Source: Acidimicrobiia bacterium (GTDB lineage Bacteria; Actinomycetota; Acidimicrobiia; Spongiisociales; JAENVV01). Taken from it: a stretch of DNA of 35,150 bases. Below are positions 1 to 35,150 of this stretch, piece after piece (the stretch's first letter is position 1; each line of letters starts with the position of its first letter). Made by a program: the position numbers and the translations under genes. The notes beneath the pieces are model-generated. The model saw nothing but the letters and a program-made list of their open reading frames with translations, was not told the origin of the DNA and did no database searches. Location: positions 1 through 35,150 of the forward strand of contig JAENVV010000266.1 in NCBI GenBank assembly GCA_016650365.1. The letters run 5' to 3'.

Positions 1-2
1 CC

Positions 3-989
3 CTGGCGACGGTTATCGCTTCCCAGGCTCTGATTTCTGGCGTCTATTCGTTGACATCACAGGCCATTCAGCTCGGCTATCTGCCCCGCCAGCGGATTGA
101 CCACACCTCCCCGCATCATCAAGGTCAGATCTACGTCCCGACGATCAACTGGGTTCTCATGATCGCCGCAGTTGGCCTCGTTGTGACCTTCCAAACGTCA
201 AGCGCCCTGGCAGCTGCCTACGGGGTTGGTGTGGCGACCGATATGGTCATAACCGCGATTCTCGTCGCGGTCGTGATGAAAGAACGTTGGAATTGGACTA
301 CTCCATTGGTCACGCTCGCGATCGCCACCTTTCTCGTGGTTGACCTGACCTTCTTCGGTGCCAACATCACGAAGGTCCCGGCCGGCGGCTGGTTCCCACT
401 GGTTATCGGTGTGGTCGGCTTCGTGATCATGGCCACATGGAAACGCGGCCGCGAGCTTATGACTGCCCGGCTCAGAAATGCTGAGTTTCCAGCGGAGCGA
501 TTCATTCAGTCAATCGTCCAAAGCGATCAGCAACGCGCATCGGGCACGGGCGTCTACTTGCATTCTCAATCGGGATCCACTCCCCCATCGTTAATCACCA
601 ACCTCCGCCATCACGAGGTTCTGCACGAGAAGATCGTTCTCGTGAGCATCCAAATCAGCAGACACCCACGCGTGCAGCAGGCCCGCCGGTCGACTGTCCA
701 CGACCTTGGAGAAGGCTTCTATCAGGTCGAGTTGCTGTACGGGTTCATGGAGCAGCCAGATATACCGTTCGATTTGAAGAACATCGTTTCGTCGGGGTTC
801 GGCTTCAGTGAGCAACGGGCAACCTATTTCCTTGGAAAGGAAACCATCCTCGCCACCGACCTTCCTGGCATGGCGATCTGGCGTGAACGTTTGTTCTCGG
901 TGATGTATCGCAACTCGTCGAGCGCCGCCACCTTCTTCAACCTCCCCCACGATCGTGTTGTCGAGGTCGGCATCCAGGTGGCGATTTAG
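3..989 (+). CDS. kup: Kup-family potassium uptake protein, C-terminal part (5' end outside window)
   Basis: This is an inner-membrane potassium/proton symporter of the KUP/HAK/KT family, open to the left window edge, so the N-terminal half is missing. The frame is open from base 3. The visible part begins with the family-typical stretch ATVIASQALISG and then QAIQLGYLPR, followed by a GQIY-P-(I/V)NW segment and a TSSALAAAYG stretch that marks Kup proteins. About three further hydrophobic segments follow (residues roughly 50-90, 98-120 and 130-150 of the visible part). The last 180 or so residues are hydrophilic and correspond to the cytoplasmic C-terminal domain of the family. The stop at 987-989 is followed by a region of inverted repeats before the next gene. 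The family assignment is firm; activity cannot be judged from the fragment. Confidence 0.95.
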   Translation: MATVIASQALISGVYSLTSQAIQLGYLPRQRIDHTSPHHQGQIYVPTINWVLMIAAVGLVVTFQTSSALAAAYGVGVATDMVITAILVAVVMKERWNWTTPLVTLAIATFLVVDLTFFGANITKVPAGGWFPLVIGVVGFVIMATWKRGRELMTARLRNAEFPAERFIQSIVQSDQQRASGTGVYLHSQSGSTPPSLITNLRHHEVLHEKIVLVSIQISRHPRVQQARRSTVHDLGEGFYQVELLYGFMEQPDIPFDLKNIVSSGFGFSEQRATYFLGKETILATDLPGMAIWRERLFSVMYRNSSSAATFFNLPHDRVVEVGIQVAI

Positions 990-1040
990 GCCCCTGTCCG
1001 CGCCTACCCCGACTCGCGACGGTATCGTCCTTCCGGGTTA

Positions 1041-1100
1041 GGTGCGGGTGGGTCATGCGACCCCCAGGCTGGGTCTCTACCCCGCACGCACCACGGTGCG
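1041..1100 (+). promoter_or_regulatory. Leader region with overlapping, mutually exclusive inverted repeats
   Basis: This stretch lies between the kup stop and the sigma-factor start. GGTGCGGG (1041-1048) can pair with CCCGCAC (1081-1087) or with CGCACC (1087-1092). CGCAC (1087-1091) can instead pair with GTGCG (1096-1100). Inside the outer stem, GACCC (1059-1063) can pair with GGGTC at 1050-1054 or at 1071-1075. Such competing pairings suit an attenuator, a structured 5' leader or a kup terminator. No known riboswitch class is recognised, and high GC makes some pairings likely by chance. Confidence 0.35.
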
Positions 1101-1144
1101 ACAGGTCGGTGTTGCAGATTGACCGACTCGGGCGTCTACTGGGT

Positions 1145-1642
1145 ATGGAAAGGGATGTGCTCGCCATCGAACGCCGTTCAGACAGTGAGATCATCAGCTC
1201 CATGTATCCAGACCTACCCCGGTTCGCGGCTGTGGTAGCTCCATGGGACTTCGACCCGGACGACGTGCTCCATGGCGTCCTTGTCAACGTGCTCGGTAAG
1301 CGACCGTTACACGTTGTCGACGATCCTGGCGCCTACTTACGTCGGGCCATCGTCAACCACGTGAAGTCAGAACTGCGCAAGGTCAGAACCCGCCGGATGA
1401 CGATTGATCTGCTCAAACGGTCCGTTGATCCGGTTGGTACGGTTGCCTACCCGTCTGACCTGTCGGATCTCATGGGTCTGCGACCGACCGAGCGAGCCGT
1501 GCTGTACCTCCACGATGTCGAAGGAATGCCCTTCGATGAGGTGGCTGAGGCGGTCGGAATCACCGCTGGCAATGCCCGGGTCACCGCGTCGCGGGCCCGC
1601 CAGAAGCTCAAGGACGTGTTCTCAGAGGAGGACCACCGATGA
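1145..1642 (+). CDS. ECF-type RNA polymerase sigma-70 family factor
   Basis: A 165-residue alternative sigma factor predicted to direct RNA polymerase to a small regulon. The first half has a region-2-like segment (FAAVVAPWDFDPDDVLHGVL, then DDPGAYLRRAIVNHVKSELRK). The C-terminal part is a clear region 4 with a helix-turn-helix: LRPTERAVLYLHDVEGMPFDEV, AEAVGITAGNARVTASRARQ. I chose the ATG at 1145 because it begins the conserved part; an in-frame ATG at 1055 would add 30 residues that look like non-coding sequence and would cover the inverted repeats. The stop overlaps the next start by ATGA (1639-1642), so the two are translationally coupled. Nearly all actinobacterial ECF factors are controlled by a partner encoded next door, which makes the downstream membrane protein the likely regulator or output. 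Target promoters are not known. Confidence 0.9.
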   Translation: MERDVLAIERRSDSEIISSMYPDLPRFAAVVAPWDFDPDDVLHGVLVNVLGKRPLHVVDDPGAYLRRAIVNHVKSELRKVRTRRMTIDLLKRSVDPVGTVAYPSDLSDLMGLRPTERAVLYLHDVEGMPFDEVAEAVGITAGNARVTASRARQKLKDVFSEEDHR

Positions 1643-3228
1643 AGTACGAAGAGAAGTTCGAAATGATGGCGAATCGCGGTATGCCGATCGGTCCCATCGC
1701 GCTATTGGACCGGGTTCAGGCTCCCCCAGCCGCCACCGACAACGCGGACGGTCGCCGTTTTCGAGGTCTGGCTGTGGCGGTGACGACTTTTGTGGTGGTT
1801 CTGATCGGTGGCCTGCTCCTCGGCTGGTTCCGCGCCCCATTGGAGTTCATTGGCGGAGACGATAGTTCCATCGAATGGATCGAAATGACAGAACCCGCCT
1901 TCGTCGTCGCAGGTCCTGGCGGGCTCATTCGCATCACATACAGCGCCACATCGAATGACCCGGTCGTGGAATTTTCCGGTGACGCCCGCAGTTGGGCGCC
2001 GACTGAGGGCCTGCGGTTCGACACCCGGATGGGAGTTCGTGAAGTGGTCGCCACGAACACAACATGGCTTTTGCTGGCCACCGATAACACCACGACCGCC
2101 GCTCGAGCTTCTTCCGACGGCATAGCGTGGTCCGAAGTCGTCTTCCCCGACGCACTCAATGATGCTTTCGAGAGTATCGCCGGATCTCCAGGCGGCTTCA
2201 TGGCTACCGCCTACGATGTGTTCGGCGTGGGATCGACCGTCTGGTGGTCCGCCGATGGCATCGACTGGGCAGAAGTGACCGACACGTTCCCGGGCGATCC
2301 TCAGGCAGGACGTCTCCTGAGTTCGGAAGGCGGAATTGTTTGGAGATCCTATGAGCGGCCAGACCAGTCGTCCCCTGTGACCCTGTTCATGACGGCTGAC
2401 GGGACGAACTGGATCGAGACGAGGATTCCTTCTTCGCCTGAGGGGTCTGGAGTGGGGTCTGAGATGGACTTGCAGCTAATCGAATACGTCGGCAGCCAGT
2501 GGATTGCCTTCGGGCAGGTGTATCGAGTAGACGCCGACCCGGAGCTAGCGGTTTGGACATCACCAGATGGTATCGACTGGACGTCTCAGGTCGTCCCGCC
2601 GTTCGGGAAGGAGCCGGGCCACGCAGTCGAGGTCTCATGGGGTTGGTTGGTGGGGAGAAACTCTCTGGTGTCTGACTCCCTCTTGCTCGCACCGTGGACG
2701 ATCCCCGTCTCGGGGGGCGTCGGGGAGACTCGGCGTGCGAACGGATCGTCGACCGGGACCGGCGAGTTGTGGATGACGTCAGACGGCCGCACCTGGCATC
2801 GCGAGCTCAACACTTCTGGAATGATCGATTCCTACGCGGCAACTGTCACCGACGACGGCTCATTGGCAGGCTTGTGGGCAAGGGTCCCGGAGTCTGACCC
2901 GGTTGCAGATGCGCCCGCCACCACATGGGCATCTCCGAACACGACAATACAATTCCAGCCGAACCCCCAGGATCTCGACCCTGTCGGTCAAGCTCTCCAG
3001 GATGCCATCCTGGCCGATGGGGTGGTCACCCGGGAAGAATTCGAGCAAGCGGCTGAAGGGTGGAAGACGTGCATGCAAGAGTTCGGGTTCCCAGACGCGG
3101 ACTACGAGATCCACGCAAGCGGGGGTTGGTCACGCGGATGGAGCGCCGATCCCTGGGAGGGAGAGCCGGAAGATGCCCTCTGTGATGCCAACTACGTCAC
3201 GCGGGTTCTCGACGGCATTCATCCCTGA
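1639..3228 (+). CDS. Single-pass membrane protein with extracytoplasmic Asp-box-like repeats, coupled to the sigma factor
   Basis: This 529-residue protein has a short cytoplasmic N-terminus (about 42 residues) and one transmembrane helix (about 43-63). A large outside domain carries five spaced S/T-x-D-G-x-x-W motifs at about 158-164, 204-210, 252-258, 308-314 and 380-386. Such Asp-box/BNR-like motifs mark turns of beta-propellers. The tail (about 448-529) is a separate helical segment with LADGVVTREEFEQA and two cysteines (478 and 515), resembling a small domain found at the ends of other actinobacterial exported proteins. The start overlaps the sigma stop by four bases. Its position suggests an anti-sigma or sensor role, but no zinc-binding anti-sigma motif is visible in the short cytoplasmic part. 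The fold and role are inferred; the membrane topology is well supported. Confidence 0.85.
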   Translation: MKYEEKFEMMANRGMPIGPIALLDRVQAPPAATDNADGRRFRGLAVAVTTFVVVLIGGLLLGWFRAPLEFIGGDDSSIEWIEMTEPAFVVAGPGGLIRITYSATSNDPVVEFSGDARSWAPTEGLRFDTRMGVREVVATNTTWLLLATDNTTTAARASSDGIAWSEVVFPDALNDAFESIAGSPGGFMATAYDVFGVGSTVWWSADGIDWAEVTDTFPGDPQAGRLLSSEGGIVWRSYERPDQSSPVTLFMTADGTNWIETRIPSSPEGSGVGSEMDLQLIEYVGSQWIAFGQVYRVDADPELAVWTSPDGIDWTSQVVPPFGKEPGHAVEVSWGWLVGRNSLVSDSLLLAPWTIPVSGGVGETRRANGSSTGTGELWMTSDGRTWHRELNTSGMIDSYAATVTDDGSLAGLWARVPESDPVADAPATTWASPNTTIQFQPNPQDLDPVGQALQDAILADGVVTREEFEQAAEGWKTCMQEFGFPDADYEIHASGGWSRGWSADPWEGEPEDALCDANYVTRVLDGIHP

Positions 3229-3245
3229 CTTTCAGTCGAATCCAT

Positions 3246-3259
3246 CCAGAGCACTCTGG
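3246..3259. terminator. Possible weak bidirectional terminator hairpin
   Basis: The perfect inverted repeat CCAGAGCACTCTGG lies in the 58-base gap between two convergent stop codons (3228 and 3287). There is no clear run of T on either side, so it is at best a weak or Rho-assisted terminator. Confidence 0.25.
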
Positions 3260-3286
3260 TTGTCTCAACTTCCTAATAGATGGCGC

Positions 3287-4210
3287 CTAGCACAGCCGCT
3301 CGGCCAGCATATTGACGAAAGCCTGGCGATCCACGTAGGTTACGACCTCGACGTTGGCCGGGTGGCCGGTTACTTCGAGCCAGTCGACGATGTCGTGGCC
3401 GCGGGCATGACCGTCACCGATCTCGACGTCGACGAAGCGATGCGCCGTTTCTGCAATTGAAGGATCGATGGCGACTGCCATGGCGATCGGATCGGGAAAG
3501 TCGAACCCGGGCAGTTTGGTCTCGGTCAGAGCAAAGTCGTTGAGAACCGCCTGAATGTCGACACAGAACTCGGCGTATGGCGTCCCGATCGAGCGGAGCT
3601 CGGCCGCCTGAGCCGGGTCGAAGGTGGCAGAAGCCACCGAGATGTCCCAGCCGATCATTGTCATTGCCATCCCCGAGCGCAACACCAGTTTGGCTGCTTC
3701 GGGATCGCACCAGAAGTTAAACTCACCGAGGGGCGTCACGTTGCCCGTCCCGGCGCCAGTTCCCCCCATGATGTAGCAGTGTTTGACGGCTCCGGCCATC
3801 TCGGGGGCCCGTAGAAGCGCTGCCGCCACGTTGGTGAGCGGTCCGATGGTGACCAGGTCGATGGCGCCTGGATCGGCCAAGAACGTCTCGACGATCACAT
3901 CGACCGCCCGCCCCCGTGCGGGAACTCGACCAGACAGATCAAGCCCGATATCGCCCATACCGTCTGACCCATGGACGTTCTCCGCCGACTCAAGATCGCG
4001 CATCATTGGAGCGGCCAAGCCGGCGTACACGGGAAGCTCCGATTCGCAAAGCCCGACGGTGAACAACGCGTTCTGGACCGCCTGGTGGAGTGGCACATTG
4101 CCGGCCACCACCGTGATCGCTTCCACCTTGACAGAAGAATCGCGTAGCGCCATGACGAGCGCAACGGCATCGTCGGAGGCAGTGTCGGTGTCAATCAGCA
4201 TGCGTTGCAT
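3287..4210 (-). CDS. Inosine/uridine-preferring nucleoside hydrolase family protein
   Basis: A 307-residue member of the IUNH family, which splits the N-glycosidic bond of ribonucleosides for purine or pyrimidine salvage. The N-terminal calcium and ribose site is intact: DTDTASDD gives Asp7, Asp9, Asp13 and Asp14. Further family motifs are TIGPLTNVA (about 121-129), YIMGG (146-150) and GEFNFWCDPEAA (162-173). Near the C-terminus the calcium-ligand Asp lies in FPDPIAMAVAIDP (Asp240). In many characterised members a histidine that acts as general acid precedes this Asp; here the residue is proline, so substrate range or chemistry may differ. The ATG at 4210 or the ATG three codons later could be the start; neither has a clear ribosome site. 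It is the last gene of the minus-strand run. Confidence 0.92.
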   Translation of the reverse strand: MQRMLIDTDTASDDAVALVMALRDSSVKVEAITVVAGNVPLHQAVQNALFTVGLCESELPVYAGLAAPMMRDLESAENVHGSDGMGDIGLDLSGRVPARGRAVDVIVETFLADPGAIDLVTIGPLTNVAAALLRAPEMAGAVKHCYIMGGTGAGTGNVTPLGEFNFWCDPEAAKLVLRSGMAMTMIGWDISVASATFDPAQAAELRSIGTPYAEFCVDIQAVLNDFALTETKLPGFDFPDPIAMAVAIDPSIAETAHRFVDVEIGDGHARGHDIVDWLEVTGHPANVEVVTYVDRQAFVNMLAERLC

Positions 4211-4358
4211 CTAGGCCCGTCAGGTCGCAGAGAGCAGATGCTAGTAATTGCCGACCACGACCGGTTCTTGAGGCGATGCAGGAACTTGAGCCCGACCAGT
4301 CGGCAGCGATCGAGCAACCCGAGCTATGAGAAGGGACTTCGAAGCTCGCCCGGACCGA

Positions 4359-4544
4359 TCAGGATGACGTTGGTGAGGTCGAATCGGTATCGGGCCGGGG
4401 TGCCGGTGAACTCCCCAGGGTGTTTTCGAGCGCTTTGACTCGCTGGGTGAGATGTACCAAGTAGGCCACCAGCAGAATGACGGGCAACAACACACCACCC
4501 ATCACCAAAAACACGATCAGAAGTTCAGATGCAGATGCTGCCAC
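4359..4544 (-). CDS. Small single-pass membrane protein (61 aa), hypothetical
   Basis: A short reading frame between the hybrid kinase and the nucleoside hydrolase, on their strand. It would start at a GTG (4542-4544) with an AGGGG stretch about six to seven bases upstream. The predicted protein has a hydrophobic helix at about residues 8-30 (ELLIVFLVMGGVLLPVILL and on), then a charged segment HLTQRVKALENTLG that could form a short coiled coil, then a Pro/Ser/Thr/Asp-rich tail. This layout resembles small actinobacterial membrane proteins of unknown role. I know no family name. The frame also stays open upstream of the GTG, but that extension does not look coding. Confidence 0.55.
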   Translation of the reverse strand: MAASASELLIVFLVMGGVLLPVILLVAYLVHLTQRVKALENTLGSSPAPRPDTDSTSPTSS

Positions 4545-4761
4545 GGCCCGACCCCTAGGCCCATGTTCTGGAACGATAGGCGGGATTCGGCGAGGCAATT
4601 CGAAGAACGCGTCAGAGATTGCCGAGATCCTGCGACAGCGCGCGACGTCGTTGGAGGCGATTGGCGCAATCGTATTGTTTTCCGAGCAACCGACCGCTCG
4701 TGACGGGTGTCTGGAGAGCCGCAAGTTGCCGGTCTGATCAATCGAAACCAGCAGGGCCGGG

Positions 4762-6327
4762 CTATTCCTCCTTGACCGACTCTTCGATCGCCCGCACCAG
4801 ATCGTTGATCTCAAAGGGTCTTGCAAGCACGAAGCTGCAGCCGGCGTGGAGCGCATCGGTGTGAGCAGACGAGTCGGTGGAGACCGTCGAAGCCACGATC
4901 GGAAGCTCGTACCCGGCAGCGTCCTTCAACTCGCGGATCGACTCGGCACCGTTGGCACCTGGCAGCTGAAGGTCGACGATTGCTGCATCAAACCGTCTGG
5001 CGGCCGCGGCAGCCAATGCCTCGGAACTCGTTCCACACGTCACCACGACATGACCGCGTCGTTCGAGCATACGATTGGCCGACATACGGATCGTCGGGCT
5101 GGCATCAACCACGAGAAGATTGAGTCTGCGCCGTCTCTCACGCAGCCAGTGTTTTGTCACGAGGAGGGTTAGATCGAGTGGCGCCGGGCCAGCCAGAACC
5201 TCACGGGCAGCCTTGGCGACATCTTCGGGAGCGTACGGGCTTGTCAGGTATCCGGCGATCTGCAACTCCCGACACATGGCGGCATCGCCCCGCGTCCCGG
5301 TAGTAGTCAGGACCAGCATGTGAGTGGACCGTGATTCAGGCTGGTCCCGCATCGCTTCGGCGACAGCCAGTGGATCGTCCAGCGCTGAGATCACGACCAA
5401 AGCGTATGGCTCTCCCTGGTTGTAGGCCTCGACGAGTCGGGTCACAGGGTCAGCCGAGCCGACGGCTTCCGTCTGGAGGCCAAGTCGCCCGAGGGCTTCC
5501 TGTTTGGCTTCAGACAGTTCTCCAACAACCATGATCGGCAATCCGACCAGATCTGAACGTGAAGCTGGTTGCCGATGGACCGGATTGGAGTCGTCGATAA
5601 CGATTTTGATAGTCGCTACGAACGTACTGCCGACTCCCGGTTCGCTGGTGAGGTTCAATTCCCCGCCCATCATTTCGGTCAGTCTCTTTGAAATCGTCAA
5701 TCCAAGACCTGATCCACCGTGGGTTCGAGCGGTCGATTCGTCAGCCTGGGTGAACGATTCGAAGATTGCCGCCTGACGCTCGACCGGGATTCCCGAACCG
5801 GTGTCCGTCACTTCTATGGCCAAAAGCCCGGCCCCGTTGAGCGAAGCCCGCACCGTGATGCCGCCATTCTCGGTGAATTTCGTGGCGTTGCTGATTAGGT
5901 TCGCAACCACCTGTCGGATGCGTCCGGGGTCGCCGATGAGACGATCCGGGAGTTTGTCATCGAAGTCGAGGGTTAGCCACAGGTCGCGCTCGTTGAGCTG
6001 AGACGAGAAGCCAGCGACAATGTCAGACAATGTGTCGCGGACCGAGTACGGAATCTCCTCGATCGTGAGGCGGCCCGCCTCGAGCTTCGACATGTCGAGC
6101 AGGTCATTCACCAGGGTCAGCAAGCCGTCTCCGGCTTCGCTGATGATCTCCATGTATTCGGCCTGTTCCGGCGTAAGACGGGTTTCTCGTACGAGCTGGG
6201 TCATGCCGATGACAGCAGCCAGTTGGGTTCGGATCTCGTGTGACGTGTGCGCGAGGATCTCGGACTTGCGAACACTGTCCCGCTCGGCTTCCTCAAGGCG
6301 TTTCCGCAGGTCGTCGCCTGACGTCAT
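4762..6327 (-). CDS. Soluble hybrid sensor histidine kinase with two C-terminal receiver-like domains
   Basis: A 521-residue kinase with no transmembrane segment and no recognisable sensor domain ahead of the kinase core. The dimerisation helix has the phosphoacceptor His30 in SHEIRT, followed by Gln35 where most kinases have Pro. The ATPase domain shows the N box (LISNATKFTENG, about 144-155), DTGSGIP (175-181) and GGSGLGL (204-210). Residues about 262-380 look like a receiver fold without the phosphoacceptor Asp (VVISALDD), a pseudo-receiver. Residues about 403-518 form a second receiver with phosphoacceptor Asp452 in AAIVDLQLPG. Its acidic pair is reduced to Asp408-Ala409 and the conserved Lys near the end is Arg503 (LARPF). 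No DNA-binding response regulator lies nearby, so the partner is unknown. A ribosome site AGAGGGA precedes the ATG. Confidence 0.92.
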   Translation of the reverse strand: MTSGDDLRKRLEEAERDSVRKSEILAHTSHEIRTQLAAVIGMTQLVRETRLTPEQAEYMEIISEAGDGLLTLVNDLLDMSKLEAGRLTIEEIPYSVRDTLSDIVAGFSSQLNERDLWLTLDFDDKLPDRLIGDPGRIRQVVANLISNATKFTENGGITVRASLNGAGLLAIEVTDTGSGIPVERQAAIFESFTQADESTARTHGGSGLGLTISKRLTEMMGGELNLTSEPGVGSTFVATIKIVIDDSNPVHRQPASRSDLVGLPIMVVGELSEAKQEALGRLGLQTEAVGSADPVTRLVEAYNQGEPYALVVISALDDPLAVAEAMRDQPESRSTHMLVLTTTGTRGDAAMCRELQIAGYLTSPYAPEDVAKAAREVLAGPAPLDLTLLVTKHWLRERRRRLNLLVVDASPTIRMSANRMLERRGHVVVTCGTSSEALAAAAARRFDAAIVDLQLPGANGAESIRELKDAAGYELPIVASTVSTDSSAHTDALHAGCSFVLARPFEINDLVRAIEESVKEE

Positions 6328-6335
6328 AAATCCCT

Positions 6336-7052
6336 CTATTGCGATCGCAACACCCTACCGTTCGACCCCGCGCTATTGGGGTAAACAGCACCCAAGGATA
6401 CTGATGAGCCAAAGAGGCGTTGTATTGATATCGGAAGCTCAATGCCATCCTTAAGACGTTCATCAGGTACTGGTTCGCCGAAGGTGGTCCCAACCGGGAT
6501 TACTCCGGCCCAGACGTCGAAGTCATAGTCCTCCTCGTCATCAACCGGAGGACCGGTTCGCACCTTGGCCGAGGACCGATCAAGGGACAGTCGCAGCACT
6601 GAAGTGCCGCGTATTTCTTTCTCGGTCGTCGGACGCAGTTCGGCCTGGCGCCCCGGGACAATCTTGTCAGCGAAGAGATCGAGGGCGGCCGTCTTCGCTG
6701 CAGCGTCTTCGACCGGTTCGGCGACTCCAATCACTACCACTGATCGGTAATTCATCGAGTGGTGGAAGGCTGACCGTGCCAGTACCAGACCATCGACGAT
6801 GGTGATCGTTGCGCAGATTTCGATTGGCTCCCCGGCCCGTCGCAACACCCCGGCGGCCGGTGCACCGTGGAGAAGAAGATCGTTCCCATCGACCGCATAG
6901 AACATCGGGATCACGATTGGGAGGCCGTCACGAATGGTGCCGACGTGGGCAATCGTGCCCTCGGCGAGAATCGCTTTGACGTCTTGGAGTTCGTAGCGAG
7001 CTCGATCCGGCAGACGCCGGACTCTGAGCTGGTCGTCAGCTTCAGTGGTCAT
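6336..7052 (-). CDS. Pyridoxamine 5'-phosphate oxidase-like FMN-binding protein (NimA-type)
   Basis: A 238-residue split-barrel flavoprotein of the PNPOx-like superfamily, close to the NimA / COG3467 branch by its pattern: an early RARYELQDVKAILAEG, then IAHVGTIRDGLPIVIPMFYA, LLLHGAP and the marker AFHHSMNYRSVVVIG. Proteins of this branch bind FMN or a related cofactor; the substrate is usually unknown, and some reduce nitroimidazoles. The ATG at 7052 begins the part that looks like the family; a longer frame to 7154 would run through the hairpins downstream of hyuB and is unlikely. The stop lies nine bases before the hybrid kinase start, so the two are probably co-transcribed. Family assignment is strong; function is not established. 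Confidence 0.87.
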   Translation of the reverse strand: MTTEADDQLRVRRLPDRARYELQDVKAILAEGTIAHVGTIRDGLPIVIPMFYAVDGNDLLLHGAPAAGVLRRAGEPIEICATITIVDGLVLARSAFHHSMNYRSVVVIGVAEPVEDAAAKTAALDLFADKIVPGRQAELRPTTEKEIRGTSVLRLSLDRSSAKVRTGPPVDDEEDYDFDVWAGVIPVGTTFGEPVPDERLKDGIELPISIQRLFGSSVSLGAVYPNSAGSNGRVLRSQ

Positions 7053-7120
7053 GCCGAGAGAGCTTACAAGCCTGGCCAGAGATCCGATGTGCCCGCCGCC
7101 GGCGTTTCTGCGGGTCCCAG

Positions 7121-7165
7121 CGCCCGAATACGGGCGTACGAACCCCGGGTTCAACCCTGGGTTCG
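7121..7165 (-). terminator. Tandem hairpins downstream of hyuB
   Basis: Two adjacent inverted repeats lie between the hyuB stop (7202) and the next minus-strand start (7052). One has CGCCCG (7121-7126), a four-base loop and CGGGCG (7131-7136). The other has 13-base arms (7139-7151 and 7153-7165) that match at 12 of 13 positions around a single central base. There is no U run, so the pair fits a GC-rich, L-shaped actinobacterial terminator or an mRNA 3'-end stabiliser. A repeat-type element is the other option. Confidence 0.5.
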
Positions 7166-7201
7166 GGGGATTCGTCTCGGCTCGGGCCGCGCCGGGCCCG
7201 A

Positions 7202-8920
7202 TCAGCTCCGGTGGGAGGCTCGTAGTTGCGACGTAGCCGTCTCGTCGACGGCTCCGTCGACGATGACGACTCCGTAGGTCTCTTGAGCCGATTCGACAGT
7301 GATGTAATCGCCGGCCACGTCGTCTGCCACCGCCGACGGATCGCGGTCGTATGGATCGCCGTGGCCGCCTCCCCCTGGCAGGCCAAGATAGAACGAGTCG
7401 CCCGGGGGGATGGACTGCTGGCCCTTGCCGCGCAAGACCGTTCCGGACCCCAACTCCACCCGGGTGGGGAGGCCCGCTCCGCCGCCATTGCGTCCCAGAG
7501 CGGGATTGTTCACTTTTTCGTATTGGGCAAGCACGTCGAACGGCATTCCGTCGATCCCCATGACCTCGATATCCTGGCCAAGGCCACCGCGGAATTTCCC
7601 TGGCCCGCCCGAGTCGCGTCGCAGTTCTTTGCGAAGGAAGACTACCGGGGCAATCGCTTCGGTTGCCTCGACAGGGACGCCACGGACGCCGTTGGGGAAG
7701 CCCGTCGCGCTCAGTCCATCCTTGGTAGGCCGAGCGCCCATACCACCGTTGTTGAAATGCATCATCTCGAACTCGACAATCTTGCCCTCATACTCGCCGG
7801 CTACCGACGAGCCTCCCCGAAGCTGCAGATTGGCCAGAGCACTCGAACTCTCGGCAAGCGTCCCGCCCGGAAGTACCGGATGCAGAGCCCCGAGGACCGT
7901 ATCGGGGAGCAGATGTCCAATAATGTGGCGCAACGCAACCGGAGCAGGACGCTGCACATTGAGGATGCAATCCTCTGGAGCAATAACCTGGAGAGGCTCC
8001 ATCGACCCGGCGTTGTTCGGAATATCGGGCGCGACCGCACATTTGATTCCGTACGTGGTGTAGGCCTTCGTGTAATTGAGCACGACATTGATCCCGTAGG
8101 TGCTCGGCTTCGACGTACCGGCGTAGTCAACGAGAATGGAGTCATCTGAGACCGTCACCGCGGCTTGGAGAGTGATCGGATGCTCGTAGCCGTCCATCGT
8201 GACGCTGTTGTGGTAGGTGCCGTTGGGTAGTTCGGCGATCCTCTTGATGGTCGCGGCTCGTGAGCTGTCGATGATGAAATCGGCGAGGTCGCCCAGGTCG
8301 TCTATCCCGAACTCGACCATCATGTCGACCATTCGCTCGGCGCCGACCTCGTTCCCGCCGGCAAACGCGAAGATATCGCCAACGACCTGGTTGGCCTCGC
8401 GGACATTCATCCGAATGATCTCAATGAGCGTCTCATTGAGATCCCCGGCCCGATACAGGTGAAGAATCGGAATGTCCAGGCCTTCCTCGTAGATCTGACG
8501 GCTGTCCGGCGTGAATCCTCGACCGCCGATATCGACCACGTGGCACGTGTTGGCGACCAGTCCCACGGCCCGACCATCGAAAAAGAACGGGGTAACGATC
8601 GTCACATCATTGTGATGACCTGAGGCCAGCCAGGGGTCGTTGGTGATGAGTACGTCACCAGGAACCATCGTGTCGATGGGATGTTTGGAGAGAAAGTGTT
8701 TGACGCATTCGGCAACCGAGTTGATGTGACCTGGCGTACCGGTGATTGCCTGAGCGAGCATCCTTCCCTGACGGTCGAAGACGGCGGCGGCCAGATCTCC
8801 AGCCTCCCTAACCGAGGTCGAGAACGCCGTCCGGATGAGCGCCTGAGCTTCTTCCTCGACGACGGCAATGAGCCGGTTCCACATGACGTTGTTATGGATT
8901 CGGGTAAGGGCATCACTCAT
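7202..8920 (-). CDS. hyuB: Hydantoinase B / 5-oxoprolinase beta-type subunit
   Basis: A 572-residue HyuB-family subunit that works with HyuA to open cyclic amides such as hydantoins or 5-oxoproline with ATP, or in related enzymes to carboxylate ketones. The N-terminus (IHNNVMWNRLIAVVEEEAQA and FSTSVREAGDLAAAVFD) and motifs such as GTPGHINSVAECVKHF, GDVLITNDPWLASGHHNDV and DIGGRGF are typical. The C-terminal glycine-rich segments (GGPGKFRGGLGQ and GLPGGGGHGDP) are also characteristic. The start is fixed by GGAGG at 8927-8931, six bases before the ATG; it overlaps the end of hyuA by eight bases, which indicates translational coupling. The exact substrate cannot be read from sequence, and no racemase or carbamoylase gene lies beside it. 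Subunit assignment is very secure. Confidence 0.95.
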   Translation of the reverse strand: MSDALTRIHNNVMWNRLIAVVEEEAQALIRTAFSTSVREAGDLAAAVFDRQGRMLAQAITGTPGHINSVAECVKHFLSKHPIDTMVPGDVLITNDPWLASGHHNDVTIVTPFFFDGRAVGLVANTCHVVDIGGRGFTPDSRQIYEEGLDIPILHLYRAGDLNETLIEIIRMNVREANQVVGDIFAFAGGNEVGAERMVDMMVEFGIDDLGDLADFIIDSSRAATIKRIAELPNGTYHNSVTMDGYEHPITLQAAVTVSDDSILVDYAGTSKPSTYGINVVLNYTKAYTTYGIKCAVAPDIPNNAGSMEPLQVIAPEDCILNVQRPAPVALRHIIGHLLPDTVLGALHPVLPGGTLAESSSALANLQLRGGSSVAGEYEGKIVEFEMMHFNNGGMGARPTKDGLSATGFPNGVRGVPVEATEAIAPVVFLRKELRRDSGGPGKFRGGLGQDIEVMGIDGMPFDVLAQYEKVNNPALGRNGGGAGLPTRVELGSGTVLRGKGQQSIPPGDSFYLGLPGGGGHGDPYDRDPSAVADDVAGDYITVESAQETYGVVIVDGAVDETATSQLRASHRS

Positions 8921-11000
8921 TGACGGCCTCCATGACGATGTGACCGCCCGCTGAGATCGTGGCGTGGAACGAACCGGTGACCAGCGTGGCGGTGTTGGCC
9001 TCGACGATGATGGCTGGACCCGGCACAGAATCACCCGGGGCTAGGTCCGATCTGGCGTAGAGGTCCGCTTGCACGAGCTGCCCACTGTCGGCATCCATCA
9101 CGGCCCGGGACCCGGTCGGGCGGGGGACTCTCTTCGAGTCCAGTACCACTTCGAGCGTCGAGTGCGCCGGGGCCGGGCTTGCCACCGTCAGCACCCAGCT
9201 CAAGATTTCAACGTCGACACCCGGGATGGCCCGACCGTACAGTCGCTCGTACTCCTGCTCGTAGGCGGACAGGAACTGGGCGGGCGACGACTCGTCGATG
9301 ACCGCCGCGTCGATCGTGATCGGTAGTTCGACTCCTACTTCATGACCCTGCCCGATGTAGCGCATGTAGGCGAGTCGGGATTCATGAAGTGGCTGACCTG
9401 GCGCCCCGGCTTTTACGATCGGCGTCGCTTCGCGACGCATTGCATCGAGCAAGGAGTTGGCCCCGTCGATATCGAGGGCGCTGAGACGCTGGTGATACGT
9501 GCGAGTCACTTCGTAGGCCACCGGAGCGCGAAGAAATCCGATGGCAGATCCGATTCCCGCCCCGGGTGGGATGACCACACGACGAATCGACAGCTTCTCG
9601 GCCAGTCGGGCGGCGTGGAGCGGAGCGGCTCCCCCAAAAGCGATCATCGTCTTGGTTTCGACCCGTTGCCCGCTCTCGACGGTGTGCACCCGGGCGGCAT
9701 TCGACATGTTTTCGTCCACGATCTCTGCCACGCCAAGAGCTGCCGAACCGGTATCGAGCCCCAGCGGGTCGCCGATAACGCGCGAAATCGCCTCTGAGGC
9801 TGCTCTGGCGTCAAGCTGCATCCGCCCGTCGGCGAAATTGGCAGGATCAATCTTGCCAAGCACAACGTCGGCGTCGGTGACGGTCGGTTCCAAACCACCC
9901 AGGCCATAAGCCGCCGGTCCGGGATCTGAGCCGGCACTCTCGGGACCCACGGAGATGCGGCCCATCGCATCAAGATGGGCTATGGAGCCGCCGCCGGCTC
10001 CGATTTCGACCATTTCAATGACCGGAATACGCAACGGGAGGCCACTCCCCCGCATAAAACGATACATCCGGGCGACTTCAAAGCTCCGGGAGGTCTGTGG
10101 ATGGCCGTCCTGAATCAGACAAATCTTGGCGGTGGTACCGCCCATGTCGTAAGACAAAACATCGGAGAAGCCCAGGTCACGGGCTATGGACCCGGCAAAA
10201 ATGGCCCCGCCGGCCGGGCCGGACTCGACAAGGCGAACCGGGAAGCGGCGAGCAGTTTCAATGGTCGTGATACCCCCACCGGACAACATCAGATGGAGAG
10301 GGCAGGTAATCCCGATCCGCTGGAGCTCGGCTGCCAGGCCATCAAGATGCCGGCTCATGAGGGGTTGGACATAGGCGTTGGCGCAAGCCGTCGAAAGACG
10401 TTCGTATTCGCGCATCTCGGGTGAGACTTCGCTCGACAGGGTTATCTCCACATCGGGAAGGTGGCGAGCGAGGATTTCGCCTGCCTGCTGCTCGTGGTCG
10501 GCGTTCACGTAGCTGTGCATGAAGCCCACGGCTACAGCCTGGACTCCGGCGGTTTCGAGGAGAAGGGCGGCATCTACGACGTCCTGAGCGTGCAACGGTG
10601 CCAGTACCCGGCCCCTGGCGTCGATCCGTTCGGTGATTGGCCGGCGCAACCTGCGGGGTACGAGTGGATCCGGAAGGTCAATGTTGATGTCGTATTGCTC
10701 GTAACGATTCTCGTTACGCATTTCCACCGAATCGCGGAATCCCCGAGTCGTCAGCAGGCCGGTCGGTGAACCTTTCCTCTCGATGAGCAGGTTGGTTGCC
10801 AGAGTCGTTCCATAGATGACCTGGGTCACCTCGGCGGCCGCCAACCCGGCGGTTTCGAGGACCTCCTTGATGCCGGTGATCGCCCCCCGCTCTGGTGCGT
10901 CGTGGGTGGTCAGCGTTTTGGCGGCGATAGGTCCAGCTTCCCGTTCCAGCGCTACGTCTGTGAACGTGCCTCCGATATCAACCCCGATGCGGATTTCCAT
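8913..11000 (-). CDS. hyuA: Hydantoinase A / 5-oxoprolinase alpha-type ATPase subunit
   Basis: A 695-residue HyuA-family subunit with the actin-like ATPase fold, which phosphorylates the cyclic amide or ketone substrate before the HyuB step. The first phosphate loop is VDIGGTFTDVALE at the N-terminus. Other family stretches are YGTTLATNLLIERKG, LVESGPAGGAIFAG, SYDMGGTTAKICLIQDG, EIGAGGGSIAHLD, VGPESAGSDPGPAAYG and FGGAAPLHAARLAE. I chose the ATG at 11000, which places the glycine-rich loop near the N-terminus as in relatives; a GTG at 11042 would add 14 residues and cannot be excluded. It is followed immediately by hyuB with overlapping ends. The pair may serve hydantoin, 5-oxoproline, N-methylhydantoin or ketone use. 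Confidence 0.95.
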   Translation of the reverse strand: MEIRIGVDIGGTFTDVALEREAGPIAAKTLTTHDAPERGAITGIKEVLETAGLAAAEVTQVIYGTTLATNLLIERKGSPTGLLTTRGFRDSVEMRNENRYEQYDINIDLPDPLVPRRLRRPITERIDARGRVLAPLHAQDVVDAALLLETAGVQAVAVGFMHSYVNADHEQQAGEILARHLPDVEITLSSEVSPEMREYERLSTACANAYVQPLMSRHLDGLAAELQRIGITCPLHLMLSGGGITTIETARRFPVRLVESGPAGGAIFAGSIARDLGFSDVLSYDMGGTTAKICLIQDGHPQTSRSFEVARMYRFMRGSGLPLRIPVIEMVEIGAGGGSIAHLDAMGRISVGPESAGSDPGPAAYGLGGLEPTVTDADVVLGKIDPANFADGRMQLDARAASEAISRVIGDPLGLDTGSAALGVAEIVDENMSNAARVHTVESGQRVETKTMIAFGGAAPLHAARLAEKLSIRRVVIPPGAGIGSAIGFLRAPVAYEVTRTYHQRLSALDIDGANSLLDAMRREATPIVKAGAPGQPLHESRLAYMRYIGQGHEVGVELPITIDAAVIDESSPAQFLSAYEQEYERLYGRAIPGVDVEILSWVLTVASPAPAHSTLEVVLDSKRVPRPTGSRAVMDADSGQLVQADLYARSDLAPGDSVPGPAIIVEANTATLVTGSFHATISAGGHIVMEAVNE

Positions 11001-11115
11001 GCCGGGAACGCTAGCCGCCGTTCGCGAGGTCGAGGTCGTCACTCACGCTTGGTCCGAACCCGAATCCAACAATTCGATGGACCCGAACCGATAGTCCGAC
11101 CAACCCGCATGCGAC

Positions 11116-11500
11116 CTAGTGGGCGATCTCCCAAATGTGGTCTCCGGGTCCCTGAAACTGGCCGTCCGGATCCCTCAGGGGCGATCCGTCGGACCATTGA
11201 GCAATACGACACCGCGTTTGATCAGTCTGCGCACATCGCTACTACATCTTCGACGGCGATGGTTGCTGCACGGCATGAACCAACGTGTGGTCCGGCGACT
11301 GCGCCGGGCGATCAGGTCTCCGGCTTCCGACTCCTTCAGCAAAATTGATGACGGTGTTCCCGAAGGCGGATGCAGCCGAGTCATCGTCCTCATAGAAGAC
11401 TTCAAACCGAAGACGGCCTCGTAAGTTGATTCGTCGACGCCAGATCTTTTACAAATAGTGTGATAGCGCCGATGCCCGCCGGCCACTCGGGCATGGCCAT
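11116..11500 (-). pseudogene. VOC-family (glyoxalase/bleomycin resistance-like) pseudogene with many frameshifts
   Basis: Read on the minus strand in changing frames, this segment gives almost a full VOC-fold protein of about 125 residues. In order: MAMPEWPAGIGAITLFVKDLAST, then TYEAVFG, then EVFYEDDDSAA and AFGNTVIN, then LLKESEAGDLIA, then GAVAGPHVGS and TIAVEDVVAMCAD, then LIKRGVVLLNGPTDRP. A TGA stands where relatives usually have TGG, followed by GIRTASFRDP, and after a last shift GDHIWEIAH with a TAG stop. I count six indels plus one nonsense codon in 385 bases. The start (ATG 11500, or 11494 with GAAGG upstream) lies right after the DinB-like stop at 11504, so it was once part of that operon. 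Neighbouring genes are intact, which argues for true decay rather than poor sequence. Confidence 0.85.
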
Positions 11501-11503
11501 CCT

Positions 11504-12007
11504 TCAGTCTCTCGGTGGACGATATCCCGTGGAACCATCGATGAGTTCTCGGAGGATGTCCGCATGCCCGGCGTGGCGGGCGGTTTCCTCGATCATGTGG
11601 AGGATCACCCAGCGCATCGAGACCATGTCACCGAACCAGGCGGTCCCTTCACCATCGAGGCCTACCTCAGCCATGGCCAGATCCGAGGCGTCGCAGGCGC
11701 GTCGATAGAACCCGAGAATGTCTTCGGTCGTCTCGTCGTTGTTGACCCGCAGATCGGCGTCTTCGTCGTCGTCGTCGAACGGGAGCGGCTCGGTGGCCCT
11801 CCCAAACGTCGTGCAGAACCAGCCATATTCGACGGCGGCCAGATGCTTGACGATCCCCAGGAGGTTGGTTCCGCTGGGGGTCATGGGTCGCCGGAGCTCT
11901 TCGTCGGTCAGGTCTTCGAGTTTCCAGACCATGACCTCGCGTTGTTTATTGAGAATGGAAACCAGCATCGGTCCTTCGTCGCCGGTGACCGGATACGCGT
12001 CGTTCAT
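11504..12007 (-). CDS. DinB-like / DUF664 family protein
   Basis: A 167-residue four-helix-bundle protein of the DinB/YfiT-like superfamily, of the DUF664 type. Visible signs are the N-terminal helix with KQREVMVWKLEDLTDEELRR, then TPSGTNLLGIVKHLAAVEYGWF with His55, an acidic loop DDDDEDAD, and the C-terminal helix VILHMIEETARHAGHADILRE with His137 and His145 or His148. The histidines form the expected three-His metal site. Some family members are thiol-dependent transferases (mycothiol or bacillithiol); the role of this branch is unknown. The ATG overlaps the threonine aldolase stop by ATGA (12004-12007), so the two are translationally coupled. The decayed VOC gene begins four bases after its stop. 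VOC and DinB-like genes are often found together in actinobacteria. Confidence 0.88.
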   Translation of the reverse strand: MNDAYPVTGDEGPMLVSILNKQREVMVWKLEDLTDEELRRPMTPSGTNLLGIVKHLAAVEYGWFCTTFGRATEPLPFDDDDEDADLRVNNDETTEDILGFYRRACDASDLAMAEVGLDGEGTAWFGDMVSMRWVILHMIEETARHAGHADILRELIDGSTGYRPPRD

Positions 12008-13014
12008 AGTTCTGACACGACGAGCGTGACGGTCTCGGCGAGGTGTTCGACGTCGGCCTGCGTGATACCAAGATGGGTCACCAGCCGACTGGAGGAGCGG
12101 CCGGTGAGCGCAATGATGCCGTGATCCTTGAGCCTCGCAGCGAACGACACATAATCCAGGACGCCGAAGTCGACGAACACCATGTTTGTTGCTTGTCCCT
12201 TAACCGTCACTCCTGGTACATTTCCAAGCAACTTGGCTAGCAGTTCGGCGTTGGCGTGGTCATCGGCCAGGCGGTCGATGTTGTGATCGAGGGCGTAGAT
12301 GCCACCGGCGGCAATGATGCCTGCCTGGCGCATTCCTCCTCCGAGCATCTTGCGCCAGCGTCGGGCCTCCCGGATCAGGTCGATCGAGCCGACCAGAACA
12401 GAACCGACCGGTGCCCCAAGGCCCTTTGACAAGCAAACCGAAACGCTGTCAAAAGGCTCCGCGATCACCGACGGAGCGACGCCGAGGGCTACCGCGGCAT
12501 TCCAGATTCTCGCTCCATCGAGGTGGAGTGCCAGATCCCGCTCGTCGACGAACATTCGGGCTGCCTTCAGGTAATCGAGCGGCACGACCTTCCCGTTGTG
12601 GGTGTTTTCAAGGCAGAGGAGCCTCGTGTTGGCGAAGTGGTCATCGTGAGGCTTTATGACTGAGGCAACCCGGGTCAGATCCAAAGAGCCATCCGGTTCG
12701 AAGTCGATCGGCTGCGGTTGGATGGACCCAAGAACCGCCCCACCGCCAGCCTCGTACTTGTAGGTGTGGGCCAACTGTCCAACGATGTATTCGTCACCAC
12801 GCTGGCAGTGAGCCATCAGGGCAATCAGGTTCGACTGAGTCCCACTGGGCACGAACACTGCCGCTTCTTTGCCGAGTAATGAAGCCGTCTTCGCTTCAAG
12901 AGCGTTGATCGTCGGGTCGTCGCCGAACACATCGTCACCAACCTCGGCGGCTGCCATTGCCGCCCGCATCCCATCGGTCGGTTTCGTGACCGTATCGCTT
13001 CGAAAGTCAATCAT
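12004..13014 (-). CDS. ltaE: Low-specificity L-threonine aldolase
   Basis: A 336-residue PLP enzyme of fold type I that cleaves L-threonine or L-allo-threonine to glycine and acetaldehyde. The N-terminus is diagnostic: [35 protein letters not shown]. Other family sites are [13 protein letters not shown], His83 in [12 protein letters not shown] (stacks on PLP), [14 protein letters not shown], Asp166 in [12 protein letters not shown] and the Schiff-base Lys197 in [24 protein letters not shown] follows in the expected place. Length matches the family. It begins 50 bases after the SulP gene on the same strand and overlaps the next gene by four bases. Confidence 0.96.
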
Positions 13015-13063
13015 GGCCTGAATCTATCAGCCTCCCGGTCGGGCTGGTTCAAGAAGCCCGCAC

Positions 13064-14752
13064 CTAGCGGGTTGGCGATGTGTGGTCATCAGACCCGGCA
13101 TGCGACCTGGCGTGAATAATCGCTTCTTCTGTCGTGGCAAAGACGTGGTGACGGTCTCGACTGATTTTGTCGAGAACCCCGGTTCGAGTAAGCAGGTCCA
13201 GGGGCTGCGGTTGCAGGCCCGACACGAAAACCAGGATGTGACGGTTTGCCAATCTTTCAACAAGGCTTTCGAGTGCACCCAGGCCCGTGGCATCCATAAC
13301 TGGCACCGTGCGCATCCTGAGGATCACTACTTTGGCCGACGGCCCCACCTTGAGTAGCTGATCGAAGAAACGATTGGCCGCTCCGAAAAAGACCGGGCCG
13401 TCGATGCGATAGGCAATGACGCTCTCATGCAAGAGATGTTCTTCTTCGGCGATCTCGGTCTCCGTATCGTGTCGAACCCCGAGCTCGGTTCCGAGCGGTT
13501 CGGAGTCGATGCTGAGCAGGTTGCTCATCCTGATGATGAAGAGGATTCCGGCAGCCACCATTCCTACCTCGATCGCCAGGATGAGGTCGAACACAACGGT
13601 GACCACCATCGTCAAGACCAGAACGAAGGCGTCCGATTTGGTAGAACGGAAAATGATCCTGACTGCCTCGGATTCGGCCATTCGCACGGCGACCACCATC
13701 AGGATCCCGGCCAGCACGGCGAGAGGTATGGATGATGCGAGCGGCGCCAGAAACAGAACAATCACCATGATCAACACTCCGTGGAGCACCGCTGCCAGAC
13801 GGGTGCGGGCCCCCGACCTGACGTTCACCGCGGTCCGAGCCAATGCTCCCGTGGCGGGCATTCCTCCAAACAAGCTGCTGGCGATGTTGGCCAGGCCCTG
13901 ACCGAATAGTTCCCGGTCAGGGTCATGGCGCTCCTCAATCGTCATACCGTCAGCCACCACGGCCGACAACAGACTCTCGAGCGCCGCTAGTACGGCAACT
14001 GCCAGGGCGGCCCGGAAGAGATCAGTGAACTGGTCGATCGAGATTGACGGAAGCTGGGGCATCGGAAGACCGCGGGGAACACCGGAAAGGCGCTCGACGT
14101 TATCAAAGTAGGGAACGAGCGAAACCGCAGTCCCGACCAAAAGCGCCACGAGACTGGCGGGGACCACCCTCAACCGTGGAACCCGCAGCCAACTCCACAT
14201 CACGGCGACGGTGACCAGGGCCACGATGATGGCGGGCGCTTGCGGTGATTCGACAAATTTCGATAGGGTGCGGCCCGTCACAATCAGCACCGAACTTCCG
14301 GTGCCCTTCTCGACGCCGAGCGCGCCGGGAAGTTGCTGCAGGAAGATAATGACCGCGATGCCGTTCGTGAATCCGGCGATCACGGGCCAGGGAATGTACT
14401 GCACATATCGACCGACTCTGGCGGCTGCCATGACCAGCAGGACCATCCCGGCCATGATTCCGACCAGACCAAGGGCGGCGACCCCATACCTCGCCACCAC
14501 CGGAAGCAAAACGACGGTCATAGCTCCGGTAGGGCCTGAAACCTGAAAATTCGAACCGCCGAAGATGGCGGCCACGATGCCCGCCACGATCGCCGTGATG
14601 ACCCCCGACGCGGCTCCCGCTCCTGAAGTGACCCCAAAGCCAAGGGCCAGTGGGAGCGCAACGATCGCCACGGTCAGTCCCGCCAGAAAATCGCTCCGGA
14701 AATGGCGTAGTGAATAATCGGTGCGTTGAGGAAGCAGGCTGAGAATGGGCAC
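13064..14752 (-). CDS. SulP-family anion transporter with C-terminal STAS domain
   Basis: A 562-residue membrane protein of the SLC26/SulP family, which moves sulfate, bicarbonate or similar anions. The N-terminal signature is visible: a DFLAGLTVAIVALPLALGFG stretch, then IVAAIFGGSNFQVSGPTGAM. About 10 to 12 hydrophobic segments follow, with typical NIASSLFGGMPATGALARTAVNVRSGART between them. Residues about 440-550 form a cytoplasmic STAS domain (YRIDGPVFFGAANRFF, VMDATGLGALESL). The start is probably the GTG at 14750-14752, since MPILSLLP-Q begins the family pattern; no strong ribosome site is seen. Substrate (sulfate, bicarbonate, dicarboxylate) cannot be told from sequence. Confidence 0.93.
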   Translation of the reverse strand: MPILSLLPQRTDYSLRHFRSDFLAGLTVAIVALPLALGFGVTSGAGAASGVITAIVAGIVAAIFGGSNFQVSGPTGAMTVVLLPVVARYGVAALGLVGIMAGMVLLVMAAARVGRYVQYIPWPVIAGFTNGIAVIIFLQQLPGALGVEKGTGSSVLIVTGRTLSKFVESPQAPAIIVALVTVAVMWSWLRVPRLRVVPASLVALLVGTAVSLVPYFDNVERLSGVPRGLPMPQLPSISIDQFTDLFRAALAVAVLAALESLLSAVVADGMTIEERHDPDRELFGQGLANIASSLFGGMPATGALARTAVNVRSGARTRLAAVLHGVLIMVIVLFLAPLASSIPLAVLAGILMVVAVRMAESEAVRIIFRSTKSDAFVLVLTMVVTVVFDLILAIEVGMVAAGILFIIRMSNLLSIDSEPLGTELGVRHDTETEIAEEEHLLHESVIAYRIDGPVFFGAANRFFDQLLKVGPSAKVVILRMRTVPVMDATGLGALESLVERLANRHILVFVSGLQPQPLDLLTRTGVLDKISRDRHHVFATTEEAIIHARSHAGSDDHTSPTR

Positions 14753-14864
14753 TTACCCGGCATACTAGGACCATCCAGACGGGTGCTCGTCGTCGGGGAA
14801 GGCCCGTCGAACCGGCCGGCAACGCACCAAATTGCCGTGAAAGAACTGTCCGCGACAGGTGCTT

Positions 14865-14893
14865 TTGCCTGCCTGCGACGCTAGCCTGAATAT
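14865..14893 (+). promoter_or_regulatory. Candidate housekeeping promoter for the acetate transporter gene
   Basis: A TTGCCT box (14865-14870) is followed after 17 bases by GAATAT (14888-14893), which suits a sigma-70 type promoter for the gene starting at 14932. A short hairpin, GCCTC (14895-14899) with GAGGC (14907-14911), would lie at the start of the transcript. Confidence 0.4.
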
Positions 14894-14931
14894 GGCCTCA
14901 AATTACGAGGCATGCAACAGAGAGGACGACC

Positions 14932-15537
14932 ATGGAGGACCTCCACGCCAATCCGGCTCCGTTGGGTTATTTTGCCCTCGGTATCGCCCTGATCACGGTC
15001 GGCTTGTCTCAGGCAAGCTTCTTTGAGTTCGGCACGCTGGGATCGGTAGTGGCCGTGGCTGCCGCCGTATCGATGGTGGTCGCAGGTCTACTCGGCTACC
15101 ACGCTCGTTCCACGTTCGGATTCGCAGCATTCTCGCTGTTAGGAATGTTCTGGTTCTCGATGGCTGCACTCTGGATCCTCGACGAGATCGATCACTCCTT
15201 GGTTCGCGATCGGCAATATATTGCCTGGTACCTGGCCGTGTGGACGCTGATCGGTGGCATTCTCTTCGTGGCAAGCCGTCGTCGGGCATTCGCCATTCAG
15301 GTCGTGTTCGCCATTTTGACGGTGTGGTTCGGTTTGTTCGCGATTTCTGAATTCACGGGTAGCGAAATCGTTCTCCAGATGGCCGGCTTCGAGGGCCTCA
15401 TCACGGGAGCCGTTTCGGTGTATCTGGCCGGAGCGCTCCTCATCAACGAAACCACCAAACGAAACCTGCTCCCCATTGGCGAACCATTCATGTCGACGAT
15501 CATCATTCCCGACGACATCAGCCAACTATTCGACTGA
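14932..15537 (+). CDS. Acetate/succinate transporter, GPR1/FUN34/YaaH (SatP) family
   Basis: A 201-residue integral membrane protein of the acetate uptake family, which takes up acetate or succinate with protons. The family signature NPAPLGYFALG stands at about residues 7-17, and about six hydrophobic helices follow. Helix 1 begins at the signature and the last, GLITGAVSVYLAGALLINE, ends near residue 173. Length is typical of bacterial SatP. A ribosome site AGAGGA lies eight bases upstream of the ATG. The last 12 bases of the gene overlap the end of the convergent DapA-like gene. Confidence 0.92.
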   Translation: MEDLHANPAPLGYFALGIALITVGLSQASFFEFGTLGSVVAVAAAVSMVVAGLLGYHARSTFGFAAFSLLGMFWFSMAALWILDEIDHSLVRDRQYIAWYLAVWTLIGGILFVASRRRAFAIQVVFAILTVWFGLFAISEFTGSEIVLQMAGFEGLITGAVSVYLAGALLINETTKRNLLPIGEPFMSTIIIPDDISQLFD

Positions 15538-16413
15538 GAGCAACTCCAAGAGCCGACCATTGCCGGTGATTGCACTTTCTGCTGGCAGCACCGTCAACGG
15601 TGGGCGGACCCGGTTCCAACCCGGGTAGTCGGTTGCATGCGCAAGCCAAGCTTTCATCGTCGGGATCGTCCCGGTCGATTCGATGATGCTCCGTACGGCC
15701 AGCATGTTCGAGTCATCCACGGTGGGATCAGAGCGCCTGTCCCAAACAGCCCGGATGACCGGTGCCGAGATGTTCGCTGTGGCGGAGATCACGCCCCGGC
15801 CCCCATGGCGAGCTCCCTCGAGCATCAGTCGCTCGGTGCCAGGAAGGACGGCGAGTTGGTCGTCCTGTAAGAAACCGTGCAGATTGCTTATCTGACCGCT
15901 TGAGTCCTTGAGGCCGACCAGGTTTTGTGGGAAACGCTCCCGTATCGACCGGATGATCCCGGCGGTAATTGGCACCATTGACAGAGCCGGAAAGTGATAG
16001 AGATACAGACTCAGGTCGGAGCCGATGACCTGGCAGAGCGACCCATACATTGCGGCGACTCCGACATCCGAGACGCCTTTATAAAAGTATGGCGGAATCA
16101 CCAGGGTGCCCAACACCTCTGCCTGGGTGGCATGGCGAGTGAGTTCGACCGTATCGGGAAACGCTGAACAGCCGGTACCGACCACGATCTGATCGCGAGC
16201 GATTCCCCCATCAAGGAGGGCGTCCAGTGCGGCGATCCGCTCTGATACCGAAAACGACGGAGCTTCGCCCGTCGACCCAAAGAGCACGATTCCATGACAG
16301 CCGCTCCCGAGCAACCGTTGACAATGATCAACGAGCAGTGCGTGATCGATGTCGAGTTTGTCGGTCAGAGGAGTGAGCGTAGGTGCCCAAACCCCTTCAG
16401 CAGGTGTCATCAT
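15526..16413 (-). CDS. DapA-like dihydrodipicolinate synthase / N-acetylneuraminate lyase family aldolase
   Basis: A 295-residue TIM-barrel aldolase of the DHDPS/NAL family, which forms a Schiff base with a keto acid such as pyruvate. Visible parts: GVWAPTLTPLTDKLDID at the N-terminus, GIVLFGSTGEAPSFSVSER (residues 41-59, with Ser47 in place of the usual first Thr of the GTTGE motif), VIPPYFYKGV, Tyr139 in LYLYHFP and the Schiff-base Lys169 in LVGLKDSSG. Family members include lysine-pathway DapA and many sugar-acid or hydroxyproline aldolases; with no lysine gene nearby, a catabolic role is as likely as DapA proper. It diverges from the CorC-type gene across a 64-base gap with repeated half-sites. 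Confidence 0.9.
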   Translation of the reverse strand: MMTPAEGVWAPTLTPLTDKLDIDHALLVDHCQRLLGSGCHGIVLFGSTGEAPSFSVSERIAALDALLDGGIARDQIVVGTGCSAFPDTVELTRHATQAEVLGTLVIPPYFYKGVSDVGVAAMYGSLCQVIGSDLSLYLYHFPALSMVPITAGIIRSIRERFPQNLVGLKDSSGQISNLHGFLQDDQLAVLPGTERLMLEGARHGGRGVISATANISAPVIRAVWDRRSDPTVDDSNMLAVRSIIESTGTIPTMKAWLAHATDYPGWNRVRPPLTVLPAESAITGNGRLLELLSVE

Positions 16414-16440
16414 CCAGCCACACTAGTAAGGTCGCCATAA

Positions 16441-16464
16441 ACCAGTACCTGGTCGCAACCTGGT
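16441..16464. promoter_or_regulatory. Candidate operator with repeated ACCTGGT half-sites in a divergent promoter region
   Basis: In the gap between the two divergent starts (16413 and 16478) ACCTGGT occurs at 16447-16453 and again at 16458-16464, eleven bases apart, one helical turn. An inverted half-site ACCAG lies at 16441-16445. This is the pattern of a regulator binding side by side; no regulator gene is nearby. Confidence 0.35.
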
Positions 16465-16477
16465 TGAATGAACGGCA

Positions 16478-17719
16478 ATGGATATCTCTGCCGATCTAGG
16501 CCTCGTCATCGGGCTCGGGGTCGCGTTCATTTCTTCGATATTCCTTTCGGCAGCCGAAACTGCGCTGCTCCGGATTTCGCCGATCCGGGCCCTAACTCTT
16601 GAAGCAGCCCACGGAGCGAGCGGCCGTCGGCTGGCAAGGCTCGTCTCAAGATTGCCAAACGTTTTGAACGCAGTGCTCCTCTGGGCCTTGCTGGCCCAGA
16701 TTACCGCTGCCACACTCGCCGCAGTCATCGCCGATCGGTGGTTCGGGTCACTCGCCGTCAGCCTCGCATCGGTAGGCCTGACGGTCCTCCTGTTTATCTA
16801 CGGTGAGGCGATTCCGAAGACCTACGCGGTCCGCCACCCGGATCGAGTCGGCCTGGTCATTGCTCTCCCGGTCCAGTGGCTGGAACTGAGCCTCCGACCG
16901 CTGGTTAGTGCTCTCCTCTGGATCGCCGACCTTCAGATGCCGGGCAAGGGAATCACAGCCGCTCCGACCGTGACGGAAGACGAACTTCGCCGTTTGGCGA
17001 TCCGGGCGGCGCACGAGGGCGAAATTACCCCCGACGATGTGGATCTGATTGAACGAGCTTTTCGATTGGGAGATCGGAGGGCCGACGACATCATGGTTCC
17101 CAGACCTGACATCGTCTCGGTATCCTCCGACACCCCGGTGGACGAGGCGCTTGAGGTGTTGCTCGACTCGGGCCATCGGCGTCTACCGGTGTTCGACGTG
17201 TCGGAGGATGACATTGGTGCATTCGTGAAGCTGGCCGATCTGATCCGGGTTCCGTCCGATCGACGACCGGAGGTGACCGTCGGATCGATCGCCACCCAAT
17301 GCCTGGTGGTACCGGCGTCCAATCGGGTTACCGAGCTGCTCGCGGGTATGCGGTCATCGGGCATTCACCTCGCAATCATCGTTGACGAATTTGGTGGCAC
17401 AGACGGATTGGTAACGGTCGAGGACATCACGGAGGAGCTCATTGGCTCTCTGACTGGTGAAGAGCCCATCGTTCCGATCGGGCCCCACGCCTGGTCATTC
17501 GATGCCATGGTTCCGATCCAGGACCTAGCCGACTTGATCGGCGCCGAAGTTCTGGAGCAGGACGTCAATACCGTCGCCGGACTCGCCATGAAGCTGGCCG
17601 GCCAGATCCCAGCTATCGGGGACGAAGTCACATTCGGGAATTACGTGATCCGCGTCACAGGTCTGCGCAGGCGCCGAATTACCCGTGTCGAGATCAAGCG
17701 AGTCTCGGACCGGGGTTAG
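16478..17719 (+). CDS. CNNM/CorC/HlyC-type membrane protein (DUF21, CBS pair, CorC_HlyC domain)
   Basis: A 413-residue protein of the family often annotated as hemolysin-like or magnesium/cobalt efflux. It has a DUF21 membrane domain (residues about 5-165, with SSIFLSAAETALLRISPIR near the N-terminus and FIYGEAIPKTYAVRHPDRV). A linker with EGEITPDDVDLIERAFRLGD leads to two CBS domains (about 195-310: MVPRPDIVSV, GHRRLPVFD, VDEFGGTDGLVTVEDITEELIG). A C-terminal CorC_HlyC domain (about 335-410) ends it. The family helps magnesium homeostasis, with the CBS pair binding Mg-ATP. The start is an ATG at 16478 just after the repeated half-sites. Confidence 0.93.
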   Translation: MDISADLGLVIGLGVAFISSIFLSAAETALLRISPIRALTLEAAHGASGRRLARLVSRLPNVLNAVLLWALLAQITAATLAAVIADRWFGSLAVSLASVGLTVLLFIYGEAIPKTYAVRHPDRVGLVIALPVQWLELSLRPLVSALLWIADLQMPGKGITAAPTVTEDELRRLAIRAAHEGEITPDDVDLIERAFRLGDRRADDIMVPRPDIVSVSSDTPVDEALEVLLDSGHRRLPVFDVSEDDIGAFVKLADLIRVPSDRRPEVTVGSIATQCLVVPASNRVTELLAGMRSSGIHLAIIVDEFGGTDGLVTVEDITEELIGSLTGEEPIVPIGPHAWSFDAMVPIQDLADLIGAEVLEQDVNTVAGLAMKLAGQIPAIGDEVTFGNYVIRVTGLRRRRITRVEIKRVSDRG

Positions 17720-17799
17720 GGTCGGAGGACGGACGATCGAAGTGGGCTACCCGGCCGATTCTGCACCCGATCCGAACGGGGCGCCGACCGACTTCTGTA

Positions 17800-18309
17800 C
17801 TACCGGAGGTCGATGATTTGCGGCGGATGACCGACGGACGCCAAGAAGCTCACGAGATCGTGCGGCGAGATGGCCGTGGTCTGATGATTGACCAACGGGT
17901 GGAAGTTCAATACTGATTCCGTCATCATCTTTTCGTCGAGGACCACCTCGACATCAGCCTTTACATCGTTGACGGCGGCAAACGGCGTGACCGCGCCGGG
18001 GCTAACGCCGAGGTAGGTCATCAAACGATCGGGGCTTCCAAACGAGACCCGGCCGGCGCCGATACGGGCGCCGAGGTCTTTGAGGTCGAGTTCTCGATCC
18101 TCAGGGCACACGACCAGCCACATCTTTCCCTTCTTGTTCCTCAAGAAGAGGTTCTTGCAGTGCCCGCCTGGCAACTCGCCCCGGAGGGCCTTTGAGTCCT
18201 CAACGGTGAAGAGTGGAGGATGCTCGAAGGTAGTTGTGCTGATATCGAGGGCCATCAGGTAGGCGAGCAAGTCTGGTGGCGTCATCGGACGTTGAAGTTC
18301 GGTAGTCAT
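17800..18309 (-). CDS. ProX-type prolyl-tRNA editing deacylase (YbaK/EbsC fold)
   Basis: A 169-residue free-standing editing domain of the INS superfamily, which removes wrongly attached alanine (or similar) from tRNA-Pro. The start PPDLLAYLMALDISTTTFEHPPLFTVEDS resembles ProXp-ala/PrdX proteins. GGHCKNLFLRNKKGKMWLVV is the core motif with the key Lys. Later stretches GRVSFGSPDRLMTYLGVSPGAVTPFA and VVLDEKMM-ESVLNFHPLVNHQTTAI complete the family pattern. Length fits. It is convergent with the CorC-type gene, with 80 bases between stops in which I see no clear terminator. Confidence 0.92.
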   Translation of the reverse strand: MTTELQRPMTPPDLLAYLMALDISTTTFEHPPLFTVEDSKALRGELPGGHCKNLFLRNKKGKMWLVVCPEDRELDLKDLGARIGAGRVSFGSPDRLMTYLGVSPGAVTPFAAVNDVKADVEVVLDEKMMTESVLNFHPLVNHQTTAISPHDLVSFLASVGHPPQIIDLR

Positions 18310-18390
18310 TCGCCACGGACTCTACTCTTGCCAGAGAGGGCATGAATGCACCGATCTCACCCGGCGGTGTCCCTCGATGCGGGTGTTTCT

Positions 18391-19425
18391 CTAGAACTCA
18401 ATAACCGTCGTTCCGATTTGTGCGAACGTGCCCATCGCAGCCAGTTCCGCAGGGGCGTCGGCCAGGGCGATGGTTTTGCCGACCAGAGCGCCAGGGTCAA
18501 CCTTTCCCGATGCTATGAGTTCAAAAATCTCCGGATAGCGGCTGGCCGGCATCCCGTGGCTGCCCAGGATCTCGAGCTCCAGGGAAATGACGCGGCTCAT
18601 GGGAATTGGCAAATTCACACCCTCATCGATGACCAGTCCAATCTGGACATGCCGCCCCCGTTTGGCAAGGCAGCGAATGGAGTTCTGAGCGGTAACCGCC
18701 GCTCCAAGGGCATCAATGGAGATGTTGGCTCCCCCGCCCGTGATGGACCGGATCACATTCACCGGTTTGTCTCGGTTTCCGTTCACGACGGCGTCGGCGC
18801 CCAGGGCCGTCGCCAACTCAAGCTTGGCGTCGTCCAGGTCAACCGCCACCACGTTCGCACCCATGGCCTTGGCAATCTGGACCGCCGACAGGCCGACCCC
18901 GCCTGCCCCGTGCACTGCCACCCATTCGCCAGGTCGGACCCTGGCACGTTCGACGAGCCCTTGATACGCGGTCATGAAGCGACAGCCGAGAGCTGCCGCA
19001 GCGGTGAACTCGATGCTGTCGGGCAGCCGGACAACGTTGAAATCCGCTCCGGGAACCGCCACCACTTCGGCCATCGAACCCCAACCCGAGAAACCTGGTT
19101 GATATTCGTTGTCGCAGATATTTCCGTAACCCGATGTGCAAGGCCCACAAGTCCCGCACCCGCAAGAAAACGGGACCACCACGCGGTCTCCAGCGTTCCA
19201 AAGCGTGACCGCCGAACCAACCTCGCTGATGACCCCCGCCATCTCGTGGCCGGGAACGTGCGGCAAAGCGACGGTTGGATCATGGCCCATCCAGGCGTGC
19301 CAGTCACTTCGACAAACACCATTGGCGCGCACCTCGATCAGCACCCCGTCAGGTGCAACGACCGGTGGGGCGACCGACTCGACGGCCATGGATCCTCGGA
19401 ACTCGCGATATACGACTGCCTGCAT
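18391..19425 (-). CDS. Zinc-dependent medium-chain alcohol dehydrogenase
   Basis: A 344-residue MDR-superfamily oxidoreductase. Catalytic zinc ligands are visible in NGVCRSDWHAW and the GHEMAGVI segment; the structural zinc lobe has four cysteines in CGCGTCGPC-TSGYGNIC. The Rossmann fold follows with VHGAGGVGLSAVQIAKAMGA, then VAVDLDDAKLELA, where an Asp at the end of the second strand suggests NAD rather than NADP. The substrate is unknown. I chose the ATG at 19425 (an adjacent one at 19428 is equivalent); the frame is open further upstream but would run into the divergent gene. It diverges from the aminotransferase across about 66 bases, which may hold a shared control region. No clear ribosome site is seen. 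Confidence 0.9.
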   Translation of the reverse strand: MQAVVYREFRGSMAVESVAPPVVAPDGVLIEVRANGVCRSDWHAWMGHDPTVALPHVPGHEMAGVISEVGSAVTLWNAGDRVVVPFSCGCGTCGPCTSGYGNICDNEYQPGFSGWGSMAEVVAVPGADFNVVRLPDSIEFTAAAALGCRFMTAYQGLVERARVRPGEWVAVHGAGGVGLSAVQIAKAMGANVVAVDLDDAKLELATALGADAVVNGNRDKPVNVIRSITGGGANISIDALGAAVTAQNSIRCLAKRGRHVQIGLVIDEGVNLPIPMSRVISLELEILGSHGMPASRYPEIFELIASGKVDPGALVGKTIALADAPAELAAMGTFAQIGTTVIEF

Positions 19426-19491
19426 CATGTGTCGACCAACCATAATGCCGACTGCCTGACTCTGACCCCAGCTGCGGTTAGATTCGAGAAG

Positions 19492-20730
19492 ATGCATATC
19501 GATCTTGACTTCGTCCGATCGCAATTCCCGGTCTTCGACTCGGCAACCAACTCTGATGCCTTCTTCGAGAATGCCGGCGGCTCCTACGCATGCCGCCAAA
19601 CCATCGACGCGCTCACCACCTACTACACCCACACCAAAGTGCAGCCGTATGCCGAATATGCCGCTTCGGCCGCCGCCGGTGCCACCATGGACCTCTCTCG
19701 CCGGCGGTGGGCCGCTGCACTAGGCGTCGACGCCTCCGAGGTTCAGTTCGGCCCTTCGACTTCGATGAACACCTACGTCCTCGCCAACGCGTTTCGGGCG
19801 GTGCTCTCCCCCGGCGATGAAGTCATCGTCACAAATCAAGACCACGAGGCCAACACCGGGGCTATCCGACGAGCAGCCGAAGCCGCCGGAGCCACCCTCC
19901 TGGAATGGCGGACCGACCCGGCAAATGGTCTGCTCGACATCTCCGGCCTTGCGAACCTGCTGACCGACAACACCAGACTCGTGACGTTCCCACACTGCTC
20001 GAATATCGTCGGCCAAGAGAACGATGTTAAGGCGGTGACCGCCATGATCCACGAGGCCGGCGCCAGGGCCATCGTCGACGGGGTGTCATATGCGCCACAC
20101 GGGTTTCCTGATCTCTCCGATCTTGATCCGGACGTCTATCTGTTCAGCTTGTACAAGACCTACTCCGTGCACCAGGGCCTCATGGTCGTGCGCCGCGGAC
20201 TCATCGACGATCTCCCCAACCAGGGCCACTTCTTCAACGACGAACTGGCCAACAAGCGACTGACACCAGCCGGACCGGATCATGCACAGGAAGCGGCCGC
20301 TGGAGCGGTGCTCGACTACGTTGAGGCTTTCGCCAGACATCATGACATCGAAGGCGCGACCCTTCGAGCCACGGCCGCGGCCGTGTTAGACCTCTGGCAA
20401 GCAGCAGAAAACCGCCTATCCGGACCGGTACTCAGCTGGCTTGACGCCCACCCCCGAGTTCGTCTGATCGGCCCTCCCGAACCGGTGGGCCGACTACATC
20501 GAGCGCCGACGATTGCCTTCTCACCTACCGACAGGACCCCTCAAGAGGTGGCGACCGACCTGGTAGCCAGCGGGATCCAGATCAGCGCAGGCCACTACTA
20601 CGGATACCGGGTCCTAGAGGGCGTCGGGCTCGATCCGAACCGCGGGGTCGTGCGGGCATCATTTGTCCATTACACATCGCCGTCCGATACGGAGGCTCTG
20701 ATCGACGCACTCGATAGCGCCCTGCGATGA
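19492..20730 (+). CDS. Aminotransferase class V / cysteine desulfurase-like PLP enzyme
   Basis: A 412-residue fold-type I PLP enzyme of the class V group. N-terminal VRSQFPVFDS and FFENAGGSYACRQTIDAL are typical; later FGPSTSMNTYVLANAF, NQDHEANTGAIRRAAE, Asp196 with His203 in VDGVSYAPHG, and the Schiff-base Lys222 in LFSLYKTYSVHQG. The active-site cysteine loop of true SufS/IscS enzymes is not apparent, so a selenocysteine/cysteine desulfurase role is doubtful; isopenicillin-N-epimerase-like or other amine lyase chemistry is possible. The ATG at 19492 is preceded by GAGAAG; the reading frame is open far upstream, but that part lies antisense to the dehydrogenase and is not coding. It ends overlapping the MFS gene by four bases. 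Confidence 0.9.
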   Translation: MHIDLDFVRSQFPVFDSATNSDAFFENAGGSYACRQTIDALTTYYTHTKVQPYAEYAASAAAGATMDLSRRRWAAALGVDASEVQFGPSTSMNTYVLANAFRAVLSPGDEVIVTNQDHEANTGAIRRAAEAAGATLLEWRTDPANGLLDISGLANLLTDNTRLVTFPHCSNIVGQENDVKAVTAMIHEAGARAIVDGVSYAPHGFPDLSDLDPDVYLFSLYKTYSVHQGLMVVRRGLIDDLPNQGHFFNDELANKRLTPAGPDHAQEAAAGAVLDYVEAFARHHDIEGATLRATAAAVLDLWQAAENRLSGPVLSWLDAHPRVRLIGPPEPVGRLHRAPTIAFSPTDRTPQEVATDLVASGIQISAGHYYGYRVLEGVGLDPNRGVVRASFVHYTSPSDTEALIDALDSALR

Positions 20731-21965
20731 CGTCATCGCGTGACGATCATGCCACTCAGACCAGACTTGTTTGGACCTTCTTCTCGGTAGTGGCCATCGG
20801 ACAAACCGGATACATTCTGGCGGCCACCGTGGCCTCGTTGGCAGGCGGCGAGTTGGCGTCAACCCGGTGGAGCGGCCTCCCATCGGCTTTTGGGACCGCC
20901 GGGATTGCCCTCGGAGCGCTGTTGTTCACCTGGGTGGCAGGACGATTCGGACGAACGGTGTCATTCACTGCTGGATACGTCACCGCCGCGCTCGGTGCCG
21001 GAATCGCCGGATATGCGATCACGCAACGATCGTTTCCCACGCTGTTGGTCGGCGTCGTCATTCTCGGGCTTGGCCAAAGTAGCTCGAACCTGGCCCGATA
21101 CGCGGCCGCCGACCTCCGGGCCGGTGGACGCCGGGCAACCACCATTGGCTTGTTGGTGTGGGCGGGCACCATCGGAGCGGTACTCGGTCCGCGAGGCCTG
21201 GCCCCGGCGGGCGAAGCGGCTGTGGCCCTCGGATTCGAGGACTTGGTTGGCCCGTACCTCGGTGGAGCCACCCTGTTCGCAGTCGGGGCAATTATCTTCG
21301 CGATCCTTCTGCGACCCGACCCGTCCAAACTGGCAGTACCCGATGACACCCTCCATATCGAGGCGAGCACCACAATCCGGACCCGATCGGAGCTTCTGAA
21401 CACCAGCCAAACCCGGCTGGCACTCGTTTCGATGGCGCTCGGACAGGGGATCATGGTCATCGTCATGACCCAAACCCCGCTCCATCTGCGCCGGATCGGC
21501 GAAGGACTCGGCACAATCGGCAATGTCATGACTGCCCACACCCTCGGCATGTTTGCCATCGCCCCATTGACTGGTTGGCTCGTCAAGAGCCTCGGCACCC
21601 GGAAGATGATCGGCCTCGGGGCAGTCGTTCTCGCCGGAGCCTGTGGTCTGTCTTTCGTGGGAGCCGACCCATCGCGCACCACCCTGCTGCTCCCCGGTCT
21701 GCTCCTGCTCGGCATCGGATGGAATTTCACGTTTGTCGCCGGTAGCACGCATCTGATGACCGATCTCGCCTTTCAAGAACGGCTCAGCATTCAGGGTATC
21801 GGCGACACACTGACCTGGGTTGCGGGGGGAACCGCCAGTGTCGTTTCCGGTTTTGTCGTGAGTGGCACCTCATATTCCTGGCTCAGCTTGATCGGAGCCG
21901 CCCTTTCCCTGATTCCACTGGCTGCGCTGGTGCTCTGGCGGCACCGGGTTCTCGTGACGGCCTGA
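20727..21965 (+). CDS. Major facilitator superfamily transporter
   Basis: A 412-residue membrane protein with about 12 predicted hydrophobic helices and an MFS-like loop between helices 2 and 3 (FTWVAGRFGRTVSFTAGY). The equivalent loop in the second half is GWLVKSLGTRKMIGLG. The ATG overlaps the stop of the aminotransferase gene (ATGA at 20727-20730) and the ornithine cyclodeaminase-like gene starts four bases after its stop, so the three form one unit. Its position suggests it moves the substrate or product of the two enzymes, but direction and cargo cannot be read from sequence. Confidence 0.9.
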   Translation: MTSSRDDHATQTRLVWTFFSVVAIGQTGYILAATVASLAGGELASTRWSGLPSAFGTAGIALGALLFTWVAGRFGRTVSFTAGYVTAALGAGIAGYAITQRSFPTLLVGVVILGLGQSSSNLARYAAADLRAGGRRATTIGLLVWAGTIGAVLGPRGLAPAGEAAVALGFEDLVGPYLGGATLFAVGAIIFAILLRPDPSKLAVPDDTLHIEASTTIRTRSELLNTSQTRLALVSMALGQGIMVIVMTQTPLHLRRIGEGLGTIGNVMTAHTLGMFAIAPLTGWLVKSLGTRKMIGLGAVVLAGACGLSFVGADPSRTTLLLPGLLLLGIGWNFTFVAGSTHLMTDLAFQERLSIQGIGDTLTWVAGGTASVVSGFVVSGTSYSWLSLIGAALSLIPLAALVLWRHRVLVTA

Positions 21966-21969
21966 CTCG

Positions 21970-22893
21970 ATGGCCTTCGAATCACTTCCGTTCATCAGTC
22001 GAGATCGGCTCAATGATCTCCTGCCGATGATCGACGCCATCGATGCTTTGGATGGCGCCTTTTCAGCCGGAATCCCGGCGTTGCCCGTCCGAACCGTTCA
22101 TGCCATCCCGGAGGGCCAACTGCTCATGATGCCGGCCTGGTCGGACCGTGGAATCGGAGTCAAGCTCATCACGTATAACCCTGAGAACGCCAGCCGGAAC
22201 CAGCCGACGGTGCAAGGTGTATACGTCCTCTTCGAACCAGATACCGCATCGCCGCTTGCGGTATTTGACGGGTCGGCCATTACCGAATTGAGGACCGCAG
22301 CCGTGTCTGGCGTCGCCACGCGGCACTTGAGCAAGACGGATGCAACCCGACTGCTCGTATACGGATCCGGCGTCCAGGCCAGGAGCCATATCGCCGCCAT
22401 GCGGGCGGTTCGAGCAATCGAGCTGGTTCAGATCGTGAGCGGAACCCCCGCCAACGCGGTTTCGCTCGCCGATGAACTCCGGCAGCGTGGAGTCGAGGCT
22501 CTGGCGGTCGATTCGCCCGGTCTGGTCGACGCCGACATCGTGTGTTTATGCACGACCAGTCCGACCCCGGTCATCAACGCCGGTCAACTGCCGTCGACTA
22601 TTCACATCAACGCGATCGGTTCGTTTCAGCCGCACACCCGTGAGGTCGACTCGCGAACCGTCTCGGCGAGCACCGTCTATGTCGAAGATCGGGCGGCCGC
22701 TATGGAAGAAGCGGGCGACCTCATCATTCCGGAACAGGAGGGCGCGTGGGATCGCAACCTGATCGGTGCCGACCTTCATGAGCTAGTCAGTGGTCAAAAG
22801 GACGCCGGCGGCGGCCGCACGCTCTTCAAAGGCGTCGGCCTCGCCTATGAGGACCTGATCGTGGCCACAGCTGCCTATCAAGCATCCCGCTAG
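21970..22893 (+). CDS. Ornithine cyclodeaminase / mu-crystallin family protein
   Basis: A 307-residue NAD(P)-dependent protein of the OCD/mu-crystallin family. Members convert ornithine to proline, reduce cyclic imino acids (pyrroline or piperideine carboxylates) or dehydrogenate amino acids. Lys65 in GIGVKLITYNPEN is the substrate-binding lysine; FDGSAITELRTAAVSGVAT carries the family Arg108; the nucleotide-binding loop is LLVYGSGVQARSHIAA (residues 128-143). VCLCTTSPTPVI and INAIGSFQPHTREVD follow as usual. Length is slightly below true OCD. It is the last gene of the aminotransferase-MFS-OCD unit. Which reaction it performs is open. Confidence 0.92.
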   Translation: MAFESLPFISRDRLNDLLPMIDAIDALDGAFSAGIPALPVRTVHAIPEGQLLMMPAWSDRGIGVKLITYNPENASRNQPTVQGVYVLFEPDTASPLAVFDGSAITELRTAAVSGVATRHLSKTDATRLLVYGSGVQARSHIAAMRAVRAIELVQIVSGTPANAVSLADELRQRGVEALAVDSPGLVDADIVCLCTTSPTPVINAGQLPSTIHINAIGSFQPHTREVDSRTVSASTVYVEDRAAAMEEAGDLIIPEQEGAWDRNLIGADLHELVSGQKDAGGGRTLFKGVGLAYEDLIVATAAYQASR

Positions 22894-22969
22894 GACGTTC
22901 CGCGGGTCGGCAGTGCGCGACGCCTGCCTCCCGGCGGGTCCCCAGATTCAGTCTTGGTAACCTGCGCTG

Positions 22970-24379
22970 GTGAACATCTCCGCCCTGATCGACCAAATCG
23001 AAACCGCCCCCACTGGACCTGGCGTCGTGGCCTTTTTTGATATGGACGGAACCGTCCTGGCGGGCTTTACTGCTTTCGTATTCGCCCAGGATCGAATTCG
23101 ACGCCCCGACCTGACCAATCTCGGTGTGGCCGCGGTAGCCGTTCGGTACCAGGCGGGGAACGCTTCATTCGAAGAACTACTCCAAGCTTCGACGAAGGCG
23201 ATGGCAGGAATGTCGGTCGAGGAAATCGATGACCTGGCTGATCGGCTCTTTACGGAGACCATCGCGGCGATGATCTACCCGGAGGTCCGTCGACTTATCC
23301 GGGCTCATCAACGACAGGGGCATACGGTGGTGCTTCTCTCAGCTGCAACCACGATGCAAGCCCGACCGGTGGCCGAGTCCCTCGATGTCGACGACGTCAT
23401 TTGCAACACCCTCGAAGTCGAGCATGGCCATGTGACCGGTGGTGTGGGGCAACCAATCATTTTCGGCGCCCAGAAGGCCACTGAAGCCACGGCATACGCG
23501 GAACGTATCAAGGCCTCCTTGGATGATGCCTTCTTCTACAGCGACGGATACGAGGACCTGCCGCTCCTCGACCTGGTCGGTCATCCCCAGCCACTCAATC
23601 CTGACAAGAAACTTCGCAAGGCTGCTGACGCACGTGGGTGGCTACCAACCGATTTTGAGAGTCGCGGCACGCCAACCAAGACCCAGATCGTCCGCACCAT
23701 CCTGGCTCAAGCGAGCGTCCTGACTGCGGCAACCGCCGGACTGACGGCCGGACTCCTCAACCGGGATCGACGGCAGGCGATCAACCTGATGACCTCGACC
23801 TGGGGGGATCTGGCGGTGGCTTTGGCCGGGGTCAACCTCGACGTCAGCGGCGAAGCGCACTTGTGGTCCGACCGCCCGGCCGTCTTCATGTTCAACCACC
23901 AGAGCAATTTCGACGGTCTCCTGCTCATGAAATTGCTGCGGCGCGACGTGACCGCCGTCGCCAAGGAACAGCTCAAAGCCATGCCGTTTGTCGGGCAGGT
24001 GTTTGAGTTCGGTGACGTCATATTCATCAGCCGGTCAGATCATGACGCCGCGGTAGATGCCCTCCGCGAGGCGGCCACGCGCATCCGACAGGGCCTCAGC
24101 GTGGCGATCTCACCGGAGGGAACCCGACAAGTCACTCCACGCCTGGGAGTTTTCAAAAAGGGTGGGTTTCATCTTGCCATGGAAGCCGGGGTACCGATTG
24201 TCCCGATCGTCATCCACAACAGCCTCGACGTACTCCCCCGGGGGGCCCGCATCATGCGGTCCGCCACCGTGCGCGTTGACGTTCTTGAGCCGATCCCGAC
24301 CGTCGACTGGACGGTCGATTCCTTGGCCGAACACGTTGAACGGGTTCGCCTCCAGTTTGCCGCCGCCTTGGAGTCCTAG
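22970..24379 (+). CDS. HAD-IB phosphatase fused to 1-acyl-glycerol-3-phosphate acyltransferase (PlsC)
   Basis: A 469-residue two-domain lipid enzyme. Residues about 18-225 are a HAD phosphatase of the SerB-like IB type with motif I FFDMDGTVL (Asp24, Asp26), motif II Ser125 in LLSAAT, Lys169 and motif III YSDGYEDLPLL. Residues about 280-469 form a PlsC acyltransferase with NHQSNFD (His310 and Asp315) and SPEGTR (Glu383 and Arg386), plus the VPIVPIVIHNS stretch. The same fusion is known in mycobacteria and other actinobacteria, where it acts in phospholipid synthesis. The probable start is the GTG at 22970, followed by NISALIDQIE; no good ribosome site is seen. Confidence 0.93.
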   Translation: MNISALIDQIETAPTGPGVVAFFDMDGTVLAGFTAFVFAQDRIRRPDLTNLGVAAVAVRYQAGNASFEELLQASTKAMAGMSVEEIDDLADRLFTETIAAMIYPEVRRLIRAHQRQGHTVVLLSAATTMQARPVAESLDVDDVICNTLEVEHGHVTGGVGQPIIFGAQKATEATAYAERIKASLDDAFFYSDGYEDLPLLDLVGHPQPLNPDKKLRKAADARGWLPTDFESRGTPTKTQIVRTILAQASVLTAATAGLTAGLLNRDRRQAINLMTSTWGDLAVALAGVNLDVSGEAHLWSDRPAVFMFNHQSNFDGLLLMKLLRRDVTAVAKEQLKAMPFVGQVFEFGDVIFISRSDHDAAVDALREAATRIRQGLSVAISPEGTRQVTPRLGVFKKGGFHLAMEAGVPIVPIVIHNSLDVLPRGARIMRSATVRVDVLEPIPTVDWTVDSLAEHVERVRLQFAAALES

Positions 24380-24424
24380 TCCGGTCGAGCTTCGCCGCAG
24401 GCCCGAAGTGTCTGTCAACGCTCT

Positions 24425-24562
24425 CTAGTCGCGTTCACCGTGTCTCTCGGTGCCCTCAGGATGGGGTGGGGTATCGGAGCGGTGGCCGCCGGCTTCGAGG
24501 GCGGCGTCGATGGCGGCCAGATCGGCCAGGGTTGCCGAGGTAAGCTCTTTGTATATAGGATC
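24425..24562 (-). other. Coding-like minus-strand segment of unclear status
   Basis: Between the HAD-PlsC gene and the lipoprotein gene (255 bases) a minus-strand frame reads IYKELTSATLADLAAIDAAL, then EAGGHRSDTPPHPEGTERHGERD and a stop. The amino-acid use looks like real protein, yet no start codon with a ribosome site stands in a suitable place; the frame opens only inside the divergent lipoprotein gene. It may be a gene remnant or a short protein with an unusual start. Confidence 0.25.
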
Positions 24563-24633
24563 GTGGCAAGATTGCTGTTCGTGCCTCGTCCTGGCATCCG
24601 GTTCAGGACCCCGATGCAAAGTGGTTCTGTAAC

Positions 24634-25431
24634 ATGTCTCGACTCTCCAAACTGCTACTGCTAGCGCTCTTTGCGGCTCTTGTGCTGGCGGCGTGCGGCG
24701 ATAGTGGTACGACGGAAACAACTGACGCCCCCGCTCCCACCGGCATTCCCGCGGCTACAACCGAGGCACCGACGACCGAGCCACCAACGACCGGGCCACC
24801 GACAACGGATGCGTCAACCGACTTCTCCGCAGCCCAAACGCTGTTCGACCAATCGCTGCAGGGATGTGACCCCACCTACTTCGACGGTTCCACGACCGAC
24901 CCCACCGTTGGTGGCGGGTTCACCGAAGAGGTGTCGCCGGGCGTCTACCGCTACGTCGATGCCGAGGGCACTGAACTGCTGGTCGACGTCAACGCCGGCG
25001 TGGTCACCGGCCCCGACGGGCCCGAAGGGCACATCGGCCAGTTCTATTCGTTCTGGTGCCCGCCCGAGGTCTTCGTCGGCACCGTTCTCGAAGGTGAAAA
25101 CGGCGATGACGGGTTCGCTCAAGCCGCAGAGTTCTTCTTCACCAAGGCCCTACCAGCGTGCAATGCCTACTCACTGGAGATCGATGGCACCGAGCCCTTC
25201 GACGGCTCTGCCGACGACCCCACCGTGGGAGGCGAGTTCACCGAGGAAATGGACTCGGGCCATCCGGGCAGGCCCCCGCTCTACCTCTTCGTAGACAGCG
25301 CCGGGACAGAGTTACTGGTGGACGTCGCCGGCGAGATCGTCACCGGTATCGATGGAGAGGAAGGCGCCATGCCTCGTCCCTACGCCTTCTGGTGCTCACC
25401 CGAGGTCTTCGTGGGCACGCTCGATGAGTAG
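24634..25431 (+). CDS. Exported lipoprotein with a duplicated Cys-containing domain
   Basis: A 265-residue protein with an N-terminal signal and lipobox LVLAAC; Cys21 would be lipidated after cleavage. A Thr/Pro-rich spacer follows (residues about 22-62). The rest consists of two similar domains, about 63-150 and 163-262. Each holds a first cysteine (78 or 176), DPTVGG, FTEE, an aromatic strand, GTELLVDV, a V-T-G-x-D/G-turn and a closing FWC-PEVFVGT with a second cysteine (142 or 254). Probably each domain has one disulfide. I do not recognise a family; the layout suggests a surface binding or sensing role outside the membrane, which is inference. No Shine-Dalgarno site is seen before the ATG. 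Confidence 0.88.
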   Translation: MSRLSKLLLLALFAALVLAACGDSGTTETTDAPAPTGIPAATTEAPTTEPPTTGPPTTDASTDFSAAQTLFDQSLQGCDPTYFDGSTTDPTVGGGFTEEVSPGVYRYVDAEGTELLVDVNAGVVTGPDGPEGHIGQFYSFWCPPEVFVGTVLEGENGDDGFAQAAEFFFTKALPACNAYSLEIDGTEPFDGSADDPTVGGEFTEEMDSGHPGRPPLYLFVDSAGTELLVDVAGEIVTGIDGEEGAMPRPYAFWCSPEVFVGTLDE

Positions 25432-25508
25432 AGGAGGGCCTCTGGGTGGCCGCCGCCGTCGTGGGTTTGACCTTCACCGGAGTGATAGCCGCGGGTGTGC
25501 GTTAGTTT

Positions 25509-26078
25509 ATGGGCTTCATGACCGACCAGATGGATGAATTACTGGCTGCGTACCAATTTGCCGATGCCGAGACACTCATCGAAACGCTGCCCGATGAAGA
25601 TCGCGAATCCGCCACCAAACGCCTATCACTGGCCCGCTTGGCCTGCGAACCGGCGGCGCGCCGGCGAAGTAACGCCATCCAAGCCGCCGCTCGTAATCAC
25701 AAGTTTGAGACGCTCCTCGAAATCGCCGACGATCCGCTGACCACTCCCTTGCTGTCCGTCTTGCCGATCGAACTCCAGGAGGCGGCCGATATTCAACTCT
25801 CCGCAGCCATCTCCTGGCGCGCCAGAAAGATCGAAGCTCACGTTCGGCGCCTCGAAGAAGCTGAAGATGCTCTCGCGGCGTTTGACCTTCCTCTCGCTCG
25901 GTCGCTCGTCGGTAGCATCGAAGATCGGTACCTGTCCGAAGCAGGCCGGGAGACCCGCGATCGGCTCCTGCTCGACATTGAAGCCCGCAGCATGGAAGCA
26001 GACGCCCTCGACGAAACGGCCAGACAGCTTGAAGCAGAACTTCGTCCGAAGAAGCCCAAACGATGGTGGCGGCGCTAA
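25509..26078 (+). CDS. Hypothetical helical protein (189 aa)
   Basis: A 189-residue protein predicted to be almost all helical, with no signal peptide or membrane segment. Charged heptad-like stretches lie at about 106-122 (RKIEAHVRRLEEAEDALAAF) and 150-178, and the C-terminus is strongly basic with tryptophans (KKPKRWWRR). The N-terminal half could be a set of helical-repeat units (LLAAYQFADAETLIETLPDED). The start may be the ATG at 25509 or at 25518. Its stop overlaps the stop of the convergent AtuA-like gene by four bases. I know no family. Confidence 0.75.
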   Translation: MGFMTDQMDELLAAYQFADAETLIETLPDEDRESATKRLSLARLACEPAARRRSNAIQAAARNHKFETLLEIADDPLTTPLLSVLPIELQEAADIQLSAAISWRARKIEAHVRRLEEAEDALAAFDLPLARSLVGSIEDRYLSEAGRETRDRLLLDIEARSMEADALDETARQLEAELRPKKPKRWWRR

Positions 26079-27826
26079 CCGCCTGCCAATGACACCGGGA
26101 TGTCCACGAGCTTCGCCCGCAAATACTCGCCGAGTCCCTTGGCCTGTGGGTCAAGGCGTAACGAGGAACTCACGCCGTCGCCCATGAGTCCGTGGATCAC
26201 GAAATTGATCGCCCACAGGTTCGCCAGTTCATAACGATCGACCTCAAGTTGGTCTAGTTCCGGAAGTAGCTCCCTGAGCTGATCGGTGCTCAGAAACCCG
26301 GACAGCCAATCAAACCCGTCGGCGCCCCGGGCGAACACACCGAGATTGGCGGACCCTCCTTTGTCTCCGGAGCGGGTGCCCACCACGGTACCGAGAGGGA
26401 GGTGTTGCGTGCCGCCGCCACCCTGCCAGACACGCGGTCGGCTGGGCACGACGATCGTATCCCCTTTCACCGGCTCGGTCTCGCTCACTTCCAGGATTCG
26501 GTCCCCGATGGCGACCGTTTGCACAATCTGGTTGCGGTCGATGGAGGTGGGCCAATACCGGGCAAAAGGCGTCGCCCCGGTTGGCGGCATGAGCCCGAAC
26601 ATGCCGGGAATGCTCCCCAGTACCGTCTGAATGGCCGCATTCGAGAACGCCCGACCAACCCTGTCCTCGTCCGAGGAAGCAACGGATAGTTGCCAGAAGC
26701 TGACCGCCTGGGAATTGGTCGCCGGATTCTCGACGGCAGAACCGATCACCGACTCATCCACGTCATCGAAATCGGATGGTTCAAAGGGAATTGCGCGCCA
26801 AATCTGCTCATGAAGCAACGAGGCCTTGGATGGCTGGTTCAAACCGGTCATCCCAATCGTCATCACGTTGCGGTAACCGCCAGGAACCGACGCAGCCACT
26901 TTGAGGGTCTCCGGCGGGGCTTCGCCCCGAGCGCCCGAAACCTGGATCCGGTCGAGGTCGATTTGCTCGACCTCAAGGGTGTCAAAACGAGCGATCACGT
27001 CGGGGCCGAGATAGGCGGGGCTGCCGATTTCGTACAGGAGTTGACTGACGACTGTCTCCCGGGTCACCGCTCCGCCCGTCCCGGGGTGTTTCCCGATCAT
27101 GGCGCTCCCGTCGTCGGCGATTTCGGCCCAAGGAAAGCCCGGGTATTCCAGGTCATCGAGCTCGGTGAAGAACGAGTAATTGCCTCCGGTCGCCTGGAGC
27201 CCACACTCAATGATGTGACCGGCCGCCACCGATCCCGCCAGCCGGTCGTAGTCGTGGCGATCCCAATCGTGCCACCAGGCGGCCGTGCCAGATACCAGCG
27301 CCGCGTCGGTAACTCGACCGGTAATGACGATGTCGGCTCCGCCCCTAAGCGCTTCGGTAATACCCCAACCGCCGAGGTATGCGTTAGCCGTGACAAAGGG
27401 GAGGTCTGGCTCACGACCGGTCTGGAGGTTCCTGAACAGCTCCCCTGCGGACTTGAGTCCTTCGAGTCGGTTGAGCAGGTTATCCCCGGTAATGGCCGCA
27501 ACTACCGGGGTCAAGCCTTGTTCATTCGCCGCGCTGCGTACCGCTTCGGCACAACCGACGGGGTCGAGACCTCCGGCGTTGACGACCACTTTCACTCCAT
27601 TGGCCATGACGAGGTCGAGAACCCCGGCGAGATCAGAAACGAAGCTTCTTGCATATCCTCCATCCGGGCTTCGCTGCCGGGTCCGTGCGAGGATGAGCAT
27701 TGTCAACTCGGCCAGGTAGTCGCCAGTTAGAATATCGACTTTCCCACCCGTGAGCTGTTCCCGCATAGCCGACGGTCGATCACCAAAAAACCCGGAAACA
27801 TTGGCGATCTTGACAGGCCTTCTCAC
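26075..27826 (-). CDS. AtuA-family (DUF1446) acyclic terpene utilisation-like protein
   Basis: A 583-residue protein of the AtuA/DUF1446 family. The N-terminus VKIANVSGFFGDRPSAMREQL and the following GKVDILTGDYLAELTM are typical; further markers are VVNAGGLDPVGCAEAV, ANAYLGGWGI, ADIVITGRVTDAALV, GHIIECGLQATGGNY and KHPGTGGAVTRETV. The C-terminal part (GTVVGTRSGDKGGSANLGVFAR) is the second domain of the longer family members. AtuA in Pseudomonas is tied to citronellol and geraniol breakdown, but its chemistry is unclear, and no carboxylase genes of that pathway lie here. The start is a GTG at 27824-27826 preceded by AAGG. Confidence 0.9.
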   Translation of the reverse strand: MRRPVKIANVSGFFGDRPSAMREQLTGGKVDILTGDYLAELTMLILARTRQRSPDGGYARSFVSDLAGVLDLVMANGVKVVVNAGGLDPVGCAEAVRSAANEQGLTPVVAAITGDNLLNRLEGLKSAGELFRNLQTGREPDLPFVTANAYLGGWGITEALRGGADIVITGRVTDAALVSGTAAWWHDWDRHDYDRLAGSVAAGHIIECGLQATGGNYSFFTELDDLEYPGFPWAEIADDGSAMIGKHPGTGGAVTRETVVSQLLYEIGSPAYLGPDVIARFDTLEVEQIDLDRIQVSGARGEAPPETLKVAASVPGGYRNVMTIGMTGLNQPSKASLLHEQIWRAIPFEPSDFDDVDESVIGSAVENPATNSQAVSFWQLSVASSDEDRVGRAFSNAAIQTVLGSIPGMFGLMPPTGATPFARYWPTSIDRNQIVQTVAIGDRILEVSETEPVKGDTIVVPSRPRVWQGGGGTQHLPLGTVVGTRSGDKGGSANLGVFARGADGFDWLSGFLSTDQLRELLPELDQLEVDRYELANLWAINFVIHGLMGDGVSSSLRLDPQAKGLGEYLRAKLVDIPVSLAGG

Positions 27827-27901
27827 GAGGTACCTTGGAAACGGGTCACGATGAGCACTGTAATCGGTGCGCCTCGGACCGGGTGTACCTTGATTGGCTC
27901 T

Positions 27902-28729
27902 CTACGCGGGATGCGCCCGTCTGACACTGCGAAACGCCAACACCAGGAAGAACAGCACCACCGGCACGATGGCCATCGTGGCCGATCCAGAGGTCTCGGC
28001 GTGGTAGCTGACAACCAGACCGACCACCACACTCAACCCGCCGATCACCGCACTGGTCATCATCATCGTGGGCACCCGCCTGACCAACAACGCCGCCGTA
28101 GCCGGCGGTCCAATGAGTAGGCCGAACACGAGGAGCGTGCCGACCGTTTGGAAAGACCCCACGATGGCGAAGGTGATCAGGCCCAGCAGTGCCGCGTTGG
28201 CGAGACCCGGACGCATATTGAGAAGCTTGGCCTTCTGATCATTGAACGCCAGAGCCAGAAACGGCCGGTACAACACGATTGAAGCCACAATGGCCACCCC
28301 GGCCAACAAGGCCAAGCCGACGAGATCGCCCTGAGTGACTCCGAGCGCATCTCCAAACAGCACCGTTGTCAAGCGGGTGGCATAGGTGGCTGTCTTCGAG
28401 ATGAGAATCACCCCGAGCGCCAACATGCCTACAAACAGGAGGCCGATCCCTGTGTCCTCGTTGAAGGTGGTTTGCCGATGGACCAGGTTGATCCCCCCAA
28501 TCATGACAAGAGCGGCCAAGGCTGCGCCGACCAGCACGTTGAAATCGAACAGAATGGCCAGGGCGATACCGGGCACTACCCCATGCACCAGCGCATCGCC
28601 TAGGAACGACATACCTCGCAGAACGACCCAGGTCCCGACGACGGCCATCGCAACCGCGGCCAGAACCCCACCTATCAGGGCGCGTTGTTGGAAGCCCAGT
28701 GCAAACGGTTCAAGGAACCAGCCAATCAT
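27902..28729 (-). CDS. Zinc/manganese ABC transporter permease (ZnuB/MntB-type)
   Basis: A 275-residue membrane subunit of a cluster-9 metal uptake transporter, with about eight hydrophobic helices. Family parts are QRALIGGVLAAVAMAVVGTWVVLRGMSFLGDALVHGVVPGIALA, the glycine-rich NEDTGIGLLFVGMLALGV, and VGSFQTVGTLLVFGLLIGPPATA near the end. Its ATG overlaps the stop of the substrate-binding protein gene (ATGA, 28726-28729). Zinc or manganese cannot be separated by sequence alone. Confidence 0.93.
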   Translation of the reverse strand: MIGWFLEPFALGFQQRALIGGVLAAVAMAVVGTWVVLRGMSFLGDALVHGVVPGIALAILFDFNVLVGAALAALVMIGGINLVHRQTTFNEDTGIGLLFVGMLALGVILISKTATYATRLTTVLFGDALGVTQGDLVGLALLAGVAIVASIVLYRPFLALAFNDQKAKLLNMRPGLANAALLGLITFAIVGSFQTVGTLLVFGLLIGPPATAALLVRRVPTMMMTSAVIGGLSVVVGLVVSYHAETSGSATMAIVPVVLFFLVLAFRSVRRAHPA

Positions 28730-29625
28730 GGAGTTTGCTCCTGTCCATCTCCGAGGCCGGCCACGATACGTTCGGCGTCCACGAGCAGGAGCGAGATGAG
28801 CGTGTCACCTGGTTTGCCGGCGGGCGCCAGCGAGGCACCGAGCAAATCGACAACCGTGATCGGCGAGTTCGTCTCGGACGCGATCGCCATCGCCAATTTA
28901 TCGGACTCGGTCGTTTCCACGAACAGGGCCGGAACACCGAGTTCGTCAATCAACTTGACGAGGTCGGCGAGCTCCGCGGACGACGGGTTGGCAAGCGTGG
29001 ACCCGCCAGGGATGATCACACCAACGATCTCCAAACCGTATCGATCGGCAAAATACCCGAATGCGTCGTGATTGGTGACCATCACTCGGCGATCCGCTGG
29101 CAGCCCAGCCATTAGCGAGGCGATGGTCCGGTCTGTCTCGATGAGCTGATCGGCATAGCTTTGAGCGCTCACCTTCCAATCGAGGGTCCCGTCTCGAGCA
29201 GCCAGAGCATCAGCTACCAGAAGCGCCGCATCAGCCATGCGGAGCGGGTCCATCCAAACGTGTGGATCAGGTTGGCCATCGGGAAAACTGCGGGGATTCA
29301 GCAATGGGCCAAGTTCGACAACAGGCACCCCCTCAGCGGCGGCTGCGGCGAGAGTGTCCATGACCGTGGCCTCAAGCCCAAGACCGATCGCAACCACCAG
29401 GTCGGCTTCCCTCAGTTGGGCAACCTGCTTGCCTGTCAACTGGAACTCGTGTGGATCGGCTCCCAAGGGCATCAAAAGCTCCACTTGAGCCCGGTCACCG
29501 ACCACGTTTTCGACCAGGTCAGCGACTACCGAGGTGGTGGCGACAATGGTTATCTGGCCGGACGGAACGACCGGGTTCGTCGAGCAAGCCCCCACCAGCA
29601 GGCCAAACAGGACGAACGCTCTCAA
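28726..29625 (-). CDS. Metal ABC transporter substrate-binding lipoprotein (ZnuA-type)
   Basis: A periplasmic-type or membrane-anchored metal-binding protein of the cluster A-I group. The lipobox is LLVGAC. Metal ligands are visible as His in GADPHEFQLT, His in PDPHVWMDPLRM and His in TNHDAFGYFADRYGL, with an acidic ligand expected later. There is no His-rich loop of the type seen in many ZnuA proteins. The start is uncertain: I chose a TTG at 29623-29625, giving a short signal with RAFVLFGLLVGAC, because longer versions (GTG 29676, ATG 29694) would run through the operator and into the divergent regulator gene. If the longer form is used the gene would end at 29676 or 29694. It is the first gene of the leftward arm. 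Confidence 0.88.
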   Translation of the reverse strand: MRAFVLFGLLVGACSTNPVVPSGQITIVATTSVVADLVENVVGDRAQVELLMPLGADPHEFQLTGKQVAQLREADLVVAIGLGLEATVMDTLAAAAAEGVPVVELGPLLNPRSFPDGQPDPHVWMDPLRMADAALLVADALAARDGTLDWKVSAQSYADQLIETDRTIASLMAGLPADRRVMVTNHDAFGYFADRYGLEIVGVIIPGGSTLANPSSAELADLVKLIDELGVPALFVETTESDKLAMAIASETNSPITVVDLLGASLAPAGKPGDTLISLLLVDAERIVAGLGDGQEQTP

Positions 29626-29633
29626 AAACTTGT

Positions 29634-29652
29634 GGAAAATGATAATGATTCC
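29634..29652. promoter_or_regulatory. Fur/Zur-type operator between divergent metal-uptake arms
   Basis: The core AATGATAATGATT (29638-29650) matches 12 of 13 bases of the centre of the classic Fur box, and flanking GGAA/TTCC complete a partly symmetric 19-base site. It lies between the substrate-binding protein start and the Fur-family regulator start, so a metal-loaded repressor would control both arms. Its CATTAT on the minus strand may serve as a -10 box. Metal (Zn, Mn or Fe) is not decided by the site. Confidence 0.65.
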
Positions 29653-29687
29653 TATTCTCGCCTCAACGATACCCACAGGACAGGCCC

Positions 29688-30122
29688 GTGGCAAACACTG
29701 AACAACTCATCATGCAGCGTCTGGGTGAGACCGGAATTCGCTACTCGGCGGGTCGTAAAGCCCTCATTCGGGCCTTATCCAAGGCCGACGGCCCGCGATC
29801 GGCTGCCGAACTCTACGAAGACCTCGGGCGAACGATTCCCTTGTCTTCGTTGTACCGATCGCTGGCAATTCTCGACAAGACCGAAGTGCTCAGTCCCCAT
29901 CATGGGATCAAGGGCGTCACTCGATACGAGTTGGCCGAGTGGCTGACCGGCCATCATCACCATCTTGTCTGCATCTCGTGTGGGACCGTCGACGACATAA
30001 CTCCCCCGCCTGATCTCGAAGCGGACCTCGAGTCCGTGGTCAAATCCCTGACAAACTCAGGGCGTTTCTTCCCCAGGGGGCACGCCCTCGAGATCGAGGG
30101 CATCTGTTCGGAGTGCGCATGA
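29688..30122 (+). CDS. Fur-family metalloregulator (Zur-like)
   Basis: A 144-residue repressor of the Fur family. The N-terminal winged-helix part has RYSAGRKALIRALSKADGPRSAAELYEDL and the recognition segment PLSSLYRSLAILDKTEVL. The dimerisation part has the HHHHLVCISCGTVDDI metal site (His89-92, Cys95, Cys98) and a second CxxC at Cys140 and Cys143 in the last residues. Both Cys pairs fit a structural zinc. Neighbours encode metal uptake components, so Zur (zinc) is favoured over Fur, but Mur-type control is possible. The start is a GTG at 29688 with AGGACAGG upstream. The ATPase ATG overlaps its stop. Confidence 0.92.
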   Translation: MANTEQLIMQRLGETGIRYSAGRKALIRALSKADGPRSAAELYEDLGRTIPLSSLYRSLAILDKTEVLSPHHGIKGVTRYELAEWLTGHHHHLVCISCGTVDDITPPPDLEADLESVVKSLTNSGRFFPRGHALEIEGICSECA

Positions 30123-30931
30123 ACCCGGCAGTATCCGGTCAAGATGTAAGTGTTCGCTACGGCCCCAATGTCGCATTGGCCTCATCGAGCTTCTCGATTC
30201 CGTCCGGGATGGTTACCACGTTGATCGGGCCGAACGGTTCGGGAAAATCAACGCTGCTGAACCTGATAGCCGGGCTGGTGGAGCCGAGCTCCGGGTCGAT
30301 ACGGCTCCATGGGGACGAACCTCCGCGCCTTTCATACGTGCTGCAAAGCACCAAGGTCAATGAAGCATTGCCAGTCACGGTCGCTGAGATCGTCGCCATG
30401 GGCCGGTATTCCAACGCCGGCCTACTGGGTCGCTTTAACGAGACCGACCGCGCGGCGATCGAGAAAGCCATGCAACGGATGGATATCGAGAGCCTGGCGG
30501 GACGGCACCTTGCCGAGCTGTCAGGAGGCCAACGCCAACGCGTGTTCGTCGCTCAGGGCCTCGCCCAGCCGCACGATCTACTCCTCCTCGATGAACCGCT
30601 GACCGGCCTCGACCTACCCTCGGCCCAGGCGATTGATTTGGTAATCCATGACGAACAGAGTCATGGGTGCACGGTGATCATGACGACGCACGACCTCGCG
30701 GAAGCTCAAGCCTCCAATTGGGTGGTGCTTCTCTCTGGCCGGGTGATTGCCTGCGGGCCGCCCTCCGAGGTCCTGACGCAAGAACATCTCAGCGCCGCCT
30801 ACGGTTCGCTACATATCGAAGGTGACCAGGTGTTCGTGGATGATCCCGCTCATCGTCCAGCCGACGCCCGCCACCATCATGGTGAGCGGCTCATCCATAC
30901 TGAGGTCGACCGGTCTGACTTGCACGGCTAG
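30119..30931 (+). CDS. Metal ABC transporter ATP-binding protein (ZnuC/MntA-type) with His-rich tail
   Basis: A 270-residue ATPase that drives the split metal uptake system. Walker A is GPNGSGKST (residues 37-45), the signature LSGGQRQRVFVAQGLAQ begins at 134, Walker B is LLLLDEP (154-160) and the H-loop is TTHD (His191). The C-terminus carries several histidines (His245, His252-254, His260, His269), which could bind or sense the metal in the cytoplasm; such a tail occurs in some zinc transporters. The ATG overlaps the stop of the Fur-family gene (30119-30122), so the two are coupled. The permease and binding protein are encoded on the other arm of the divergent locus. Confidence 0.93.
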   Translation: MNPAVSGQDVSVRYGPNVALASSSFSIPSGMVTTLIGPNGSGKSTLLNLIAGLVEPSSGSIRLHGDEPPRLSYVLQSTKVNEALPVTVAEIVAMGRYSNAGLLGRFNETDRAAIEKAMQRMDIESLAGRHLAELSGGQRQRVFVAQGLAQPHDLLLLDEPLTGLDLPSAQAIDLVIHDEQSHGCTVIMTTHDLAEAQASNWVVLLSGRVIACGPPSEVLTQEHLSAAYGSLHIEGDQVFVDDPAHRPADARHHHGERLIHTEVDRSDLHG

Positions 30932-30950
30932 CCGGCGGTACGATGGGGGC

Positions 30951-31214
30951 ATGTGCAGAAGCATCCAAACCCTCCATAATTTCGAACCGCCCGCCACGTC
31001 TGAAGAAGTTCGGGCCGCCGCAACACAGTATGTTCGCAAACTCAGCGGCTCACGATCCCCGTCCCGAGCCAACGCCGAGGTGTTCGAACAGGCGATCGCA
31101 GAGGTTGCTGCCGCCACCGAGCGTATGCTCGGGCGATTGGTCACCACGGCCGCTCCTCGAAATCGCGAAATTGAGGCCGCCAAGGCTAGGGAGCGGGCCG
31201 CTCTAAGCCGCTAA
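30951..31214 (+). CDS. DUF2277 family protein (87 aa)
   Basis: An 87-residue protein that matches the DUF2277 pattern closely: MCRSIQTLHNFEPPATSEEV, then AAATQYVRKLSGSRSPSRAN, and the ending AAPRNREIEAAKARERAA. Family members are short cytosolic proteins of unknown function found mainly in actinobacteria and proteobacteria. It starts 20 bases after the metal ATPase stop, with only GGGGG close before the ATG, so it could be read through from the metal operon. The stop is six bases from the stop of the convergent hydrolase gene. Confidence 0.88.
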   Translation: MCRSIQTLHNFEPPATSEEVRAAATQYVRKLSGSRSPSRANAEVFEQAIAEVAAATERMLGRLVTTAAPRNREIEAAKARERAALSR

Positions 31215-31220
31215 CCCGGC

Positions 31221-31850
31221 CTACACGGTGTACGAGTCGTTCCAGTCGAGAGGGATCAGTTCGATCCCGGCGCTCTTCAACGCTCCAGACGCCATATGGC
31301 GGGCAGTCTGGCGACCCGACTCGGACAGGTAGAAGTCATGAATCGGTATGACCTGGAAGGGCGCCACTCGCTTGGCGAAAGCCACCGCCCCGGTCATCGA
31401 TCCCCACGGCATCAGGCAGGGCAGCGCCAGAATCGGAGCCGTGAGATTCGGATCGTGGCTGTCTCCCGGATGGGTGAGGACCCCGTCGATCGTCCAGCTA
31501 CGGTTCGGAGGTCGGGCCCCGTTCGGGAGCATTTCGTGGAGCACATCCTCGGAAGTCACGCCGTTCGGGTTACTCATCACGACCTCGATGTCGTGGGGTA
31601 CAAGGAGATCGGCGACAGCCTGGTTACCGAATACCTCGACGTCCTCGCCCCTATCAATGAGCCATCTCACGAACTCGGGTTTCACATGATCTGCATGTTC
31701 GTGGGTGATGAGCACCCGCTGAACCTCCCCAAGGTCGTCGAGGTCCACGAAATCGGTATCGAACGTAAAGAACCCCGGATCAAAAAGCGTAGTGCCCTCT
31801 TCGGTAGCAACCGTGAGACAGGAATCGGCGAGTCTGCTGATGATGGTCAT
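31221..31850 (-). CDS. Metallo-beta-lactamase-fold hydrolase
   Basis: A 209-residue MBL-fold protein. The zinc-binding motif THEHADH is present (His50, His52, Asp54, His55), with further candidate ligands His127 in LTHPGDSHD and His171 in VIPIHDFY. It resembles the UlaG-like/YtnP-type group of small cytosolic hydrolases (L-ascorbate-6-phosphate lactonase-like), but the substrate is unknown. It diverges from the ABC ATPase gene across 102 bases. The ATG at 31850 begins the family pattern MTIISRLADSCLTV; no strong ribosome site is seen. Confidence 0.9.
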   Translation of the reverse strand: MTIISRLADSCLTVATEEGTTLFDPGFFTFDTDFVDLDDLGEVQRVLITHEHADHVKPEFVRWLIDRGEDVEVFGNQAVADLLVPHDIEVVMSNPNGVTSEDVLHEMLPNGARPPNRSWTIDGVLTHPGDSHDPNLTAPILALPCLMPWGSMTGAVAFAKRVAPFQVIPIHDFYLSESGRQTARHMASGALKSAGIELIPLDWNDSYTV

Positions 31851-31952
31851 AGCTTGAACTTAGCCGACGAGACACAAAAATGGGATGCGGCAGGTGTGAG
31901 TGACCCGGGCGTCGGGCGACGGGGCGACAATGCGCCCCTCATAGGAGCACTA

Positions 31953-32762
31953 GTGTTGCCCGCCATGGTGGCTGAGCAACCCGCGGTAGAAGTGACGGAT
32001 GTAGATGTCGTTCGTTCCGGCAACAAACTGCTGAGCGACATCTCGTGGACGATTCAAGCGCACGAGCGGTGGGTCTTGTTCGGCCCGAACGGCTGTGGCA
32101 AAACAACGCTCCTCCAGGTGGTCTCGTCATATCTGTTTCCAACGCGTGGCAGAGTCACGGTGCTCGGTACCACCCTTGGCGAGTCCGACGTACGCGAACT
32201 TCGCAAACGGATCGGGTACGTCGGCCCCACCCCGGCCCATCTCGTACGCGAGGGGTATGACTGCCTCGAGATCGTGGTCACCGGTAAACATGCCTCGTTC
32301 GTCGATACACGATGGCATACGTATGAACAGGAAGACTTCGACCGGGCCGTTCAGCTGATCGAGTCCCTTGGCGCAGGATCGTTCGTTCACCGGACCTTTG
32401 ACACCATGTCCGAGGGCGAGAAGAAGCGCATTCTGATTGCCAGGGCACTCATGGCCAAGCCGGAGCTTCTTCTCCTCGACGAGCCAAACGCCGGGCTCGA
32501 CCTCGGCGCTCGAGAACGTCTCGTTCGGTCGCTCGACCAACTTGGCCGCGATGCCGGCATCCCCATGGTGCTCGTCACCCATCACGTCGACGATATTCCT
32601 GCGTCGTTCACGCACATCATCATGCTTAATGGCGGCGAAATCGTCGCCTCCGGTCCGATCGAGACCACGTTGACTTCCGATGCCGTGTCTGAGACGTTCG
32701 GGATGCCGCTAACGGTGTCAACCGAGAACGGCCGGTGGCGGGCAACCGCCCCGCCTGACTAG
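31953..32762 (+). CDS. Orphan ABC ATPase of the COG1119 (ModF/PhrA-like) type
   Basis: A 269-residue soluble ABC ATPase with Walker A GPNGCGKT (44-51), signature MSEGE (152-156), Walker B LLLLDEP (172-178) and H-loop His210. The sequence between and after (ARALMAKPELLLLDEPNAGLDLGARE, VTHHVDDIPASFTHIIML) is typical of COG1119, whose members are ModF or the so-called photorepair protein. No permease gene is near, so it may not be a transporter part. The start is the GTG at 31953, chosen because AGGAG (31943-31947) is five bases upstream; an ATG at 31965 would be too far from it. Confidence 0.9.
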   Translation: MLPAMVAEQPAVEVTDVDVVRSGNKLLSDISWTIQAHERWVLFGPNGCGKTTLLQVVSSYLFPTRGRVTVLGTTLGESDVRELRKRIGYVGPTPAHLVREGYDCLEIVVTGKHASFVDTRWHTYEQEDFDRAVQLIESLGAGSFVHRTFDTMSEGEKKRILIARALMAKPELLLLDEPNAGLDLGARERLVRSLDQLGRDAGIPMVLVTHHVDDIPASFTHIIMLNGGEIVASGPIETTLTSDAVSETFGMPLTVSTENGRWRATAPPD

Positions 32763-32775
32763 TACTGTTTCAGCC

Positions 32776-33006
32776 ATGCTGCCTCAGTTCTTTTTTCGGT
32801 GGGCTTCGAGACTCCGACTGCCCTGGCTGACCGCCGTGGTCGGCTTCCTGTTCATTGCCGATTTGCTTATACCCGACTTCATCCCGCTTGCCGACGAACT
32901 GGCATTGGGACTGGCCACGACCTTGCTCGTGCGTTGGAAGAAGGAACGTCGCTCCGGAGAACCCATCGATGTCCGAGAAGTTCCTCCGCCGACTCCCGGG
33001 TCCTAG
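32776..33006 (+). CDS. Small membrane protein with PDFIP-DE motif (76 aa)
   Basis: A 76-residue protein with a hydrophobic helix at about 17-34 (WLTAVVGFLFIADLLIPDFIP) and a second at about 40-52, then a basic segment RWKKERRS and a Pro-rich tail. The motif IPDFIPLADEL resembles that in small bacterial membrane proteins such as DUF6116 or DUF1232; I am not sure which. It begins 14 bases after the ABC ATPase stop and may be co-transcribed. Function unknown. Confidence 0.72.
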   Translation: MLPQFFFRWASRLRLPWLTAVVGFLFIADLLIPDFIPLADELALGLATTLLVRWKKERRSGEPIDVREVPPPTPGS

Positions 33007-33103
33007 CAGTACGACGGACTTCTCGTGGCTACGGTCCGTCATGACTGCCGGCTCCAACCCGAAGCCCACCAACGCGGACCCGATCGGCGCGCCGGCTGAC
33101 TGA
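32969..33103 (+). CDS. Possible small ORF overlapping the end of the 76-aa gene (44 aa)
   Basis: A 44-residue frame starting at an ATG preceded by CGGAG nine to ten bases upstream, overlapping the membrane protein gene in another frame. It reads SEKFLRRLPGPSSTTDFSWL, then RSVMTAGSNPKPTNADP and ends in GAPAD. The residue use looks like real protein, but it is short and I know no relative. Confidence 0.4.
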   Translation: MSEKFLRRLPGPSSTTDFSWLRSVMTAGSNPKPTNADPIGAPAD

Positions 33104-33146
33104 CCTAGAATCACGCTTCGACGTTGTATCTCAGGAGATGCGCACC

Positions 33147-33920
33147 GTGCTCACCGTTCTTTCGCCGGCCAAGACCCTTGATTACGAGTCAAGACTGCCG
33201 ACCAGGAAATTCTCGGTCCCACGCATGACGGACGAAATCAGTGAACTGGTGGGGGTGATGACAACCAAGACACCGGCGGATCTTCGCACCCTCATGGACA
33301 TTTCCGATGAACTGGCTCAGCTCAACCACGAGCGATTCCAACTCTTTGAGACCGAATTCAACCGGTCGAACAGTCGTCCCGCCATCATCGCCTTCAAAGG
33401 TGACGTCTACCAGGGCTTGAACGTCAGCGAGTTCGGGGAAAGAGACTTCACTTACGCCCAGAAGCATCTGCGCATCCTGTCTGGCCTGTACGGCGTCCTG
33501 CGACCGCTCGATCTCATGCAGCCGTATCGGTTGGAGATGGGCACGGCACTTGAGACCGAACGTGGCAAAGACCTATACGAGTACTGGGGAACCCGAATTA
33601 CCGACTCCCTCAATGCAGACCTGGCCAGGTACCGGACCAAAGTGCTCATCAACCTGGCCTCCAAGGAGTATTTCATCTCGGTCCGCACCGATGAACTCGA
33701 CGCCAAAGTGGTCAGCCCGGTATTCCGGGATTTCAATCGGGGTGAATACCGAATCATTTCATTCTTTGCAAAGCGGGCTCGTGGCGAGATGGCCGCCTGG
33801 ATGATCCGGAACAAGGTGACTTCGGTGAAGGGTCTCCGGTCCTTTAACGGGATGGGCTATGAATACAGCCCTGGTCTCTCCACGACGAGCAATCCAACGT
33901 TTGTTCGTGGAGCAGCCTGA
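33147..33920 (+). CDS. yaaA: YaaA-family peroxide stress protein (DUF328)
   Basis: A 257-residue protein of the YaaA family, which in E. coli protects DNA and proteins from hydrogen peroxide by limiting free iron. The N-terminus LTVLSPAKTLDYES is diagnostic, and later motifs are FKGDVYQGLNV, LRILSGLYGVLRPLDLMQPYRLEMGT, YEYWGTRI, NLASKEYF and FFAKRARGEMAAW. I chose the GTG at 33147 because AGGAG (33133-33137) is nine bases upstream; an ATG at 33138 directly follows that site and is therefore unlikely. The resulting length agrees with E. coli YaaA (258 residues). Confidence 0.95.
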   Translation: MLTVLSPAKTLDYESRLPTRKFSVPRMTDEISELVGVMTTKTPADLRTLMDISDELAQLNHERFQLFETEFNRSNSRPAIIAFKGDVYQGLNVSEFGERDFTYAQKHLRILSGLYGVLRPLDLMQPYRLEMGTALETERGKDLYEYWGTRITDSLNADLARYRTKVLINLASKEYFISVRTDELDAKVVSPVFRDFNRGEYRIISFFAKRARGEMAAWMIRNKVTSVKGLRSFNGMGYEYSPGLSTTSNPTFVRGAA

Positions 33921-33930
33921 AACGACCAAC

Positions 33931-33960
33931 CGCCCAACGAGGAGAGATTCGTCGGGCGGC
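33931..33960 (+). terminator. Hairpin downstream of yaaA
   Basis: Two 11-base arms (33931-33941 and 33950-33960) with one mismatch enclose an eight-base loop, starting eleven bases after the yaaA stop. There is no T run, so it fits a GC-rich actinobacterial terminator rather than a classical one. Confidence 0.55.
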
Positions 33961-34054
33961 ATGAGGGCCGGAGGAGGTGGCCCGTGGTCTTGTTTGCTTG
34001 TGTCAAATATCATCGGTCCGGTTAGGCAGGGCCTGAAGGATTTCTAAGATTTCG

Positions 34055-34534
34055 ATGAGTATGCATTGGGCGGAATTTTCAAGTATTTCAGCCGAGTTGG
34101 CGACTGGCGTTCGAGCTCGGTTCGAAGCGAACCTGCACCATGTGATCGCAACGCTCGGACGCGGCGGTTCTCCCCGGGCGAGTGGCACCGAAGTACGCTG
34201 GTGGAACGAGGACATATGGCTCGGCTCGATGCCAGGATCCCGAAAAGGCACCGACCTCAAACGTGACCCGAGGTACTCGATCCACAGTCATCCCGACACA
34301 AGCGAACTTCTCGACGGAGACGCCAAGCTCGCCGGCACCGTGGAACTCGTCGACGACGCAACCACACGGCAGGCGTACTCAGCCTTCATCGAACACCCCG
34401 GAGGCGATCCGTATGACCTGTTCCGACTCACGGTCTCATCTGCGTCGCTCGTCAAGGTCTCCGACGACCAGACACACCTCGTGATCACGTCTTGGACAGA
34501 AACGACAGGAACCATGACTATCGACCGGTACTAA
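34055..34534 (+). CDS. Pyridoxamine 5'-phosphate oxidase-like protein (second)
   Basis: A 159-residue single-domain split-barrel protein of the PNPOx-like superfamily. Family signs are the N-terminal helix ELATGVRARFEANLHHVIATL, then GSPRASGTEVRWWNEDIWLGSMPGSRKGTDLKRDPR with the flavin/F420-binding region, and IHSHPD with GDAKLAGTVELVDD afterwards. In actinobacteria this branch often binds FMN or F420; the substrate is not known. The start may be the ATG at 34055 or the one two codons later (34061). It is unrelated in detail to the NimA-type protein at 6336-7052. It is convergent with the next gene, 38 bases between stops. Confidence 0.87.
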   Translation: MSMHWAEFSSISAELATGVRARFEANLHHVIATLGRGGSPRASGTEVRWWNEDIWLGSMPGSRKGTDLKRDPRYSIHSHPDTSELLDGDAKLAGTVELVDDATTRQAYSAFIEHPGGDPYDLFRLTVSSASLVKVSDDQTHLVITSWTETTGTMTIDRY

Positions 34535-34572
34535 CCAGCCGTCGATCATGGGAGAACCTTGGGCGCCCGGAC

Positions 34573-34920
34573 CTAGTGGTGGAGACGTTGACGGACGAGG
34601 TGGACGATCCCGCCGACGACGATGGCACAGGCAGCCGAAAACAGCCCGATCAACAGGAACGGAAACACGCGGGTGTTCAACGGTTCGGCTCCCGAATAGC
34701 CAAATGCCATGAATCCAAACCCCAATGTCAGTCCATAGGCGCCGAGGCGAAGCATTTTCGAATTGCGGGAACCAGGCACATTGCCCAGAGCCACGTTGCC
34801 GATCCCCCAGATTGCCAGGTTCCAGGCACCGAGTCCTGAAAGCGGAGACGCGCTGACGAAGCCAAGTAGCGATCCAACCGCGATGGCTACCAAGAGCCAG
34901 AAGGTCTGTTTCCCTTTCAT
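34573..34920 (-). CDS. Hypothetical small membrane protein (115 aa)
   Basis: A 115-residue protein with four predicted hydrophobic segments at about 7-24, 31-46, 58-75 and 86-107, a basic first turn (MKGKQ) and a basic end (RQRLHH). No catalytic or binding motif is seen and I do not recognise a family. A small coding-like frame on the same strand ends ten bases upstream of its ATG, so the two may be an operon. Confidence 0.75.
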   Translation of the reverse strand: MKGKQTFWLLVAIAVGSLLGFVSASPLSGLGAWNLAIWGIGNVALGNVPGSRNSKMLRLGAYGLTLGFGFMAFGYSGAEPLNTRVFPFLLIGLFSAACAIVVGGIVHLVRQRLHH

Positions 34921-34930
34921 CGCCCTCTGC

Positions 34931-35041
34931 TCAGTCGTGAGTCACTGTCGCGAGATCGTGGTAATCCTCGCGACCAAAGAGATATTCGCGCCGTCCATCG
35001 TCGATGGATGTGATTCCTCCAAACGGTTCTACTGACACCAC
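34931..35041 (-). CDS. Possible small protein upstream of the 115-aa gene (36 aa)
   Basis: A minus-strand frame starting at a GTG (35041 or 35038) reads VSVEPFGGITSIDDGRREYL, then FGREDYHDLATVTHD and a stop. The composition looks protein-like. The frame is closed by a stop a short way upstream, so it is either a short gene or the end of a frame-disrupted one. The bases from 35042 to the window end hold nothing else I can support. Confidence 0.35.
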   Translation of the reverse strand: MVSVEPFGGITSIDDGRREYLFGREDYHDLATVTHD

Positions 35042-35150
35042 GACAGTCTTGCCTCGCCGGTCTCATATTTGCCATCGGTCGATTGGTTCAACGCTCCCCT
35101 GGGTCGGTCTCTTCTCAAGGATGCAGCGACGTCACGGACTGCCCTCTCGG

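Follow-up and report, generated by a model that had tools for sequence, protein, structure and literature searches.

A small VOC-superfamily gene caught part-way through loss beside a mycothiol-S-transferase-like gene in an Acidimicrobiia bacterium

Mycothiol-S-transferase (MST) enzymes are described as joining mycothiol to electrophiles (PMC4360819), and in the account of the actinobacterial siwR loci, genes of the DinB superfamily occur with a glyoxalase-like gene nearby (PMC10693628). The locus analysed here lies in a window of 35,150 nucleotides from the genome of an Acidimicrobiia bacterium (G000), a draft of 3.49 Mb in 341 contigs with an estimated completeness of 97.8%. It resembles the siwR loci in its DinB-superfamily gene and, as far as the glyoxalase-like pfam18029 gene reported for some of those genomes is concerned, in a VOC/glyoxalase remnant; a WYL regulator is described as a further part of the siwR loci (PMC10693628). 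On the minus strand of the window, a gene of the threonine-aldolase type is followed by the MST/DinB-fold gene, the VOC remnant and a gene of the hydantoinase A type (Table 1), and the order and spacing of these genes suggest that they form an operon.

The wider VOC subfamily is found, by record titles, in Actinobacteria, Chloroflexi, Deinococcales, Paenibacillus and others. Named genomes were scanned with the intact VOC protein of a congener (G001) and the best 80 of 197 related loci were kept, the other 79 of which share 57-76% protein identity with the G001 protein. In 17 of these best 80 of 197 loci, an MST-family match lies directly after the VOC gene, in the same orientation and no more than about 100 bases away, a count to be read with the fact that over 500 bases of downstream sequence are present at 78 of the 80 loci and that the single MST query may miss distant members. 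These 17 loci correspond to 18 rows, L120 having given two, and include one weak match (L135, E 4.8e-4); one of the 17 neighbours was scored as MST by Pfam with an E-value of 6.3e-36. The order in those loci is VOC then MST, whereas in the genus of the window it is MST then VOC. Because an MST follows the VOC gene in 17 of the loci kept, the lost enzyme was probably the partner of the neighbouring MST, and its role was probably the detoxification of a reactive electrophile jointly with this thiol-transferase-like neighbour. That VOC and MST genes recur side by side offers a modest clue to what both families do.

The remnant in the window is, with high confidence, a genuine pseudogene that once encoded a small VOC-superfamily enzyme, belonged to the local gene string and was lost after the split from G001. 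Loss of function in a VOC gene had been claimed in the first-pass annotation, and homology, lesions, synteny and an intact congener all support this claim. We infer both the lack of function of the stretch and the order and timing of the loss events.

Taken singly, none of the three raw frames of the stretch matches a VOC family in Pfam at E-values up to 1, as expected for a pseudogene with six frame changes, and homology was therefore based on DNA synteny and on frameshift-tolerant alignment. The latter scored three VOC proteins at 328, 312 and 441, compared to shuffle maxima of 43 (100 shuffles), 42 (40) and 40 (40) and to opposite-strand scores of 36, 27 and 30. The protein scoring 328 comes from outside the genus, and with its shuffle maximum of 43 it supplies the match that the first-pass annotation had expected from a frameshift-aware VOC search. 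At the DNA level, window and G001 match at 86% over 1011 bases of the stretch and its flanks and at 83% in the VOC core alone. This core identity, together with gene order and residue order, makes up the likeness to the VOC superfamily (PF00903 / PF12681) and the G001 orthologue, from which the window copy differs in being disrupted by its six indels and one TGA. Assignment of the stretch to PF00903, as a pseudogene, is given by the profile match of its orthologue and by the frameshift-tolerant alignment, not by any single raw frame. The assembly of the window holds no second close VOC copy, the best match off the locus by E-value being 28% identical.

The ends of the former gene can be read from the sequence as an ATG at 11500-11498 and a TAG at 11118-11116 after the IAH end, so that the extent first assigned to it proves exact. 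When the stretch is aligned with the intact G001 gene, six indels that change the frame appear in the VOC core, namely five deletions of 1, 1, 2, 1 and 1 bases and one insertion of a single base, as judged against G001 and G004. At 11177-11175 the window has TGA where the G001 counterpart has TGG. This agrees with the earlier reading of six frame changes and one TGA in place of a Trp codon. The alignment around the lesions is not unique, and blastn introduces one extra compensating pair of gaps that is absent from the MAFFT placement. The TAG of the window falls where the G001 gene reads on for about 20 residues, with a one-base difference in the tail; this difference may be a change in G001 and was left out of the lesion count for the window.

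Table 1. Features of the VOC remnant and its neighbours in the window
Feature	Position	Strand	Basis or remark
Hydantoinase/oxoprolinase subunit A-type gene, intact, downstream neighbour	8913..11042	-	ORF list, profile matches
VOC/glyoxalase pseudogene (highly probable)	11116..11500	-	Alignment to intact G001 gene L003:2011-2460; frameshift-tolerant alignment with shuffles
Spurious 103-aa ORF, mix of remnant frames	11175..11486	-	ORF list, Pfam scan
DinB-fold gene, intact, Mycothiol-S-transferase PF04978, 167 aa, upstream	11504..12007	-	Pfam E 1.3e-50
Low-specificity L-threonine-aldolase-type PLP enzyme, intact	12004..13014	-	Overlaps MST gene by 4 bases

The genes on both sides, the DinB-fold MST-like gene and the hydantoinase-type gene, are intact, as had been claimed. 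The MST protein is 96% identical to that of G001 and scores 172.2 bits against a Pfam cut-off of 27 for PF04978, and it is a putative transferase. For the hydantoinase A-type gene, conservation with G001 makes an ATG at about 11001 the more likely start.

The gene order of the window is that of G001, with 91% identity over 3.6 kb, and this close relative carries an intact orthologue in the corresponding position, one mark of a bacterial pseudogene. The VOC frame of G001 is open from its ATG over 149 aa, its protein matches Pfam Glyoxalase with an E-value of 1.3e-17, and it departs from only one of the 60 columns whose conservation reaches 90% or more among 78 relatives (the columns were defined without the congeners L097 and L115; L160, with 17 departures, is cut short in this alignment). 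The expectation that a relative would carry an intact gene after the DinB-like gene was therefore borne out by G001, while the expected length of about 125 residues was not, because the C-terminus of the G001 protein passes the usual end of the family. This extension, of about 20 residues, is encoded at L003 2394-2460. The G001 protein also gives weak matches to the FosB / FosA thiol transferases of NCBIfam (best E 4.4e-7); with 30.3 bits against a cut-off of 171 for the FosB model, it is not a member of the FosA/FosB fosfomycin thiol transferases.

The other congeners differ in the state of the gene. The VOC core of G003 carries a different set of seven indels, made up of two 1-base insertions and deletions of 1, 6, 13, 3 and 1 bases. 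The frame is changed by five of these seven, and none shares a place with those of the window as far as the alignment can tell. As G001 is intact and G004 is open, the losses in the window lineage and in G003 are independent by parsimony. In G004 the frame stays open as far as the usual end, and it matches Pfam Glyoxalase with an E-value of 3.4e-17. When this G004 frame (L005 1071-1490) is read by eye in the alignment, no ATG, GTG or TTG stands at the expected start, and the first ordinary start codon lies inside the conserved ITLF stretch, which would give a product of 115 aa. A Gly replaces a Glu kept in 78 of the 80 aligned sequences, the other exception being the truncated L160, and three of the 60 conserved columns are departed from, a level which other relatives also reach. 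The G004 copy may be in early decay, or it may be a working copy with an unusual (rare) start codon. G002 has no VOC match at an E-value of 0.001 or better, and since this genome is only 68% complete it was not counted as a loss. G006, whose genome belongs to the same family, has a tandem pair of DinB-fold genes (L006 1441-2447); at 84% completeness it gives no match to the VOC protein at an E-value of 0.001 or better.

Constraint on the gene was compared by the ratio of differences at codon positions 1 and 2 to those at position 3. Between window and G001 these are 28:35 for VOC, 8:37 for MST and 14:60 for the aldolase (Fisher p 0.004 for VOC against MST and 0.0016 against the aldolase). When the window branch is polarised by G004, VOC has 15:11 and the pooled flanks, MST and aldolase, 12:29 (p 0.025), a contrast which rests on small counts and is driven by the aldolase (4:20, p 0.004), with MST alone at 8:9 (p 0.55). 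Relaxed constraint relative to the flanks is thus seen pairwise and, polarised, against the pooled flanks, not against MST alone. Neither the window-branch VOC compared to the G001-branch VOC (15:11 against 6:11, p 0.22) nor the G001-branch VOC compared to the G001 flanks (7:33, p 0.18) gives a significant difference. On the G003 branch the contrast is 34:15 against 24:69 (p 8e-7) and is also clear against each flank singly, and on the G004 branch it is 13:16 against 24:81 (p 0.033; p 0.21 against MST alone). Unpolarisable VOC sites were dropped, 16 of 59 differing ones for window and G001 and 23 for G003 and G004. The neutral share of the window branch has a median of 0.6 with a 90% interval of 0.18 to 1.49, a crude estimate too loose to date the loss, which the first-pass annotation had called recent.

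A rival explanation is that sequencing or assembly errors cluster locally in what is in truth an intact gene, and both the fragmented state of the draft, with its hundreds of contigs, and the fact that three of the six lesions alter the length of short single-base runs, as read from the alignment, speak for it. Against it, there are no gaps at all relative to G001 in the aldolase (1011 bases), in the MST gene (504 bases) and in the aligned 1.5 kb of the hydantoinase A gene, compared to seven gap columns in six events in the VOC core and one in the tail (gap columns at alignment position 4015 are an end beyond the G001 stretch). The blastn comparison, with alignments under 300 bases left out, places nine of 47 frame-changing gaps within about 310 bases (11113-11422) of 32,330 aligned window bases. 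The other 38 comprise 20 outside a greedy gene set, eight within about 60 bases of a set end and ten deeper inside genes, six of which form three close pairs; this gene set misplaces the hydantoinase B gene and was used for gap clustering only. The surplus of changes that this stretch shows at the first two codon positions and the breakage of the same gene in G003 by other lesions also speak against errors of this kind, and the explanation is considered very unlikely.

Still less probable is a stretch that continues to work in another way, as a short protein in a shifted frame or as a structured RNA. ORFs of 103, 101, 148 and 82 aa do overlap it on the two strands, but none of the four has a credible Pfam match and all were discarded as genes, Rfam gives no match at E-values up to 1 in the region 10900-11600, and the 103-aa frame has no counterpart among the G001 ORFs of at least 80 aa. 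The sole Pfam hit of the 103-aa ORF, at E 0.061, is below the cut-off and not credible. A false 103-aa protein on the same strand had been foreseen in the first-pass annotation and the ORF does exist, so that caution is advised with gene callers, which may report it at this locus.

The pseudogene is best understood as ordinary gene loss caught part-way. The ancestral gene string would have held the aldolase, the MST, the VOC gene and the hydantoinase subunits, and once the window lineage had parted from that of G001, selection on the VOC gene would have been lost. The DNA would have stayed in place and gathered small indels and one nonsense change, with the neighbouring genes still open. In G003 the slot would have decayed independently, and the G004 copy looks damaged, which would make the VOC gene dispensable in part of the genus. 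Three of the four VOC copies seen in the genus are broken or appear damaged, by different changes, and the slot seems to erode repeatedly. That the genus is repeatedly losing the VOC partner of the MST-like enzyme, with the transferase kept open in all four, is a tentative and rather doubtful extension; if true, it would suggest that the pair has come to use another substrate or cofactor across the genus. One gene slot is thereby displayed in close species at several stages of decay, as an intact copy, as a copy with doubtful start and key residue, and as two broken copies.

Searches for mycothiol biosynthesis proteins, which asked whether the VOC loss goes with a loss of mycothiol, gave MshC matches below the cut-off in all five genomes of the genus. 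As the MshC control matched in each of 14 genomes, in one of them over the cut-off, these sub-cut-off matches may be cysteinyl-tRNA synthetases. MshD is over the cut-off in two of the five (G000 and G001) and not in G002 (68% complete), G003 or G004, a distribution that does not track the state of the VOC gene. Elsewhere in the window, at 7098-7171, lies a dispersed hairpin-forming repeat of about 65 bases, REP-like by appearance, which has 35 matches in its own genome, itself included and many of them arms of one copy, and seven in G001; its folding energy is -48.3 kcal/mol (z -2.5).
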